Positions 1-64,000 of a stretch of DNA of 64,000 bases are shown piece by piece (positions within the stretch are counted from its first letter, which is position 1; each line of letters starts with the position of its first letter). The notes beneath the pieces are model-generated. The model saw only the letters and a program-made list of their open reading frames with translations. It did no database searches and had not been told where the DNA came from. Source of the DNA: Natronorubrum halalkaliphilum. GTDB taxonomy: Archaea; Halobacteriota; Halobacteria; Halobacteriales; Natrialbaceae. The translations under genes were made by a program, and so were the position numbers. The stretch covers positions 134,656-198,655 of the forward strand of contig NZ_WUYX01000053.1 of NCBI RefSeq assembly GCF_009834785.1, in the 5' to 3' direction.

Positions 1-108
1 CCGCAGAGACGGCGAACCGCGGCCCGACGGGACGACGGTACTGTCCGTCAGGAACGGGCGACCGTCTACGGACGAGAGCAGGTTGCGGACCACTACGTCC
101 GCGGTACG

Positions 109-558
109 TCACGTATCCATTCGAACGGTCACGACGGGGACCGGACTCCTGCGCACGACTTTTTCCGCGACGCTCCCCATCACCAGCCTGCCCGCTCCGG
201 ACCGCCCGTGGGTCCCCATGACGATCGCGTCGATTTCCTCGTCCGCGGCGTACTCGAGGATCTCCACGTCGGGCTTGCCGTACTCGATGGCCTCGACTGT
301 CTCGAGGTCGTGCTCCGCGGCCAGTTCGACGACCTCGTCGATAGCCTCCTGTCCTTCCGTTTTCTGTGCGTCCACGACCTCTCCGTGTTCGGCTGACGCC
401 GGTTCCGGACCTGCGGTAAATCCTCCCAGCGGGATGGGTTCGACGGCGTACACGGCGTGGACCGTCGCGCCGTGTTCGGCCGCCAGTTCGACTCCTTTCT
501 TCGCGGCGTTTCGTGCCGGTTCGCTCCCGTCCGTCGGAATCAGGATTCGCTCGAACAT
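109..558 (-). CDS. Universal stress protein, UspA family
   Basis: A 149-residue single-domain UspA protein, a nucleotide-binding fold thought to help cells survive stress. The N-terminus MFERILIPTDGSEPA carries the strand and Asp typical of the family, and the C-terminal part has the ATP-binding signature GTHGRSGAGRLVMGSVAEKV near residues 112-130 (G-2x-G-9x-G-S/T pattern). I chose the ATG at 558 over the upstream ATG at 609 because the UspA fold begins there and a TATA-like element lies about 30 bases upstream. It stands alone, with no obvious operon partner. Confidence 0.93.
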   Translation of the reverse strand: MFERILIPTDGSEPARNAAKKGVELAAEHGATVHAVYAVEPIPLGGFTAGPEPASAEHGEVVDAQKTEGQEAIDEVVELAAEHDLETVEAIEYGKPDVEILEYAADEEIDAIVMGTHGRSGAGRLVMGSVAEKVVRRSPVPVVTVRMDT

Positions 559-582
559 AGTAGGATTACCAATGCTACGAGT

Positions 583-600
583 TACCATATATCTATATTC
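583..600 (-). promoter_or_regulatory. Putative promoter of the UspA gene
   Basis: Read on the minus strand, this AT-rich stretch contains ATATAGATATATGG, centred roughly 30 bases upstream of the ATG at 558. That spacing fits an archaeal TATA box giving a transcript with little or no leader. Confidence 0.5.
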
Positions 601-681
601 GGTTCCCAATTATTGGTACTACAACGCTTTGTCCGGGAGATTGAAACAAATCACTGCTATCTTTCAGCAGGGAAAGGGGCG

Positions 682-852
682 TCAGGCTGTATTCGTCGTC
701 TCCCAGACCTCGAGACAGTCGTCGCTACAGAAGTACTCGTACGCCGCTTCTCCCTCCTCGAGTGACGTCACGACGCGTTGGTCGGAAGACGATGCGACGA
801 GTTCGCCACAGCTTCCACACGCCGGGGAATCCTCGTCAGTCGAATCAACCAT
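682..852 (-). CDS. Small CxxC-type zinc-finger-like protein
   Basis: A 56-residue acidic protein with two cysteine pairs, CGSC at residues 12-15 and CSDDC at 42-46, a spacing that suggests one bound zinc. Such small CPxCG-type proteins are common in haloarchaea and mostly uncharacterised. The start is the ATG at 852; the longer reading frame upstream has no haloarchaeal codon bias and is a shadow. The function is unknown. Confidence 0.7.
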   Translation of the reverse strand: MVDSTDEDSPACGSCGELVASSSDQRVVTSLEEGEAAYEYFCSDDCLEVWETTNTA

Positions 853-1126
853 CGAGTGAGTGAAAGGGCAAGACACACTTGAACGAACCTGTTGCGGCGG
901 TATCAGCCAGCGGCTGGAATACGGCGTCTTCAACGCCGTGAACCGAAATCGAGTTTCGACGAATGGGCGATCGTTCAGCGAGGATTGACTTCGGGGGTGG
1001 GCACTCAGTTGCAAGGGTGGACGGCGGTCGCGAGCCAAACCCGGTTGCCGGCCGTGTTCGGACAACTCGAGTACGGATTCCGGCGGCAGTAGCCTTATCG
1101 AGGGCGACGGCGTAGTTTGGTATGCG

Positions 1127-2434
1127 ATGTCACAGCAAGAAATCCAACAGGAGCTGAACGTCGACCAGTACACGCTCGGACTCGTCGGTCCCGACCAGGA
1201 GTGGGCGGGCACCGTCGCTGACGGCGGGACGATCACGACGTACACCCCGCCGGGCTGTTGGGGCCCGATGGTGACACCCGAGTTCCACGGCGGCCACGAG
1301 GTCACTCGTCCGGTTCGCGTCGAGGGCGCGGAGATCGGCGACGCCGTCGCGCTCCACATTCGAGACGTCGAGGTGACGAGCATGGCGACGAGCACCGGGT
1401 CGATGGCCGAGCGCGAGGGCGCCTTCGGCGACGACCCCTTCGTCGATCACCGCTGTCCCGAGTGCGGCACCGAATGGCCCGAGACGGTCGTCGAGGGGAC
1501 CGGCGAGGACGCGATCAAATGCGCCGACTGTGGCGCGAACGCCTCCTCTTTCGGCTTCGAGTACGGCTACACCGTGGCATTCGACGACGACCACACCGTC
1601 GGGGTCACGGTCGACGAGAACGGCGCACACGAACTCGCCGAAAACGCCGACGAGGTGATGGATATTCCCGAAAACTCCCGTCAACACCCGATCTTGCTGT
1701 ACGAGCCCGGCGAGATGCCCGGCACCCTCGGACGGCTGCGTCCGTTCATCGGAAACGTCGGGACGACGCCGCCGGTCACGATGCCGGACTCCCACAACGC
1801 GGGGGATTTCGGCCAGTCCCTCATCGGCGCCGAACACGACTACGGCGTCGAAACCGAAGACGACCTCGAGGCCCGCACGGACGGCCACATGGACATCCCG
1901 CAGGTCCGGGCGGGCGCGACGCTCATCTGTCCGGTCAAGGTCGACGGGGCCGGCGTCTACGTCGGCGACCTGCACGCCAACCAGGGCGACGGCGAACTCT
2001 CCCTGCACACGACGGACGTCAGCGGCACCGTCACGATGGACGTCGAGGTCATCGAGGACCTCGAGTTAGACGGCCCGGTTCTGCTGCCCCCCGAGGAGGA
2101 CCTTCCATTCATCAGCAAACCCTACAGCGACGAGGAACGCGAAGCGGGGGAGAAACTCGCCGCCAAGCACGGCGTCGACCTCGCGGACGATATGGGTCCC
2201 ATTCAGGTGGTCGGCTCGGGCGCGACCGTCAACGACGCGACCCAGAACGCATTCGACCGCGCGACGAAACTCCTCGACATGAGCGAAGGCGAGGTCCGCT
2301 CGCGGTGTACGTTCACCGGCGGCGTCCAGATCGGGCGCCTCCCCGGCGTCGTCCAACTCGATATGCTCGCGCCGATGGCCGTGCTCGAGGACCGCGGGAT
2401 CGCCCACCTGGTTCGCGAGCAGTACGGGCTATAG
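1127..2434 (+). CDS. Acetamidase/formamidase family protein
   Basis: A 435-residue member of the FmdA/AmdA amidohydrolase family, which hydrolyses short-chain amides such as formamide or acetamide to ammonia and the acid. Family features include the N-terminal segment with PPGCWGPMVTPE, the GDAVALHI motif, the GRLRPFIGNVGTTPP segment, and a C-terminal MAPMAVLED-like stretch. Residues about 108-140 hold two CxxC pairs (CPECG and CADCG), a zinc-ribbon-like insert not needed for the classical enzyme. It converges on the transducer gene downstream. The true substrate is not evident. Confidence 0.85.
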   Translation: MSQQEIQQELNVDQYTLGLVGPDQEWAGTVADGGTITTYTPPGCWGPMVTPEFHGGHEVTRPVRVEGAEIGDAVALHIRDVEVTSMATSTGSMAEREGAFGDDPFVDHRCPECGTEWPETVVEGTGEDAIKCADCGANASSFGFEYGYTVAFDDDHTVGVTVDENGAHELAENADEVMDIPENSRQHPILLYEPGEMPGTLGRLRPFIGNVGTTPPVTMPDSHNAGDFGQSLIGAEHDYGVETEDDLEARTDGHMDIPQVRAGATLICPVKVDGAGVYVGDLHANQGDGELSLHTTDVSGTVTMDVEVIEDLELDGPVLLPPEEDLPFISKPYSDEEREAGEKLAAKHGVDLADDMGPIQVVGSGATVNDATQNAFDRATKLLDMSEGEVRSRCTFTGGVQIGRLPGVVQLDMLAPMAVLEDRGIAHLVREQYGL

Positions 2435-2464
2435 TGTCGCGGCCCGACAAGAGGGGCACCGTCG

Positions 2465-4195
2465 TCAGTTCGTGACGGTGAACTCGTCCAGTCGCCCGTT
2501 CAGCTCCGTCGCGGTGTCCGACAGCGACCGTGCGGCGTCGGAAATCTCCGAAACCGTCGCGGTCTGTTCTTCGGCCGCCGCGGCGACGCTGTTCGTTTCT
2601 CTGAGGGTGCGCTCGCTCCGTTCGGTCGCCTCGTCGACCATCCCGACGACCTGCTGGCTCGTGTGTGCCTGTTCGTCGGTCGCCTCGTTGATCGACTGCA
2701 CACCGTCGTTAGCTTCCTGGACGTGGTCTGCGACCTCGTCCAGCACGGTCAGGCTCTCCTCGATCGTTTCGGCACCCTCGACGATATCCCGCTGCATGCC
2801 CCGAATCTCCTCGACGGCCTCCTGGGCGGCTGTCTGGACGTCGGTCACCATCTCGTCGACTTCCCGCGTCGCGTCGCCGGTCTCGTCGGAGAGCGACTTG
2901 ATCTCGTTTGCGACGACCGCAAATCGGCTCCCGTCCTGGCCCGACCGAGCGGCTTCGATCGACGCGTTGACCGCGAGCAAGTTCGTCTCCTCCGCGATCT
3001 CGTCGATCAGTTCGACCACGTCGCTGACTTCCGCCAGTTCCGCGTCGAGCGCTTCGATCCGATCGACGACCGTGCTCGAGCGACGCTCGATGCGCTCGAG
3101 TTCCGCGAGCGCGCTGGCGGCCGTCTCTCGGCCGGACTGTGATCGCTCGGCCGCCCGGTCGGAGAGATCCGCGACGCCGTCAGCCGTCGCGGCGATCTCC
3201 TCGATCGTCGCCGACAGATCTCCCATCTCCCCGAGGACTTCCTCGAAGCGCTCGTTTTGCTCCTCGGTCGCGATTGAGATTTCTTCCGACGAATCGCTGA
3301 CCGCCGCGCTCGCGTCCTCCATCTCGGCGACGCTCGTCGAGACCTCCGTCCCGACCCGGTCGACTTCGTCCGCGAGCGTCTGGACGCCGTGGAGCGTCGC
3401 TTCGACGTCGTCGAGCATCGCGTTCAACCCGTCGGCGATCTCGGCCATCGCCTCGTGGTCGCTTTCGACCGTCGCGCGGTGGGTGAAGTCACCGTCTGCA
3501 CAGCGCTCTAGGACCCGGCGAATCCGTTCAGCGTCGGCCTCCAGCGTTTCGTTTCGCTGCTCGACCGCCGTTCGCTGCCGTTCGATTCGTTCGCGGCTCG
3601 TCTCGAGGTCGTCGATCCGACGCTGGAGCCCGGTCTGCATCGCCGCCAGCGACTCGCCGAACTCGCCGGGGACGTCTTCGTCCAGCACGTCGGCCTCGAA
3701 CTCCTCTCGAGCGAGGGCGTCGGCCTGGTTCGCAACCGTCGTCAGCGACGCGTGCATCGTGCCGAACGAGCGCTGGAGCCGGCCGATCTCGTCGGCCTGC
3801 TCCGTCTCCGGTGGCCGCCGGTCGAGATCGCCGTTCGCGACGTGGTCGGCGACGTCCTGTAGCTCCTCAAGCGGCCGGATGACGTCCGATCGCGCGATCA
3901 GAATCGTGTTGACGAACGCGACGACCGCGAGGACGAAGACAACGCCGGTGAGCACGATCTGTGCGGTCGGAAAGACGGTAAACGCCTCCCTCGGGCCGAG
4001 AAAGACGAGCGGTAGTGCGAACACCGCCAGCGTCGAGAGAAACTGTAGCAACACCGCTGCGGTCATCTTCCGCTCGACGCTCCCGGCGATTCCAAGCCGA
4101 TCCATCGTTCCCCACAACAGCGATTCGTACCGGTCCCGGACCGACCCAACGGAGAGCGCTGACAGCTCCGTTCCCGCAGTAGAACGCGTTGACAT
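2465..4195 (-). CDS. Methyl-accepting chemotaxis transducer without extracellular domain
   Basis: A 576-residue haloarchaeal transducer (Htr-type). Two hydrophobic helices (about residues 48-70 and 82-104) are joined by only a short loop, so there is no extracellular sensor. A HAMP domain, a coiled coil with a second HAMP-like segment, and the methyl-accepting signalling domain follow; the hairpin tip contains [17 protein letters not shown]. With no periplasmic domain it may sense membrane or cytoplasmic signals or a membrane partner such as a rhodopsin, though no opsin gene is adjacent. The ATG at 4195 is chosen because a TATA box lies 27 bases upstream; the upstream ATG at 4243 would overlap it. 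Confidence 0.92.
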
Positions 4196-4215
4196 ACCAG
4201 CACAACTCGCGCTAC

Positions 4216-4234
4216 GGTACTTATACTGGTCGAG
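4216..4234 (-). promoter_or_regulatory. TATA-box promoter of the transducer gene
   Basis: The minus strand reads ACCAGTATAAGTACCG, with the TATA core at 4218-4225 centred 27 bases upstream of the ATG at 4195. The spacing predicts a leaderless transcript and supports that start. Confidence 0.6.
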
Positions 4235-4414
4235 AATTACCACGTTCGTGTAATATCCGGTACGGCGGGAGAAGAACGCGTGCGGGCGTTGTTTCCGGTG
4301 TGCAGCCTCCCCCGCCGCCGGCGAACGGGAACGGAGTGACTCGAGAACGAGTCGCTCGTCGGCCGGAAAGAAAACCGCCTCGAGAACGCTCCGAGACGCC
4401 TCGAAAAATCGGGA

Positions 4415-4627
4415 TCAGTCGTCGCTCGGTTCGGCGCTGGTGGTCGGCGACGAGGAAGACGGCGCGTTCAACTGGTCGGCCCACGACGAGGAGACCAGCG
4501 GTGCGACGGCGAGAAAGACCATCGCGAGAACGAACACCGTAAGCATAACGCTCGCGACGACCGTGACACCGGCCGTGAGGTTGAACAGGACGATACTTGC
4601 GCCAATTCCACTGGAAGCGAGGGTCAT
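4415..4627 (-). CDS. Small two-helix membrane protein
   Basis: A 70-residue hypothetical protein starting at the ATG at 4627. Residues about 5-25 and 28-50 are hydrophobic and probably form two membrane helices. A Ser/Pro/Asp-rich C-terminal tail follows, as in many haloarchaeal small membrane proteins. It lies between purC and the transducer, all on the minus strand. I do not recognise the family. Confidence 0.55.
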   Translation of the reverse strand: MTLASSGIGASIVLFNLTAGVTVVASVMLTVFVLAMVFLAVAPLVSSSWADQLNAPSSSSPTTSAEPSDD

Positions 4628-4825
4628 CGACTCTCTACAGAGAGATATCGAGTCCTGGCATATGAGGATTACTGTGTCAGCCGGCGGATGGTAAGCGATA
4701 CCGAAGTGCACACAGGTCGGTTCGAACGCGTGACTGAACGTCGGTCCCGGCCGTCGCCGGAGCCGGACACCCGTGACAGCATTCGGAGACGAACGCAGGA
4801 GCTGTGAGCAGGCAGGTGCGAGCGG

Positions 4826-5854
4826 CTACAGACGCTGCACCGCGCCGATCGCACTCGAGAGCGGCGGCGCCTCGAACAGTTCCTTTCCGGTGTAGGCGTT
4901 GGCCCCCGCACAGTACAGATCGCGAGCGGTTTCGACGACGCCCTCCTCGAGCGGTTCGGGTTCGACATCACAGAGCGACTTCCAGTCGGCGATATCCTCC
5001 CGTTTCGCCTCGGCCTTCGCGGCCTCGACGGCCTGGACCCACTCGGGTTGGGTGCGCTTGTGATACTGTCGAAGGACCTCCTTGGAGAGTTGGGTCCCCT
5101 CGTAGCTAAAGCGGTTTTCGTCGAAGGTGCCGACGACGTCGGCGACCCGAATCTCACCCTGGTAGTACAGACACTCGATCTTGCCGTCTTCGTGGACCAG
5201 ATCGGCCGCCTCGGCCTGTTCGGTGACGATCCGATTGACTTCGAGCGCGACCGACTCGAGGTCGTCGATGCTCGCCTCGCCCGCGATCGAATCGGCTTCC
5301 TCGCGGTCGAGTTGTCGATCTCCCTCCTCGTACTTCGTGGTGAATTCGACGATCGGTTCCGCGAGATCGACGGCCTCCTCGGGCCACGCCTCGAGGTCGA
5401 GTCCGTGATCCGCCGGCTCGGTCCGGCGGCGGAGACTCGAGCCGACCGGAACGCGGTTTCGGAAGACGACCTCGAGCGGGATGAGATAGTTCTCGCCGGC
5501 CGCCTCGTGGTAGCGGTCGTAATCGTATTCCCGCCCGTCGTTGGGGAGATCGGGAACCTGCGTGAGGTCGATGGCCATCTCCCAAGGCGGGCGGGACGCA
5601 TCCTCGAGTTGGAGTACGTCGCCGTTCTCGACGACGCCGCGGTAGTGGGTCGGGACGCCTTCGGACTCGAGGAGTTCGAAGTTGAACGCGCCCATCGTAC
5701 AGAGGCTCGCACCCTTTTCGGGAATCTGATCGGGCATCTGTCCCCAGTCGAACACCGAGTACGCGTCGGTGAAGACGAACGAACCGCGACCGAGCGAGTC
5801 GGACGTAGCCGGTTCCTCGATTCGGAACTCCTTGACGCTCGTCACGAAATCCAC
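4826..5854 (-). CDS. purC: SAICAR synthetase (phosphoribosylaminoimidazole-succinocarboxamide synthase)
   Basis: A 342-residue enzyme of de novo purine synthesis that joins CAIR and aspartate with ATP to give SAICAR. The N-terminal segment [20 protein letters not shown] matches the haloarchaeal PurC signature. Further motifs are [19 protein letters not shown], the substrate-site [11 protein letters not shown], and a late [15 protein letters not shown]. The length fits haloarchaeal PurC, which is longer than bacterial forms. It is divergent from the transducer at 6095 and is not in an operon with other pur genes here. Confidence 0.93.
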
Positions 5855-6094
5855 CTCCGGAGCGTCGAAATCGACGTTCCTGCTGGACGGGTCGAAATCA
5901 CGCCTGGCACCTCGAGTCGGAATGAGCAGCGTCGTTCATATCGAAATCCCCGGTGCGGTGACTCAAGAAGGTTTCAGTATCCGTCGGCTCGCCTCTTCGA
6001 TAGGTATTTCGCCGCGCGTTCGTGTATGAGCGTGCCAAACTCGGGAGCGAAGGGGCCACAAACTCTTTTTGGTGACGGCGGAATCTTCACCAAA

Positions 6095-8635
6095 ATGGCA
6101 ACAGTATGGCAGCGGCTCGTCCCCGAACGGATTCGGGCGAGTTACGTCGCGAAGTTCGCGCTGGTAATTTGTGTTGTATTGATCGTTACTGTCGCTGCTG
6201 CGCTCTTTTTCTACGCAGACATCACCGGGCAGATCACGGACAACGCGCAAGACCAGATGGAGCTCACGGCCGAAGACGAGGCCGGCGAGTTCAGCGCGCT
6301 GATTGAGAATCACGAACAGACCGCGTGGACGCTTTCCTCGACCGAGGTGCTGCTCAACGGCTCTGACGAGGAAATCGAATCGAGACTATCGGACGAACGT
6401 CGGAACGCACAGGGAACGATACATTCGATACATCACTTCGATCTGGACACGAATCAAATCACCCACAGTAGCGATGCCAGTGCGGTCGGAACGGACGTGT
6501 CGACGTTCGAGATGGATATTCACGTGACGTCTCTGGGCGGCGACGAAATCGTCCAGCTAGAATACAGCGGCAATCTGAACGTCGATTCGACGTTCACCGA
6601 TGCGTTCGAACACGACGGTGAGGAGTTTATCGCCTTCCTTAGCCCGGTCGAAGATCAGGATACCGCCGTGATGATTATGAGTTCCGCCACCGATCTGGCA
6701 GCAGCTTCCAGCGGATCGAACGAAGACGGCTACACCGAAATCATCGATAGCAGTGCCGGCGACGTGATGATGTCCGAAGACGAGACAGCCATCCGCGAAC
6801 CGTATCGTGGGGGGCTCGAGAGCGAGGTACTGAGCGCGATGACGACCGAACTCGGCGAGGGCGGGCTCAACGAAACGGATAACGACGACTCCGGCACCAT
6901 CGAGTACGAGGATACCGACGAACTCGCAGCCTACGCGACCGTCCCGGGAACGGACTGGGTACTCGTCTCACATACGCCCCAGTCGAACGCCTACGCGCTC
7001 GCCGATGACGTTGCGACCTCGTTGGTCGCCCTGATCGGGATCGCACTCGTCGGCTTCCTCGCCATCGGTGCGACGATCGGTCGCTCGACGGCGAACGCGA
7101 TGGACGAACTATCCGAAAACGCCACCGCGCTCTCTCGAGGCGAGACGGACATCGATATCGCGACCGAGGGCCGGATCGACGAGGTCGGACACGTCCGCGA
7201 CTCCTTCGAGGGAATCCGCCAGTACCTGGAGACGGCGTCCGATCAGGCCGACGCGATCACCCGTCAGGAGTTCGACGACCCCGTCCTCAAAAAGGAGGTC
7301 CCCGGCCAGCTCGGCGAGTCACTCGAGGTGATGCAGGCTGACCTCGAGGCGTACATCGACGATCTGGAGGCGTCCAAAGCCGATGTCGAGGCGTCCAAAG
7401 AGCGGGCGACCGAGGCGCGCCGCGAAGCCGAAGCGCTCGCCGACTCCCTCGAGCGGACGGCCGCCGAGTTCGCGGCCGTGATGAACGAGGCCGCCAACGG
7501 GGACTTCACGCAGCGACTCGACGCTGACGTCGACAACGAGGCGATGGCCGAGATCGCAACCGCGTTCAACGAGATGCTCGAGGATCTGGAGGGGACGATC
7601 GTCGACATTCAGGCGCTGGCCGAGGACGTCGATCGCGTCAGCGCGGACGTGACGGGACAGGTCGAGGAGATCGAGAAGGCGAGCGGAGAGGTCAGCCGCT
7701 CCGCCGAGGAGATCGCGACGGCGACGGCCGAACAGAGCGATCGGTTCCAGGAGGTCTACGGCGAGATGAACGATCTCTCGGCGACCGTCGAGGAGATCGC
7801 GGCCACGGCCGACGACGTCGCGAGCGTCTCCGACAAAGCCGCCACGCAGGCCGACGTCGCCGGCGACGCGAGCAGCGAGATCCGGACCGAAATGAACCAC
7901 CTCGAGCAGCGGGCCGAGGCGATCACCGAACAGGTCTCCCAGCTAGACGCGGAGATGGGCGAGATCAGGGAGATCGTCGATCTGATCGACGACATCGCCG
8001 AGCAGACGAACCTGCTCGCGCTCAACGCGTCGATCGAAGCCGCTTCGGCCGGCGAGGACGGCAACGGGTTCGCCGTCGTCGCCAACGAGGTCAAGTCCCT
8101 TGCCGAGGAGACGGGCGACGCGACACAGGAGGTTGACGACCTGATCAGCAACGTCGAAGCGTCGGTCGATCAGACCGTCGCGGAGATCGATCGCATGCGC
8201 GAACAGGTCGACGACGGTGCCGACGTCGTCGACGACGGCATCGAAGCCATCGACGCGATCACCGAACAGGTCGCGGAGGCGAACGCCGGCGTCCAGTCGA
8301 TCAACGAGGCGACCGACGAACAGGCTCGCGCCAGCGAACGGGTCGTCACTATGGTCGACGAAGCGACCGACAGCAGCGAGGAGACGAAAACCGAAACGGA
8401 AAACGTCGCCGCGGCGGCCGAAGAACAGACCGCGACCGTCTCCGACGTATCGACCGGCGCGCAGTCGCTCACCGAGATGGCCGACGACCTCCGGCGCTCT
8501 CTCGACGAGTTCACCGTCAGCGAGGCGGGCCACGATATCGACGAGGACGATATCGTACTCAGAGACGAGTTCGAGGACGACACCCGGAACTCAGACGGCG
8601 ATATCGTGCTCAAACACGACGAGAACGAGCACTAA
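6095..8635 (+). CDS. Methyl-accepting chemotaxis transducer with extracellular sensor domain
   Basis: An 846-residue Htr-type transducer. Helix 1 is at about residues 15-38, an extracellular domain of roughly 250 residues (probably Cache-like) follows, then helix 2 around 308-330, HAMP, coiled coil and the methyl-accepting domain. The hairpin tip contains [17 protein letters not shown] near residue 640. The acidic C-tail carries two DDIVL/GDIVL-type motifs. The ATG at 6095 gives a proper N-terminal membrane anchor; the open frame extends far upstream, antisense to purC, and that extension is a shadow. The ligand cannot be inferred. Confidence 0.93.
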
Positions 8636-8761
8636 CTCGAGGCGAACGAGGAGGGCCAACAGTTACGAGGCGACCGACGCTACCGAGCCACCGATCGGAC
8701 ACGAGGCTCGCCCCGTGTCAAGACACCACGCTTTTCTCACTGTACCGGTATCGTTTCACCG

Positions 8762-10144
8762 ATGGAGCGACCGGTGACCGAGGCCGATCTCACGTTCGAT
8801 CACGTTCCCCAGACCGATCAGTCGTTCGAGAACGCGCTCGCCAAAGCGCGCGCCGGCGACCGACTGACGGTCGCGGACGCGATCGAGTTACTGACGACGG
8901 GTACGGAGGACGGCGGCATCGACCAGCGACGCAAGGAAAAGGTCCTCGAGGCCGCCGACCGACGCCGCGCCGACATCGTCGGTGAGGAGGTCACCTTCAC
9001 CGCGAACCTGAACAACAACGTCACGACCGCCTGCAACGTGGGGTGTCTGTTCTGTAACTTCAAAGACGCTGCACACACCTTCGAGCGTGACACCGAAATG
9101 GAGAGCGCGGGCTTTACGAAGACGCCGAGCGAGTCCCGCGAAGTCGTCGCCGACGCCGTTTCCCGCGGGATCTACGAGGTCTGTTCGGTCTCCGGTCTCC
9201 ACCCCGCGTTCGCCCTCGACGAGGAACACCGCGAGATCCTCGAGGCCCACCCCGATCCGAAAGCGGTCAATTACAAGCCGCCCGAACGGTACGAGACCAG
9301 CCCCGGCACCTACGTCGAACAGCTATCGGCGATGAGCGTCGACGGCGTCCACGTCCACTCGATGACGCCCGAAGAGGGGTACCACGCCCGCCGCGGCACG
9401 GACTGGTCCTACGAGGAAGTCTACGGTCGACTCAAAGAAGCCGGTCTCGACACCGTTCCCGGCACGGCCGCCGAGATCCTCGTCGACGAGGTCCGGGAGG
9501 TCATCTGTCCCGGCAAGATCGGCACCGAGGACTGGCTCGAGGCCATGGAGGCCGCCGCGAACGTCGGACTGGGCCTCACGGCGACGATCATGTACGGCCA
9601 CGTCGAGAACGAGGCCCACCGCGCCATGCATCTACAACGGATTCGTGACCTTCAGGAACGCGTCGACGGCGCGATCACGGAGTTCGTCCCCCTCTCCTTT
9701 ATCCACCAGAACACGCCGCTGTTCGAACACGACGTCGTCTCCGGCGGCGCCTCCCAGGACGAGGACGAACTGATGATCGCCGTCTCGCGACTCTTCCTCG
9801 ACAACATCGATCACGTTCAGTCCTCATGGGTCAAGTACGGCGACGAACAGGGGCTGAAGATGTTGAACTGCGGGGCCGACGACTACATGGGAACGATCCT
9901 CTCCGAGGAGATTACGACGCGGGCGGGCGGAACCCACGGCGAGTTCCGCTCGTTCGCGGACTACGTCGAGATGATCACGTCGATCGGTCGGATCCCGGTC
10001 GAGCGCTCGACCGACTACGAGTCGCGCCGCGTCATCGACCCCGACGACCCACCCTTCGGTCCGCAGCTCGGACCGAAGGCGGACGGGACGCCGTTGCTCG
10101 GTGCAGACGACCTCGAGGACGGAACGGTCGCGGCCGACGACTGA
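8762..10144 (+). CDS. cofH: F0 synthase subunit 2 (5-amino-6-uracil transferase)
   Basis: A 460-residue radical SAM enzyme. With CofG it makes F0 (7,8-didemethyl-8-hydroxy-5-deazariboflavin), the chromophore of coenzyme F420, from a ribityl-uracil and tyrosine. The iron-sulfur motif CNVGCLFC (CxxxCxxC) sits near residues 91-98, followed by the TIM-barrel. The segments GTAAEILVDEVREVICPGK and EFVPLSFIHQNTPL are typical of CofH/MqnC-like enzymes. cofG lies about 0.6 kb downstream on the other strand, so the two are convergent rather than co-transcribed. Its TGA stop falls inside a repeat arm (10142). Confidence 0.95.
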   Translation: MERPVTEADLTFDHVPQTDQSFENALAKARAGDRLTVADAIELLTTGTEDGGIDQRRKEKVLEAADRRRADIVGEEVTFTANLNNNVTTACNVGCLFCNFKDAAHTFERDTEMESAGFTKTPSESREVVADAVSRGIYEVCSVSGLHPAFALDEEHREILEAHPDPKAVNYKPPERYETSPGTYVEQLSAMSVDGVHVHSMTPEEGYHARRGTDWSYEEVYGRLKEAGLDTVPGTAAEILVDEVREVICPGKIGTEDWLEAMEAAANVGLGLTATIMYGHVENEAHRAMHLQRIRDLQERVDGAITEFVPLSFIHQNTPLFEHDVVSGGASQDEDELMIAVSRLFLDNIDHVQSSWVKYGDEQGLKMLNCGADDYMGTILSEEITTRAGGTHGEFRSFADYVEMITSIGRIPVERSTDYESRRVIDPDDPPFGPQLGPKADGTPLLGADDLEDGTVAADD

Positions 10145-10240
10145 GACGGTTTGCTGTAACGATTTACCGGTGGGACCGCAAGCGTCCTGCGTCCCCATCG
10201 GAAATGACATGGATCAGGCAGTATGAGACGGACCGCTGTA
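10142..10240. repeat. Degenerate copy of the TGATACGG terminal-repeat element
   Basis: A left-type arm TGAGACGGTTTGCTGTAA begins exactly at the cofH stop codon (10142-10144). An internal imperfect hairpin follows (GGGACC...GTCCCC region near 10172-10195). A second arm-like stretch in the same orientation, TGAGACGGACCGCTGTA, starts at 10224. The expected right arm is poorly preserved, so this copy is classed as degenerate. Confidence 0.5.
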
Positions 10241-10379
10241 CGTCAGTAACGGGAACGATCACGAGCGGTCTTGCGGTCGTCCCCACAGGTCCTCACGGGA
10301 CTCGCAGATGGAGCGAAACCGGCTGCCAGCAGTTCGCCCGAGGGCGACCTTTTTGCGGCTGTCGGTCGTGGCCCTCGAT

Positions 10380-10658
10380 ATGAACCACCTCTTCCAGACC
10401 GACGACGACAGCTGGCGACTCCCCAATCACGCCCACGTCGTCGTCTACGAGCGCGAGGAAAGCGATCGCGGCCTGCTGACGATCTACGACTGCGGGGCCG
10501 CCCAGAAGCCGCCGAAAGCGCAGTTGCTCGGCACCCTCGAGTCGATCGATGCACCCGCCGAAGTCGAACCGCAGCCGACGGGGAAAATCGTGAAACTCCG
10601 CGACGAAGCGACGCTCGAGGAATCATCCCCCGATCGATTCCGAATCGTCGAGTCCTGA
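10380..10658 (+). CDS. Small conserved-looking haloarchaeal protein
   Basis: A 92-residue acidic protein beginning MNHLFQTDDDSWRLPNHAHV. The ATG at 10380 is preceded by CTTTTTGCGG centred about 27 bases upstream, a good archaeal TATA position, so the gene is probably expressed from a leaderless transcript. It lies between the convergent cofH and cofG genes, flanked on both sides by copies of the same repeat element. There are no membrane segments and no recognised domain; a link to F420 is possible only by position. Confidence 0.6.
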   Translation: MNHLFQTDDDSWRLPNHAHVVVYEREESDRGLLTIYDCGAAQKPPKAQLLGTLESIDAPAEVEPQPTGKIVKLRDEATLEESSPDRFRIVES

Positions 10659-10687
10659 CGGTGTTGGCGGTTCGCGGACGGGACCGC

Positions 10688-10769
10688 TCATACGGCCGCC
10701 TGTACGTCGGTACCGGCGTAACCACGACGTCCGTGGTTCTCCGGGAACTCGATACACCAGTCCGTATCA
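10688..10769. repeat. TGATACGG terminal-repeat element, copy 2
   Basis: Left arm TCATACGGCCGCCTGTA at 10688-10704 and right arm TACACCAGTCCGTATCA at 10753-10769 are imperfect inverted repeats. Between them is a hairpin AACCACG-ACGTC-CGTGGTT at 10720-10738. The terminal TGA of the right arm, read on the minus strand, is the stop codon of cofG. Confidence 0.65.
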
Positions 10770-11981
10770 GTCGGTAGTCTCGGTGGCCGACACGATTACC
10801 TCGTCCTCGAGCACCGCTCGATACCGCTCGCCGGACTCGGTATCGGCCTCGAGCGCCCGACGGATCGCCGGCGAAATCCACGTCCGATCCGCGTTCGGGT
10901 CGCGGTGGTCGGCTTCGCTCGCACCCGCACCTGCGGTCCCGTCTGCGGCCACGCCGTCGAACCCGTCGGTCCGCAGGTCGGCGGGCAGAAAGCGTTCGTA
11001 GACCGGTAACCGTTCACCGAGGGGGAGGTCGGCGGAGGCTGCGATCTCCTCGAGTTCGCGCAGCGCGGGCCACTTGTAGTCGGGGTTGATGTGGTCGTCC
11101 GTGATCGGCGACACGCCGCCGAGGTCGTCGACGCCGCAGTCGATCAGGTCGCGAGCGGGCGCGAGGTTCGGCGGCACCTGTACCGAAACCTCCTCGGGGA
11201 GGGCGACGCGGGCCATCGCCGTCGCCCGACGCATCGTCTCGAGGTCGGGCGAGCCGTCCGACCAGCGCTCGTTGTTCGCCACGGGCTGGACGATCACCTC
11301 CTGAATGTGGTCGTATCGCTCGTGCAACTCGCGAATTGCGAGCAGGCTCTCCGCGCGGTCGCGCCACGTCTCGCCGATGCCGACCAGAATCCCGGTCGTG
11401 AAGGCGACGTCGAGTTCGCCGGCGTTCCGGATGGTTCGCAGTCGCTGGCCCGGCGACTTCTTTCGGGGGCCGGCGTGAGCGCCGACCTCGGCGGTCGTCT
11501 CGAGCATCACGCCCATGCTGGCGTTGATGTCCGCGACGCGGGCCATCTGCTCGCGGGTCTGATCGCCCGGATTGGCGTGGGGCAACAGACCTTCCTCGAG
11601 GGCAACCTCGCAGGCCTCGCGCAGGTAGGTGTGGATCGAGTCGTGGCCCCACTCCTCGAGTTGGGCGTGAATCTCGGTGTAGCGGTCGTCGGGGTCATCG
11701 CCGAACGTAAAGAGCGCCTCCGTACAGCCCGCGTCGGCCCCGCGTTTGCAGATGTCGCGGACCTCCTCGAGGGTGAGCAGAGAGGCCTGGCCCGGTGCGT
11801 CGAAGTAGGTACAGTAGGTGCAGGTGTAGCGACACGCCGTGGTCAGCGGAACGAAGACGTTACGCGCGAAGGTCAGCGCTGGCGGCGCTTCGACGTCGGC
11901 GGGCGTGACGGAGAGCAGGTCGTCGGTCGCCGCGTCGTCGATCGCAATGTCGACACCGTACTCGCTCGCCCCGGGGAACAT
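10767..11981 (-). CDS. cofG: F0 synthase subunit 1 (7,8-didemethyl-8-hydroxy-5-deazariboflavin synthase)
   Basis: A 404-residue radical SAM partner of CofH in F420 chromophore synthesis. The motif CRYTCTYCTY (CxxxCxxC) is at about residues 48-57, followed by family segments GCTEALFTFGDDPDDRY, LLPHANPGDQT and GILVGIGETW. The start is the ATG at 11981, where similarity to CofG begins; the open frame upstream (to 12086) reads non-haloarchaeal residues. It lies 116 bases after cofC on the same strand, so cofC and cofG could form an operon. Its stop codon lies in a repeat arm. Confidence 0.94.
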   Translation of the reverse strand: MFPGASEYGVDIAIDDAATDDLLSVTPADVEAPPALTFARNVFVPLTTACRYTCTYCTYFDAPGQASLLTLEEVRDICKRGADAGCTEALFTFGDDPDDRYTEIHAQLEEWGHDSIHTYLREACEVALEEGLLPHANPGDQTREQMARVADINASMGVMLETTAEVGAHAGPRKKSPGQRLRTIRNAGELDVAFTTGILVGIGETWRDRAESLLAIRELHERYDHIQEVIVQPVANNERWSDGSPDLETMRRATAMARVALPEEVSVQVPPNLAPARDLIDCGVDDLGGVSPITDDHINPDYKWPALRELEEIAASADLPLGERLPVYERFLPADLRTDGFDGVAADGTAGAGASEADHRDPNADRTWISPAIRRALEADTESGERYRAVLEDEVIVSATETTD

Positions 11982-12097
11982 TACCTCGGGATCCCGTCGC
12001 TCGACACATAAGGGCTTCCTTCGGCCGAGGGTCACGTCGGTTTGGATTGGGACTGGTAACCATGGCGGTGACGAGCACCCCCGCAAAATAATCCTGC

Positions 12098-12781
12098 CTA
12101 ACTTTGGGTCGACTCCCCGACCCGAACGACGCCGACGCGTCCATCCTGGGTCTCGAGTTCGAACCCGAGCTCGCGAAGACGCGTCGGCGCGCAGTTGGTT
12201 TCGTTCCCGTGGATGAGCACTTCGACAAGGTCCTCGGGCTCGTCGATATCCGTTCCGAGGCGGAAGGAGTCGACGGTCTCGAGGCGGAGTCCGCGCTCGC
12301 GAGCGATGGCGCAGTGGTCCAGATACGACGCGCCGTGGTAGTCCACTCGAAACGCGGGATGGCGAACGACGAGCGCGTTCGTGCCGCCGCCTCGTCCCGG
12401 CGCGATGGTAACCTCGGCGTCGTCACCGTGTGCAAAGAGGGCCTCGAGCGTCTCGGGCGTCGTCAGCGCGAGATCGGCCATGACGACGGCGACGGGGTCG
12501 TCGTCTTCGGCGCTCGGAAGGCGGTCGTTGACCGCCTCGGTCAGTGGCCGGTCGTCCACGACGACCGAAACCGACTCGAGAACGCGGTCGTCGACTGTGA
12601 GTTCGGCCTCGAGATCGAACGGTGCCGTCGCCACTACCGTCGGCTCGTGGCCCGCCTCGACGACCGCACACAGGACGTCGGCGAGCATGGCTCGGGCGAC
12701 CGCCGAGCGCTCTACGGGCGACAGGACCGACTCGAGCCGCGTCTTCGGCTCGGTCGCGGCGAACGGGACGACGACGTGCAT
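12098..12781 (-). CDS. cofC: 2-phospho-L-lactate guanylyltransferase
   Basis: A 227-residue nucleotidyltransferase that activates the three-carbon unit (2-phospholactate, or a related acid) with GTP for attachment to F0 in F420 synthesis. The N-terminus MHVVVPFAATEPKTRLESVLS is the CofC form of the nucleotide-binding segment with the conserved KTRL. AVVMADLALTTPETL and PGRGGGTNALVV are the nucleotide- and metal-binding loops. It precedes cofG on the same strand, which strengthens the assignment. Confidence 0.93.
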   Translation of the reverse strand: MHVVVPFAATEPKTRLESVLSPVERSAVARAMLADVLCAVVEAGHEPTVVATAPFDLEAELTVDDRVLESVSVVVDDRPLTEAVNDRLPSAEDDDPVAVVMADLALTTPETLEALFAHGDDAEVTIAPGRGGGTNALVVRHPAFRVDYHGASYLDHCAIARERGLRLETVDSFRLGTDIDEPEDLVEVLIHGNETNCAPTRLRELGFELETQDGRVGVVRVGESTQS

Positions 12782-12971
12782 CGATCGGATCTAGTCAGGA
12801 CACGGGCAAAAACACGTCGGACTCGCGCGAAAGCGGATAGAGAAATCGTCTTTCGCGTTGGGGAGCGACGCCGAAACCCGTCCGTCGTCTCACACTATCG
12901 AACGACCACCATCGTGCCCCCCGACACGAGTGCGGTCGCTGGCGTCGTCGGGTGTCGAAAGAAGTGCGAGC

Positions 12972-14150
12972 CTAGAACAGCGGCTCGAGTTCGTCCTCGT
13001 CGTCTTCGACGAGTTCTTCGAGGTTCTCCTCGCTTTCGTCCTGGATATCGTCCATGTTGTCCTGTGCTTCGATGGCGACCTGCTGGAGGCGCTTGATCCG
13101 CGGCACGTTCGTCACGCCCGAAAGCAGGATTGCCGCGGCGACTTCCGGCTCCCCGCGGGGGAAGTCGCCACCGCGGACTTCCATGCTCCCGGTTTCCTCC
13201 TCGAGCCACTTCCGCCCGCGCTCGATGCCTTTCCGGTTGAGATACTCCGATGGACCGGAGAGCACGAGCAGGGCACGCTCGGTTCCCTCGATCTCACACG
13301 GTAGCGTCAGCCGGCCGAGTGCGGCCTTGCGAACGAGACTCGTGATGCGGTTGGTCGTGTTCGCCGCGTCGAGATCGTCGTCGCCGCCGGCGTCACCGGT
13401 AAACCGCGAGAGGAGGCCGCCGCTCGAGTTCATGTCGACCTCCTCGCTTGCAAAGCCGACCGTGGAGACACCACCACCCGAGAGGGTGTTGATGATCTCG
13501 GAGGAGTCGACGACGCTTTCTGCAACCTCCTGTCCGTCGCCGACCTCCCCGGCGCCGAAGAGGATGCCGAATCGGCGGACGATCTCCTCGTTGATCTGAT
13601 CGTACCCGCCTTCGACGGACTCGCCGGTCTGTCGCCACGAGTCGTTGTCGAAGACCATCAGATTGTCCACTTCGCGGACGAACGTCTGGAACGAGCGGGC
13701 TGCGTTAAGCGTATAGATGCCACCCTCGTCCGTTCCCGGCAGAACGCCGAGTCCGTAGACGGGGATGGTATAGATGCGTTTGAGGTGTTTTGCGAGGACG
13801 GGCGCACCACCCGATCCGGTCCCACCACCCATACCGGCGACGACCAGAAACGCATCGACCTCGTGGGTCGGAATCGCATCGATTGCGTTCTGGACCTCGT
13901 CGATGTCCTCTTCGGCGATTTCCGCGCCGAGTTCGTTGTCTGCACCCACACCGTGACCCTTGACGCGGGCCTGTCCGATGAGGACGCGATTCTCCTGTGG
14001 TATATTCTCGAGGCCGATCAGGTCCGCTTTCGCGGAATTAACAGCGATCGCCGCACGGACGATTCCGCTGTTCGTCCGATCGTCGTAATCGAGGAATCGA
14101 TCGACGATCTTGCCACCAGCCTGTCCGAATCCGATCATCGCCAGCTTCAT
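12972..14150 (-). CDS. cetZ: CetZ, tubulin-like cell-shape GTPase
   Basis: A 392-residue member of the CetZ branch of the FtsZ/tubulin superfamily. In haloarchaea CetZ proteins polymerise at the envelope and control cell shape and motility rather than division. The start MKLAMIGFGQAGGKIVDRF carries the first nucleotide loop. The tubulin signature GMGGGTGSGGAP is near residues 108-119, and GVLPGTDEGG and NDSWRQTGESVEGGYDQIN follow. The C-terminal tail is acidic (EENLEELVEDDEDELEPLF). It is transcribed alone from a long AT-rich upstream region. Confidence 0.95.
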   Translation of the reverse strand: MKLAMIGFGQAGGKIVDRFLDYDDRTNSGIVRAAIAVNSAKADLIGLENIPQENRVLIGQARVKGHGVGADNELGAEIAEEDIDEVQNAIDAIPTHEVDAFLVVAGMGGGTGSGGAPVLAKHLKRIYTIPVYGLGVLPGTDEGGIYTLNAARSFQTFVREVDNLMVFDNDSWRQTGESVEGGYDQINEEIVRRFGILFGAGEVGDGQEVAESVVDSSEIINTLSGGGVSTVGFASEEVDMNSSGGLLSRFTGDAGGDDDLDAANTTNRITSLVRKAALGRLTLPCEIEGTERALLVLSGPSEYLNRKGIERGRKWLEEETGSMEVRGGDFPRGEPEVAAAILLSGVTNVPRIKRLQQVAIEAQDNMDDIQDESEENLEELVEDDEDELEPLF

Positions 14151-14427
14151 TGTTTGTCAGGGGGCTCCGTTGGATTGGTACCAGAGTGATCAAGGACATA
14201 AGTCTTTTGTTGACGTGAATTTCTCGTCTCTTTTTTAGTCCCCGAAAACCGCCAGACTGCGGCGGATTTCATCGAATTTTTATGATCGATAAATCGACAC
14301 TTACCGTCGGATTTCCTGTTCTTATATTAATATTTGGGCCGAATAGTACACCCTTAAGTTAGCGGCGGTCCAGATCGTGTTTTTTCGGAGACAATTTGTG
14401 TGTGTTTCGAGCGTGACTCGAGCCCGG
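14151..14427. promoter_or_regulatory. Long AT-rich region upstream of cetZ
   Basis: This 277-base stretch holds no gene I can support. On the minus strand AAAGACTTATGTCC (about 14193-14207) lies 45-55 bases before the cetZ start and could be its TATA box, leaving a leader of about 25 bases. A second, unusually AT-rich block at 14275-14345 contains CTTATATTAATATTTGG, far lower in GC than its surroundings. It could be an upstream promoter, a regulator site or the promoter of a small RNA. Confidence 0.4.
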
Positions 14428-15348
14428 TCAGACGGATTTCGCTCGCGATTCGGGTCTCTCACGCGACCCCAGACCGAGGTACGCGCCGAGGGTCATCAGT
14501 TCGTCCTCGGTCACGTCGAACGCGACGACGTCGTTCGTGACGACGGTGTTGTTCAGTTCCAGCGCTCGAGCTTGATCCGGGCCAAAGGGAACGAACGGGA
14601 CGGGACCGACCGCTGCGAGCCCGAGTTTCGCAACTGCCATCGGGACCGAGACGATGGTGACCGACTTCCCCGCTGCGGCGTAGGCGAGTTCCGTCGCGTC
14701 CGCCAGCGTCACGATCTGCGGGCCGGCGATCTCGTAGGTTTCACCGACGTGAGTACCGTCCTCGAGCGCGGCCGCGAGCATCGGAACCAGGTCGCCGACC
14801 CAGATCGGCTGGAACCGCGTCTCGCCGCCGCCCGGCAGGCCCGTCAGGTAGGGGGTCGTCAACTGTTTGGTGAACTCGAGGAACTCGGCGCCGTCGCCGA
14901 AGACGACGGAGGGGCGGAAGATCGTCCACGCGAGGTGTGAGTCCCGGACGATGTCCTCGGCCTTCCCCTTCGTCTGGAGAAACGCCGTCGGTGCGTCCGG
15001 ATCCGCACCGAGTCCGCTCATCTGGACGAATCGATCGACGTCTCCGTCTTCGGCGGCCCGAACGAGATTCGCCGTGCCGCCGAGGTGGACGGTCTCGTGG
15101 TCGGTGTCGTTCGGCGGTTGGTACAGCGGCGAGAGCGAGACGAGGTTGACGACGGCGTCGTGGCCCGCGACGGTGTCGGCGATGGAGTCGTACGCGCTGA
15201 CGTTCCCCATGGCGCGGTCGACCCCCGCGGGAAGATCGCCGTCGCTGGGATCGCGAGCGAGCGCCGTCACGTCGTGGCCGCGGTCGTCGAGTTCCGTACA
15301 GAGATTCGTGCCGATAAAACCGGTGCCGCCTGCGACGAGGACCTTCAT
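14428..15348 (-). CDS. NDUFA9-like NAD(P)-binding SDR
   Basis: A 306-residue atypical short-chain dehydrogenase/reductase of the complex I NDUFA9-like type. The N-terminal MKVLVAGGTGFIGTNLC has the GxxGxxG dinucleotide loop. The segment FLQTKGKAEDIVRDSHLAWTIFRPSVVFG resembles the NDUFA9/YbjT lineage, where the usual catalytic YxxxK is changed. The role in haloarchaea is unproven. The start at 15348 is supported by the loop at the N-terminus and by a TATA box GCTATTTATC 27 bases upstream; the longer frame to 15462 is not used. Confidence 0.85.
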   Translation of the reverse strand: MKVLVAGGTGFIGTNLCTELDDRGHDVTALARDPSDGDLPAGVDRAMGNVSAYDSIADTVAGHDAVVNLVSLSPLYQPPNDTDHETVHLGGTANLVRAAEDGDVDRFVQMSGLGADPDAPTAFLQTKGKAEDIVRDSHLAWTIFRPSVVFGDGAEFLEFTKQLTTPYLTGLPGGGETRFQPIWVGDLVPMLAAALEDGTHVGETYEIAGPQIVTLADATELAYAAAGKSVTIVSVPMAVAKLGLAAVGPVPFVPFGPDQARALELNNTVVTNDVVAFDVTEDELMTLGAYLGLGSRERPESRAKSV

Positions 15349-15370
15349 ACGTCGGATATGACCACGCAGC

Positions 15371-15380
15371 GATAAATAGC
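15371..15380 (-). promoter_or_regulatory. TATA-box promoter of the SDR gene
   Basis: GCTATTTATC on the minus strand is centred 27 bases from the ATG at 15348, as expected for a leaderless haloarchaeal transcript. Confidence 0.6.
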
Positions 15381-15445
15381 TGATCGCCTCCGTGGTTTGG
15401 CACGCGACGATTCTCGACAGATAGTTGTAGCTCTCTCTACGAGGT

Positions 15446-16054
15446 GTGTCCATGCTGGTCACGCTCGAGGGACTGGACGGGAGCGGGAAAACGACGGTCT
15501 GGGAGGCGCTACGGGACGATTACCCCGAGGCCACGTTCACGCGGGAACCAACGAACGACTCCTGGTACGGCGACGCCGTCTACCGATCGATCGAAGACGA
15601 CGACGCCGACTCGCTCGCCGAACTCTTCCTCTACACCGCCGACCACGCCGACCACCTCTCGCGAAAGATCGAACCCACGCTCGAGCGCGGCGAACTCGTG
15701 ATCTCGGACCGCTACTCCGACTCCCGATTCGCCTACCAGGGCGCGACGCTCGCGGCGTCGGAACGCCACGAACTCGAGGATCCGCTCGAGTACGTCGTCG
15801 ACATTCACGCCCCGTTTTCGATCGAACCGGATCTGACGATCTACCTCGACGTCGACCCGGAAACCGCCGCGGAACGGGCGGGTGCGACGAACAAGTTCGA
15901 ACGCGCGGAGTACCTCGAGTCCGTGTCCGAGAACTACGAACGGCTCCTCGAGCGCGATCCGGAACGATTCGTTCGCGTCGACGCGAGTCGGAAGCCGGAT
16001 GCAGTCCTCGAACGGGTACGGGAAGCCCTGGCCGGCGCAATTCCCGACGCCTGA
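15446..16054 (+). CDS. tmk: Thymidylate kinase
   Basis: A 202-residue dTMP kinase, phosphorylating dTMP to dTDP for DNA synthesis. The P-loop GLDGSGKTT is at residues 9-17, the [12 protein letters not shown] segment binds the nucleotide near residue 92, and the lid region lies around [12 protein letters not shown]. The start is ambiguous: GTG at 15446 gives MSMLVTLEG and ATG at 15452 gives MLVTLEG; either places the P-loop correctly. It is divergent from the SDR gene. Confidence 0.92.
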
Positions 16055-16095
16055 CCGGCCGCGGGACGCGAGTCGGCGACGCGACATGACGAAAT

Positions 16096-16105
16096 CACTT
16101 TTACC
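16096..16105 (+). promoter_or_regulatory. Putative promoter of the E1-alpha gene
   Basis: CACTTTTACC is centred about 27 bases before the ATG at 16127, matching an archaeal TATA element with a leaderless transcript. Confidence 0.5.
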
Positions 16106-16126
16106 TGTCCGATACTCATCCCGCCC

Positions 16127-17200
16127 ATGCACCGGGTTATCGGCGAGCAGGATATCGAGCAGACGCGGTGGTCGGTAGACGACGCCCTCGCGTGTTACCG
16201 GGATCTGGTACGCACGCGGCGGTTCGACGAGCGAGCACTGGCCCTGCAACGGCGGGGCTGGATGAGCGGCTATCCGCCCTTCAAGGGACAGGAAGCCTCA
16301 CAGGTCGGGGCCGCCCACGCGCTGGCTGACGACGACTGGCTCGTCCCGACCTACCGATCGAACGCGATGCAGATCGCCTACGGCGTCCCGATGAGCGACA
16401 TCCTGCTCTTTCGGCGGGGCCACCCCGAGTACGTTTCGGACCACGACCTGAACGTGTTCCCGCAAGCGGTGCCGATCGCCACGCAGATCCCTCACGCGGC
16501 GGGGATCGGGATGGCGATGGAGTACGACGGCTCGACCGACCGCGGCGACGGTCGGGGTGACGGACACGCAGTCTGCTGTTACTTCGGCGACGGCGCGACC
16601 TCCGAAGGCGACTTTCACGAGGGACTCAATTTCGCCGGGGTCTTCGACGCCCCGGTCGTGTTCTTCTGTGAAAACAACCACTGGGCCATCTCGCTCCCTC
16701 GAGAGCGACAGACCGCCAGCGACACGATCGCCCAGAAAGCCGCGGCCTACGGCTTCGAGGGCGTGCGCGTCGACGGCAACGATCCGCTCGCCGTCCGGTC
16801 GGCCGTCGCGGACGCCCTCGAGTCGGCACGGAACGGAGACCCCGTCCTCGTCGAGAGTCTGACCTATCGGCAGGGTGCCCACACCACCAGCGACGATCCC
16901 TCGCGCTATCAGGACGAGCGGGAGGACCTTCCAGACTGGCGGACCGCGGATCCGCTCGAGCGATACGGGACCTACCTCCGCGAGCAGGGCGTGCTCGACG
17001 ACGAGTTCGTCAGCACCGTCGAGGCGGAGGCCGAAGCGGAACTCGACGAGGCGGTCGAGGTCGCCGAATCGACGCCGGAGCCGACCCTCGAGGACGTCTT
17101 CGAGCCCGTCTACGACGAACGACCGCCCCGGCTGACGGCACAGCAGCAGTGGCTCGAGGAGTTCACGGCCGACCGGGAGACGGAGGATCTCGAGCACTGA
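16127..17200 (+). CDS. 2-oxoacid dehydrogenase E1 component, alpha subunit (orphan)
   Basis: A 357-residue thiamine-diphosphate-dependent E1 alpha subunit of the pyruvate/branched-chain 2-oxoacid dehydrogenase type. The ThDP motif runs from GDGATSEGDFHEGLNFAG through VVFFCENNHWAIS (GDG...NN) around residues 150-185. YPPFKGQEASQVGAAHAL is the usual E1-alpha N-terminal segment. No beta, E2 or E3 gene is adjacent, so either the partner is elsewhere or this is one of the stand-alone haloarchaeal paralogues of uncertain substrate. The C-terminal third is acidic. Confidence 0.88.
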   Translation: MHRVIGEQDIEQTRWSVDDALACYRDLVRTRRFDERALALQRRGWMSGYPPFKGQEASQVGAAHALADDDWLVPTYRSNAMQIAYGVPMSDILLFRRGHPEYVSDHDLNVFPQAVPIATQIPHAAGIGMAMEYDGSTDRGDGRGDGHAVCCYFGDGATSEGDFHEGLNFAGVFDAPVVFFCENNHWAISLPRERQTASDTIAQKAAAYGFEGVRVDGNDPLAVRSAVADALESARNGDPVLVESLTYRQGAHTTSDDPSRYQDEREDLPDWRTADPLERYGTYLREQGVLDDEFVSTVEAEAEAELDEAVEVAESTPEPTLEDVFEPVYDERPPRLTAQQQWLEEFTADRETEDLEH

Positions 17201-17256
17201 ACGAGCCGCGTTCGACGGCGGTTCGGTTGGCGAAAGAAGGGGGAAACGAAACGTCT

Positions 17257-17487
17257 TCAGTCCATCGCGATGTATGTCTGCGTGTTCTCGACGCCGTCGA
17301 TCCCCTGAATCTGGGTCGCGGCGATGTTTTTGACCGCGGCCGGAGTCTCGACCTGCGCTTTCGCGATGATGTCGACGTCCCCCGCGACGATGTGGGCCGA
17401 TTGGACGCCCTCGATCGTCTCGATGCTGTCTCGGAGCCGATCCGCCTCGCCCGTGTTCGCCTTGATCATGACAAATGCCGTAACCAT
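17257..17487 (-). CDS. Stand-alone RAM (Lrp/AsnC ligand-binding) domain protein
   Basis: A 76-residue protein made only of the RAM domain that binds amino acids or other small ligands in Lrp/AsnC regulators; the DNA-binding helix-turn-helix is missing. MVTAFVMIKANTGEADRL opens the first strand, AHIVAGDVDIIAKAQV carries the conserved G-x-x-D loop, and it ends TQTYIAMD. Its ATG overlaps the TGA of trkA by one base (ATGA), so translation is probably coupled. A close paralogue lies divergently at 18329. Confidence 0.9.
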   Translation of the reverse strand: MVTAFVMIKANTGEADRLRDSIETIEGVQSAHIVAGDVDIIAKAQVETPAAVKNIAATQIQGIDGVENTQTYIAMD

Positions 17488-18206
17488 CAGTTGACACCTC
17501 CAGTGCCTGAGGTCGCGTCCGAGCCCGCGTTCGCGGCGGCTTTCCCCGGCGACTCGCCGACCAACAGCTGGCGCACCTCGCTCAACACGTCGAAGTCAGC
17601 GAGCACGACGAGTCGATCGCCGTCCTCAAGCGAGAGATCTTCGTCCGGAATGCCAAGCGGCTGGTCGTGCTTGCCGAAGGCGAGAACGGTCGCGTCGGCG
17701 GGCAGTTGCAGTTCGCTGATCGTGTAGCCGTTGACCGGGGCGCCGTTGGTGATCGTGAGTTCGACGACCTGTAAGTGCGGGGCGATGTCCGCGATCGCGC
17801 GAATCGTCCCACCGAGCAGGGCGTTTTTCGCGCCGATCGCGCCGAGCCGTTCGGGATAGATCACCTCGTCGACTTCGTCGGCGTACTCGCGGTAGATCTC
17901 CTCGCGGTAGGCTTCGTCGATCCGCATGATCGTCCGGCAACCGTAGTGGTTGGCGATCATACAGGCGGTGAAATTAACGTTCAGGTCGCCCGTCAGCGCA
18001 CCGAGAGCGTCGGCGTTCGTCACGTCGGCCGCCTCGAGGATCTCCTCGCGGGAGCCGTCGCCCTCGACGACGCTAAACTCCTGTGTGCGGGCGCGTCGGA
18101 TCTTCGACTCGTCCCGTTCGATCAGCGTCACCTCGTGGCCTTCATCGCGTAAGACGCGCGCGGTACGTAGGCCAACTCGTCCTGCCCCGATAATCACGAA
18201 CCGCAT
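17487..18206 (-). CDS. trkA: TrkA-type K+ transport regulator (RCK N and C domains)
   Basis: A 239-residue soluble protein with an RCK/KTN NAD(H)-binding domain (MRFVIIGAGRVGLRTARVL, GxGxxG loop, acidic strand end LIERDE) followed by a TrkA-C domain from about residue 140. Such proteins gate K+ uptake systems in response to nucleotides. No transmembrane TrkH-like subunit is next to it. It forms a translationally coupled pair with the RAM protein downstream. The ATG at 18206 puts the Rossmann strand at the N-terminus, and a TATA-like AAACTTATTG lies 27 bases upstream. Confidence 0.92.
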   Translation of the reverse strand: MRFVIIGAGRVGLRTARVLRDEGHEVTLIERDESKIRRARTQEFSVVEGDGSREEILEAADVTNADALGALTGDLNVNFTACMIANHYGCRTIMRIDEAYREEIYREYADEVDEVIYPERLGAIGAKNALLGGTIRAIADIAPHLQVVELTITNGAPVNGYTISELQLPADATVLAFGKHDQPLGIPDEDLSLEDGDRLVVLADFDVLSEVRQLLVGESPGKAAANAGSDATSGTGGVN

Positions 18207-18228
18207 GAACACGAGTACGCCCGCCCTC

Positions 18229-18300
18229 GTCAATAAGTTTGCCCCCGTATACCATGCCATTCGTTCGAACCGATCAGTCGGCCGGGCAAAGTTTTTAGTC
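18229..18300. promoter_or_regulatory. Divergent promoters between trkA and the second RAM gene
   Basis: On the minus strand AAACTTATTG (18231-18240) is centred 27 bases before the trkA ATG. On the plus strand AAAGTTTTTAGTC (18288-18300) lies 29-41 bases before the ATG at 18329. The two TATA boxes are back to back about 60 bases apart, allowing shared regulation. Confidence 0.55.
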
Positions 18301-18328
18301 GTGAGAAGCTGTACCACACTACCGACAG

Positions 18329-18559
18329 ATGGTTCACGCGTTTATCATGGTGAAAACAGCCGCTGGAAAGTCCGAGGGGCTCCTTACGTCGATTAGAGAC
18401 ATTGAAGCCGTCTCCGCCGCCCACATCGTCGCCGGCGCCTACGACATCATCGCGGAAATCGACGCCCCCGAGGTCTACGACGTTCTCGAGACCGTTTCTA
18501 CGAACGTGCAAGCGCTCGAGGGCGTGAGCGACACGAAGACGTACATCGCGATGGACTGA
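18329..18559 (+). CDS. Stand-alone RAM (Lrp/AsnC ligand-binding) domain protein, second copy
   Basis: A 76-residue paralogue of the RAM protein at 17257, the same length, sharing AHIVAGAYDIIAEI and the ending KTYIAMD. It lacks a DNA-binding domain and is divergent from trkA. Flanking of one TrkA by two such ligand-binding proteins suggests ligand-dependent control of K+ transport, which is inference from position only. Its TGA stop is the first three bases of a repeat arm. Confidence 0.9.
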   Translation: MVHAFIMVKTAAGKSEGLLTSIRDIEAVSAAHIVAGAYDIIAEIDAPEVYDVLETVSTNVQALEGVSDTKTYIAMD

Positions 18560-18641
18560 TACGGTTTACTGGAGTCAATGACCGCCGATCACCAGGGACG
18601 GGGTCGGTGATCGGCGGGAAATAGTTACAGCAATCCGTATG
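18557..18641. repeat. TGATACGG terminal-repeat element, copy 3
   Basis: Left arm TGATACGGTTTACTG at 18557 and right arm TTACAGCAATCCGTAT at 18625-18640 are inverted repeats. They enclose a perfect internal inverted repeat CCGCCGATCACC / GGTGATCGGCGG. The left arm's TGA is the stop codon of the RAM gene. The copy at 41919 is nearly identical over about 85 bases. Confidence 0.85.
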
Positions 18642-18883
18642 AGACCGAATTTTGCGCTGCGCGGGTTGCTGTGGACCGAACCCGCCCCAAGTTCGATTAC
18701 TCGCCTCCTCGCTTCCCGTCGACGCTCGCGTCGGCTCGAGCCTTTCGCTCGCCGGTGTGATACGCGTGGAACGGGTCGTCGATCATCGGCCGGTCGGAAT
18801 TTTGGCAAGGGCAGAACCGACAGCGTAACCGTTCGCCGCCGGTTGCGGCGCGAAAAAACTGCATCAATTACCCCGGGAGGGTA
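18642..18883. other. Intergenic stretch without a supported gene
   Basis: Together with the repeat element this makes a gap of more than 300 bases. The reading frames here are rich in Arg and Ser with no haloarchaeal acidic bias, so I call no gene. A short hairpin GCGGGTT...AACCCGC lies at about 18660-18684, just after the repeat. Confidence 0.5.
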
Positions 18884-19414
18884 TCACATCGGCATGCCGC
18901 CGCTTTCCGTATCGCCGTCCGCGGCCTGCTGACCGCGGCTCTGAGCGTTCTCGAGCAGCGTCGCCGCTGCACCCTGATACTCGTATCCGGGAATGATTCC
19001 CTGCGCGTACGTTCCCTCGACGTACTCGATGAGGGCCTTGGCGTCTTCGACACCCTCCCCGGCGTCCCAGGCGACGTACTCGAGGGTCACGGTGACCTCG
19101 GTGGCGTCGCGGTCGACCACGGGCTCCTCGTGCGTGCTCGTGTGTGCGACGGTAAAGACGTCCTCCAGGCGGCGCTCGAGGGTCTCGAACCAGCCGTCCT
19201 CGACGACCGTGGCGACCGTTTCGTCCGCGACGGCGGCATCGAGCGTCGGCAGAGAGACGGTGACGTGGAACCGTCCGTCTCGTTTGCCGTCCGCCTCGGT
19301 CGCCCCGACGGTCGTGTCGAAGACGGTCGTCGTGAGTCGGTACGAGTCGGCGACCGATTCGAACGCGTCGTGAGACTCGAGTTGGCGCGCGACAGAATCT
19401 GGAACTTCGGTCAT
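18884..19414 (-). CDS. Conserved haloarchaeal protein of unknown function (possibly DUF5813)
   Basis: A 176-residue acidic soluble protein starting at the ATG at 19414 (MTEVPDSVARQLESHDAFES). Regular strand-like segments include FHVTVSLPTLDA and EVTVTLEYVAW, and a helical C-terminal part is rich in Gln, Gly and Met. The length and pattern resemble a haloarchaeal DUF family (I think DUF5813), from memory only. No enzyme motif is visible. Confidence 0.75.
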   Translation of the reverse strand: MTEVPDSVARQLESHDAFESVADSYRLTTTVFDTTVGATEADGKRDGRFHVTVSLPTLDAAVADETVATVVEDGWFETLERRLEDVFTVAHTSTHEEPVVDRDATEVTVTLEYVAWDAGEGVEDAKALIEYVEGTYAQGIIPGYEYQGAAATLLENAQSRGQQAADGDTESGGMPM

Positions 19415-19653
19415 TGTCGAAATAACGGGCGTCAGTAAAAAGGGTGTTACGCACCGCCGAAGGATCAGCCCCGTCCGGGAAGGGTGAGCGAGGGCACGTC
19501 TCGGAGCTTGCATCGTGCTACTCCGTCATCGTACGAAACAGTTACAGCGTCGAAATCGCCCGACTGCGCCGGGATCGTTTCACGATCGTAGTCGGCGGTT
19601 TCCGTTGCAAATGCCCTGCATTACTACAACGGACATTGCCGTTTTCAGTTGGC

Positions 19654-19860
19654 ATGAGTCTCGATAGACACGCCGCCGAACGCCGCCGGTTCGCCCGCCT
19701 CCTCGGTATCGACGGAGAACTCGGGTGTGGATTGCCGATCGGATCCCACTCGAGTCAGTCCGCCGAGGCGGACGGGGGGAACACGGACGACGCTCCTCGC
19801 GATGCCAGCGATGCGCCCGACGAAACCGACGACTCGATCGACCGACGCTCTCTCAGCTAG
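19654..19860 (+). CDS. Small acidic hypothetical protein
   Basis: A 68-residue reading frame from the ATG at 19654 (MSLDRHAAERRRFARLLG) with a basic N-terminal helix and a very acidic, Ser/Asp-rich disordered tail. The composition is haloarchaeal, unlike the surrounding shadow frames. Its stop overlaps the stop of the convergent gene at 19857 by a few bases. No family is recognised. Confidence 0.5.
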   Translation: MSLDRHAAERRRFARLLGIDGELGCGLPIGSHSSQSAEADGGNTDDAPRDASDAPDETDDSIDRRSLS

Positions 19861-20246
19861 TCGATCTCGCGATCGCCGAGGAACGAATTAAGCGCCGTCG
19901 CAACTTCTTCGAAGTCCTTCAGCGTGAGACCGTCCGTCGTGACCAGCACACCCTCGCTGTCGTTGGTCACGCGGATCAGAAAGCCGTTGTCGAAGACGCG
20001 AATCGTGTAGTTGTAGTCGCCGAGTTCGGAGTTCTCGTAGGCCGTCTGGGCGGTCGTAAAACCCCGCCACTCGTGGCCGATAAACGTCGAGAGATCGGCA
20101 TCCCGCTCTAAGTCCTCGCGGAGATACAGCTGTTCGTAGTCGTCACGAGTGAAGTAGGTCGCCGATCTGAGGCTATCGCCGACGGCCGTCCGGCAGGTCG
20201 TCACGATCTGCTCCGCCGCCTCGTCGGTAAGTAACCCTGTCGCCAT
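19857..20246 (-). CDS. Conserved haloarchaeal protein of unknown function
   Basis: A 129-residue soluble protein starting at the ATG at 20246 (MATGLLTDEAAEQIVTTCRTA). An N-terminal helix is followed by a beta-rich middle part (YNYTIRVFDNGFLIRVTNDSEG) and a C-terminal helix ending in NSFLGDREID. GGTTAAGGTG on the minus strand about 27 bases upstream is a plausible TATA box and supports this start over the one at 20330. I do not assign a function. Confidence 0.75.
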   Translation of the reverse strand: MATGLLTDEAAEQIVTTCRTAVGDSLRSATYFTRDDYEQLYLREDLERDADLSTFIGHEWRGFTTAQTAYENSELGDYNYTIRVFDNGFLIRVTNDSEGVLVTTDGLTLKDFEEVATALNSFLGDREID

Positions 20247-20307
20247 ATCCGATGGATCGAACCCCGACACCTTAACCGCAGGGGCTGTTGTCGGTCCGGT
20301 AAACCAC

Positions 20308-20357
20308 TGAAATGCTGAAACGTTACCCACTGAAACACCGAAACCCTGAAAACGAAA
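20308..20357. repeat. Short array of TGAAA/CGAAA motifs upstream of a small gene
   Basis: Six five-base units (TGAAA at 20308, 20316, 20331 and 20347; CGAAA at 20339 and 20353) recur at spacings of 6-15 bases, several of them 8. They lie 60-110 bases upstream of the minus-strand gene starting at 20246, beyond its presumed TATA box, so they could be regulator sites. A chance low-complexity stretch is also possible. Confidence 0.35.
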
Positions 20358-20376
20358 CCGAACGGCTACGCCGATC

Positions 20377-21663
20377 TCATGCCGACTCGAGTGCCTGCTC
20401 GAGATCCGCGATGATATCGTCGACGTCCTCGATGCCGACGGAGAGGCGCACGAGATCGTCCGTGGTGCCGCTTGCGAGTTTCTCCTCCTCGGTGAGTTGC
20501 TGGTGGGTCGTGCTCGCGGGGTGGATAATCAGCGACTTCGCATCGCCAACGTTGGCCAGGAGACTGAACAACTCGACCTCGTTACAGACCGTCTCCGCGG
20601 CGTCGTAGCCGCCCTCGAGTCCGAACGTGATCATGCCGCCGTAGCCACCTTCGAGGTACTTGCTCGCTTCTTCGTGAGTCTCGTGACTCTCGAGGCCGGG
20701 GTAGTTGACCCACGAAACCTGCTCGTGGCCTTCGAGGAACTCCGCGACGGCCATCGCGTTCTCGCAGTGTTTCTCCATTCGCAGGGGTAAGGACTCGAGT
20801 TTCTGGAGCGTCGTCCAGGCGTCGAACGGCGACTGTTGGTTACCCAGGTCGCGCAGGCCACGGGTTCGCGCGACGACGGAGAACGCCATGTCGCCGAAGG
20901 TTTCGTAGAAGTTGACGCCGTGATAGGCCGGGTTCGGCTCCGATATCTCGGGATAGTCGCCCTCGTCCCACGGGAACGAGCCGCCGTCAACCAGTATCCC
21001 GCCGACCGTCGTCCCCGCGCCGTGGATCCACTTCGTCGTCGAGTTCCAGACCAGATCTGCGCCGTGCTCCAGCGGCCGGCACAGATGCGGCGTCGCGAAC
21101 GTGTTGTCGACGAACAGCGGCACGTCGTGATCGTGGGCGATGTCGGCAATGCGTTCGATGTCGGGCGTCACGAGCGCGGGATTCCCGATCGTCTCGAGGT
21201 GGACGAACGCGGTGTCGTCATCGATGGCCTCCGCGTAGGCGTCGTAATCGAGGGTGTCGACGAACGTCGTCTCGATGCCGCGCTTGGCGACGGTGTGCGT
21301 GAGATAGGTGTAGGTTCCCCCGTAGAGCGAGGACGCCGAAACGATGTTGTCCCCGACGTCGGCGAGGATGAACGTCGCGAGGTCGAAGGCGGCCATTCCC
21401 GACGCCGTGGCCAGCGCGCCGACGCCGCCCTCGAGCGTCGCGATGCGTTCCTCTAACATCGCGTTCGTCGGGTTCATGATCCGCGAGTAGATGTTGCCGG
21501 TCTCCTCTAACCCGAACAGGGCGGCCGCGTGATCCGTATCCTCGAACTCGTAGGAGGTCGTCTGGTAGATCGGCGGCGCTCGAGCCCTCGTCGTCGGATC
21601 GGATTCCTGGCCGGCGTGAATGCTGTTCGTGGCGAACTCGTGGCTGTCTGGATCGTCGCTCAT
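20377..21663 (-). CDS. metY: O-acetylhomoserine aminocarboxypropyltransferase (sulfhydrylase)
   Basis: A 428-residue PLP-dependent enzyme of the Cys/Met metabolism family that makes homocysteine from O-acetylhomoserine and sulfide. Key features are [20 protein letters not shown] at the N-terminus, [17 protein letters not shown], the PLP-binding Lys in [12 protein letters not shown], and the C-terminal [18 protein letters not shown]. The ATG at 21663 has a TATA-like element 27 bases upstream. metX is not visible next to it. Confidence 0.94.
21430..21465. repeat. Segment inside metY duplicated at the GNAT pseudogene start
   Basis: This 36-base stretch (CTCGAGCGTCGCGATG, six variable bases, TCTAACATCGCGTT) recurs at 22205-22239 with 16 and 14 identical bases at its two ends. 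Here it encodes part of MetY ([12 protein letters not shown]). Confidence 0.6.
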
Positions 21664-21683
21664 ACGAGTTTCCTGGTATCGAA

Positions 21684-21696
21684 CCGTTGTAAAACC
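21684..21696 (-). promoter_or_regulatory. Putative promoter of metY
   Basis: GGTTTTACAACGG on the minus strand is centred about 27 bases upstream of the metY ATG, the expected position of a TATA box for a leaderless transcript. Confidence 0.45.
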
Positions 21697-21764
21697 GACA
21701 GTGGGAGCAAAAACGGACGACATCTCGAACGACCGCGTTCCCGCCGAAAGACACGGCCGACCGA

Positions 21765-22233
21765 TTACAGCGGCTTCGCCATGTGTAACACGTCGAACGG
21801 AGCATCCTCGAGCGGTCACACCCGCGTTTTCCGGTAGCCGCGTCGGCGGTAGAGAGCCGGCAGAAACGGGTGGCCGTCGAACGTCCGCAGCCGAATCCGC
21901 TCGGCGTCCGCCTCGCGCGCGGTATCCTGACGACGCGACCTGATCGAGCAACGCGCTCCCAATCCCTTCGCCGCGGGCCTGCGGCGGCACCGCGAAGCGG
22001 CCGAATTCTGGATCGCCCTTTTTCCCCGCCTCCCGGTAGCGGAGCATCCCGGCGAGTGCGCCCTCTCGAATCGCGACGTACACCCGCGCGTCGTGGATCC
22101 ACTCCTCGAGGTCCGTGCGGGTGGTTCTCGCCGCCCGAGACGGAAAGCCGAGGTCCGCGTTCGTGGCGTACATCGCGACAGAGCCGCGCGAGCGCCGCCG
22201 TCTCCTCGAGCGTCGCGATGTGCTCTCTAACAT
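21765..22233 (-). pseudogene. Broken GNAT-family N-acetyltransferase gene
   Basis: Translating successive frames on the minus strand gives pieces of one GNAT protein. ATLEETAALARLCRDV is in one frame, YATNADLGFPSRAAR through FAVPPQARGEGIGSALLDQVA (the acetyl-CoA loop) is in a second, and [13 protein letters not shown] through YRRRGYRKTRV is in a third. After an in-frame TGA, the typical ending PLEDAPFDVLHMAKPL follows in that last frame. At least two frameshifts and one stop are therefore needed, so the gene is inactive unless the assembly is wrong. The N-terminal 35 bases closely match a segment inside metY. Confidence 0.75.
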
Positions 22234-22247
22234 CGCGTTTGTCCGTA

Positions 22248-23963
22248 TCAGGACGGGTCGGGAGCCTGAACCGCGGCTTCGACCGATTCGCTCACGACCG
22301 GAAGGCGAACCGAAACCGCAGTCCCGGTTTCATCGGTATCGAACTCGAGGTCGCCGCCGAGCGCTGTCACGCACCAGGTGACGATCCACAGTCCCAGTCC
22401 GCTGCCGTGCTCGAGCGCCGTTTCTTCGCCCTGCTCGAGGACGCTGCGTTCGTGGTCCGGAAGTCCTGGCCCGTTGTCGCGGACGGTAACGGTGACGGTC
22501 CGGGCCGGCGAATCGCCGCTGACCTCGACCGTTACGCGGGGCTTTTCCGCAGTACTGTGGACGAGGCCGTTCTCGACGAGGTTCGCGAAGGCGAGTTCGA
22601 ACAGGTCCCGATCCGCTCGCACCGCGAGGTCGTCGGGAACCGCCACCTCGACGCGGCCGTCCCGTGACGCCTCGATATCGGCGGCGACCGACTCGAGGAC
22701 GTCCCGGACCGCGAGCGGTGGTGGCGAATCGGTCGCGGTGTCGATCGCTCGTTCGAAGTCGCGGGCCTTTTCGCCCATCTCGATCACCGCGTCGACGTCG
22801 TCGTGGACGGATTCGAGCGTCGCCGTGAGGTCGTCGTCGTTGGCGCGGTCGGCAGCCAGAGACACGTAGCCGCGGACGGCGGTCATATCGTTTCGCAGGT
22901 TGTGGCGCAACACCCGGTTCAGGATCGCGAGGCGCTGTTCGCGCCGACGTTGGTCGGTGATATCCTGTAAAATGACGGTGTGACCGACGGCTCGTCCCGC
23001 CCCGTTTTGCAGCGCGGACGTCGACGCCGCAAGCTCGCGGCGTTCGCCGCGACTGGTGTGCGTAACGACCTCCGTCCGGCCGTCGTCGATCGACAGTTCG
23101 GTGACGTGTTCAAACGGTTCGCCCAAGACGTCGGTCGCCGTGACGCCGAACAGGGCTTCGGCCGCCGGATTGCAGTCGACGATTCGCTCGTCGGTGTCGA
23201 CGACGAGAAACGGGTTCTCGAGGTCTTCGACCGCCGACTGGTCGGCGGTTCGACGGACCGACGGGCTGTACGTAAACATCCGGCCGCCGACGAACGCGTA
23301 GGCGTCGAGTAGCACGTGCGGGAGGAACATGGCCGCAGAGAGGTTAAGCTGCGGAACCGGCCCGATTCCGAAAAGCCAGACGAGCAGAGCGATCCCCGGA
23401 GGCAGCGTGCTCAGGCCGACGGCGAGGGCCTCCGTTCGGTACAGCGGACCGTAGCTGACGACCGTGTCGAACAGGAGCAACGTCCCCGCCGCTGCGAACA
23501 CCGTCCCGCTCATGATCGCGAAAAACGCCAACGCCTCGAACTCGTAGGCGACCGTTGCCGCTCCGAAGATCGGGTCCAGCCGGAACTCGCTCCAGACGAG
23601 TTCGTGGAGCGGGTTCGTCGCGACCAGCACCGTCGTGAGGACCGGGACGGACACCAACGCGCCGAACCACGGCGTTTGCACGAGTCGTCCACGACCGGTG
23701 TACTCGAGGCCGAACGCCAGAAACGGCAGCCCCGTCCAGGAAATCCCGACCCAGGTCGCGACCTCGAGCCACCACCGCAGGGTCGGATCGAAGACGAGCA
23801 GCGAGACGCCGTATGACAAACACCACACCGCTTGCGCGACGAGCGTGAGCAGAAACCAGTTCACGCCCGGTCTGCCGCGGTGTCGCCAGAGATACGAGAA
23901 CAGGACCACTGTCCCGACTCCGGAGAGGATCGAGGCGGCGGCTGGCCACGGGATCGAGATCAT
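22248..23963 (-). CDS. Membrane histidine kinase (7TM sensor, PAS, HATPase)
   Basis: A 571-residue sensor kinase. Seven hydrophobic helices within residues about 8-240 match the haloarchaeal histidine-kinase N-terminal 7TM domain. A PAS domain (FLVVDTDERIVDCNPAAEAL) and the phosphoacceptor helix ILNRVLRHNLRNDMTAVRG with the conserved His follow. The ATPase domain shows FANLVENGLVHS (N box), VRDNGPGLP (G1) and HGSGLGLWIV (G2). The start at 23963 precedes helix 1; ATG 24014 is an alternative. No response regulator is adjacent, so the signal and output are unknown. Confidence 0.92.
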   Translation of the reverse strand: MISIPWPAAASILSGVGTVVLFSYLWRHRGRPGVNWFLLTLVAQAVWCLSYGVSLLVFDPTLRWWLEVATWVGISWTGLPFLAFGLEYTGRGRLVQTPWFGALVSVPVLTTVLVATNPLHELVWSEFRLDPIFGAATVAYEFEALAFFAIMSGTVFAAAGTLLLFDTVVSYGPLYRTEALAVGLSTLPPGIALLVWLFGIGPVPQLNLSAAMFLPHVLLDAYAFVGGRMFTYSPSVRRTADQSAVEDLENPFLVVDTDERIVDCNPAAEALFGVTATDVLGEPFEHVTELSIDDGRTEVVTHTSRGERRELAASTSALQNGAGRAVGHTVILQDITDQRRREQRLAILNRVLRHNLRNDMTAVRGYVSLAADRANDDDLTATLESVHDDVDAVIEMGEKARDFERAIDTATDSPPPLAVRDVLESVAADIEASRDGRVEVAVPDDLAVRADRDLFELAFANLVENGLVHSTAEKPRVTVEVSGDSPARTVTVTVRDNGPGLPDHERSVLEQGEETALEHGSGLGLWIVTWCVTALGGDLEFDTDETGTAVSVRLPVVSESVEAAVQAPDPS

Positions 23964-24187
23964 GCGATTCGGACGTACGAGTAGAGCAACGTCGGTGTTA
24001 TCCGTTGTGGCCAACCGGGGCGGTCGTGCGCGAGCACCAGACCGAGGACCGTAGCATGTGACCTGGAGGTCCCCCGGTTTGAACGGGTTCGATCGGCGAA
24101 TCGCTCTCGAGTGGATAGCGACCCGCGCTGCTGGTACTCGAACTCACGAACGAACGGGAAAACGAACCCCCAACAGCCCCGAGCGCC

Positions 24188-25711
24188 TTACTCGAGCAGC
24201 GTCTCTCCGGTCATCTCCGGCGGTTGATCGAGACCGATCAGTTCGAGCATCGTCGGCGCGATATCGGCGAGCGTGCCGCCCTCGCGGATCGTTCGGCTGC
24301 CGTCGGTGCCGTCCGAAGCACGGTAGAGCAGCGGCACGAGGTTGTAGGTGTGTGCCGTGTGCGGATTCTCTTCGGTGCCCATATCGTCGGCGTTGCCGTG
24401 ATCCGCGGTGATGAGAACGTGCGCGCCGGCCCCCTCGAGCGCATCGGTGAGTCGCCCGAGTTGCGCGTCGACGGCCTCGACGGCCTCGATGGCCGCCTCG
24501 TAGTCGCCCGTGTGGCCGACCATGTCGGGATTGGCGTAGTTGAGTACGAGCACGTCCGGATCGTCGGCTCGAACGGTGTCAATCGCGGTGTCGGTCACTT
24601 CGGGCGCGCTCATCTCGGGTTGTAGGTCGTAGGTCGGTACGTCGGGACTTTCGACGATCTTCCGAATCTCGCCGTCGAACTCGACCTCGCGCCCCCCGTT
24701 CAGGAAGTAGGTGACGTGGGCGTACTTCTCGGATTCGGCGATCCGGAGCTGCGTCTTTCCGTGATCGGCGAGCACCTCGCCGAGCACCTGTTCGGGCTGG
24801 TTCGGCGGGTAGGCGATCGGGAGGTCGAACGTTTTGTCGTACTGGGTCAGCATGACGACCGCCGTCTCCGGCGGGCTGGTCTCGAGTTCGTCGATCCAGT
24901 CCTCGGGTCGGATATCCGCGAGCATGCGAGTCAGCTGCCGTGCGCGGTCCGAGCGGAAGTTAAACCAGACGACCGAATCACCGTCCTCGAGCGCCGGCTG
25001 CTCCGAGATCACGGTCGGCTCGACGAACTCGTCCATCACGTCCCGGTCGTAGGACCGTTCGACCGCTTCCACGGCGGACTCGGCGGTCCAGTCGCCCTCG
25101 CGGTTGACGATAGCATCGTAGGCCCGCTTCGTCCGCTCCCAGTTCTGGTCGCGATCCATCGCGTAGTATCGACCTGAAACGGTGGCCACGTCGCCGGTTC
25201 CGTGTTCATCGACGACGTCCTCGAGCGCGGCGAGATACTCTCGCCCACCCGTCGGCGAGGTATCCCGGCCGTCGGTGAACGCGTGGGTGACGGCCTCGAC
25301 GTCGCGGTCGGCCGCCAGTTCGATCAGGGCGTGGAGGTGCTCGTGATCGGCGTGGACCCCGCCGTCGCTGACGAGGCCGAGGAAGTGGACGCGGCCCCCG
25401 TTTTCACGGGCGTGATCGAAGGCCGAATTGATGGCGTCGTTCTCCCGAAACGAACCGTCCGCGATCGAGTCCGAGATGCGCGTGTACTCCTGGTGAACCA
25501 CGCGTCCGGCCCCGATGTTCAGGTGTCCAACCTCGCTGTTTCCCATCTGGCCGTCCGGAAGCCCGACCCGTCGGCCCGCGACCTCGAGGGTGCCGTACGC
25601 CCCCTCGTCTGCCAGCCGGTCGAAGTTCGGCGTTGCGGCCGCTTCGACCGCGTCCCTGCTCGTCCCGTCGCCGAGTCCCCAGCCGTCGAGGATGATCAGC
25701 GCTGCGTCCAT
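24188..25711 (-). CDS. gpmI: 2,3-bisphosphoglycerate-independent phosphoglycerate mutase
   Basis: A 507-residue iPGM interconverting 3- and 2-phosphoglycerate in glycolysis/gluconeogenesis. ALIILDGWGLG holds the first metal-binding Asp, GNSEVGHLNIGAGR holds the catalytic Ser, and the substrate loop HAFTDGRDTSP and the metal sites YANPDMVGHTGDYEA and ITADHGNADDM are all present. The length is typical of the bacterial-type enzyme. It is divergent from the DCC protein. Confidence 0.96.
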   Translation of the reverse strand: MDAALIILDGWGLGDGTSRDAVEAAATPNFDRLADEGAYGTLEVAGRRVGLPDGQMGNSEVGHLNIGAGRVVHQEYTRISDSIADGSFRENDAINSAFDHARENGGRVHFLGLVSDGGVHADHEHLHALIELAADRDVEAVTHAFTDGRDTSPTGGREYLAALEDVVDEHGTGDVATVSGRYYAMDRDQNWERTKRAYDAIVNREGDWTAESAVEAVERSYDRDVMDEFVEPTVISEQPALEDGDSVVWFNFRSDRARQLTRMLADIRPEDWIDELETSPPETAVVMLTQYDKTFDLPIAYPPNQPEQVLGEVLADHGKTQLRIAESEKYAHVTYFLNGGREVEFDGEIRKIVESPDVPTYDLQPEMSAPEVTDTAIDTVRADDPDVLVLNYANPDMVGHTGDYEAAIEAVEAVDAQLGRLTDALEGAGAHVLITADHGNADDMGTEENPHTAHTYNLVPLLYRASDGTDGSRTIREGGTLADIAPTMLELIGLDQPPEMTGETLLE

Positions 25712-25850
25712 GTGCGACGGGTCACCTGCGCTCCGTAATTAGCTGTCGTTGTCGCGCGAACGGGTGCGGCGAGGCGAACGAACTCGCTCCCGGCCCGAAT
25801 CGGGGCAACCGGAACGCTGAATTGTCGCTCGTCCCAACCTCCGGTATCCG

Positions 25851-26267
25851 ATGGGCACGGACATTCCGGAGGGCGCTCCGATCGTCCTCTTCGACGGCGT
25901 CTGCAACCTCTGTCACGGCTTCGTGCAGTTCATCGTCCCGAGAGACACGGACGGGCAGTTTCACTTCGCGTCGCTGCAATCCGAGGTCGGGCAAGAACTG
26001 CTCGCCGAGCACGGCCTCGAGAACCACGACCTCGACTCCGTGGTCCTGATCGAGGGGGGCGACGCCTACGTCAAATCCGGTGCGGTGATCCGCATCGCCC
26101 AGCACTTGGGCGGGGTCTACCGGCTGCTCGGGCCCACCCGATTCCTCCCGCGTCGTTTCCGTAACTGGGTCTACGATCTCGTCGCCGAACACCGGTACCG
26201 GATCTTCGGCAAGAAAGAACAGTGTATGATGCCGACCGGGAACGTCCAGGAACGAATTCTCGAGTAA
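25851..26267 (+). CDS. DCC1-like (DUF393) thiol-disulfide oxidoreductase family protein
   Basis: A 138-residue protein with the family hallmark FDGVCNLCHGFVQF near residues 14-27, whose CxxC resembles a thioredoxin-like redox pair and whose DxxCxxC names the family. The C-terminal half (GVYRLLGPTRFLPRRFRNWVYD) is the usual DUF393 ending. Substrates of the haloarchaeal members are unknown. It is divergently transcribed from gpmI. Confidence 0.88.
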   Translation: MGTDIPEGAPIVLFDGVCNLCHGFVQFIVPRDTDGQFHFASLQSEVGQELLAEHGLENHDLDSVVLIEGGDAYVKSGAVIRIAQHLGGVYRLLGPTRFLPRRFRNWVYDLVAEHRYRIFGKKEQCMMPTGNVQERILE

Positions 26268-26288
26268 GCTGCCGGCGAGAGCCGGCGG

Positions 26289-27287
26289 TTAGTCCATCGA
26301 TCCCGACCCCGCAGTCGCAGTAATATCTTCGCGCCAGGTGCCCGTCGCGGTCACGCGGTCGCCGTCGATATCGAGATCTCGCTCGTCGGCGGAGGTGCCG
26401 ATGACCTCCTCGAGCGCCGCCTCGTCCGGATCGTCGACGAGCGCCGCGAACTCCCCGGTGGCCGTCTCCGCGTCTGCGGCAGTGAGCGACGAGACGACCC
26501 CCTCGGCGTCCTCGAGTCCGTCGAACGTGAACTCGGGGTCGGACGGGTCGCCGTACTGGCCGACGACGATGTCGCCGCCCCCGGCAGTCTCGAGGAGCCA
26601 CTCGAACGGCTCTGACTCCTCCGTCGCCCGCTCAACGTCGCCCGCCGCGGCGCCGACGGTCGTCTCGAGCGCCGTCGTCGGCTCGGTCTCGCTGCCGAGT
26701 TCCGCTGCGGTGGCAACCGCGAGTGCATCGTCGTCAACGGCAATGGCGGCGTCATCGGTCCCGTCGACCGGAGTGTAGACATCCGCGCCTGCGATTTCGT
26801 CGGTCGACTCGAACTGTCTGATGAACTCCGCTTCGGGCTCGGCAGTGAGTTGCGCGTCGATCTCTTCCGGCATCAGGTCTCCCGTAACGACGAACGCGGC
26901 GGGCGTTTGCAACAGGCCGTCCACGGTCGATTCGAACGCGCCCTCCTCGAGGAGTCTGCCGAGCCGGAACTGGCCGAGCGAAAGCCCGACGAACAGGTAC
27001 GTCGAGAGCGCGGCCTCCGAGACGGGCCCGACCATCGGGTCCGTCTCGTACTCCGACGGAACCTCCTCACCGGGGTCCGCCTCCTCGAGATCGGCCTGAA
27101 CGACCTCGCTGAGGGCACCCCAATCGAGGTACGCGAACTCGAGCGCGCCGTCCTCGAGCGTGAGCCACTGGTCGTACGCCGGGAGATCGTCGTCGGGGTC
27201 GTCCTGAGCGACAACCGCGGGTCCGGTAACAGTCGCCGTCGCGGTGGCCCCTGCGAGCCGCAGCGCGTCTCTTCGACTCAGTATCAT
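26289..27287 (-). CDS. Tat-exported protein of unknown function
   Basis: A 332-residue acidic protein with a twin-arginine signal (SRRDALRLAGATATATVTGPAVVAQ, here read in two parts: SRRD then an Ala/Thr-rich core). The mature part has no lipobox, no membrane helix and no recognised catalytic motif. It is Asp/Glu/Ala-rich with an ordered N-terminal part (LEFAYLDWGALSEV, STYLFVGLSLGQFRLGRLL). The start at 27287 places the arginines close to the N-terminus. It precedes the ABC operon on the same strand but is separated from it. Confidence 0.75.
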   Translation of the reverse strand: MILSRRDALRLAGATATATVTGPAVVAQDDPDDDLPAYDQWLTLEDGALEFAYLDWGALSEVVQADLEEADPGEEVPSEYETDPMVGPVSEAALSTYLFVGLSLGQFRLGRLLEEGAFESTVDGLLQTPAAFVVTGDLMPEEIDAQLTAEPEAEFIRQFESTDEIAGADVYTPVDGTDDAAIAVDDDALAVATAAELGSETEPTTALETTVGAAAGDVERATEESEPFEWLLETAGGGDIVVGQYGDPSDPEFTFDGLEDAEGVVSSLTAADAETATGEFAALVDDPDEAALEEVIGTSADERDLDIDGDRVTATGTWREDITATAGSGSMD

Positions 27288-27404
27288 GAAACGATTCCAC
27301 ACCGCCGATCTGAATATAGCCCGTCCCCTCGTTCATCGCACGGTGAGTGTTAACGGGTGGGTGTCGGGAGCGACAGCACGTGGGCGAGAGAGTGGGCGGC
27401 GATT

Positions 27405-28187
27405 TCAGATGTCCCGGCGCGTGAAAACAACAGTGGCGACGACGATCAAAACGAGAAAGACCGCCAGGAGGAGGCCGGCGTCGAGGAACGCGTACTCCTC
27501 GTGGACGAGAATGTCCGTCTCCTCGTAGTATCGGCTCGGGGTGAGCGTACCGATCCACTCGTAGTCCGGATCCACGCGGGAGACGCTGTCGACCAGCCAG
27601 AGGACGAACACCAGGGTCAGTGCCGTCGCTCTGGCTCGTCTTACGTGATCAACGACGACGGACAGCACGAGGCCGATCCCGGCACAGACCAGCAGGTAGG
27701 GAATCGATAGCAGGTGGACCATCGCGAGCGCGACGGGGTTGAACGATTCGCCGATGACGAGCGCGCCGACGTAAACGATGATCGGGACCCCGACGTTCAA
27801 TGCCACCACGGGGACCCACAGGGCGGCGACCTTCTGGAGGACGACCGACTCCCGCGAGACCGGGTTCGAAAGCGTGAGGTCCATCTTTCGGTCCTGGACG
27901 TCGCTTGCGATCAGTCCGGCCCCGACGTAGGCGAAGTAGATCGCGAGGAGGAGGCTCCAGAAGAACGAGTAGATCTCGGCGGCGATGAACCCCTCGATGG
28001 TGTGGAGTTGCTCAATCCCGAACATGTCGAACATGTACTCCGGGAACGCGTCCTCGAAGACGTCCATCTCCTCCTGTATCCCTGGGAACATCGAGAAATA
28101 AAGGGCCGATAGTACGGCGAAGACGGCGATCAGGACGACCGATCCACGGACGCGCTTTCTGGACTCGAGGCGGAGGATAGCCGTCAT
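27405..28187 (-). CDS. ABC-2 type exporter permease (second copy)
   Basis: A 260-residue membrane protein with about six helices. It is nearly the same length as the gene before it and clearly its paralogue: both share MTAILR-ES-K, LHTIEGFI, MDLTLSNPVSRESVVLQKVA (20 residues) and LTPSRYY-type ends. It starts one base after the upstream gene's stop, so it is the third gene of the operon. It probably pairs with the upstream permease to form the pore of a heteromeric ABC transporter. Confidence 0.88.
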   Translation of the reverse strand: MTAILRLESRKRVRGSVVLIAVFAVLSALYFSMFPGIQEEMDVFEDAFPEYMFDMFGIEQLHTIEGFIAAEIYSFFWSLLLAIYFAYVGAGLIASDVQDRKMDLTLSNPVSRESVVLQKVAALWVPVVALNVGVPIIVYVGALVIGESFNPVALAMVHLLSIPYLLVCAGIGLVLSVVVDHVRRARATALTLVFVLWLVDSVSRVDPDYEWIGTLTPSRYYEETDILVHEEYAFLDAGLLLAVFLVLIVVATVVFTRRDI

Positions 28188-28188
28188 G

Positions 28189-28971
28189 CTAGATATCCCT
28201 CCGGACGAAGGCGAGGACGGCAACGCCGACCAGAACGAGGAACGTCACGAGGAGGATCGTAGCGTCTATCAGGGCATATTCCTCGCGGACGAGGATCGCC
28301 GACGGATCGTAGTACCGACTCGGAGTGATATCGCCGATCCATTCGAAGTCGGGGTTCATCTGAGAGAGGCCGTCGACCAACCAGAGCGCGAACACCAGGA
28401 CCAACGCCGTGGTCTGGGCGGTTTCGACGCGATCGACAACGACCGAGAGGAGGATACCGATCCCGGCACAGACCAGCAGGTAGGGAACCCCGAGCAGGTG
28501 GACCATCGCGAGGGAGACGAGATCGATCGGCTCACCGAGGGCGGCCGCGCCGGCGAACAAGACGGCCATCATCCCAACGTTCAACGCCACGACGGGGACC
28601 CACAGGGCGGCGACCTTCTGGAGGACGACCGACTCCCGCGAGACCGGATTGGAGAGCGTGAGATCCATCCGTCGCGTCCGGATATCTCGCGCGATCATGC
28701 CCGCACAGACATATGCGAAGTAGATTCCGGCCAGTAGAATCCAGATGAACGGAAAAATGTAGCCGCCGATGAACCCCTCGATCGTGTGGAGTTCTTCGAT
28801 CCCCAGGAGGGTGAGCAAGTAGTCCGGATACACCTCCTCGAACAGCTCCGCCTCCTCCTGAATGCTCGGGAAGACGACGAAGAAAAACGCCGAGAGCACG
28901 ACGAGCAGTCCGGTCAGGATCACCGTTCCCCGGACCAGCTTCCGCGACTCGACACGCAGGATGGCCGTCAT
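28189..28971 (-). CDS. ABC-2 type exporter permease (first copy)
   Basis: A 260-residue membrane protein with a first helix at about residues 15-35 and five more. A hydrophilic loop carries RRMDLTLSNPVSRESVVLQK, presumably the contact with the ATPase. Its ATG overlaps the ATPase stop by four bases, which indicates translational coupling. It and its tandem paralogue probably arose by duplication. The substrate is unknown; similar haloarchaeal systems are annotated as drug or copper-type exporters without proof. Confidence 0.9.
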   Translation of the reverse strand: MTAILRVESRKLVRGTVILTGLLVVLSAFFFVVFPSIQEEAELFEEVYPDYLLTLLGIEELHTIEGFIGGYIFPFIWILLAGIYFAYVCAGMIARDIRTRRMDLTLSNPVSRESVVLQKVAALWVPVVALNVGMMAVLFAGAAALGEPIDLVSLAMVHLLGVPYLLVCAGIGILLSVVVDRVETAQTTALVLVFALWLVDGLSQMNPDFEWIGDITPSRYYDPSAILVREEYALIDATILLVTFLVLVGVAVLAFVRRDI

Positions 28972-29909
28972 CCTGTCTCTCCGGGGGTGCTGTCCCCGTA
29001 ATAGTGCTTGAAGATATCGTCGAGCTGTGGATCGGCGATCTCGACATCCTCGACATCGAACCGTACGAGGTGCCCCAACAGCGCGTTGGCCTCGCCGGTG
29101 TACGTGAACCGAACCGTTCGGTCGACGGTTTCGACGTCGATCATCGCCGGCGTCGTGAACCGCTTCTCGTCGACCGGCTCGGCCAGGTGCACGCGAACGT
29201 CCTTTCCGCCGCGCTCGAGCAAGTCGTCGATATCCTCGAGGGCGACCAGCCCGCCGTCGCGAATGATCCCCACCCGGTCGCAGACGCGCTGGACCTCGCT
29301 GAGGACGTGCGAGGAGAAGAAGATCGTCTTCCCGGCGTCTCGTTCGTCCTCGAGGAAGGCGTGGAGTCGGTCCTGTTTGAGCGGGTCCAGCCCTGACGTC
29401 GGTTCGTCGAGGATGACCAGCTCCGGATCGTGCATGAACGCCTGGACGATCCCGAGCATCCGCTTGTTCCCGTGCGAGTACGTCTCGACGGGCTTCTCGA
29501 GCGGCGGATGGAACAGCTCCAGCAGCTCCGCTCGCCGTTCGTCGCCGCGCATCCGGGCGAAGTAGTCGAGGACCTGCTGTCCAGTCAGGCGCTCCTCGAA
29601 TCCGAGTGAATCCGGCAGATAGCCGATATCGGCTTTCACCTCGGTGAGCGCTCGTCGATCGGTAATGTCGGCGCCGAGCACGTCTGCGGTACCGGCGGTC
29701 GGTTTGATCAGGCCGAGCAGCAGCCGAATGGTCGTCGTCTTCCCCGCACCGTTCGGGCCGAGATAGCCGAATATCTCGCCGGCGTCGACGCTGAAGCTGA
29801 CTGCGTCGTTAGCGGTGACGTTGCCGTATCGCTTGGTGAGGTCGTCGAGCCTGATCGTCGTCGCGTCGCGGTCCGAATCGATCTCGGCAGTTTCGGTCTG
29901 AGCGCACAT
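28968..29909 (-). CDS. ABC exporter ATP-binding protein
   Basis: A 313-residue ATPase with a single nucleotide-binding domain: Walker A GPNGAGKTT near residues 53-61, signature region YSHGNKRMLGIVQAF, Walker B LVILDEPTSGLDPL and switch SSHVLSEV. The C-terminal 90 residues form the extra domain common in ABC-2 ATPases. It heads the three-gene operon with the two permeases. The signature is degenerate (SHGNKR rather than LSGGQ), as is usual for this subfamily. Confidence 0.94.
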   Translation of the reverse strand: MCAQTETAEIDSDRDATTIRLDDLTKRYGNVTANDAVSFSVDAGEIFGYLGPNGAGKTTTIRLLLGLIKPTAGTADVLGADITDRRALTEVKADIGYLPDSLGFEERLTGQQVLDYFARMRGDERRAELLELFHPPLEKPVETYSHGNKRMLGIVQAFMHDPELVILDEPTSGLDPLKQDRLHAFLEDERDAGKTIFFSSHVLSEVQRVCDRVGIIRDGGLVALEDIDDLLERGGKDVRVHLAEPVDEKRFTTPAMIDVETVDRTVRFTYTGEANALLGHLVRFDVEDVEIADPQLDDIFKHYYGDSTPGETG

Positions 29910-30071
29910 AGCTGATCACTAATTCAACGGGACCGGAGAACCGTCCGTTCGTCTCACCCGAGCAAACGTCAACCAGCTATAAAATGCTCTTCACGCTAGC
30001 GGTGACTGTCTCTACGGGATGAAGACAACCGCTCAGACTCGAGACCCGGTCAGAAAAATCACGCCGAACAG

Positions 30072-30329
30072 TCAGTGTTCGAACGTCGCACCGCAGTCGC
30101 CACAGACGGTACCGTGACCGGGCGCGGTCCGCTGAGCGAGGACGGCGCCACAGTCGTCACAGATCATGTAGAGTCGGTGCTCCGGCGGGACGCCGGCTTC
30201 GAACGTCAGACTGATCCAGGCGTCGGCGTTGGCCTCGTCGTAGAGCGTAATTTCGGCACCGTCTCGCCGCCAGTTGATCGGATCGGCCTCGGTCTCGGTT
30301 TCGGCCGCTTTCACACCACGTTCGGACAT
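30072..30329 (-). CDS. Small zinc-ribbon-like protein
   Basis: An 85-residue protein with two cysteine pairs, CDDCG and CGDCG, 18 residues apart at the C-terminus, suggesting a zinc ribbon, after a beta-strand-rich middle part. The ATG at 30347 is possible. I prefer 30329 because the strong TATA element ATTATATG at 30357-30364 is then about 27-30 bases upstream, the usual leaderless spacing. The function is unknown. Confidence 0.7.
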   Translation of the reverse strand: MSERGVKAAETETEADPINWRRDGAEITLYDEANADAWISLTFEAGVPPEHRLYMICDDCGAVLAQRTAPGHGTVCGDCGATFEH

Positions 30330-30355
30330 CGGGATATCGTCGTTCATCCGCCACC

Positions 30356-30366
30356 CACATATAATT
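30356..30366 (-). promoter_or_regulatory. TATA-box promoter of the zinc-ribbon gene
   Basis: AAATTATATGT on the minus strand is the clearest TATA element of this intergenic region. It lies about 30 bases from the ATG at 30329 but only about 13 from the ATG at 30347, which decides the start. Confidence 0.5.
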
Positions 30367-30456
30367 TTTCTGATAATAGTTTACACGCCCTCGAGTTAAT
30401 ACGAGACTACCGAGCCGACCGCTGACTTTTTGCGGGTGGACTGTGCGCCACAGCAT

Positions 30457-31731
30457 ATGACACTCGATCCGGTTCACTTCGACGGCATCGCGCGGCTCGC
30501 GAGACGGATCGATCACGGGGCCGACGAGCGCGACCGCCGCGCCTTCGCCGAGACGGTCTGGGCGGAGTTCCTCGACCCGCTGCTCGACGACGGGAGAGTG
30601 GTCGTCGACCCGGTCGGTGAACGGGTCCGCCGACACGTCGACTGCGAGGACGTTGCCCTCCACGACCGACCGTTCCCGACCGAGCACGGTCTCGACGCGG
30701 GGACGATCAATCCGACGACGTTCAAAAACGGCCTCGTCATCGACATCGCGCAGGCCGCGATGAGCGCGACGCCGAGCGACCTGGACCTCCACCGCTCGCG
30801 GACCACCGTGATGACGGTCCACTCGAACGACGAGACGATGACCGTCGACGAGGCGTGGGGGAAGTTCGACGAGGGCTACAGCCGGAGTCGCGCCGTGAAG
30901 ATTCCGCCGCTACCGCGGTTTGCCGAAGGCGTCGTCCACGCACTCGCGCTCTACCTCGCCGAGAGCAAACACGCCCGCGATCACGCCGAAACTGTCGAAG
31001 ACCTGCTCGTCCTCGACGGCCCGCTGTATCCCCGCGGACTGCTCCGCTGGGCCGACCAGCATCCCGACCTCGCGGACTTCCTGCTCGAGGATCCAAGGCC
31101 GACAACGGTCCTCGAGAACTACATTCGACTGGTCGAGGAGTTCGTCGACCGGGACGTGCCCCTCGTCGGGTTCGTCAAGAATCCGGCGACGCGCGTGATC
31201 ACCCGAACGCTGAAGAACAAGCGCGATATTGACGTCGCCACCCCGTGGACCGACGATTCGGCGCTGTTTACCCGGCTGCTCGAGCGCGGCGAGTACGTCT
31301 CGGACGTCGACGGCGAGCGCTGGGAGCGAGACACGTCGGCGCTGACCTACACGAACTGGTTCCGCTCTCGGGGCGGCGTCGATCGGCCCCTGTCGGTCGA
31401 CGGTGACGCGCTCGGCGTCGAGCGCAACCGTCCGCTCGAGGACTACGAGGTGACCTTCTGCATCGTCTACGATCCGCGCGACGATCTCATCTATCGGGTC
31501 GAAGCCCCCTACGCGTTCATCCGCGATCCGGAGACCCGCGAGGCGCTGACGATCCAGCTGTTACAGGACGTCGCCATCGCCCACGGACCGCCGACGATCA
31601 TCGAGAAGGCCGACGAACTCGCCCGTATCGGCCAATCGGAGAAGCGATCCCTCCGCGAGACCCTCGAGACGCAGTTCGACACGTCCCAGGACCGGACCTA
31701 CGACGATCACCGGTGGGACGAGGAGTATTAG
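30457..31731 (+). CDS. nurA: NurA-family DNA repair nuclease
   Basis: A 424-residue NurA-domain protein. NurA is a nuclease that works with the HerA translocase, next to Mre11-Rad50, to resect DNA double-strand breaks in archaea. Haloarchaeal NurA features seen here are INPTTFKNGLVIDIAQAAMS, the KIPPLPRFAEGVVHALALYL segment, and VPLVGFVKNPATRVITRTLK with the C-terminal catalytic region. The ATG at 30457 follows a TTTTT TATA-like element 27 bases upstream. The herA gene lies 1.7 kb downstream on the same strand, with two other genes between. Confidence 0.88.
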   Translation: MTLDPVHFDGIARLARRIDHGADERDRRAFAETVWAEFLDPLLDDGRVVVDPVGERVRRHVDCEDVALHDRPFPTEHGLDAGTINPTTFKNGLVIDIAQAAMSATPSDLDLHRSRTTVMTVHSNDETMTVDEAWGKFDEGYSRSRAVKIPPLPRFAEGVVHALALYLAESKHARDHAETVEDLLVLDGPLYPRGLLRWADQHPDLADFLLEDPRPTTVLENYIRLVEEFVDRDVPLVGFVKNPATRVITRTLKNKRDIDVATPWTDDSALFTRLLERGEYVSDVDGERWERDTSALTYTNWFRSRGGVDRPLSVDGDALGVERNRPLEDYEVTFCIVYDPRDDLIYRVEAPYAFIRDPETREALTIQLLQDVAIAHGPPTIIEKADELARIGQSEKRSLRETLETQFDTSQDRTYDDHRWDEEY

Positions 31732-31865
31732 GCGCCGGCATCGACTCGAGCCGACGGTACTTCTTCGGGGCGGCCACCGATGGTAACAGTCGCGTTCCCA
31801 CCAACTACCACGAGCGTTTCGACGTACTCGAGCGGCGACGTGTTCGACCCGCGTACCGGTGGGAC

Positions 31866-32210
31866 TTACCGCTCGGTGGCGACATCGCCCCGTTCAACGT
31901 CGAGTTCGACGGTGTCCGGATCGACGCCGATGCGGGCGAACTGCGTCCGGAGGTGTTCTTTGGCGCTCTCGATGGCCTGCTCGCGCGTATCGAACCCCCG
32001 CGGCATCGGCGATTCGAACGCGAGGTTGACCTCGCGGTCGTCGAGTTGCTGGATCGAACCGCCGCTGTCGACCTCGTAGAACTCGTCGCAGACCCACACG
32101 TACGCGGCGTCTTCGTCGGGTGCGCCGCGAAAGGAGGGCGCTTGTTCACCCCGTTCGTACAGCGTGCCAGTGAGTTCGGTCCCGCCGGCACGTCCGCGTA
32201 CCAGAATCAT
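31866..32210 (-). CDS. Conserved haloarchaeal protein (possibly DUF7113)
   Basis: A 114-residue acidic soluble protein starting at the ATG at 32210 (MILVRGRAGGTELTGTLYER). The middle part AAYVWVCDEFYEVDSGGS is probably beta-rich and AIESAKEHLRTQFARIG is helical. It is on the opposite strand between nurA and herA. The DUF assignment is from memory and not certain; no activity can be inferred. Confidence 0.75.
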   Translation of the reverse strand: MILVRGRAGGTELTGTLYERGEQAPSFRGAPDEDAAYVWVCDEFYEVDSGGSIQQLDDREVNLAFESPMPRGFDTREQAIESAKEHLRTQFARIGVDPDTVELDVERGDVATER

Positions 32211-32517
32211 ACGCGGTACTAGGACTCGCGACCGCAAAAAGACCGCGGCGCATACCCAGACGCTGCGAGAGGACCCGCACTTTCGGCGGTCAAGTCCGAA
32301 TCGGCGACGCGGAACCGCCGTCTCTTCCGACGATGATCGGTTGGAAAAACCGATTATGGGAATTATATTACGTTTTCAGGAGTCCGTACCATTCCCGCTA
32401 TACAGGTATTTCAGCCGTCCTCGGGAGTTATTCTGGTATTACACGAGTAAGCTCTCGTTCTCGAGCCAAATCGTTTTGGAAACGGGCTTATGCCCACTGC
32501 ACCAGTTGGAATGAGTA
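32211..32517. other. Intergenic region between a DUF gene and a regulator
   Basis: A 307-base divergent gap with no supported gene. The part from about 32335 to 32420 is AT-rich (GGAATTATATTACGTTTTC and neighbours) and may carry the promoters. ATG-like codons near 32510 are in a poorer context than the one at 32518. Confidence 0.5.
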
Positions 32518-33150
32518 ATGAGTTCGAAAGCCTACTTCGGCGGTGACCGCGAGCGGGACCCCCTCGAAAACGTCCCGACGGAGTGCTACGACGTGCTTCG
32601 TCACCCGCGACGGCTTCGCCTGCTCGAGGTTCTCGGTACCCACCAGACTCGTCTGTCGCTGACGGAACTGACGACGGCGATCGTCGAGAACGAGCAGTTC
32701 GACGTCTCGAACGGGCAGGCCCGACACCAGGTTCGGATCAGCCTCGTTCACAACCACCTCCCGCGGCTGGCCGAGTACGACATCGTCGACTGGGACACAG
32801 AGACCGGTGCCGAGCTCGTCGACGAGCCGCCGATCCACCCGGCCGACCTCTCGGCGCTGCTCGAACTGTGTGACGGCGAGGACGGGTCGGAGCTGCTCGA
32901 GACGCTCGTCCACCCGGTCCGAATGCGCGTGCTCTCCGTGCTCGCAAACCACGCCCAGCCGCTGTCGATCGAGCAACTCGCTTCGGAACTCGCCGAGTAC
33001 GACATCGCGTCGCTGCCCGACGCCGAACGCGGGAAAATCTCGCTCTACCACTCCCATCTCCCCATGATGGCCGAACTCGGCGTCCTCGAGTTCGACCACG
33101 AGTCCGGACTGGTCTCCCGTCGCGACCAGCCGATGCTGATTATCCAGTAA
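32518..33150 (+). CDS. Winged-helix regulator with two tandem DUF7344-like domains
   Basis: A 210-residue protein made of two similar halves. Each has a helical start, CYDVLRHPRRLRLLEVL and LLETLVHPVRMRVLSVL, followed by a wing ending in VHNHLPRLAEYDIVDWD and YHSHLPMMAELGVLEFD. This is the pattern of haloarchaeal DUF7344 winged-helix domains, likely DNA-binding. It lies between nurA and herA on the same strand. Targets are unknown; control of the neighbouring genes is only a guess. Confidence 0.8.
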   Translation: MSSKAYFGGDRERDPLENVPTECYDVLRHPRRLRLLEVLGTHQTRLSLTELTTAIVENEQFDVSNGQARHQVRISLVHNHLPRLAEYDIVDWDTETGAELVDEPPIHPADLSALLELCDGEDGSELLETLVHPVRMRVLSVLANHAQPLSIEQLASELAEYDIASLPDAERGKISLYHSHLPMMAELGVLEFDHESGLVSRRDQPMLIIQ

Positions 33151-33390
33151 TCACCGCACTGGCCCGCCGTCGTGGCACCGGTCTTTCTCTCTATCTCTCT
33201 GTCCCCGTTCGCCGGCGTGTGACCCCCAGCACAACCGGGTAGTGGGCAGCCCTTGCTCGCCGAACGCTCGTTTTCTCGAGGATATGGTAGATTAGGCCCC
33301 GCTAATCGTCGACTACTGAGCGATAGTTCCGCCGGTCGCACTCGCGTTCGGAGGGAAACGCGTTTGAGGGCCCGGCCGGATGGACCTGAT

Positions 33391-35247
33391 ATGACCGATC
33401 TGGGTGACTTCGGCGAATTCAACGCCGATTCGGATGCCGATTCCGGTGCGACAGACGACGTGGCGACCGATACCGAGGAAACGGGATCGTCCGCGTCCAG
33501 TACCGACGCACCGACAGGTGAGAACGGGAACTCGAGCGACGACTTCGAACCCACGCCCGTCGAACCGCGCGGCGAGGACGTCGGTATCGGCACGATCTGC
33601 GTCTCCCAGGGACTGCGCATCGCCGAGGACGAAGACGACACGACGCTGCGCGCGTACGTCACGCAGGGGAACCGGTCGTCGATCCGCATCGGGAGCTACC
33701 TGCTCGCGCCCTATCCCGACGGAGAGACGCTTTTCTGTCGGATTACGGGCCTCGAGTACGCCCAGCAGTACCACGCCGACGATGCGACGGAGATCCACGC
33801 ACGCCGGGCGATGCGAACGGACGAGGTCGACGAGGCCGATTACAAGTTCGTCGCGAGTCTCGAACCGGTCGCCGTGCTGTATGACGATGACGGCGAATTA
33901 AAACGGCGGATGACCGACCGCGTTCCCAAACCCCAGACGGTGATCCGGACGGCCGACGACACGGAAGAGATCAAGACCGGACTGAAAATGCCCGAAGACG
34001 GCGTCTTTCTCGGACACCTTTCGGTCGGCGGGGAGAAAGTGAGAACCGCGGCGTCGCCGCCGACGATCGATTACCGGCTGAAAGACGACTACGAGGCCGG
34101 CGACCCGCTCGTCTTTCGCCACACGCTGATCGCCGGCGGGACGGGCTCCGGGAAGACCCACGGCGCGAAGAACATTCTCCGACAGTATCTCGCCGACGGC
34201 CGGACGTATCCCATGGACGACGGCCGCGAGGTCGGTACCGCGGTCGTCCAGTTCGACCCCCAAGACGAGTACGCCCAGATGCACGACGACAACGCCGGGC
34301 TGGACGACGACTTCGCGCGGCGACTCGAGCGCGAGGGAATCGCCTACGGTGGTCACGAGGACACGACGGCGTTCGTTCCGAAGGTCGGATCGGCGTCGTA
34401 CTCGGCCGGCCACCACCGCGCGGAGCAGGTCGAGTTCACGATCCCGTTTTCGATGGTCCACGAGAATCCGTGGCTGGTGGCGGGGAGCGGGCTGAACGAC
34501 AATCAGTACGGCGCGCTCGTCAGCGTCCTCCTGCCGCGGTTCCGAAAGCAGTACGGGGACGGCGGCACCTACGAGGAGTTCACGACGTTCCTCGACGACC
34601 CCGCGCTGCGCGAGGAACTCGACGAGTCCGGGCGCGTTCACGAGGCGACCTTCGACGCCGTCCGCCGTCGCGTGCTCGGCTTCGGTCACGTCTTCGACCA
34701 GGACGCGCGGCCGATCACGGAACTCGTCCACGAGTTCGTCCGGCCCGGCGGGCTGACCGTCGTCCCGACCTACCACATCAACGATACCCGGGCGACGGAG
34801 GCGATCGTCCTCGCGGTCTCCTCGCTGCTGATCGACCAGAAGCTCTCGAACGATCCGACCTACGACCGGATCAAGGAGACGCCGCTCGTCCTCGGGATGG
34901 ATGAGGCCCACAACTTCCTGACCGACGCCGATTCGGTGCAGGCGGGCAAGGTCATCCGGAAGTTCACCGAAGCGGCCAAACAGGGCCGCAAGGAGCGACT
35001 CGGCCTCTTTCTCATCACGCAGGATCCGCAGGACATCCACGACGCGGTCTTCAAGCAGATCAACACGACGATCGTCCTCAACCTCGGCGACGAGGACGCC
35101 ATCAAGAGCGTGAACATCCCGAGCAACCTCGAGTCGAAGGTGCCCTACATGGAGAAGGGGCAGATGGTCGTCTACTCGCCGGACAACTCCGAACCCGTCG
35201 AGTTGATCGGGCTCTCGAAGTGTCTGACCCGTCACGGCCGAGAGTAA
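33391..35247 (+). CDS. herA: HerA-type DNA translocase ATPase
   Basis: A 618-residue DUF87/HerA hexameric helicase-translocase. After an acidic, disordered N-terminus (about 65 residues) comes the HAS-barrel-like domain and then the RecA-like core: Walker A GGTGSGKT at 249-256, Walker B with LGMDEAHNF at 501-509, the sensor segment LFLITQDPQDIHDAVFKQIN, and the arginine region near NIPSNLESKVPYMEKGQM. With NurA it resects double-strand breaks. The start is the ATG at 33391; the upstream open frame is Arg-rich and not coding. Confidence 0.9.
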   Translation: MTDLGDFGEFNADSDADSGATDDVATDTEETGSSASSTDAPTGENGNSSDDFEPTPVEPRGEDVGIGTICVSQGLRIAEDEDDTTLRAYVTQGNRSSIRIGSYLLAPYPDGETLFCRITGLEYAQQYHADDATEIHARRAMRTDEVDEADYKFVASLEPVAVLYDDDGELKRRMTDRVPKPQTVIRTADDTEEIKTGLKMPEDGVFLGHLSVGGEKVRTAASPPTIDYRLKDDYEAGDPLVFRHTLIAGGTGSGKTHGAKNILRQYLADGRTYPMDDGREVGTAVVQFDPQDEYAQMHDDNAGLDDDFARRLEREGIAYGGHEDTTAFVPKVGSASYSAGHHRAEQVEFTIPFSMVHENPWLVAGSGLNDNQYGALVSVLLPRFRKQYGDGGTYEEFTTFLDDPALREELDESGRVHEATFDAVRRRVLGFGHVFDQDARPITELVHEFVRPGGLTVVPTYHINDTRATEAIVLAVSSLLIDQKLSNDPTYDRIKETPLVLGMDEAHNFLTDADSVQAGKVIRKFTEAAKQGRKERLGLFLITQDPQDIHDAVFKQINTTIVLNLGDEDAIKSVNIPSNLESKVPYMEKGQMVVYSPDNSEPVELIGLSKCLTRHGRE

Positions 35248-35292
35248 GCAGAAGGCCAAAATCGAAGCGGCATGCTGTAGTTCGAGCCGGGA

Positions 35293-35922
35293 TCACCCCG
35301 ACTCGAGCAGCGTCCGCTCGAAAAAGTCCCCGACTTCGTCGGCGATCGTCTCGTTCTTGCTGACGAAAAAGTGATCGGACGGCAGTGCGGTGACCGCGTC
35401 ACCGCGCGCTCGAGCGCGCTCGACGATCGGTTCCCAGTCGACGGTCGAATCCCGTTCGCCGTAGCAAACCTGTACCGGACACGCGAGGTCCTCGAGGGCT
35501 GCGAGTGCATCGAGATCGGCGGCGATACGGGCCGTCGGTGCGAGGGTGGAGACGGCGGCGACTTCGCGGTCGACGTCGGCGGCTGCGAGCAGGGCCAGGC
35601 TCCCACCGAAGCTGTAGCCGAACAGGCCGATCGGGACGGCGGTATCGTAACGGTCGGCGGCCCATCGAACGGCGTTACGGACGTCTTCGCGCTCGCCGTA
35701 GCCGTCGTCCCACGGCCCGTAATCGAAGCGGAGACAGGCGACGCCGGTCTCGCGAAGCCGCTCGCTCACCGCGACGAGACGAGAGTCGGTTCGGCTGCCG
35801 CCGTGTTGGGGGTGTGGCGGACAGGCGACGACGATCGCATTCGGGTCACCACCGCCGCTGCCGCCCGGTTCCTCGAGCGTCCCGCGGACGTCGCGACCAC
35901 CGGGAACGAGCACGTCGGTCAT
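35293..35922 (-). CDS. Alpha/beta hydrolase
   Basis: A 209-residue compact alpha/beta hydrolase of the dienelactone-hydrolase-like type. The oxyanion-region segment VVACPPHPQHGGSRTDSRL, CLRFDYGPWDDGYGE, and the nucleophile elbow GLFGYSFGGSLAL (catalytic Ser) are followed by an Asp in YGERDSTVDW and a His in LPSDHFFVSK completing the triad. The substrate is unknown. It converges with herA. Confidence 0.9.
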   Translation of the reverse strand: MTDVLVPGGRDVRGTLEEPGGSGGGDPNAIVVACPPHPQHGGSRTDSRLVAVSERLRETGVACLRFDYGPWDDGYGEREDVRNAVRWAADRYDTAVPIGLFGYSFGGSLALLAAADVDREVAAVSTLAPTARIAADLDALAALEDLACPVQVCYGERDSTVDWEPIVERARARGDAVTALPSDHFFVSKNETIADEVGDFFERTLLESG

Positions 35923-36010
35923 GGCTCACCCGTCACCGCGAGGGATAATCAAATCAGCGAGAGAGACCGGTCACGGGGTCGGTTTCGTCGCTGACTGTCG
36001 TTGATGTGAT

Positions 36011-36020
36011 GTTTTTAAGG
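36011..36020 (+). promoter_or_regulatory. TATA-box promoter of the PspA-family gene
   Basis: GTTTTTAAGG is centred 27 bases upstream of the ATG at 36043, one of the best haloarchaeal TATA elements in the window; it predicts a leaderless transcript. Confidence 0.65.
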
Positions 36021-36042
36021 GTAACGAGCGATACGTACGAGT

Positions 36043-36888
36043 ATGGGCATCCTCTCTCGGACCTCCTACGTCATCCGGTCGAAGATCAACTCGGTGCTCA
36101 ACCGGGCCGAGGATCCGACCGAAACGCTCGACTACTCCTACGAGCAAATGCGCGACCAGCTCCAGCAGGTCAAACGCGGTATCGCCGACTTGACAACGCA
36201 GAAAAAGCGCCTCGAGATGCAGAAACGACGCCTCGAGGACAACGTCGATAAACACAACGAACAGGCCCGAACGGCGGTCCAGCAGGGCCGAGAAGATCTG
36301 GCGCGACGCGCCCTGGAAAAGAAGAAGACGAAGATGAACCAGATCGAGGATCTGGAACGCCAGATCTCGCAGCTTCAGAGCCAACAGGACAGCCTGATCG
36401 ATCAGAAAGACGAACTCCAGACCCGCATCGAGGAGTTCCGCACGAAAAAGGAGACGATGAAAGCCCGCCACGAGGCCGCCAAGGCGAGTTCGACGGTATC
36501 GGAGGCCATGACGGCCACGGGCGAAGAGTTCGAAGACGTCGGCCGCGCGATCGAACGCGCCGAGGAGCAAACCGAGGACATGGAGGCGCGGGCCGCCGCC
36601 CTCGACGAACTCCACGAGTCCGGCGCGTTCGACGACGTGCTCTCGGACAAGGACAGCATCGACCGCGAACTCGAGGAGCTCTCGACCGGCAGCGGCGTCG
36701 AAGCCGAACTCGAGACGCTCAAATCCGATATGGGTCAGTCAGACTCGGAATCGGGAGCAGCGTCGGAGCCGGCATCCGATGTGGACGCCGAGGTCGACGA
36801 GGACGAACTCGAGGACCTCGAGGCCGACGTCGACGACAGCGAAGTCGAGGCCGAACTCGCGGAGCTACAGGACGAAGAAAACACGTAA
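36043..36888 (+). CDS. PspA/IM30 (Vipp1) family membrane-stress protein
   Basis: A 281-residue protein that is almost entirely helical coiled coil, of the ESCRT-III-related PspA/Vipp1 family that coats and repairs membranes. The N-terminus MGILSRTSYVIRSKINSVLN is the amphipathic membrane-binding helix, EDPTETLDYSYEQMRDQL begins the core, and long Gln/Lys/Glu heptads follow. The last 60 residues are very acidic and disordered, unlike bacterial PspA. It is strongly promoted and transcribed alone. Confidence 0.9.
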   Translation: MGILSRTSYVIRSKINSVLNRAEDPTETLDYSYEQMRDQLQQVKRGIADLTTQKKRLEMQKRRLEDNVDKHNEQARTAVQQGREDLARRALEKKKTKMNQIEDLERQISQLQSQQDSLIDQKDELQTRIEEFRTKKETMKARHEAAKASSTVSEAMTATGEEFEDVGRAIERAEEQTEDMEARAAALDELHESGAFDDVLSDKDSIDRELEELSTGSGVEAELETLKSDMGQSDSESGAASEPASDVDAEVDEDELEDLEADVDDSEVEAELAELQDEENT

Positions 36889-37007
36889 TCCACGCGCTCG
36901 AGAGAGTGGGTCTCGTCATGGCCCCCGATTGTGTCCAATGCCACGGCCGCTCGCTCACAATGTATAGAAGGGGAACGACTACCACGGTCGGCGTGTAATC
37001 GGTCCCT

Positions 37008-37373
37008 ATGGCATCGGAACCGGGGTTCGATTCACTCTCGCTCACGAATCAGGTTGTCCTGCTCGGCGTCGCCGAGTTGCACCGATCTGACGAAACGCCA
37101 GTCCAGACGCACGTGCTTCGACACGCGTGTACGACCCAACTCGAGGCGATCGATACCGAGGTCGTCGGCACGCTCACCGAAGCTGACGTTATGCGCTCGT
37201 TGTACCGACTCGAAGACGAGGGGTTCGTCGAGGAAATCGAAACGGACCAGGTGTCACCGACCGGAAAGGGACGGCCGGCATACACCCTCGACGTGCCCGT
37301 CGAGACGGTCTACGAAAGTGTCGACGACGAACTCATCGAGGACGATCTCGACCCAGATCTCGAACTCGAGTGA
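37008..37373 (+). CDS. Winged-helix protein resembling the Cdc6/Orc1 C-terminal domain
   Basis: A 121-residue protein whose SLTNQVVLLGVAEL and VMRSLYRLEDEGFVEEIET match the winged-helix DNA-binding domain at the C-terminus of archaeal Cdc6/Orc1, without the AAA+ ATPase. Haloarchaea encode several such stand-alone proteins, usually called transcription regulators. The acidic tail is haloarchaeal. It is convergent with the HPP gene. The DNA target is unknown. Confidence 0.75.
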   Translation: MASEPGFDSLSLTNQVVLLGVAELHRSDETPVQTHVLRHACTTQLEAIDTEVVGTLTEADVMRSLYRLEDEGFVEEIETDQVSPTGKGRPAYTLDVPVETVYESVDDELIEDDLDPDLELE

Positions 37374-37394
37374 GGCGACTCGAGTCGCAAACTA

Positions 37395-37997
37395 CTACTC
37401 CCGCGCGTCTCGCGGTTTGAACCCGAACCGCTTGGCGAGCGTCGAGATAACGCGGTCGTGGAGATACCAGAGGATGGCGACGGCGACCACGATGATAGCC
37501 GCGTCCTCGATCCCGCCCATCAGGCCGAGCGCGACGATCAAAGTCGTCGCACAGGCCGCCGCGTGGTTCGTCTTCGTCAGGAGCATCGTGGTCGTCGTGA
37601 GCATCATCGCGATCGTCGCACTCGCCATCAGGTAGACGAGTTCCCACGAGAAGGCGATATCGGGACGGTCGAAGACGACGTACGCGCTCACTTCGTTGCC
37701 GACCAGCGCGTACGCGATCATCCCGCAGACGACGGCGACGGCGTGGCCGCCGATCACGTGGTAGCCGCCTTCCGCCCGCGGCTGTTCACCGGTCGCCATC
37801 AGATACGCCGACGGCCCGAGGCTCGGAAACAGAAACGGCCGACCGGTAACCAGCGTTATCATCCCGAGAACCGTAAAGTGAAGAAAGACGTTAACGGTCG
37901 CGCTATACTCGTCTTTCAGATCGAAATCGGCGTCCGGATCTTCGATCTCGAGATCGACGTCTGGCACGTGGGTCGAAACGACGATGTGGACGGTCAA
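37395..37997 (-). CDS. HPP-family integral membrane protein
   Basis: A 200-residue protein with an acidic 30-residue N-terminus and five to six membrane helices. The family motif is present in a modified form as RPFLFPSLGPSAYL near residues 53-66, and GGHAVAVVCGMIAYALVGNEV and KTNHAAACATTLIVALG follow. Bacterial relatives have been linked to nitrite transport, but that is not shown for haloarchaea. The ATG at 37997 gives the acidic leader. Confidence 0.88.
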   Translation of the reverse strand: MTVHIVVSTHVPDVDLEIEDPDADFDLKDEYSATVNVFLHFTVLGMITLVTGRPFLFPSLGPSAYLMATGEQPRAEGGYHVIGGHAVAVVCGMIAYALVGNEVSAYVVFDRPDIAFSWELVYLMASATIAMMLTTTTMLLTKTNHAAACATTLIVALGLMGGIEDAAIIVVAVAILWYLHDRVISTLAKRFGFKPRDARE

Positions 37998-38122
37998 AAA
38001 CGCTCGCGCTGCAGGTCGATACGTCGGCTATCGGTGTTAAAATAGCGAATCGGCGAGCGGACACGCGGGGCGACGTAGCGTAGCGCCCGCGTTCTTTTGA
38101 CGCTCGCCAACCAACCCTCTTT

Positions 38123-38671
38123 GTGAGCGGACGACGAACCCGACGACGGCTGTTGACGACGAGCGTCACCGCTTTCGCGACCGGTTTCGCCGGTTGTCTG
38201 AGAGGACCGGTGGGCGATGACGATCCCGATCTTGGGGACCCCAAACCGTACGTCGAGGTCGAACTCTCGAGCAGCGGCGACGAGCACGTCGATCCGCCGG
38301 TCGTCCACCTCGTCGACGGCGGAACCGTCGAATGGGTCGCCAACGACGGCGATCACGAGATCGCCGCGTATCATCCCGACAGCCACGGCACTCAACAGCG
38401 AATTCCCGGCGACGCCGAGCCGTGGACCAGCGGCGAGTTGGCTCCGGGGGACTCGTTCGACCGCATCTTTGACGTCGAAGGCGTCTTCGATTACGTCTCA
38501 ACGCCCTACGAATCCGAGGGCGCGGTCGGCAGTATTGTCGTCGGCTGGCCGGATCCGGACGAAGCGCCGGCCCTCGAGGAACCGGTCGAGACGTATCCCG
38601 ATGCCGCCGTTGACGCACTCGAGCAGCGCAACGACCGGGTTCGAGACCTGCTCGAGGAAGTCCACGAGTGA
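38123..38671 (+). CDS. Tat lipoprotein, cupredoxin-like but lacking most copper ligands
   Basis: A 182-residue exported protein starting at a GTG: a twin-arginine stretch, a hydrophobic core and the lipobox FAGC at about residue 25. The domain has the halocyanin layout: GGTVEWVANDGDHEIAAYHP keeps the first His, but the second ligand loop, normally of the form CTPHExxGM, reads VSTPYESEGAVG. Cys is replaced by Ser, His by Tyr and Met by Ala. It therefore probably cannot bind type-1 copper and may be a structural or ligand-binding relative of electron carriers. Confidence 0.8.
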   Translation: MSGRRTRRRLLTTSVTAFATGFAGCLRGPVGDDDPDLGDPKPYVEVELSSSGDEHVDPPVVHLVDGGTVEWVANDGDHEIAAYHPDSHGTQQRIPGDAEPWTSGELAPGDSFDRIFDVEGVFDYVSTPYESEGAVGSIVVGWPDPDEAPALEEPVETYPDAAVDALEQRNDRVRDLLEEVHE

Positions 38672-38723
38672 CAACGGCGTCCAGACTTGGTTCCGTTCCT
38701 CGGGACCGAACGTCCGACGGGAC

Positions 38724-39224
38724 TTACGTCGGCGTTCCGAGTGCCGTAATATCGTAGTCGGCGATATCCTCGGGCGACTCGAGGATGACGACCTGAAACT
38801 CCCAGTCCTCCTCGCCCTCCAGATCGCCGGTCGTATCGAGATAGCGGCCGAGTTGCTCGCCTTCGTCGTTGTACACCCGAACGCGGACCTCTACGAATTC
38901 GACTCGATCGCCGCCCGCGTTTTCGACGGTTCCCTGGACGGTCGAACCGTGGTAGTCGTCCTCGAAGACGAACTCGTGATCGGTAAGCGAAATTACGTCA
39001 AGCGGCGTGACCCCTTCGTTGATCTCCTGTTCGGCGAGGGACTGCGCCGCCGTCATCTGCTCGGGCGAACGTTCGTCGCCGTCGATCTCCCCGACGTCAC
39101 CGGACTCGTACTCGGGATCACCGTCGATACTGGCGCCGTCGCCGGTACACCCAGCGAGGGCCGTTCCCGTTCCGGCACCGAGTGCGGCGAGGACGCGTCG
39201 GCGACTCAGTGCCGGTCGCGTCAT
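38724..39224 (-). CDS. Tat lipoprotein with FxLYD-like domain
   Basis: A 166-residue lipoprotein. MTRPALSRRRVLAALGAGTG is the twin-arginine signal and ALAGC the lipobox, with Cys at about residue 25. After an acidic linker, the C-terminal domain (TVQGTVENAGGDRVEFVEVR, VYNDEGEQLGRYLDT, FQVVILESPEDIADYDI) is a beta-sandwich like the FxLYD/DUF3426-type domains of haloarchaeal lipoproteins. The start at 39224 is set by the signal sequence. It converges on the cupredoxin gene. Confidence 0.85.
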   Translation of the reverse strand: MTRPALSRRRVLAALGAGTGTALAGCTGDGASIDGDPEYESGDVGEIDGDERSPEQMTAAQSLAEQEINEGVTPLDVISLTDHEFVFEDDYHGSTVQGTVENAGGDRVEFVEVRVRVYNDEGEQLGRYLDTTGDLEGEEDWEFQVVILESPEDIADYDITALGTPT

Positions 39225-39463
39225 CGTTTCCGACCCCGCGTTCGGCGCTGCAATCGCGGTAGCGGGCGTTTTGCGTGACTCGTCATGATCGGATCGACAG
39301 TACGGACGCATTTCAGTGTAGGCCTTGAACCGTCAGTTTCCGGCGGTACTCGATGACGACCGAGACCCCGGAATCGGTTCGAACTCGTCACAGTACGGCG
39401 ACGAACACGATATCAGTGTGTGCAACGCAGGCGCTTATTGTCGGCTGCGGTAACTGTGAGGAT

Positions 39464-40555
39464 ATGGGGTCTTCCGAGGCCGACGAAACGCTAGAGTCCT
39501 ACGGAGCCGACATCGGACAACGGACGGACTCGGCTACGCGAGTCAAAGAGTGGATACTGGTCGATGGGGACCGACTATTCATCGCATCACTCATCTCCCT
39601 TGTGGTCTTTTTGCTGTTTCTCTCGCTGAACGAGATCGGATTCATCTCCTTTACCAACGACGACTCGATCACGCGACTCGCCGGCGGAATGATCGCCGGA
39701 ACGTTTTCGCTGGTCACGCTCGTCGTCTCGATCAACCAGCTGATCCTCTCTCAAGAGTTCGCGTCCGCCGGCGACGCTCGCGATCAACTCGAGGGAGTAC
39801 TGAACTTTCGGACCAACGTCGCCGAAGCGGCGAACGTGCCGGCGAGTCCCGCTTCGCCGTCACGTCTCCTCGAATTGCTTGTCGAGTCAAACCGATCGTA
39901 CGCGAGAGAGCTTGCCGAGGCCGTCAGCGACTACGACGATCCAGAAACGAGGGAGCTGATCGTTCGGTATGCAAACACTGTCGAAGAGAACGCCGATCGC
40001 GTAGACGAAACGCTCGAGCACACGAAATTTGGAACGTTCAAGTCGGTGTCGGCCGCAATCGGCTACGACGCCGCCTGGCAGCTGTATATCGCCAGAAATC
40101 TCCACGGACGGTACGAAGAGTCGCTGTCCGACGAGGCGCTCACGAAATTGGACGCGTTAATAAATTCTCTCGAGCTGTTCGTGACGACTAGGGAACATTT
40201 CAAGACCACCTATCTGCAGAAGGAGCTTACTCGATTCTCGCAACTAACCATCTACACCGGCGTGCCGGCGATTCTATCAGCGATGATGATCGGCTTTATT
40301 TACGCGGATCTCACCGGGCCAACGATCAGCGCCGTCTACCTCCCGGTCGTCATTAGTGCGCTCGTCGCGGTCGTGGTCTTACCTCTCGCCCTCCTCACGG
40401 GGTTTATTCTCCGAACGGCGACCGTCACTCGGCGAACGGCCTCCGTCGGCCCGATGTTGCCCCAGAAGGATCCGGACGCGGGTCCGTTCGACGTCACGGA
40501 CGATACTGTCGATAGCGGTGCCAGTAACAGTAACACCAACAGTAACAGCGGTTAA
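39464..40555 (+). CDS. Four-helix membrane protein, paralogue A
   Basis: A 363-residue membrane protein of a family I do not recognise. Two helices lie near residues 40-60 and 70-95, then a hydrophilic, helical domain of about 170 residues, then two more helices near 285-340. Family hallmarks shared with the genes at 42075 and 43200 are VSINQLILSQE just after helix 2 and REHFKTTYLQKELTRFSQL just before helix 3. A Ser/Asn-rich tail closes it. This is the most diverged of the three. Confidence 0.8.
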   Translation: MGSSEADETLESYGADIGQRTDSATRVKEWILVDGDRLFIASLISLVVFLLFLSLNEIGFISFTNDDSITRLAGGMIAGTFSLVTLVVSINQLILSQEFASAGDARDQLEGVLNFRTNVAEAANVPASPASPSRLLELLVESNRSYARELAEAVSDYDDPETRELIVRYANTVEENADRVDETLEHTKFGTFKSVSAAIGYDAAWQLYIARNLHGRYEESLSDEALTKLDALINSLELFVTTREHFKTTYLQKELTRFSQLTIYTGVPAILSAMMIGFIYADLTGPTISAVYLPVVISALVAVVVLPLALLTGFILRTATVTRRTASVGPMLPQKDPDAGPFDVTDDTVDSGASNSNTNSNSG

Positions 40556-40869
40556 CATATCGGGCCACCGGCCTAACCACCGGTTCCGAAAACGGGTCCG
40601 TGATCGGCGTTCCGGCGTCGTTGCCCTGATCGAACACCGACCGCCCGACGGCCCGTGTGCCAACGTTGATCGTCGCCCTCGAGTTCGCGTCGATGGCCGT
40701 CGGTGTGAGTCGTCTCGTGGCCGCTGTCGTACCGTTCGTCTCGTTCCGAGGGATCATCGTCGATACGGACGCAAATCCCGGTTGGCTCGGGCCCAATGAG
40801 GGCGGATGTGCGGCCTGTGGGCCCCGAATACCGCGAAAGCGTTTTTGACGGTGCGTGGACACCCACAGT
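40556..40869. promoter_or_regulatory. Intergenic region with promoter of the small membrane gene
   Basis: A 314-base gap in which I find no convincing gene; the open frames are Arg-rich or lack coding bias. GTTTTTGACGG at 40841-40851 is centred about 27 bases before the ATG at 40870 and is the likely TATA box of that gene. GGGCCCAATGAGGGCGG and neighbouring sequence show no obvious repeat. Confidence 0.5.
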
Positions 40870-41130
40870 ATGAGCGACGGCGAACGATTCGACGAGGAGG
40901 TGACGCGGAGCGACCTCGTTCACGAGCGGCTTCGCGAATCGCCGCTCAAGCGGTGGATCGTTCTCGACGGCAATCGGTACACGCTCACGGCGCTGTTCTC
41001 GCTCGCCGTCTATCTCGTCTGTATCGGCATCGGCTTCGCCGGCTGGTCTACACGTTCCGGATCGCCCCCGGTCGCGAGCCACACGGCCGACTTCGGGCCG
41101 TTCGTTCCGCGCGTCGATTTCGAAGAATGA
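40870..41130 (+). CDS. Small one-helix protein resembling the N-terminus of paralogues A-C
   Basis: An 86-residue protein with one membrane helix near residues 35-55. The segment ending in LKRWIVLDGNRYTLTALFSL before the helix resembles the start of paralogue A (VKEWILVDGDRLFIASLISL), but there is no LSQE motif, no central domain and no second helix pair. It may be a truncated member of the cluster kept as a functional small protein. A TATA box at -27 suggests that it is expressed. Confidence 0.7.
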   Translation: MSDGERFDEEVTRSDLVHERLRESPLKRWIVLDGNRYTLTALFSLAVYLVCIGIGFAGWSTRSGSPPVASHTADFGPFVPRVDFEE

Positions 41131-41184
41131 GCGCGAAAAGCGCGAAAAGCGGGCGCTGCGGACCGACGGCCGGAACCGATCCGG

Positions 41185-41757
41185 CTACTCTCGAGGCGAG
41201 TCGCCGGCCTCCTCAAACGGGGCGTCGACCGCTTCCGCCTCGGCTGCGATTTCGACGATCAGCGCGAACAGCGCGCCGAGCAACAGGCCGTAAAGCAGGT
41301 GTCCGACGAGCGTCCCGAAGGCGAAGGCCGGGAAGCCGGCGTCGCCGATACCGAGGGACATCCAGATCGGCAACACGATCACCGGAAGGACGGCCCAGAC
41401 CGCCAGCCCGTAGACGAACCCGGCGAGTGTCAGTCGCAGGCCGGGACCCATCGCGTCGATGAAGCCGGTCTCGACGTCCGCCATGAGCGTCCCGAAGATC
41501 GGGCGTCGGGTGACGAGGAGCCCGAAGATGCTCCCGAGGACGAGTCCGTGTCCCAAGTGGAACAGCCACCCGGCGGTGCCGGCGGGCTCCAATCCGTAGA
41601 TCGCGGGAATCCCTTCGGAGATGATCGTCGGATCGACCAGCCACAGGAGGACGCCGAACAGGAGCGAGCCGATCGCCCCGCCGACGGCGCCGCCGACCAA
41701 CCAGTTGAGAGAGCCGCCGATACCGAACGTGGTCGGACTGTTTACTTGGAAGCTCAT
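41185..41757 (-). CDS. Multi-helix membrane protein of unknown function
   Basis: A 190-residue integral membrane protein with about five helices and Gly-rich packing (LNWLVGGAVGGAIGSLLFGV, LFHLGHGLVLGSIFGLL, GTLVGHLLYGLLLGALFALI). Three conserved-looking His residues lie in or next to helices (FHLGHG and VGHLL), which could bind a cofactor or metal. The C-terminus is acidic. I cannot name the family. It lies inside the paralogue cluster but on the opposite strand. Confidence 0.75.
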   Translation of the reverse strand: MSFQVNSPTTFGIGGSLNWLVGGAVGGAIGSLLFGVLLWLVDPTIISEGIPAIYGLEPAGTAGWLFHLGHGLVLGSIFGLLVTRRPIFGTLMADVETGFIDAMGPGLRLTLAGFVYGLAVWAVLPVIVLPIWMSLGIGDAGFPAFAFGTLVGHLLYGLLLGALFALIVEIAAEAEAVDAPFEEAGDSPRE

Positions 41758-42074
41758 CGTACCGATGGAAGGACAACGACTGCAAAAAGTTCGTCACCCG
41801 TTCATCGGTTCTACGGTCCCTTACTATCGACCGGTCACGTCGATTGATCCGGTTATCGCGTATTAACTCGAGCCGGTCGACCGCCATCGACGTTCCCGGC
41901 AATGATTTCGACGGGTGACTGATACGGTTTACTGTAGTCAATGACCGCCGATCACCAGGGACGGGGTCGGTGATCGGCGGTACATAGTTACAGCAATCCG
42001 TATGAAACGACCCCGGAGCCGTCGTCTTCCGGGAAGGGTATTTTGCCCGACGATATCGTCCCGTTCACTCGTTG
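41758..42074. other. Divergent intergenic region containing a repeat element
   Basis: A 317-base gap with no supported gene, between the divergent starts at 41757 and 42075. The middle and right parts are occupied by the repeat element at 41919-42004. The left part contains the short CTGCAAAAAGTTCG stretch, possibly the promoter of the minus-strand gene. Confidence 0.5.
41919..42004. repeat. TGATACGG terminal-repeat element, copy 4
   Basis: Left arm TGATACGGTTTACTGTA begins at 41919-41920 and right arm TTACAGCAATCCGTATGA ends near 42005, around the inverted repeat CCGCCGATCACC / GGTGATCGGCGG. Only a handful of bases differ from copy 3 over about 85 bases, although the two are 23 kb apart. 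This is the only copy lying between two gene starts rather than at a gene end. Confidence 0.85.
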
Positions 42075-43106
42075 ATGAGCGACGCGAACTCGAGCGACGA
42101 TGACGGGTCGGAGGGAAAGGGTAGACTGGGTGGCCCTCGGTTGTGGGTACTGCTGCAACTGAACCGGTGGGCGTTTACGGCGACGATTCTCCTGATCGTG
42201 TACGTTGTCCTCGTCGCGTTCAGTCTGGTCGACCTCACGCCGTTGCGGACGATCGTCGAGAATCAGGACGGGATCGAATTCCTCTTTTCGGCGTTTATCG
42301 GCGCGATCATCACGGGCACCTCGATCGTCGTCACGATCAACCAGCTCGTGCTCTCCCAGGAACTCGGCGCGGTCGGCCAGCAGCGCGATCGAATGCAGGA
42401 GTCGATGGACTTCCGGCAGGACGTCGAGGATACGATCTCCGAGGACGCGAGCCCGCCGGAACCAGCCGCCTTCCTCTTCGAACTCGTCGACGGCGTCTCC
42501 GAGCGGGCAACGGAACTCGAAGAGGAGATGGAAGACGAGCGCGACGAGGAGTTGCGAGAGAAGATCGCCGACTACGTCGAAGACACGACTGGGAACGCAG
42601 AAAGCGTCAAAGAGGACCTCGAAGACGCCCAGTTCGGTTCCTTCGAGGTCATCTGGAACGCGCTCAACTTCAACTACTCGCGGAAGATCTACGACGCGCG
42701 CAAGATCCGCGACGAGCACGACGACTCGCTCTCGGACGAGGCGAGCGAGAAGATCGACCACATGATCGACACGCTGAAACTGTTCGGGCCGGCCCGCGAA
42801 CACTTCAAGACGCTGTACTTCCAGTGGGAGCTGATCAACCTCTCGCGGGCGCTGCTGTACATCTCGGTGCCTGCGCTGACGGTCATGGCGATCATGATCA
42901 TGTACGTCGACGGGAGCACCTTACTGGGGACGACGCTCGGCGTCGACAACCTCGTCTGGATCACCAGTGCGGGCTTCGTCGTCGGCATCTCGCCGTTCGT
43001 CGTCTTCATCACCTACATCCTGCGGATTGCCACCGTCGCCAAACGAACGCTGGCGATGGGGCCGTTCATCCTCCGGGAGTCCGAGCGGGACGAGGATCTG
43101 GGCTGA
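42075..43106 (+). CDS. Four-helix membrane protein, paralogue B
   Basis: A 343-residue relative of the genes at 39464 and 43200. After an acidic leader, helices lie near residues 30-52 and 70-95, the central domain is very rich in Glu and Asp and likely a coiled coil, and two helices follow near 265-320. Hallmarks are VVTINQLVLSQELGAVG after helix 2, PPEPAAF at the start of the central domain, and REHFKTLYFQWELINLSRA before helix 3. The first codon could also be the TTG at 42072, but ATG 42075 is preferred. The function is unknown. Confidence 0.82.
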   Translation: MSDANSSDDDGSEGKGRLGGPRLWVLLQLNRWAFTATILLIVYVVLVAFSLVDLTPLRTIVENQDGIEFLFSAFIGAIITGTSIVVTINQLVLSQELGAVGQQRDRMQESMDFRQDVEDTISEDASPPEPAAFLFELVDGVSERATELEEEMEDERDEELREKIADYVEDTTGNAESVKEDLEDAQFGSFEVIWNALNFNYSRKIYDARKIRDEHDDSLSDEASEKIDHMIDTLKLFGPAREHFKTLYFQWELINLSRALLYISVPALTVMAIMIMYVDGSTLLGTTLGVDNLVWITSAGFVVGISPFVVFITYILRIATVAKRTLAMGPFILRESERDEDLG

Positions 43107-43199
43107 TTCGCCCCGCTGTCCGGACACTGAATCACCTCGCGTCGCTGGCTGCGAGCCTGCCGTAGCTATTTCCGCCCAATCGTGGTATCCCCGCGAGCA

Positions 43200-44237
43200 A
43201 TGAGCGGCGACGGCTCCCAGCCCAGCGACACGATGGCCGAGCGCAGCGAGGATCCCACCTGGAAACACGAGCTTCTACTGAACGCGAACCGGTGGCTCGT
43301 CACCGCGGTTCTCATGCTGTTCGTCTTCGTCGGTCTGCTCGTCATCAGCGAGGGGAGCCCCGTCTCGCTTCGGGCGCTGATGGGCGAAAAGGAGCCCGTC
43401 CACACCCTCTTCCAGGCGCTCGTCACGGCGCTGATCACCGGCGTCACCCTCGTTGTGACCATCAACTCGCTGGTGCTATCCCAGGAGCTCGGAGCCGTCG
43501 AAGACCAGCGCGGACGACTCGAGGGAGCCATCGACTTCCGCGAGGACGTCGAAAGTTCGATCGACGCGCCGATCAGCCCGCCGGAGCCGGCGTCGTTCGT
43601 CCAGTCGATCATCGCCGCCTCCGAGGAGCGCGCGACCGACTTTCGCGAGGCCGTCTCCGACAGCCGCGACGAGGAACTCAAAGACCGCGTCGACGACTTC
43701 GTCGACAACCTGACGACCCACGCCGATTCGATCCGGGACGATCTCGGCAACGCACAGTTTGGGACCTACGACGTCGTCAAAGCCGCACTGGACTACAACT
43801 ACTCCTGGAAGATTTTCCGGGCGCGGCGGATCAAGAACGCCCACGTCGACTCCTTCGACGACGAGGCCCGCGAGGCCTACGACGAACTCCTCGAGTCGCT
43901 CAAACTGTTCGGCCTCGCCCGCGAACACTTCAAGACGCTGTACTTCCAGTGGGAGCTGATCAACCTCTCGCGGGCGATGATGTACGTCGCCGTTCCCGCG
44001 CTGGTCGTGGCGATGTCAATGTTGCTCTTTTTCGACGCCGACGCCGTGACCGGAACCGTACTCGGCATCGACGCGATCGTCTGGATCGTCGCCGTCACCG
44101 CGACCATCGCCGTCACGCCGTTCCTCCTGTTGATCGCCTTTATCCTGCGGATCGCGACGATGGCCAAGCGGACGCTGGCAATCGGTCCGTTTATCCTGCG
44201 GGACTCGAGTCGGGGCGAGGAGATCGACTGGGAGTAG
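43200..44237 (+). CDS. Four-helix membrane protein, paralogue C
   Basis: A 345-residue close relative of paralogue B, 93 bases downstream on the same strand and probably co-transcribed. It shares VVTINSLVLSQELGAVEDQR, PPEPASF, FGTYDVVKAALDYNYSWKI and the block REHFKTLYFQWELINLSRA before helix 3. The C-terminus (KRTLAIGPFILRDS) also matches B (KRTLAMGPFILRES). The ATG at 43200 is preferred over the GTG at 43182. The strong conservation of the block before helix 3 suggests a functional site. Confidence 0.85.
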   Translation: MSGDGSQPSDTMAERSEDPTWKHELLLNANRWLVTAVLMLFVFVGLLVISEGSPVSLRALMGEKEPVHTLFQALVTALITGVTLVVTINSLVLSQELGAVEDQRGRLEGAIDFREDVESSIDAPISPPEPASFVQSIIAASEERATDFREAVSDSRDEELKDRVDDFVDNLTTHADSIRDDLGNAQFGTYDVVKAALDYNYSWKIFRARRIKNAHVDSFDDEAREAYDELLESLKLFGLAREHFKTLYFQWELINLSRAMMYVAVPALVVAMSMLLFFDADAVTGTVLGIDAIVWIVAVTATIAVTPFLLLIAFILRIATMAKRTLAIGPFILRDSSRGEEIDWE

Positions 44238-44285
44238 GGTTGCTGTTAGCCCAATTACTTCGGACTCGTCGCCCAAGATATCGAC

Positions 44286-44570
44286 ATGACGAGTACCGCG
44301 TCCGATACCGTTCGCGTCTGGTTAGTCGAACGAACGTACTCCGACGACGAGCAGAATCTGATCATCCTCACTTACGCGACCACAGACGGCGAGCGCTACT
44401 TCCGCAAGGAACGCGCACTCACCTCGTTTACGGACGCTCGAGACACAACCGCCGCGGTCGACGCCGATCCCGATAATCTCGGGAGCGTCGACGATTCGGA
44501 TCTACGGGAGCAGTACGCCGCCGAAGCCCGACGAATGGCGGATGCTCACGATCCTGACGACGTCATCTAA
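44286..44570 (+). CDS. Small conserved-looking haloarchaeal protein
   Basis: A 94-residue acidic soluble protein (MTSTASDTVRVWLVERTYSD). The first half looks like a beta-sheet (VRVWLVERTYSDDEQNLIIL, YATTDGERYFRKER) and the second a helix ending DAHDPDDVI. It follows paralogue C by 48 bases on the same strand and could be co-transcribed. No recognised domain. Confidence 0.65.
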   Translation: MTSTASDTVRVWLVERTYSDDEQNLIILTYATTDGERYFRKERALTSFTDARDTTAAVDADPDNLGSVDDSDLREQYAAEARRMADAHDPDDVI

Positions 44571-44737
44571 CTGGTCTACCCGATTGGATCTTCCGCTGGA
44601 TCAGCGAGTGACGGCGTCAACGAGAGAATCGATTGAGAGGCGGCGACACTCTCCCTTGCCAGTGTGAGCAGTACGTTCGTTTGCCGCTACACTCCGGAAC
44701 AGAACCGATGGCGGCCCTGTGTCTGTCGAAAACGCGG

Positions 44738-45082
44738 TTACAGCGGCGCGCCGACCAACACCAGTTTCACGCGTTCGTCGCTTCGGTTGCAGATCTGGCG
44801 AGACTCCCCGGGATCGATGCGGATCAGTTCGTCTTCCTCGAGGGTCACCGTCTCGTCCGCATCGGGTAACTCGATCTCGGCGGTGCCGACGGCCACGTAG
44901 TAGATCTCTTCCTGGCCGCTGTCACTTTCGTCGTGTTCCATCCCCTTCCCGTCGGGCTCGAGTTCGAGGATCGAGAACCCGACGTGGTCGGATTCGAGCG
45001 TCTCCTTGAGGAACCACATGCCGCCCCACTCCTCGTCGATGACTGATTCCGGATCGGTTTTGGCTGCGGTGTTGTAGCCCAT
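44738..45082 (-). CDS. Cupin-domain protein
   Basis: A 114-residue single cupin starting at the ATG at 45082 (MGYNTAAKTDPESVID). The barrel motifs are visible as LELEPDGKGMEHDESDSGQEEIYYVAVG and then DADETVTLEEDELIRIDPGE. The first motif keeps His and two Glu in spaced positions, the second lacks an obvious metal His, so metal binding is uncertain. Similar small cupins in haloarchaea have no known substrate. The longer upstream frame is not coding. Confidence 0.85.
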   Translation of the reverse strand: MGYNTAAKTDPESVIDEEWGGMWFLKETLESDHVGFSILELEPDGKGMEHDESDSGQEEIYYVAVGTAEIELPDADETVTLEEDELIRIDPGESRQICNRSDERVKLVLVGAPL

Positions 45083-45366
45083 ACGCGAGGCATCGACCGC
45101 AGCGGATAAATCGGTGGGGAAGCGGAACTCGAGACGGGGACACAGCGGGACACTACCGAACGGAGCAGTGACGAACGGCTCAACAGCGACTGGTTCGACT
45201 GATCGGTGAGAGCGGGTTCGCGGTCCGGTACCGAACTGGCAGACAGTCGGTGGTCGGGACCCAATAGGTGATCGGAACGGCTGCAACCGGTCCGACTGCT
45301 GGCGGAAGCGAACGAATCCGACGACTGTTAGGGCCCGACCCCGCTATCACCACACGTGACCGTGGC

Positions 45367-45804
45367 GTGATCCTCCTGATCTGCGGACCGCCGGGTGCGG
45401 GGAAGACCACGATCGCCGCGCGACTCCGTCGGCGACTCGAGTCCCGCGACCGGCCGGTTCGACTCCACCACTCCGACGACTTCTCGAGTCGGACCTACGA
45501 GCAGTTGTACGAGCGGGTCAGCGACGACCCCGCGGACGCGATTACCATCGTCGACGGGACCTTCTACCAGCGCGAGTGGCAGGTGCAGTTCGAAACGCTC
45601 GGAACCGTCCGGTTCGTCCACGTCACGGCGAGCCTCGAGACCTGCCTCGAGCGAAACCGATCGCGGTCGGATCCGATCGAAGAGCAGGGCGTCCACGTCG
45701 TGTACCGGGAGTTCGACGACCCAGAGGACGCACTCGAGATCGACACGGACGCGTGTGGGGTCGAAGCGGCCGTCGATCGGATCGTCGCTTCGCTCGATGC
45801 GTGA
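45367..45804 (+). CDS. P-loop kinase-like ATPase
   Basis: A 145-residue AAA/kinase-type NTPase: P-loop CGPPGAGKTTIAARL at residues 6-20, an HHSDDFSSRTYEQLY segment that may hold the substrate, and the strand TIVDGTFYQREWQ. Its outline resembles APS kinase and tRNA-Sec kinase-like proteins. The GTG at 45367 puts the P-loop at the N-terminus as is usual; an upstream GTG at 45268 would add 33 unremarkable residues. The substrate is not evident. Confidence 0.75.
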   Translation: MILLICGPPGAGKTTIAARLRRRLESRDRPVRLHHSDDFSSRTYEQLYERVSDDPADAITIVDGTFYQREWQVQFETLGTVRFVHVTASLETCLERNRSRSDPIEEQGVHVVYREFDDPEDALEIDTDACGVEAAVDRIVASLDA

Positions 45805-45834
45805 AACGCACCCCGTTCTCACCGCTTCCGAAGG

Positions 45835-46809
45835 CTACAGCCCTGGTATCAGCGCCGCGAGATCCTCCGGCCGCTGTTCCGGGACGAGGTCGTCGGGAAG
45901 GACGTCCCAGCCGAGTTCGTCGGAACCGGGCTTGGCGTCGGTTTCGAAGCCGGGATCGTCGGCGGGTTCCTGCTCGCGGTACGCCGCGGGCGGGCCGTCG
46001 TGGGCGTAGACCCCCTCGGGATGATCGACCGACCAGACGTGCATCATACACGGCGTTCGGCAGGGCAACTGCAGGTCGCCGTCGGCGAAATCCTGCTCGT
46101 AGGCCTGTCGGTAGTACCACCACGCGAAGCGTCCGGGGAGGCCGGCGTGGTAGTGCCACGGCGAACAGCGGTCGTCGCTCCCGTGGCCTTCGTGATCGTC
46201 GCTCCCGTGATTCTCGTGATCGTCGTGACCGCTATGGCCTTCGTGATCAGTCCCACCATCGGATCCAACGTCGTCTCCGTCGTCCGCATCCCCCTCGTCG
46301 TACACCGCCGGCGGCGACTCGAGCGACTCTCCGCCTCGAGTCGCGACGAACATGACACCGATCGAGCGCCACGACTCGTTGTCGACCAGCACCGACTCCG
46401 GCCGGTCGGGGTCCATGACGGTATCGTCGCCGACGTAGTCCGGATTGATCCAGTGAGACCAGCCGTCCGCGTCCCGATCGAGCGTATCGAAGTACGGTTT
46501 GTACCCCGCCTCGACCAGCGCGCCGGCATCGGGATAGCGCTCCTCGAGCGACGCCCGAACCGCCGTCTGTAGTTCGACGGTCTCCGGGTGGTCGTCGTCG
46601 CAGCCGTCCGTGCTCGCCCCCGCGCAGTGACCCATACTCGGTTCGAGCGTCGCGTCGGGACAGCGACGGTCGAACCAGTCCCGAGAGCCTCCGGTACCGC
46701 CGTCGGCACTCACCAGTCCCGTTCCCACCGCCGAAAACGCGGCCGTCCCCGCCGAAACTCGCAGAAGCGCCCGCCGCGAGACGTTCAGACTGCCGTTGCT
46801 GTCGTGCAT
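45835..46809 (-). CDS. Tat-exported protein with a His/Asp-rich linker
   Basis: A 324-residue exported protein with the twin-arginine signal NVSRRALLRVSAGTAAF, no lipobox, and a folded domain starting SRDWFDRRCPDATLEPSMGH. About 25 residues around 190-215 repeat HEGH, HDDH, HENH and similar units, a probable metal-binding linker. The C-terminal domain carries SPWHYHAGLPGRFAWWYYRQ and PCRTPCMMHVWSVDHPEGVY. The cysteines and His clusters suggest metal or redox chemistry outside the membrane. I do not recognise the family. The start at 46809 is set by the signal. Confidence 0.75.
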   Translation of the reverse strand: MHDSNGSLNVSRRALLRVSAGTAAFSAVGTGLVSADGGTGGSRDWFDRRCPDATLEPSMGHCAGASTDGCDDDHPETVELQTAVRASLEERYPDAGALVEAGYKPYFDTLDRDADGWSHWINPDYVGDDTVMDPDRPESVLVDNESWRSIGVMFVATRGGESLESPPAVYDEGDADDGDDVGSDGGTDHEGHSGHDDHENHGSDDHEGHGSDDRCSPWHYHAGLPGRFAWWYYRQAYEQDFADGDLQLPCRTPCMMHVWSVDHPEGVYAHDGPPAAYREQEPADDPGFETDAKPGSDELGWDVLPDDLVPEQRPEDLAALIPGL

Positions 46810-46879
46810 ACCAGCAACCCCACACCGACGGTCGTGGTAAACCCCAGTTAGGGATTCGCGTGACTTTCTGCTCGCGTGG

Positions 46880-47920
46880 CTACTCGAGCGTCGCGCCCGT
46901 TCCCGATCGGTCGAGCCCGGCGAGGTCGATCCGACCGTCGGGCATCGCAACGCCGTCGTAGGGGTCGCGGTCGAGCAACAGCGATCCGTCGAGGTCGGCG
47001 TAGTCGAGCAGCGGCGCGAGGTGTGCAGCCGCGGCGATCGAGGCGTTAGACTCGGACATACAGCCCAGCATGACCTCGAGGCCGTGTGCGCGAGCGGTGT
47101 GGATCATCCGCATTGCTTCGCGCAGCCCGCCGCATTTCATCAGTTTCAGGTTCGCGATATCGCAGCGGTCCGCGATCTGTGGGATGTCCTCGAGTGTTAC
47201 ACAGGACTCGTCGGCGGCGATCGGCAGCGCTGAGCGCTCGGTGACGAACCGCAGTCCCTCGGGGTTCCCGGCGGGGACGGGTTGTTCGACGAACTCGAGG
47301 TCGAACTCGGCGAGGCGGTCGATCTTCGCGACGGCTTCGCGCGGGGACCAGGCCTCGTTCGCGTCGACGAAGAGGCGAACGTCGGGGGCGACCGAGCGAA
47401 TCGCTCGAACGATCTCGATGTCACGATCCGTGCCGAGTTTGACCTTCAGGACGTCGTGGCCGCGTTCGAGTGCGGTTTCCGTCTTCTCGCGCATCGTCTC
47501 GATGTCGTCGATGCCGATGGTGTAGGAGGTCTCGAGCGTGTCGGCGGGGTCGAGTCCCCAGTAGCGGAACAGTGGCACGTCGAGTCGCTTTGCCACGAGG
47601 TCGTGGAGTGCGATGCTGACGGCACAGCGGGCCGCCGGATTGCGCTCGATCGTCTCGCGCATGCGACGTTCGATCCGCGCCAGACTGTGCGGGTCGTCGA
47701 CGTCTTCGACGACGGCGAGCAAGTCGGGGAGCACGGCTTCGACGGTGGCCGGGGTTTCCCCGTAGTGGGGAGAGGGGCCGGCCCCGCCGATCCCCACCCG
47801 TCCGTCCTCGTCTTCGATGTGTACCGTCACGACCTCGGCCTCGGTTTCCGTCCCGCGAGCGATCGTGAAGGGGTACTCGAGGGGCAACGAGCGCCGCTGG
47901 AAGGAGGTCTCGAGGGGCAT
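46880..47920 (-). CDS. dgcA: Enolase-superfamily racemase, DgcA-like (N-acetyl-D-glutamate racemase)
   Basis: A 346-residue protein of the mandelate racemase/muconate lactonising family, of the dipeptide-epimerase type: KVKLG with the catalytic Lys pair near residues 152-156, metal ligands in DANEAW, EQP and ADES, and the opposing Lys in LKLMKCGG. Its partner upstream is a DUF1611 protein, one base away. In the D-glutamate pathway described for marine Proteobacteria and haloarchaea, this pair converts D-Glu to N-acetyl-L-Glu, with DgcA as the racemase. A dipeptide epimerase is the alternative. Confidence 0.85.
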   Translation of the reverse strand: MPLETSFQRRSLPLEYPFTIARGTETEAEVVTVHIEDEDGRVGIGGAGPSPHYGETPATVEAVLPDLLAVVEDVDDPHSLARIERRMRETIERNPAARCAVSIALHDLVAKRLDVPLFRYWGLDPADTLETSYTIGIDDIETMREKTETALERGHDVLKVKLGTDRDIEIVRAIRSVAPDVRLFVDANEAWSPREAVAKIDRLAEFDLEFVEQPVPAGNPEGLRFVTERSALPIAADESCVTLEDIPQIADRCDIANLKLMKCGGLREAMRMIHTARAHGLEVMLGCMSESNASIAAAAHLAPLLDYADLDGSLLLDRDPYDGVAMPDGRIDLAGLDRSGTGATLE

Positions 47921-47921
47921 C

Positions 47922-48941
47922 TCAGAGCACCTCCTCGAGGACCGCGTCGGTTCCAAAGCGGATGACGTCGGTGGCGGGGACGCCGAGGTCGCTGGCGTAC
48001 TCGTCGACGGCCTCGCGGGCGGCTTCCTCGTCGTCGAGACCGGACGTGTTTATCGCGCCGGCGACGACCTCGCTGTCCGCGACCGGCGCAGCCAGTCCTT
48101 CGTAGAGATCGACGTACGTCTCGAGGGCGGGAAGCGAGAACGATTCGTAGCCGTGGATCGCCTCCTGACCGGCGTTGTGACAGAGGACGAGCGTGTCCGC
48201 CATCGAGCCGTGGAGAATGCCGCAGGTGACGGCGGAGTAGGCCGGATGGACGATACTCCCCTGACCCTCGACAAAAAGGTAGTCGTGATCGTCGCCCTTC
48301 TCGAGGATCATCTCTTCGACGGCTCCCGCGGTGAAGTCCGAAACGACGCGATCGATCGGGTTCCCCCACCCCTCGATCATGATCCCCGTCTGGCCGGTCG
48401 GGATGACGACGGCGTCGTGGCCCGCGTCGCGGGCCGCTCGAGCCAGTTCCATCGTTGTCGTCATCTTGCCGACCGAGCAGTCGGTGCCGACGGTGAGCAC
48501 GATTTCGGCGTCGACCTCGCCGGCGACGCCGTCGCTGACCGTGAGATCTGCCGGCGGTTTCCGAACGTCCCGCAACTCGCAGTCGTGTTCGGCCGCGAGT
48601 CGAGCGAACTCCGCGTCGTCTTCGAGGAAGTAATGGAGTCCGGAAATGACGTCGCAGCCGTACTCGAGGGCGGTTCGGACGTCGTCGCGCCAGCTCTCGT
48701 CGAAGCCGCCGCCGATGGGTGCGATACCGATCAAGAGAGCGTCGACGTCTGCGGCCGCGAGATCCGCCATCGATTCGTAAATCGGTGCGTCCTGAACGTC
48801 AGGAACGAAGTCAGAGACCCGCCGTCCAGCGTTGTCGCGGTCGAGAACGCCGACGGCTTCGTAGTCGGCGTATCGAAGCACACCGAGTGCGGTTTTGGCC
48901 CGGCCCGGAAACATCTCGTGAGCGAGAATTGCGACGCGCAT
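47922..48941 (-). CDS. dgcN: DUF1611 protein, DgcN-like (D-glutamate N-acetyltransferase)
   Basis: A 339-residue DUF1611 protein with an N-terminal Rossmann-like domain (MRVAILAHEMFPGRAKTALG) and a C-terminal P-loop-like domain (VGTDCSVGKMTTTMELARAA). DgcN has been reported to acetylate D-glutamate at the amino group before DgcA racemises it; the paired arrangement here supports this role. It is the first gene of the two-gene operon, with a TATA box exactly 27 bases upstream of the ATG at 48941. Substrate specificity is not proven from sequence. Confidence 0.85.
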   Translation of the reverse strand: MRVAILAHEMFPGRAKTALGVLRYADYEAVGVLDRDNAGRRVSDFVPDVQDAPIYESMADLAAADVDALLIGIAPIGGGFDESWRDDVRTALEYGCDVISGLHYFLEDDAEFARLAAEHDCELRDVRKPPADLTVSDGVAGEVDAEIVLTVGTDCSVGKMTTTMELARAARDAGHDAVVIPTGQTGIMIEGWGNPIDRVVSDFTAGAVEEMILEKGDDHDYLFVEGQGSIVHPAYSAVTCGILHGSMADTLVLCHNAGQEAIHGYESFSLPALETYVDLYEGLAAPVADSEVVAGAINTSGLDDEEAAREAVDEYASDLGVPATDVIRFGTDAVLEEVL

Positions 48942-48960
48942 ACCGGATCATTGCGGACGA

Positions 48961-48970
48961 CCTATTTATG
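48961..48970 (-). promoter_or_regulatory. TATA-box promoter of the dgcN-dgcA operon
   Basis: CATAAATAGG on the minus strand is centred 27 bases upstream of the dgcN ATG, predicting a leaderless operon transcript. Confidence 0.6.
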
Positions 48971-49049
48971 AGATACGAGTTCGCTTGACAGGCCCGCTCC
49001 GCAGTTTGCCGGGCGTTCGCTCGCCGCGACACACCCCTCGAGACGGACG

Positions 49050-49134
49050 TCGTACGGACTGTTGTAGGCCATCGTCGGTGCAACCGTGATACGCCGGCGG
49101 TTGCACCGGACCATCGGTACAGCAATCCGTATCA
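49050..49134. repeat. TGATACGG terminal-repeat element, copy 5
   Basis: Arms CGTACGGACTGTTGTA (49051-49066) and TACAGCAATCCGTATCA (49118-49134) enclose the inverted repeat GGTGCAACCG / CGGTTGCACC with a short loop. The outer TGA of the right arm, read on the minus strand, is the stop codon of the Vms1-like gene. The inner hairpin sequence differs from copies 3 and 4 while the arms are conserved. Confidence 0.75.
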
Positions 49135-50100
49135 GAGAAGTCGCAGTTCGGTCGTCCAGAACGATCGGTGGGCGTCCTCGAGTGCCGATTTCGGCTCGCC
49201 AGTCGCGTCGACGGCCGCGGTGCCGGCCGGCTCGAGGGTCGCCTCCTCGACGAGGGTGTCGACGACGCCGCGCTGGCCGACGACGAACAGGCGATCGGTA
49301 TCGTCTTCATCCGCGTTCGCATCCGTTGTGAGACCGTCCGCAAGGGCGTCCGCACAGCGCTCGAGGTGGTCGTCGATCTGATCGTCACGGATGCGTTCGA
49401 ACCGGGCCTGCGAGAAGCCCCCCTTCGAGTGGCTCCCCTTGACGTCGCTCTCGAAGCCGCGGTAGTCGACGCGGTCGTCGCCCTCGTAGACGCCGAGTGC
49501 GAACAGATCGGTCCGGACGAGCGCGAGCGCGTACCGACCGGTCGGCAGGAACCACTCCCGCTCGAGGGAGAACCGATCGTTCCAGGCGATCGCCTCGGTT
49601 GCATCGCGGTCGGGGACCGCCGGTGGGTCGAGCGTGGCAGCGACGAGGCCCGCGTCGTCGACACACAGCACGCAGGGAGCAGCATCGTCGACGAGCGCGA
49701 TTCGGGAATCCAGGACGCCCTCGAGATCGCCATCAAGCTCCGTCTGAAGGGTATCGACGCCGTCGTCTTCGTCGATAACCGCCGTCAGCGCACCTTCCGG
49801 CTCGGTCCGAACCGACGTCAGCCGATCGAACACCTCCGCGAGTCGGCTGCCGCGAAGCTGTTCGCGACGGCGAAACTCGAGGCCGGTCTCGTCTTCGGTT
49901 ACCCGCTCGAGTTCACCCTCGAGCTGGGCGATACGGTCCTCGAGTCGGTTCAGTTCCTCCTCGGCGTCCTGTCTGGCCGTGGCCGCCTCCGACCGGCGTT
50001 CGGATTCGGCTTCGTAGCGGTTTTGCAGTCGCTCGTTTTCCTCCTCGAGTTCGTCGATGCGCTCTTTGAGCGAGGCGCGGCCGAGCAACTCGTCGAGCAT
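49132..50100 (-). CDS. Vms1/Ankzf1-type peptidyl-tRNA hydrolase (VLRF1 domain)
   Basis: A 322-residue protein with an N-terminal coiled coil (about residues 10-70, Glu/Gln/Arg-rich) and a VLRF1 domain. The hallmark loop GSHSKGGFSQARFER, near residues 220-234, resembles the release-factor-type active site of the Vms1/ANKZF1 family. That family frees nascent chains from stalled ribosomal subunits during ribosome-associated quality control. An archaeal member suggests a similar rescue role. The ATG at 50100 is preferred; the upstream frame is Arg-rich and noncoding. Confidence 0.85.
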   Translation of the reverse strand: MLDELLGRASLKERIDELEEENERLQNRYEAESERRSEAATARQDAEEELNRLEDRIAQLEGELERVTEDETGLEFRRREQLRGSRLAEVFDRLTSVRTEPEGALTAVIDEDDGVDTLQTELDGDLEGVLDSRIALVDDAAPCVLCVDDAGLVAATLDPPAVPDRDATEAIAWNDRFSLEREWFLPTGRYALALVRTDLFALGVYEGDDRVDYRGFESDVKGSHSKGGFSQARFERIRDDQIDDHLERCADALADGLTTDANADEDDTDRLFVVGQRGVVDTLVEEATLEPAGTAAVDATGEPKSALEDAHRSFWTTELRLL

Positions 50101-50129
50101 CTGGTCGAAGGGGCGAAGCGAGAATACTT

Positions 50130-50522
50130 CTAGGTTCCGGCGTTTCGCAGTTCGTCGTCCGAGTCGGACCAGTCGGACCAGTCGCCGGGGCAGGTGAATC
50201 TGAGCAACTGTTTGGCGCGCTCGCGTCTGGCGAGCCACACTTCACGGAGGGAGGGCGGGTTCCGAACGTCGGTCCCCTCCAGCATCGATTCGGGCAGCGC
50301 GAGCGTGTTCGTGGGGACGTTCTCGTTGCCGTGGACGGGGAAGTGTCGGGACTCGAGTTTCATTACCAGCGGCGTGTCGAGGCGTTCGACGCCGTCGCCG
50401 GTCGCGTACACTTCCTCGTTGATCCGTTCGTGCTGGTCGCTGTGCATGAGGGCGTGGTCCCCGTCCGTCGGGGTCACGTAGAGTCGTCCGAGATAGTAGC
50501 TCTGCGAAAAGACCTCGAACAT
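50130..50522 (-). CDS. Conserved haloarchaeal protein (possibly DUF5802)
   Basis: A 130-residue acidic soluble protein beginning MFEVFSQSYYLGRLYVTPTD. Strand-rich parts include ALMHSDQHERINEEVYATG and TPLVMKLESRHFPVHGNENV; the C-terminus SLREVWLARRERAKQLL is helical. The ATG at 50522 has a clear TATA element about 30 bases upstream. The DUF name is from memory. It is 29 bases from the Vms1-like gene on the same strand, so an operon is likely. Confidence 0.75.
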   Translation of the reverse strand: MFEVFSQSYYLGRLYVTPTDGDHALMHSDQHERINEEVYATGDGVERLDTPLVMKLESRHFPVHGNENVPTNTLALPESMLEGTDVRNPPSLREVWLARRERAKQLLRFTCPGDWSDWSDSDDELRNAGT

Positions 50523-50928
50523 GCTACTTGTACACATGGTCTCGCGAGATATAACTATTTCCGGATAGATTTAAACCGGAGGACAATCAGTGCAGTAGGT
50601 CGATACGGATCCAGTATAATAGCAAACGATCGGTCACTATTTCTGCGGCCTAGTCATCAAATAACCACACCGTGAACAGTTCAACAACCGTGCGAACAGT
50701 TGCCAGTGTTTTCGGATCCGATCCGACAGTGTTCGCTACTGTGCTCGGTACGCGATTCGGCTCGCGATTACTCGCATTCGGACTCGAGTTCGGACGATTC
50801 GGTATTGAAACGACGATGACTCCGGACGCCTTGAACGCTCGGATCCGATCTGTGCCGGTTTCGGTCTCGATTGAACGGTCCGAACGAAGGTCACTCTTTT
50901 TAGTATGTTCGCTACTACGGAACGAGTA
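50523..50928. promoter_or_regulatory. Divergent intergenic region with two promoters
   Basis: A 406-base gap. On the minus strand AGTTATATCTCG has its TATA core at 50549-50554, about 30 bases before the ATG at 50522. On the plus strand CTTTTTAGTATG (50895-50906) lies about 28 bases before the ATG at 50929. The part in between, about 50600-50880, has an open frame from a GTG at 50672, but its residues are Ser/Arg/Phe-rich without acidic bias, so I do not call it. Confidence 0.55.
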
Positions 50929-51819
50929 ATGACGACCACTCGGTTGGTTGTGCTCCTCGTGCTGGTCACTACCGTCGGACTCACGGTCGCTCCCGTTGCG
51001 AGCGGTGCCGTCGCAGACGCGCTTGTCGATACCGACGACGCTGGTGACGGTGCCTCGGAGACCAACACCACTGTTTCGACGTTCATGCAATCCAGTGCAG
51101 CCGATACCGAGAACGCGGTCGAATCCGGAATGTTCGACGCGAAGTACAACGCTGCCGAGGACGACGAGCAAGGCGACATGGTAGTCGATCGAACGGCGAC
51201 GCTCGAGAACCGACTCGACGAACTCGAAGCCGAACGCGAGGCTCTCAACGAGTCGGGCGACGACCTCCACCCCGGTGAGTACCAGGCCCGGTTGGCGAAA
51301 CTCGGTGCCGAGATCCGGTCGCTCGAGACCGAACTCGATAAAACCGAGCAGCGAGCCGTCGAGACCGGTGTCGACGACGAGCGACTCGCCAATCTCCAAT
51401 CGAACGCCTCGAATCTCACCGGGTCCGAAGTGGCCCAACTCGCACGCGGCCTCGCCGGCGGGAACGGGACGCCCGGTGGACCACCGGACGACCCCGGGAA
51501 TCAATCGGCTGGTAACGGTCAGGGACAAGGACAGGGGCACGCGAGCGGACCGCCGGGGAATGCAAACGGACCGTCGGACGGTGATTCGGGAAACAGCTCG
51601 CACCCTGGTTCTGGCTCCGGTAACGGTCCACCGGGGGACGGTTCCGACGATGACTCTAATCCCGGTGCTGGATCCGGTAATGGCCCACCAGGAGATGATT
51701 CCGACGATGACTCTAACCCCGGTTCCGGCTCCGGTAACGGCCCACCAGGGGACGGTTCCGACGATGACTCTAACCCCGGTTCTGGCTCCGGTAACGGCCC
51801 AGATAGCGACACCCAGTAG
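50929..51819 (+). CDS. Secreted coiled-coil protein with Gly/Pro/Asp tandem repeats
   Basis: A 296-residue exported protein. A Sec-type signal peptide (MTTTRLVVLLVLVTTVGL, cleavage near ASG-AVA) precedes a region with potential glycosylation sites (NTT, NES, NAS). A coiled coil at about residues 85-145 (ENRLDELEAEREALNES, LGAEIRSLETELDKTEQ) follows. From about residue 175 the rest is Gly/Asn/Pro/Asp-rich and includes three and a half copies of a 19-residue repeat. It is probably an extended cell-surface or extracellular protein. An ArsR-like regulator lies 116 bases downstream. Confidence 0.8.
   Translation: MTTTRLVVLLVLVTTVGLTVAPVASGAVADALVDTDDAGDGASETNTTVSTFMQSSAADTENAVESGMFDAKYNAAEDDEQGDMVVDRTATLENRLDELEAEREALNESGDDLHPGEYQARLAKLGAEIRSLETELDKTEQRAVETGVDDERLANLQSNASNLTGSEVAQLARGLAGGNGTPGGPPDDPGNQSAGNGQGQGQGHASGPPGNANGPSDGDSGNSSHPGSGSGNGPPGDGSDDDSNPGAGSGNGPPGDDSDDDSNPGSGSGNGPPGDGSDDDSNPGSGSGNGPDSDTQ
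51604..51807 (+). repeat. 57-base in-frame tandem repeat in the secreted protein
   Basis: Three full units at 51604-51660, 51661-51717 and 51718-51774 plus a partial unit to about 51807. Each encodes a 19-residue unit of the form PGSGSGNGPPGDGSDDDSN. Units 3 and 4 are almost identical at DNA level, which suggests recent slippage or recombination and likely length variation between strains. Confidence 0.85.
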
Positions 51820-51935
51820 CCGCCTGCAACCAACGACTCGGACGCAGCCGACGCGCGGTCGCATTGTTCTCGACTGAATTCGACGTTCGGACTGAGCAGA
51901 CACGCTTTTCAGCGCCGACCCCCAACCATCCCTCG

Positions 51936-52592
51936 ATGGACTCCGCCGCATTGTTGGATTTGCTCGGGAACGAAAACCGGAGACGGATTCTCCGGCTGCT
52001 CGCCCGCAAACCCTGCTATGTCACCGAAATATCGGATTACCTCGGCGTGAGTCCCAAAGCGGTCATCGAACACTTGCGAAAACTCGAGGAGGCGGGATTG
52101 ATCGAGAGCCGGGTCGACGATCAACGGCGGAAGTACTTTCACATCGCTCGCAACGTCCGTCTCGAGGTGAACGTCTCTCCCTACGGCTTCGCGAGCAAGA
52201 GCGCCTATCCCGCAAATAGCAGCTTCGATATCACCACCTGCCGACACCTGACGCTCGATATCGCCTGGGACGACACGGACGGACTCGACGAGCTACTGGG
52301 TTCCCTCGAGGACTTAGAGCAACTCGAGAACGAGCTGTCGTTGGCCCAGCGCTGGGTCCAGGGCCGACTCTGTGACGTCCTCGATCAAATTTCCGAAAGC
52401 GTCGGTACCGGCCCCGAAAGTCGGATTTACGCCGACCTGCTTGCGAGCATTCGGTCCGAACCGAAATCCGTCGGCGAACTCAGCACCGACGTGGATGCCC
52501 CCCGCGAGGTCGTCGCCGAGTTGCTCGAGTCGATGGCGGACGAGGGCATCGTCCGCCGCACCGAGCGCGGTTGGGAGCTGACGACGGGCTAG
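51936..52592 (+). CDS. ArsR-like winged-helix transcription regulator
   Basis: A 218-residue regulator. The N-terminal winged helix shows LLDLLGNENRRRILRLLARK and VSPKAVIEHLRKLEEAGLIE, then the wing DDQRRKYFHIARN. The middle domain (SFDITTCRHLTLDIAWDDTD) is typical of a haloarchaeal ArsR subgroup, and the C-terminal part looks like a second winged helix (VGELSTDVDAPREVVAELL). The ATG at 51936 follows a TTTTC TATA-like stretch 27 bases upstream. The effector is unknown; the adjacent secreted-protein gene is a candidate target. Confidence 0.88.
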   Translation: MDSAALLDLLGNENRRRILRLLARKPCYVTEISDYLGVSPKAVIEHLRKLEEAGLIESRVDDQRRKYFHIARNVRLEVNVSPYGFASKSAYPANSSFDITTCRHLTLDIAWDDTDGLDELLGSLEDLEQLENELSLAQRWVQGRLCDVLDQISESVGTGPESRIYADLLASIRSEPKSVGELSTDVDAPREVVAELLESMADEGIVRRTERGWELTTG

Positions 52593-52650
52593 CTGTACCG
52601 GGGACGCAGGCGAGAGCGAGGGCCAGTTAAAACGCGACCAGCGACGGCGT

Positions 52651-53334
52651 TCACTCGATGTCTCGAGCCAGCCCGTCGCGCAGGTCGCGGCCGAAGTAGT
52701 ACCCGATCAGACACGCGACCAGACCGACGGTGACGCCGACGGCTGCGACGGTCCGAAACGAGCCAGCGAGCGCGAAAAACGCGTTGCTCACGACCGCGGA
52801 TAACGCACCGACCGACGTGCCGGCCGCCGCCATCTCGAGGTAGCGACGTCTGGACGTGAGCAGGCCGATCAGAAACGCGACGCCGAACATTCCGACCATG
52901 CGGCCGCCGAACGGCAACACGGTCGCACCGCCGAGCAACCCCGCACCGACGGCGAGGACGAGGGCGAGAAACGCTTTCGGCGAGAAGTAGCTGCCGGCCG
53001 AGAGCCTCGATTTGAGCCCGGAAAGCCGCGAGGTGCCCGAGGTGTCGGCTGCGTCGGGATCGGAAACCGAGTCCTCGCCCGGGCGGGCAGTCTCGTCGGA
53101 CAAGGGCCACCACGAGTCGCCTGCGGCGTCCGCGGACGCCCCGTCGGTGTCGTCGACATCGGCAGTCGCCGGATCCGCCGCTCGCCCCGTCTCGCGAGAA
53201 CGGCCGGTCTCGGCTGAGGGCTGCGACTCGCCGACGTCGGCCCCGACGCCCGACTCCGAGAGCAGTTGCTCCGTCTCCTCGAGGAGGTCGTCGGTGTCGC
53301 GGCTCTCGGTCACCTCGTCCGAGCGATCGCTCAT
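52651..53334 (-). CDS. Membrane protein with long acidic N-terminal domain
   Basis: A 227-residue protein. The first 110 residues are Asp/Glu/Ser/Ala-rich and disordered, and four hydrophobic helices follow (AFLALVLAVGAGLLGGATVL, VGMFGVAFLIGLLTS, GALSAVVSNAFFALAG, VGVTVGLVACLIGYYFG). The start at 53334 is chosen; the frame upstream to 53421 is not coding. The family is not recognised. Confidence 0.75.
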   Translation of the reverse strand: MSDRSDEVTESRDTDDLLEETEQLLSESGVGADVGESQPSAETGRSRETGRAADPATADVDDTDGASADAAGDSWWPLSDETARPGEDSVSDPDAADTSGTSRLSGLKSRLSAGSYFSPKAFLALVLAVGAGLLGGATVLPFGGRMVGMFGVAFLIGLLTSRRRYLEMAAAGTSVGALSAVVSNAFFALAGSFRTVAAVGVTVGLVACLIGYYFGRDLRDGLARDIE

Positions 53335-53497
53335 ACGTCCTTGTTGCTCGCCGGCCATCATGGACCTTTCCCTGGCGGGCCGCGGGAGTCGGCCCCGTTC
53401 CGAGCCTCGAGACGCCGGCAAACGCGTACGGGCGCCGATTTTCGGTATCCGACGCGAGGGGACCGTTTTTTCACGCCGGGCCGGGTAGCAGTGAACG

Positions 53498-53695
53498 ATG
53501 AGCGCCGAACTGCTCGCGTTCGGTGTGATCGCACTCGCTCTGGGGATCGGGGTGCTGGTCGGTGCGCGACATCTCTACCCGCGACTCGACATTCCGGAGG
53601 ACGCCGAGTCGTCACTACAGGTACTGACCGCGATGATCGCGGGGGTGCTCCTCCTGACTGGGCTGGGGCTGGTTTTGATCGGGTTGTTCACCTGA
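53498..53695 (+). CDS. Small two-helix membrane protein
   Basis: A 65-residue protein with two membrane helices (AELLAFGVIALALGIGVLVG and VLTAMIAGVLLLTGLGLVLI) joined by an acidic loop. The ATG at 53498 has a T-rich TATA-like element (CCGTTTTTTC) about 27-33 bases upstream. It is followed 68 bases later by gatD on the same strand. The function is unknown. Confidence 0.7.
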   Translation: MSAELLAFGVIALALGIGVLVGARHLYPRLDIPEDAESSLQVLTAMIAGVLLLTGLGLVLIGLFT

Positions 53696-53763
53696 GCGCT
53701 CGATGTCAGCGACAGTTGGACGGAAAGCGTGCCTTCAAGTCCACCGCCGCGCAACGCCCACCC

Positions 53764-55014
53764 ATGAATCCAGGCGATCGCGTTCGCGTCGACCGCGCGG
53801 ATCGCACCTACGAAGGCGTGTTGCTCCCCTCCAGTACGGACGACCACCTCGTCGTGAAACTCGAGGGCGGCTACAACGTCGGCGTCGATAGAGCCGACGC
53901 TGACGTCGAACTCCTCGCCGAAGACGTCTACGAGATCGACGGCACGGACGCGGCAGACGACACAAGCGGCTCCGAAATCGAGTTCGACGACGACCTGCCG
54001 ACGATTTCGCTGATCTCGACCGGCGGGACGATCGCGTCGACCGTCGACTACCGCACCGGCGCGGTGACGGCGCAGTTCGACGCCGAAGACGTCTTGCGCG
54101 CGGTACCCGACCTGGCGGGCCGCGCGAACTACAGAGGGAGAGTCGTCGCGAACATCCTCTCGGAGAACATGGAACCCCCGATCTGGCAGGACCTCGCTCG
54201 CGCCGTCGCCGACGAGATCGAGGCCGGCGCCGACGGCGTCGTCGTCATGCACGGCACCGACACCATGCAGTACTCCGCGTCGGCGCTTGCGTTCATGCTC
54301 GAGACGCCGGTTCCGATCGTCTTTACGGGCTCCCAGCGCTCGGCCGACCGACCGTCGTCGGACAACGTGATGAACGCTGTCTCGGCGGTCGAGGCTGCCA
54401 AGAGCGACTGCGCGGAGGTGCTGGTCTGTATGCACGCCTCCGAAAACGACGACGTCTGTGCGCTCCATCGTGGCACTCGAGTCCGGAAAAACCACACCTC
54501 CCGGCGCGACGCGTTCGAAACCGTCGGCGCGGAACCGCTGGGCAAAGTCGATTACGAGACCGAGGAGATCGAGTTCCGGGGCGACTACCGCGAACGCGAC
54601 GCGGTCGATCTCGATCTGTCCGACGGCCTCGAGAACGACGTCGAACTCCTGAAGTTCACTCCCGGGATGGATCCCGCCTTCCTCGACGTCGTCGAGGGCT
54701 CGGCCGGCGTCGTCATCGAGGGCACCGGGCTCGGCCACGTTCACACCGATCTCATCCCCCGCATCGAAGCGCTGATCGACGACGGGACAACGGTCGTCAT
54801 GACGAGCCAGTGTCTCGAGGGCCGGGTCTGTGACCGGGTCTACGACACCGGCCGCGACCTGCTCGAGGCCGGCGTGATCGAAGCCGGCGACACCCTCCCC
54901 GGCACGGCGAAAGTCAAGCTGATGTGGGCGCTGGCGAACAGCGAACGCGTCGAGGAAGCGATGCAGACATCGCTGGCCGGCGAACTGCAGGAACGCTCGG
55001 TTCCCTGGGAGTAA
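53764..55014 (+). CDS. gatD: Glutamyl-tRNA(Gln) amidotransferase subunit D
   Basis: A 416-residue archaeal GatD, the asparaginase-like subunit that with GatE converts Glu-tRNA(Gln) to Gln-tRNA(Gln). The N-terminal 75-residue beta-barrel domain (MNPGDRVRVDRADRTYEGV) is followed by the amidohydrolase core: STGGTIASTVDYRTGAV with the nucleophile Thr, VVMHGTDTMQYSA with the second catalytic Thr and Asp, and GTGLGHVHTDLIPR. The ATG at 53764 is preferred over the long upstream frame. gatE is not in the window. Confidence 0.95.
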   Translation: MNPGDRVRVDRADRTYEGVLLPSSTDDHLVVKLEGGYNVGVDRADADVELLAEDVYEIDGTDAADDTSGSEIEFDDDLPTISLISTGGTIASTVDYRTGAVTAQFDAEDVLRAVPDLAGRANYRGRVVANILSENMEPPIWQDLARAVADEIEAGADGVVVMHGTDTMQYSASALAFMLETPVPIVFTGSQRSADRPSSDNVMNAVSAVEAAKSDCAEVLVCMHASENDDVCALHRGTRVRKNHTSRRDAFETVGAEPLGKVDYETEEIEFRGDYRERDAVDLDLSDGLENDVELLKFTPGMDPAFLDVVEGSAGVVIEGTGLGHVHTDLIPRIEALIDDGTTVVMTSQCLEGRVCDRVYDTGRDLLEAGVIEAGDTLPGTAKVKLMWALANSERVEEAMQTSLAGELQERSVPWE

Positions 55015-55055
55015 CGGAATCGAAACGGACGACTCACCGCAATGATTGATATTCA

Positions 55056-56039
55056 ATGAATTCTTCGACACACGACACCGACACTGACACCGATTCCGAA
55101 TCTGAAGCCCCGATCGAGATCCGCCGAGCGACCCACGACGATTACGACGCCGTCGTCGACTTCACGGGCGACATCTGGCCCGACCGGGGCGGCGACTACA
55201 TCCCTCGAATCTATCACGACTGGCTCGAGGACGACGACGAGACCGACAGGAAGACGTTCCTCGCCGAGGTCGACGGCGAGGCCGCCGGCATCGTCCAGGC
55301 AGTACTGGTCGCCGACGACGAGGCCTGGTTTCAGGGAATGCGCGTCGCGGCCGACCACCGGCGAAAGGGCGTGAGCCACCGGCTGACCCAGGCCTGCTTC
55401 GACTGGGCCCGCGAACGGGGCGCGACCGTTGGTCGCGTCATGATCTTCTCGTGGAACGCGGCCTCACTCGGCGCCGCGCGCACGAGCGGCTACGAACCGC
55501 TCACCGAGTTTCGCTTCGCCGAGCCGAACCCGGATCCGGACGCGGAGGGACCGTATCGGGTCTCGAGCGATCCGACGGCGGCCTGGCGCTACTGGACCCA
55601 CAGCGACGCGCGCGATCACCTGAACGGGCTCGGACTCGCACCCGAAGAATCGTGGGCGATGAGGGAACTAACCCCGGCCGATTTCGAGCGCTTCGCCGAG
55701 GAGAGCGCGGTCTTTGCGGTGCACGGACGGGACGGTCTCGCGGGCGTTGCTTACCGCTCGCGAACGTACGATCGGGAGGTCGACGCCGACGACTCAGACG
55801 ACGCGACCGAATCGAGCACCGAAACGTGGGCCGAATACGGCGTCGGCGCGTGGGACGACGTCGACGCCGCGCGCTCGCTGTTCGCCGCGATCGCTCGAGA
55901 CGCGGCCGACTGCGGTGCCGACGAGACGCGCGTGCTGATCCCCGAAACCGCACAGTACGTCAGCGACGCACCCTACGCTGGCGCCGGCATCTCCGACGAA
56001 CCGGATTTCGTTCTGGGCGTCGACCTGACGTCGTACTGA
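55056..56039 (+). CDS. GNAT-family N-acetyltransferase
   Basis: A 327-residue protein. After an acidic leader, residues about 20-150 form a GNAT domain (IEIRRATHDDYDAVVDFTGD, acetyl-CoA loop MRVAADHRRKGVSHRL, then SWNAASLGAARTSGYE). The second half is less typical and may be a diverged second acetyltransferase-like domain. The acceptor is unknown. It starts 42 bases after gatD on the same strand, which suggests co-transcription. Confidence 0.88.
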   Translation: MNSSTHDTDTDTDSESEAPIEIRRATHDDYDAVVDFTGDIWPDRGGDYIPRIYHDWLEDDDETDRKTFLAEVDGEAAGIVQAVLVADDEAWFQGMRVAADHRRKGVSHRLTQACFDWARERGATVGRVMIFSWNAASLGAARTSGYEPLTEFRFAEPNPDPDAEGPYRVSSDPTAAWRYWTHSDARDHLNGLGLAPEESWAMRELTPADFERFAEESAVFAVHGRDGLAGVAYRSRTYDREVDADDSDDATESSTETWAEYGVGAWDDVDAARSLFAAIARDAADCGADETRVLIPETAQYVSDAPYAGAGISDEPDFVLGVDLTSY

Positions 56040-56094
56040 CCGTCCTGACGATTTTCGTCGGTCGAGTAGAACCCGGCTCGGAGTTCGAACCGCG

Positions 56095-56376
56095 CTATCC
56101 GCCGCTGACCGGCGGGAACAGCGCCAGTTCGTCTCCTTCCTCGAGTTCGGTCTCGAGGCCCTCTTCCTCGACGAGAACGTTGGTTCCGTTGCGAAGCACG
56201 TTGATCTGTGAGCGTAACTCGCCGTCGTCGAGGACGCGCTCCTCGAGGTCGGGTGCCTCGGCGAGGAGTTTCTCGAGGGCGTCTCCGACGGTATCACCGG
56301 ACGTAGCGTCGACGGTAATGTGTTTGTCGCCCGCGCGTTCGGCGAGGTCGGCGAAGAGCTTCCACTCCGTGGTCAT
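56095..56376 (-). CDS. samp1: Ubiquitin-like small archaeal modifier protein SAMP1 (MoaD family)
   Basis: A 93-residue beta-grasp protein (MTTEWKLFADLAERAG) ending in FPPVSGG, the C-terminal diglycine that is adenylated by the E1-like UbaA. In Haloferax SAMP1 is attached to lysines of target proteins, and it also serves as the sulfur carrier for molybdopterin synthesis. The segment RSQINVLRNGTNV is a close match to the SAMP1/MoaD core. It converges with the GNAT gene. Confidence 0.93.
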   Translation of the reverse strand: MTTEWKLFADLAERAGDKHITVDATSGDTVGDALEKLLAEAPDLEERVLDDGELRSQINVLRNGTNVLVEEEGLETELEEGDELALFPPVSGG

Positions 56377-56407
56377 ACGGGGCGGTATCGGTGCCGGAGC
56401 CAAGTAG

Positions 56408-57709
56408 CTACCGCTCTCGCGTGCGTTCCGGTGGGTCCGACGCCGACTTTCGGCCGGGGTTCGACTCGAGAGAGGAATCAGCGGTTGGTGTCGACTCCGG
56501 CTTTGGATCCGAGTCCGAACGTCGATCCCGATCCATCTCGGCAACCCGCCGCAGGGCCTCCGGACGGCCGAGCACGTAGGCGACGTCACCCGTCTCGAGT
56601 CGCGTCTCACCGTCCGGCAGCGCGAGCGGTTCGTCGGTCTCGGTGTCCGCGTCGGTCTCGGTCGTCGACGCTCCGCGCCCGCGCTCGAGGGCGACGACCA
56701 GCACCGGCAGCGAGTCGATCGTCATTCCCTCGAGCGGGCTGCCCTCGTCGACGGTCAGCGCGGTCACGGTCTCGTCGGCCGCCCGGAGCAGCGAGACGAG
56801 ATCCCGCTCCGCGCCGGGGCTACGCGGCAGCGTTACGAGTCGGTGGCCGGCTTCGGGCTCGAGCGCCCGTGCGTCACCCGCGTCGACGGCGACGGTCGTC
56901 ACGTCGTCGGCGACGCCGCGGAGTTCGCCGCCGGTTACCCGCCGAAGCGAATCGTCCTCTCGGCGCCAGATTCGAACGGCATCGCCCGGACTGGCGTCGG
57001 GAGCGGGATCGCCGCGGATCGCCACGGCGACGGTTCCCGGCGCGAGGGTCGGACCGATGCCGGCCGGCCGGCTGCCGACCGCGAGATAGTCGATCGTGCC
57101 GTCGGCCGCGAACTCGACGTCGACGTGGCCGATCCCGTGGTCGCGCTCGAGGCGATCGGTCAGCCGCTCGCGGAGCTGGTCGACGGTCAGCCGGCGCGGA
57201 AACAGCAGCGTCTTCCCCGCGAGTTCCTCCTTCGTTGCGGAATCGACGGGATCGTAGCCGTCGATGTCTTCGATCGACTCCGGGAGTTCGACGGTGACGA
57301 CGCGGCCGGCCGACCGAACGAGTTGGCCGACCTCGGTCATCGTTCGCGGAGCCGTCATCGAGAACACGTCTCGAGCGAGGTACTCGCCGACTCGTCGACC
57401 GCCGTCGGCGGCGATCGCACTCGCGACGAACGCGGCAACGGTGTAGACGGCGGTTTGGGGGTCGAGCAACGGCGTCTCGCCGATGATCGCGTCCTGCAGT
57501 GCCGTCTTCGTGTTCAGCCAGATGGCGACCATCGAAACGCCAAGAAGGATCGCGATCCCCTCGGGAATTTCGTCGGCGCTGTACCAGTGGTAGACGAAAG
57601 CCGCACTCGCGGCCGTCCCGCCCGCGAGCAAGCCGAACCCGAGGATTCGAACGATCGCATCGAGGAGCGTTTCGGTTGCGAGCGATTGTGCGACGAGGGG
57701 GTCGATCAC
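56408..57709 (-). CDS. Membrane protein with TrkA-C domains (K+ transport-related), first
   Basis: A 433-residue protein with two to three N-terminal helices (about residues 15-40, 50-68 and 85-105) and a long cytoplasmic part. That part holds a TrkA-C/RCK-C-like domain (QLRERLTDRLERDHGIGHVD onwards) and ends in GETRLETGDVAYVLGRPEAL, a typical TrkA-C closing strand. The tail is disordered and acidic. It follows the related gene at 57756 by 46 bases, likely an operon. It probably helps control K+ flux, but no pore of its own is evident. Confidence 0.82.
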   Translation of the reverse strand: MIDPLVAQSLATETLLDAIVRILGFGLLAGGTAASAAFVYHWYSADEIPEGIAILLGVSMVAIWLNTKTALQDAIIGETPLLDPQTAVYTVAAFVASAIAADGGRRVGEYLARDVFSMTAPRTMTEVGQLVRSAGRVVTVELPESIEDIDGYDPVDSATKEELAGKTLLFPRRLTVDQLRERLTDRLERDHGIGHVDVEFAADGTIDYLAVGSRPAGIGPTLAPGTVAVAIRGDPAPDASPGDAVRIWRREDDSLRRVTGGELRGVADDVTTVAVDAGDARALEPEAGHRLVTLPRSPGAERDLVSLLRAADETVTALTVDEGSPLEGMTIDSLPVLVVALERGRGASTTETDADTETDEPLALPDGETRLETGDVAYVLGRPEALRRVAEMDRDRRSDSDPKPESTPTADSSLESNPGRKSASDPPERTRER

Positions 57710-57755
57710 GCCGGGTCACCTCGAGTGGTCGCTGTTGACCGCTCGCTGGCCCGCG

Positions 57756-59015
57756 TCATCGTGCGATCGCCTCCGCGAACGTCTCGGTTGGGGTCTCCGG
57801 TCCCGCAACGAACACCTCGTCACCGGCATCGAGACGGCGTTCGATACCGGGGCCGAACACCCAGCCGTGGCGACGGCCACCGGTCTCGCTCCCCGCTCGT
57901 CGGATCGCGAGAACCGTCACGTCCGTCGCACTTGCGCGGTCGTCGATCACTCCGGCCGAGCCGACGGTGACTCGTCGGACCACGTAGCCGGCTCGCTTGA
58001 TCAGCGTGAAGGCCTCGAACTCGCGGCTCGTCCCGCGCGACCGAACGACGAGTCGCGGCGTTTCCGTCTCGAGCAGGGCCTTGACGTCTCGGCGGGCGAC
58101 GGCGACGGTGACGCGACCGACGCCGCCGGCGGTCGCCGTGCTCGGTTTGGCCGACGGCGTCGAATCCGCCTCCGCTTCGCCGCCGTCAGCGAGACTCGCG
58201 GTCGGGTCCCCGTCCTCGTCGGTCGTCTCGCCGTCCGTCGCCTCGGCGCGTGCCCCGTCGATTTCGGTACGGGCGGACAGAACGGTTCCCGCGATCGATC
58301 GATCCGCCGTTCGGACGGTCACGTCGTCCCCGCGGGCCAGCCCCGTCGGGACCAGCGTCGCGATCGAGACGGCGCGTTGGCCCTCCGGAACGCGTTTCGA
58401 GAGGCCGCCCGACGGGGGCGCGGCGACGATCGTCGCACGCGCCCGTTCGTCGATCGTCACGTCGACGTCGGCGAGGTCGTGGTCCGTCCGCAGCCGTTCC
58501 TCGAGGCGGACCTCGAGTTCCGAGAGCGGGAGGTCGGCGGGCAGTTTCCACGAGCCGCCCTTGAGCGATTGGCGAAGATCCGGTGACAACGGCGGATACC
58601 CCTCCATATCCCGGATTTCTCCGGTGGGCCGTACCGTGACCTGCCCCATTGTTCCGACGAGTTCGACGACGTCGGCCGAGAGCGTGCGCTGGCGGATCGA
58701 AGTGAGCGAGAGCCGACGCGGGAGTTCGGCACCGAGTTTGTCGCCCTGGTTGTGTGCGTAGAGAGCGAGCATGAGGACGACGAGGACGGCGACCAGTAGC
58801 CGGGGCGACTGGGCGATATCAGGTTCGACGAGGCCCAAGAGCCCGCCCTGTACGCTCGCGATCGAGAGCGCGAGGACGACGACACCGAAGCCGGGCAGCG
58901 TGACGCCGGTAAAGTACCGGACGAGAAAGCCCAGCGAACCGGCGACGAACGCGGGCACGATGCCGGTCAGCAGACCGAGATAGAGACCGAGCAGAACTTC
59001 GACCGGAAGCGTCAT
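57756..59015 (-). CDS. Membrane protein with TrkA-C domain (K+ transport-related), second
   Basis: A 419-residue relative of the preceding entry: helices near residues 5-30, 33-60 and 70-90, then a cytoplasmic part with LSELEVRLEERLRTDHDLAD and a C-terminal FGPGIERRLDAGDEVFVAGP strand of TrkA-C type. A disordered, Thr/Ser/Asp-rich linker sits in the middle. It is the first gene of the pair and is divergent from the small gene at 59157 and the channel at 59357. The grouping suggests a K+ homeostasis module. Confidence 0.82.
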   Translation of the reverse strand: MTLPVEVLLGLYLGLLTGIVPAFVAGSLGFLVRYFTGVTLPGFGVVVLALSIASVQGGLLGLVEPDIAQSPRLLVAVLVVLMLALYAHNQGDKLGAELPRRLSLTSIRQRTLSADVVELVGTMGQVTVRPTGEIRDMEGYPPLSPDLRQSLKGGSWKLPADLPLSELEVRLEERLRTDHDLADVDVTIDERARATIVAAPPSGGLSKRVPEGQRAVSIATLVPTGLARGDDVTVRTADRSIAGTVLSARTEIDGARAEATDGETTDEDGDPTASLADGGEAEADSTPSAKPSTATAGGVGRVTVAVARRDVKALLETETPRLVVRSRGTSREFEAFTLIKRAGYVVRRVTVGSAGVIDDRASATDVTVLAIRRAGSETGGRRHGWVFGPGIERRLDAGDEVFVAGPETPTETFAEAIAR

Positions 59016-59156
59016 TGTGGGCGGGAGGTCCGGGAGCGATAAAGGCGTACCGACACCGGCGACCGAGCGACCGACCGAGCGGTCCTATCGGCGCGATCAG
59101 CCGGAAGCTATCGGAGCCTTCGTGAGTCACTGGTACGACAATTCGACCGCACGAGT

Positions 59157-59303
59157 ATGGTGCTCTCCGACTCGACCCGACCGCTCGACGGCCGCACACT
59201 GGGCCGTCGGGAATATCTCGGCCCTCCCGAGCGCGGTCCAAAATTCGACGAGTCGCTGGACGCCGACGGCGAGGACGTGCTCGAGACGTTTCTGGAACGG
59301 TGA
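59157..59303 (+). CDS. Small acidic hypothetical protein
   Basis: A 48-residue reading frame, ATG at 59157 to TGA at 59303 (MVLSDSTRPLDGRTLGRREY, ending VLETFLER). It is short, but its codon use and acidic content match neighbouring genes, while the other frames of this gap read Arg/Ser-rich. It is probably a real small gene between the divergent K+ genes. The rest of this roughly 340-base gap holds no other candidate. The function is unknown. Confidence 0.5.
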   Translation: MVLSDSTRPLDGRTLGRREYLGPPERGPKFDESLDADGEDVLETFLER

Positions 59304-59356
59304 CGAAATCGTCCGAAGACGGAGCCATTAACTAACGCGGTCGCGGACCGGTGGGT

Positions 59357-60544
59357 ATGGCTGAGGTCCGAGCGTGGCAAGAACGGTTGCCCGACAACTG
59401 GCGACGGATTCTCTCGACCCGGGCAGCCGTCGCGCTCGCGCTGATCGTCGCCCTGCTCTCGGTCGCGACGGCCATCGTCAACATCGGCACCGACGTCGTC
59501 TACGGTCCGCTCGCACCGTTCCTCCCCGACGCCGTCCAGGACGCGGCCGGCTTCACGGGCGCGCTGACGGGGTTTATGATGGTCGGCAGCGCACTCGCAC
59601 TGCGCCGCGGACTCCGCGTCGGCTGGTGGGCGACATTTCTGCTCCTTCCGCTGACCGCGGCCCAGGGGCTCCTTCAGGCGAGCCAGTACTCGCTGCCGCT
59701 GATCGTCGTCTCGCTCGTGGCGATGCCGGTCCTCCTGATCAGTCGAAAGCGATTCACAAAGTCGCTCGAGCTCAGCACGACGCAGATGGCGGCCGGATCG
59801 GCGTTGCTCGGCGTGCAGCTATACGGGACCATCGGCGGCTACGCCCTTCGGGACCACTTCGAAGGCATCGACAGCATCCTCGACGCCTTCTACTTCACGC
59901 TGATCACCTCGAGTACGGTCGGCTACGGCGACATCACGCCGGATGCGGAGTCGACCGAAGCGTTGCTGTTTACGATGTCCGTCCTCGTCCTCGGCGTGGC
60001 CAGTTTCGGTATCGCCATCGGGGCGCTGGTCGGTCCGGCGATCCAGGCACGAATTACGAAAACACTCGGAAAGATGACCGACTCACAGCTCGAACTCCTC
60101 GAGGACCACATCCTCGTCCTCGGCTACGGCGAACTGACGGAACCGATCGTCGACGAACTCGCGGCCAGCAATCAGGAGTTCGTCGTCGTGACGAACAACC
60201 GGGACGTGGCACCAGCGCTCTCCGATCGAGAGATTCCGGTGATCACCGCCGATCCGAGCGACAAAGAGCCGCTCCGACGAGCAAAGATCGAGCGCGCGAG
60301 CGCGATTCTGGTCGCGACGAATCACGACGCCGAAGACGCGCTCACGATCCTCACCGCCCACCAGCTCGCCCCCGAGAGCCGCATCGTCGCCGCCGCGACC
60401 GATCGCGAGAACACCGAAAAACTCGAGCGCGCCGGCGCGGATACGGTGATCAGCCCGTCGGTTCTGGGGGGCCACCTGCTCGTGCGATCGGCGCTGGGCA
60501 GCGACGACAGCGAGCTGATCGATCGGATTATCGGCGACAGGTAG
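59357..60544 (+). CDS. K+ channel with RCK (NAD-binding) domain
   Basis: A 395-residue channel subunit. Hydrophobic helices precede the pore, the selectivity filter TVGYGD is at residues 187-192 (after FTLITSS), the inner helix is MSVLVLGVASFGIAIGALVG, and the cytoplasmic RCK-N domain starts at ILVLGYGELTEPIVDEL with a modified nucleotide loop. More hydrophobic segments than in a simple two-helix channel lie before the pore. The ATG at 59357 is preferred to the GTG at 59351. It probably acts with the two divergent TrkA-C proteins. Confidence 0.93.
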   Translation: MAEVRAWQERLPDNWRRILSTRAAVALALIVALLSVATAIVNIGTDVVYGPLAPFLPDAVQDAAGFTGALTGFMMVGSALALRRGLRVGWWATFLLLPLTAAQGLLQASQYSLPLIVVSLVAMPVLLISRKRFTKSLELSTTQMAAGSALLGVQLYGTIGGYALRDHFEGIDSILDAFYFTLITSSTVGYGDITPDAESTEALLFTMSVLVLGVASFGIAIGALVGPAIQARITKTLGKMTDSQLELLEDHILVLGYGELTEPIVDELAASNQEFVVVTNNRDVAPALSDREIPVITADPSDKEPLRRAKIERASAILVATNHDAEDALTILTAHQLAPESRIVAAATDRENTEKLERAGADTVISPSVLGGHLLVRSALGSDDSELIDRIIGDR

Positions 60545-60610
60545 GCCTCGGAACGGGGCGTCGTGGATGGGAGCCTCGGAACGGGTTCGTCTACGGACGT
60601 CGCTTCCGGA

Positions 60611-61288
60611 CTACTCCGGTGCGCCCTCGAGAATCGCCGCGCCACTCGAGGCCCCGATCCGTTCGGCTCCGGCCTCGAGCATGGCGATGGCGTCGTCGTA
60701 GCTGCCGACGCCGCCGCTCGCTTTGACGGGGAGATACCCGCTCATGAGTTGGACGTCGTCGATCGTCGCGCCGCCGCTCACGGCTTCGCCGTTCGCTCGT
60801 TGATCCGACGGATCAACGCTGGCGAAGCCGGTCGAGGTCTTGACCATCGTCGCGTCGGCCGCGACGGCGGCCTCGCAGGCGCGGTGTTTCTCCTCGTCGG
60901 TCAACAGCGCGGTCTCGATGATCACCTTTACCGGAATCGGAACCGCGGCGACGACTTCCGCGAGTTCGGCTCTGACGACGTCGTCTTCGCCCGCTTTCAG
61001 GCGGCCAACGTTGATCACGACGTCGAGTTCGTCCGCGCCGGCTTTCCAGGCCAACACCCCCTCTCGACGCTTCACGTCGGCGGTGTTCTGTCCGTGCGGA
61101 AAACCGATGACCGTCGCGAGGGTCACGTCGGTGGCGTAATCGGCCACCTCCTCGAGTGCGTACGGCGGGATACAGGCGTTCATGCCGTACTGCTGGGCGT
61201 CGTCGAGAACCTGTCTGATATCGGCGAGCGACGTCTCGGGGCCGAGAACGGTGTGATCGATCAGCGGGGCGAGTTCACTGCGGTCCAT
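60611..61288 (-). CDS. deoC: Deoxyribose-phosphate aldolase
   Basis: A 225-residue class I aldolase that splits 2-deoxyribose 5-phosphate to acetaldehyde and glyceraldehyde 3-phosphate. Landmarks are [16 protein letters not shown] at the N-terminus, [29 protein letters not shown] and the Schiff-base Lys in [10 protein letters not shown], followed by [13 protein letters not shown]. It is divergent from the ribose-bisphosphate isomerase. Both fit breakdown of nucleosides to central metabolites. Confidence 0.95.
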
Positions 61289-61310
61289 ACGAGGTCAGAG
61301 TCGCCCGACG

Positions 61311-61320
61311 CTCAAAAACC
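61311..61320 (-). promoter_or_regulatory. TATA-box promoter of deoC
   Basis: GGTTTTTGAG on the minus strand is centred about 27 bases upstream of the deoC ATG at 61288, the usual leaderless spacing. Confidence 0.55.
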
Positions 61321-61345
61321 CGCCCGATCACTTTTGGCTACTGCA

Positions 61346-62338
61346 ATGGAACTGGTTCGCATGGACGAGAGTCTGCCCGCCGTCGATCCGGCCGTCGCGG
61401 CGACCGCCGACGACATCGCCGAGATGGAGATTCGGGGTGCGGCGACCATCGCCGACGCGGCCGCCGAGGCGCTTGCACGCCAGGCGGCGCAGTCGGATGT
61501 CGACAGTCCGTCGGCGTTCCGACAGCAGCTACGTGCGGCGGCGAAAACGCTCTACGAGACCCGACCGACGGCGGTGAGTCTCCCGAACGCGCTCCGGTAC
61601 GTTCTCCGGGGAATGTCGGGCGAAACCGTCTCGGAACTGCGCGCGTCGATCATCGCCCGTGCCGAGGAGTTTCAGCACGATCTGACCCAGGCCCAGTCGA
61701 AACTCGGCGAGGTCGGCTCGAATCGACTGCGCGACGGCGACGTCGTGATGACTCACTGCCACTCGACCGACGCGCTCTCGTGTCTCGAGGCTGCTCTCGA
61801 GGACGGGAAGGAACTCGAGGCGATCGTCAAGGAAACCAGACCCAGAAAGCAAGGCTACATTACGGCCGGACGGTTGCGCGAGTTGGGTGTGCCGGTGACA
61901 CTCATCGTGGACAACGCGGCGCGTCGGTACCTCGATCGGGCGGACCACGTGCTGGTCGGTGCCGACAGCATCGCGGCCGACGGCAGCGTGATCAACAAGA
62001 TCGGCACCAGCGGGCTGGCGGTCAACGCCCGCGAGCGCGGCGTGCCGGTGATGGTCGCCGCCCAGACGATCAAGCTCCACCCCGACACGATGACGGGTCA
62101 CACCGTCGAGATCGAGATGCGCGACGAACTCGAGGTGCTCACCGACAACGAACGGGCGGCTATCGGCGACGAACAGGCCGGCGAGGGGCTCACCGTAGAA
62201 AACCCGGCGTTCGACGTCACGCCACCGCGGTACGTCGACGCAATCGTCACCGAACGCGGTCAGTTTCCGCCGGAGAGTGTCGTGACGCTGATGCGAGAGC
62301 TGTTCGGCGAATCGACCGGCGAGCCGTGGGAACCCTGA
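61346..62338 (+). CDS. Ribose 1,5-bisphosphate isomerase
   Basis: A 330-residue member of the eIF2B-alpha-like/R15P isomerase family that converts ribose 1,5-bisphosphate to ribulose 1,5-bisphosphate. The catalytic Cys lies in VVMTHCHSTDAL (C138) and the Asp in VLVGADSIAADG (D207), with VINKIGTSGLAVNARE following. In halophilic archaea this enzyme belongs to the non-carboxylating pentose bisphosphate pathway for nucleoside ribose. The start could also be the ATG at 61361, which is 27 bases from a CTTTTGGCTA stretch. Confidence 0.92.
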   Translation: MELVRMDESLPAVDPAVAATADDIAEMEIRGAATIADAAAEALARQAAQSDVDSPSAFRQQLRAAAKTLYETRPTAVSLPNALRYVLRGMSGETVSELRASIIARAEEFQHDLTQAQSKLGEVGSNRLRDGDVVMTHCHSTDALSCLEAALEDGKELEAIVKETRPRKQGYITAGRLRELGVPVTLIVDNAARRYLDRADHVLVGADSIAADGSVINKIGTSGLAVNARERGVPVMVAAQTIKLHPDTMTGHTVEIEMRDELEVLTDNERAAIGDEQAGEGLTVENPAFDVTPPRYVDAIVTERGQFPPESVVTLMRELFGESTGEPWEP

Positions 62339-62481
62339 CGTCGAGGCGCTCGTCCATGTCGATACGAAGCCGACGAAACGGCCAAGACGGTCGTCCGGCG
62401 TCCCAGATCGGCCGGATATTTCGATCGATCGAATAGTTGGTAATCGGAAAGTGTTAGTCGCTGGTGTGTATCACGACAGAT

Positions 62482-63303
62482 ATGGTATTACCCGAGGGGT
62501 TCGTGCTTCCGCCGTGGTATCTCCTTGGTCCAGTGCTCGTAATACTGGCAGGGGTACTCGCGCTGCTGTGGGCGCTCGAGCCGCCAGTGACCGATCGAAC
62601 GGTCCTGGCGTTTGCACCGTGGATGATGTTCGGGTCGGCCTTGCACGTCTTACATCGGATCGAGGCGTACCCCGAGCGCGTCGAGATACTGTTTGCGTCG
62701 CCGACCGTCTATCTGGTGACGGCGATCGTCGCAGGGCTCGCCTGGATCATCGCGATTTTCCTGTACGCAGGCGGGTTACAACCGTCGATATCTCGGTTCG
62801 TCGGGATCTCCGGCACCGGCTTTTTCGCCGTGTTCGCGATGATCGCCCTCAACAGCGGCTGGGCCCAAGGGACGTTCGAACCGTTCTGGCCGGTCATCGC
62901 CGTCGTCGTCGCCGGTATCGCCACTGCAGTCGCCTGGATCGCACTGAGCCTCTGGTTTACGGACGTCGCCGCGACGACGGGTGCCACCGGGACGCTCGTC
63001 GTCTTCGGTCACGCCCTGGACGGCGTCTCGACGGCCATCGGCTACGACGTCCTCGGCGCCACCGAGGAGGTTCCCCTTTCGCGGTTGATTCTCGAGGCCG
63101 GCGAGGCGCTGCCGACAGAGGAGTACATCGGTGCCGGCTGGCTCTTCGTGCTCGTCAAGATCGTTCTCGCGCTGTTTATTCTCGGTCTGTTCAAAGAGTA
63201 CGTCGAGGACCGCCCACAGCAGGCGCGGACGATCCTCGCACTGGTCGCCGCGGTCGGTCTCGGCCCGGGAACGCACAACGTGTTGCTCTTTCTCGTCACC
63301 TAG
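62482..63303 (+). CDS. DUF63-family integral membrane protein
   Basis: A 273-residue protein with about eight membrane helices. MVLPEGFVLPPWYLLGPVLV opens helix 1; FAPWMMFGSALHVLHRIEA and GHALDGVSTAIGYDVLG carry the conserved polar residues of DUF63, and the chain ends with GPGTHNVLLFLVT. The DUF63 function is unknown. It lies between the R15P isomerase and a PfkB kinase on the same strand. The ATG at 62482 is preferred over the frame start at 62464. Confidence 0.85.
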   Translation: MVLPEGFVLPPWYLLGPVLVILAGVLALLWALEPPVTDRTVLAFAPWMMFGSALHVLHRIEAYPERVEILFASPTVYLVTAIVAGLAWIIAIFLYAGGLQPSISRFVGISGTGFFAVFAMIALNSGWAQGTFEPFWPVIAVVVAGIATAVAWIALSLWFTDVAATTGATGTLVVFGHALDGVSTAIGYDVLGATEEVPLSRLILEAGEALPTEEYIGAGWLFVLVKIVLALFILGLFKEYVEDRPQQARTILALVAAVGLGPGTHNVLLFLVT

Positions 63304-63340
63304 CTTTTTTTCCGACGGCCCCGTCTTTCCGTACCATTGA

Positions 63341-64000
63341 ATGGTTCCGACCGTACTCACCGCCGGCCACGTCAACTGGGACGTGACGCTCCGCGTCGAC
63401 CGACTCCCTGAAGCCGACGGTGAGGCGACGATCCGCTCCCAACGGCAGTCCGGCGGCGGGAGCGCCGCGAACGTCGCCGCCGCGCTCGCGGGTCTCGAAG
63501 TCGAAACCGGCCTGATCGGCAGCGTCGGCGACGACGACAACGGCCTCCTCGCCGGGCGCGAACTCGAGGAAGCGGGCGTCTCGCTGTCCGGTCTGCAGGT
63601 GGTCGACGGAGCCGACACGGCCGTCAAGTACCTGCTCGTCGACGACGCCGGCGACGTGTCGATACTCGGCAACGACGGCGTCAACGAGGCTGTCCGTCCG
63701 GCGGACCTCGTGCCCGCTCGCATCCGATCGGCGGATCACGTCCACCTGACGAGTCAACGTCCCGAGACCGCCGCGGCCATCGCGCGGATCGCACACGAGG
63801 CCGGCGTCACCGTCAGTTTCGATCCCGGACGGCGGTTCGGCGACCGCGAGTACGGCGACACGCTCCCGGCGGCGGACATCCTCTTCGTCACGCAGCGCGA
63901 GGCCGCGGCGCTGGCCGACGACGCCGTCGACTCGCAACTGGACGACCGGATCGTCGTCGTGACCTCCGGCAGCGACGGCGCGGCGGTTCGGACGCCGGAG
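63341..64000 (+). CDS. PfkB-family sugar/nucleoside kinase (cut by window end)
   Basis: The first 220 residues of a ribokinase-family enzyme. MVPTVLTAGHVNWDVTLRVD is the N-terminal strand, GGGSAANVAAALAGL the substrate-binding Gly-rich motif, and GLIGSVGDDDNG the following loop. The C-terminal GAGD catalytic motif lies beyond position 64000. Its place after the R15P isomerase makes a sugar or ribose-phosphate kinase plausible, as in the haloarchaeal pentose bisphosphate pathway; cytidine, guanosine or fructose kinase remain possible. Confidence 0.88.
   Translation, partial: MVPTVLTAGHVNWDVTLRVDRLPEADGEATIRSQRQSGGGSAANVAAALAGLEVETGLIGSVGDDDNGLLAGRELEEAGVSLSGLQVVDGADTAVKYLLVDDAGDVSILGNDGVNEAVRPADLVPARIRSADHVHLTSQRPETAAAIARIAHEAGVTVSFDPGRRFGDREYGDTLPAADILFVTQREAAALADDAVDSQLDDRIVVVTSGSDGAAVRTPE

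Follow-up and report, generated by a model that had tools for sequence, protein, structure and literature searches.

The locus and its neighborhood

The 64,000-nucleotide stretch of Natronorubrum halalkaliphilum DNA analyzed here (the window) contains a cluster of three paralogous genes, A, B, and C (Table 1), which the initial annotation singled out as an undescribed membrane protein family accompanied by a truncated relative. The cluster is real: the three genes are open, full-length frames with 31-48% mutual identity that can be aligned end to end, and a whole-genome search with a profile built from the three refound them at E-values of 1e-165 to 1e-188, far beyond chance. Five further full-length copies were identified by profile search on other contigs of the same genome, and the nearest named relative of the host is Natronorubrum texcoconense (92% for paralogue C).

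What had been missed is that the cluster forms one end of a larger neighborhood that starts with pspA, 2.6 kb upstream of the cluster, with four genes intervening. The gene for a small winged-helix-like protein lies on the same strand as pspA, at a distance of 104-288 bp, in 30 loci (some of which represent the same genome fetched repeatedly). The helix-turn-helix (HTH) matches of this protein in Pfam are only sub-threshold; it is a possible regulator. A search for RNA elements between 36 and 46 kb of the window found none.

Table 1. Features of the pspA-paralogue neighborhood, in window coordinates
Feature	Position	Strand	Evidence and remarks
pspA, PspA/IM30 (Vipp1, ESCRT-III-like) protein, 281 aa	36043..36888	+	Pfam PspA_IM30 E=1.5e-34; conserved upstream neighbor of the family
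Small winged-helix-like protein, 121 aa	37008..37373	+	Directly downstream of pspA in Natrialbaceae
Paralogue A	39464..40555	+	Natrialbaceae-specific clade (tree); profile E=1.4e-165; alignment
NQLILSQE block, paralogue A	39734..39757	+	Cytoplasmic end of helix 2
REHFKT block, paralogue A (REHFKTTYLQKELTRFSQL)	40190..40246	+	Start of helix 3
Apparent remnant of fourth paralogue (helix 1 joined to C-terminal tail)	40870..41130	+	N- and C-terminal parts align with the same intact homologues; DNA alignment
Deletion junction	41039..41042	+	About 757 bp lost vs Halostagnicola homologue
1-bp insertion in C run	41065-41069	+	Restores frame
DUF6789-like membrane protein between paralogues	41185..41757	-	Pfam E=1.3e-5, just under cut-off
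Paralogue B	42075..43106	+	Alignment, profile, tree
NQLVLSQE block, paralogue B	42339..42362	+	
REHFKTLYFQWELINLSRA block, paralogue B	42795..42851	+	
Paralogue C	43200..44237	+	Closest to family consensus; structure modeled; alignment, profile, tree
NSLVLSQE block, paralogue C	43464..43487	+	
REHFKTLYFQWELINLSRA block, paralogue C	43920..43976	+	
94-aa protein	44286..44570	+	52 bp downstream of paralogue C; kept there in many Natrialbaceae

A probable remnant of a fourth paralogue

The small protein encoded at 40870 had been taken to resemble only the N-terminus of the paralogues and to be a potential modulator of them. The search of 125 family genomes changes this picture. At their best, matches of the first 67 residues to intact homologues of ~350 residues reach 61-69%, and the last 20 residues (VASHTADFGPFVPRVDFEE and the preceding P), which correspond to the family C-terminal tail, match the far end of those same open frames at 75-85%. 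Compared to a Halostagnicola homologue that occupies the equivalent position between two other copies, the DNA is 84% and 86% identical on the two sides of the junction, about 757 bp are absent internally, one extra C is present, and the stretch past the junction reads out of frame. Because of this internal loss and the 1-bp indel relative to an intact homologue, the open reading frame (ORF) looks like a deletion remnant rather than a designed modulator.

In the other 124 family genomes, this form was not found. In another genome (G074), a member of this subfamily has independently been reduced to an N-terminal fragment, so that decay of this gene recurs. Codon-position divergence in the N-terminal part of the ORF is normal, with the same pattern as in intact homologues, which implies either that the deletion occurred recently or that the stub continues to be read. 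If the ORF encoded a functional single-helix microprotein modulating the full-length paralogues, this pattern and the compensating indel that restores the frame would be accounted for, but the codon pattern follows just as readily from a recent deletion, and given the restriction of this form to a single genome, the out-of-frame stretch, and the recurrent decay, we consider such a role very improbable. An alternative in-frame GTG start at 40855 is possible for this ORF.

Membrane architecture and conserved blocks

The proposed layout of the family, with two helices followed by a helical acidic domain and two further helices, is borne out by family-average hydropathy and two independent AlphaFold2 models (pLDDT 82 and 84, pTM 0.74 and 0.77). 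In the numbering of paralogue C, hydropathy and the model place the four helices at about 32-53, 69-93, 258-279, and 291-315. The charge bias corresponds to an N-in/C-in orientation, with basic residues flanking helices 1 and 4 on one side and acidic short loops, and the central helical domain is predicted to be cytoplasmic.

The two conserved blocks are indeed found at those ends of helices 2 and 3 that face the cytoplasm, and are strongly conserved, but they are not invariant as originally described, being represented by NSLVLSQE in paralogue C and REHFKTTYLQKELTRFSQL in paralogue A. Conservation across the family peaks where helices 2, 3, and 4 reach the cytoplasm: the three segments at this interface (89-100, 236-257, and 316-331) score ~3.6 bits. 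Among the helices, helix 2 ranks first with 3.0 bits, and values of 1.9-2.6 bits are seen in the other three helices, the loops, and the cytoplasmic domain. P307 and R317 are invariant and P266 is nearly so, all in or at helices 3 and 4, and G329 and K245 are invariant or almost invariant as well. Helix 2 carries a Thr/Ser stripe (T80, T83, T87, and S94); 94-100% of 103 sequences have polar residues at these positions (p=0.04 for the polar moment). Such a pattern is expected of a membrane bundle coupled to a cytoplasmic domain and is compatible with either a gate or a docking surface as the output. The conserved cytoplasmic belt and the hydroxyl-lined helix 2 fit the earlier suggestion of a gated pore or a membrane sensor.

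Distribution and relationship to known families

The family is nearly universal among Halobacteria and often multicopy: it was detected in 274 of the 292 genomes sampled from this class, including every one of the Natrialbaceae (125/125), and copies also reside on megaplasmids. A phylum-wide draw of 295 genomes yielded a single positive (G360) outside the order of the window, and one Nanohaloarchaeon also carries the family. In the tree, the members from both these genomes are nested among haloarchaeal sequences, which suggests that they were acquired by transfer. A viral or phage origin of the family was considered and rejected, as no relatives were found in IMG/VR or phage records; the known-family search in the viral run matched nothing.

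No Pfam, NCBIfam, or PADLOC family and no PDB sequence is matched by the family, and in Foldseek comparisons of two independent models to the PDB, no solved structure was matched at E<=0.001 along the whole chain; the hits were partial and of a generic helical-bundle kind. The family is thus undescribed in these databases, as initially supposed: it neither gives a confident match to a known characterized family nor dissolves into scattered homologues devoid of the block pattern. The CorA, MotA/ExbB/ZorA, and ferritin-like proteins resemble it in membrane and/or helical-bundle architecture and give weak local profile matches, but these are under the curated cut-offs or limited to single members, and none is accompanied by a fold match at E<=0.001. 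CorA reaches 10.2 bits against a Pfam cut-off of 27 and is weakly matched in 4 of 103 members; MotA/ExbB/TolQ (ZorA) is matched by one member of 103, at E=0.0013 in PADLOC, and is not among the leading Pfam matches. An Amt-type ammonium transporter was rejected as well, given the lack of any Amt profile match and the presence of four helices as opposed to 11.

Linkage to pspA and its limits

Neighbor clustering placed a PspA/IM30 gene beside 62 of 92 family-centered loci, in 51 of these upstream on the same strand, and in many single-copy genera, the gap between pspA and the family gene is under 160 bp. When separately obtained coordinates of the two genes were paired in 53 non-Natrialbaceae genomes, pspA lay within 3.3 kb of a family gene in 31 genomes, where chance predicts about 0.2% per genome (the genomes are related to one another and hence not independent observations, so that the computed P value is an overstatement); in 15 of the 53, from 10 genera and 4 families, pspA is directly adjacent upstream on the same strand. 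In one genus, pspA lies about 90-190 bp upstream in all 12 family-positive genomes. Conversely, searches centered on pspA recovered the family gene as the next one downstream in several unrelated genera; in Natrialbaceae, the small winged-helix-like gene comes first.

The linkage is by no means universal. In 22 of the 53 genomes outside Natrialbaceae, the family gene is far from pspA, and in Haloarcula-type loci, the two genes are on opposite strands. Some family-negative genomes do carry PspA, and none was found in G360 or the Nanohaloarchaeon, the two family-positive genomes outside Halobacteria. Presence-absence co-occurrence is uninformative because both PspA and the family are nearly universal. 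Part of the linkage may reflect general synteny, given that the same region holds conserved housekeeping neighbors, namely, CTP synthase, Thr-tRNA synthetase, and a hydrolase. Taken to its conclusion, this would mean that only gene order was inherited and that the role of the cluster is unrelated to PspA, for example, in lipid handling or envelope maintenance. Together with the conserved neighbors, the unlinked genomes, the two family-positive genomes without PspA, and the megaplasmid paralogues point in this direction, but direct same-strand adjacency held across such a range of genera and families, and recovered also when starting from pspA, argues against it; we regard a link through inherited gene order only, with an unrelated role of the cluster, as rather unlikely.

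In Haloferax volcanii, the amount of PspA rises under salt stress, and a 2022 survey reported a membrane protein encoded downstream of pspA, HVO_2637, with weak bPH_4 and EphA2_TM matches (PMC9239133). The location of HVO_2637, a haloarchaeal membrane protein, is the same as that of the family described here, and it is possibly a member, although bPH_4 and EphA2_TM are not among the leading Pfam matches of the family. In bacteria, the membrane partners of PspA, namely, PspB, PspC, LiaI-LiaF-TM, and PspM, are unrelated proteins in different lineages (PMC11237479, PMC9239133). Like these, the present family consists of integral-membrane proteins encoded beside pspA; unlike them, it has four helices arranged around a large cytoplasmic helical domain and is confined to halophilic archaea. 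The window proteins have no Pfam match to PspB, PspC, LiaF, or PspM, and none of these appears among the leading matches (E<=0.5) of the 103 members.

A sister subfamily coupled to sP36-like proteins

The tree contains a well-supported sister clade that includes copies from two other contigs of the same genome and several plasmid copies. Here, a gene encoding a protein of ~68 aa is located directly upstream of the family gene, with a 4-nt overlap of the coding sequences in annotated plasmids. The constant small companion of this subfamily is an sP36/DUF4177-like protein, not a stub of the 40870 type; it passes the cut-off of the NCBIfam sP36 model NF053529 (61 and 54.4 bits against 50). Similar proteins were detected in 62 of the 145 genomes in the class-level search, and in each of the best 30 loci, a family gene follows on the same strand at a distance of no more than 110 bp; because these loci are the top hits of a query taken from a linked locus, more distant homologues may behave differently. 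The window cluster itself has no sP36-like gene; the sP36-linked subfamily is the sister one, located elsewhere in the genome.

The sP36 protein of Methanosarcina mazei moves to the membrane, where it binds and inhibits the ammonium transporter AmtB1 (PMC10714827). By analogy, the small cytosolic protein of the same family, whose gene immediately precedes that of the sister-subfamily member, may dock on its neighbor, although the latter is not an Amt but a protein of about 345 aa with four helices rather than 11, and the window cluster lacks such a gene. Haloarchaeal homologues of sP36 have so far been read via AmtB1 control, whereas all of the homologues most similar to our query are linked to the family described here.

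These observations bring up the scenario in which the family assembles into an oligomeric channel or transporter. A soluble partner would gate or plug its mouth on the cytoplasmic side, this partner being an sP36-like protein in one subfamily and PspA or nothing elsewhere, and helix 2, with its conserved Thr, Ser, Asn, and Gln residues, would face the pore. The high conservation and hydroxyl stripe of helix 2, the (nearly) invariant residues of helices 3 and 4, and the tight coupling to a homologue of a known transporter-binding protein are all compatible with such an arrangement. Nevertheless, no known channel or transporter is matched by sequence or fold, the polar stripe is statistically weak and fits helix packing too, and the sP36-linked subfamily differs from that in the window, which makes a channel or transporter somewhat unlikely.

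A putative partner of membrane-stress proteins

The links to pspA and to sP36-like genes jointly suggest a membrane protein that acts together with a soluble protein of the cytosol, and we consider it more probable than not that the family works with such a partner encoded beside it. More tentatively, the partner of the window cluster could be PspA, acting in a membrane-stress role. On this reading, which we favor over the alternatives, though with caution, the family might be a lineage-specific integral-membrane protein that cooperates with a cytosolic membrane-stress protein, PspA in this lineage. Under this partnership with PspA, the helices would respond to the state of the membrane, be it tension, potential, or salt, and the conserved cytoplasmic belt would relay that state to the cytoplasmic helical domain, which would dock or release PspA; PspA, in turn, would coat and stabilize the membrane. 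In the sister subfamily, the docking role would be taken by the sP36-like small protein.

A far-reaching generalization, which appears rather unlikely at this stage, is that the family represents a haloarchaea-specific, partner-gated membrane class that serves the archaeal PspA stress response as its core membrane component and, in its sister branch, is targeted by small proteins of the sP36 type. If so, the targets of sP36 homologues in haloarchaea would be members of this family instead of ammonium transporters. Regardless, a nearly universal, uncharacterized membrane protein encoded beside pspA is a direct candidate partner of PspA, and both partner ideas can be tested in genetically tractable, single-copy haloarchaea.

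With respect to the evolution of the cluster itself, it seems that Natrialbaceae multiplied the gene, which would have produced the three tandem versions and the decayed fourth. Paralogues B and C share an identical block of 60 nt, for which gene conversion was considered and rejected: identity within the genome (54.4/57) equals that between genomes (53.8/57), and accordingly, the identity of the block is explained by codon bias combined with protein constraint.

Small genes flanking the paralogues and a sister-subfamily unit

Throughout Natrialbaceae, the pspA gene is immediately followed by a gene for a winged-helix-like small protein, a possible regulator of this gene block. At the other end, many Natrialbaceae encode a 94-aa protein with no family assigned 48-113 bp beyond paralogue C on its downstream side; in Haladaptatus it likewise lies downstream, at ~4.5 kb. 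In the sister subfamily, the family gene is paired with one for an sP36/DUF4177-like small protein as a two-gene unit; this holds at 30 of 30 loci among the listed matches of a search with the small protein, and the two genes overlap by 4 nt in the annotated plasmid copies.

Probable transfer, sequence identity and decay

Two genomes outside Halobacteria, Nanohaloarchaeon M3_22 and G360, each carry a single four-helix family copy; both copies group inside haloarchaeal sequences and were probably acquired by halophile-to-halophile transfer. PspA is absent from both genomes. Paralogues B and C share 60 identical nt despite only 48% protein identity; gene conversion was tested as the source and rejected, because codon bias and protein constraint account for the identity. 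Separately, genome G074 holds a second decayed fragment, retaining only the N-terminus.

Coordinates of the features discussed
Feature	Position	Remark
Winged-helix-like small protein	window 37008-37373	
Identical block, paralogue B	window 42795-42851	
Identical block, paralogue C	window 43920-43976	
94-aa protein	window 44286-44570	
Family copy, Nanohaloarchaeon M3_22	L093:5956-6996	
Family copy, G360	L145:7040-8086	
Sister-subfamily/sP36-like unit, own genome	L008:1504-2707 (C54); L009:1383-2599 (C4)	
Sister-subfamily/sP36-like unit, further loci	L212-L216; L217-L246	
Decayed N-terminal fragment	L210 (G074:C4:115500-119000)	subfamily of 40870 remnant
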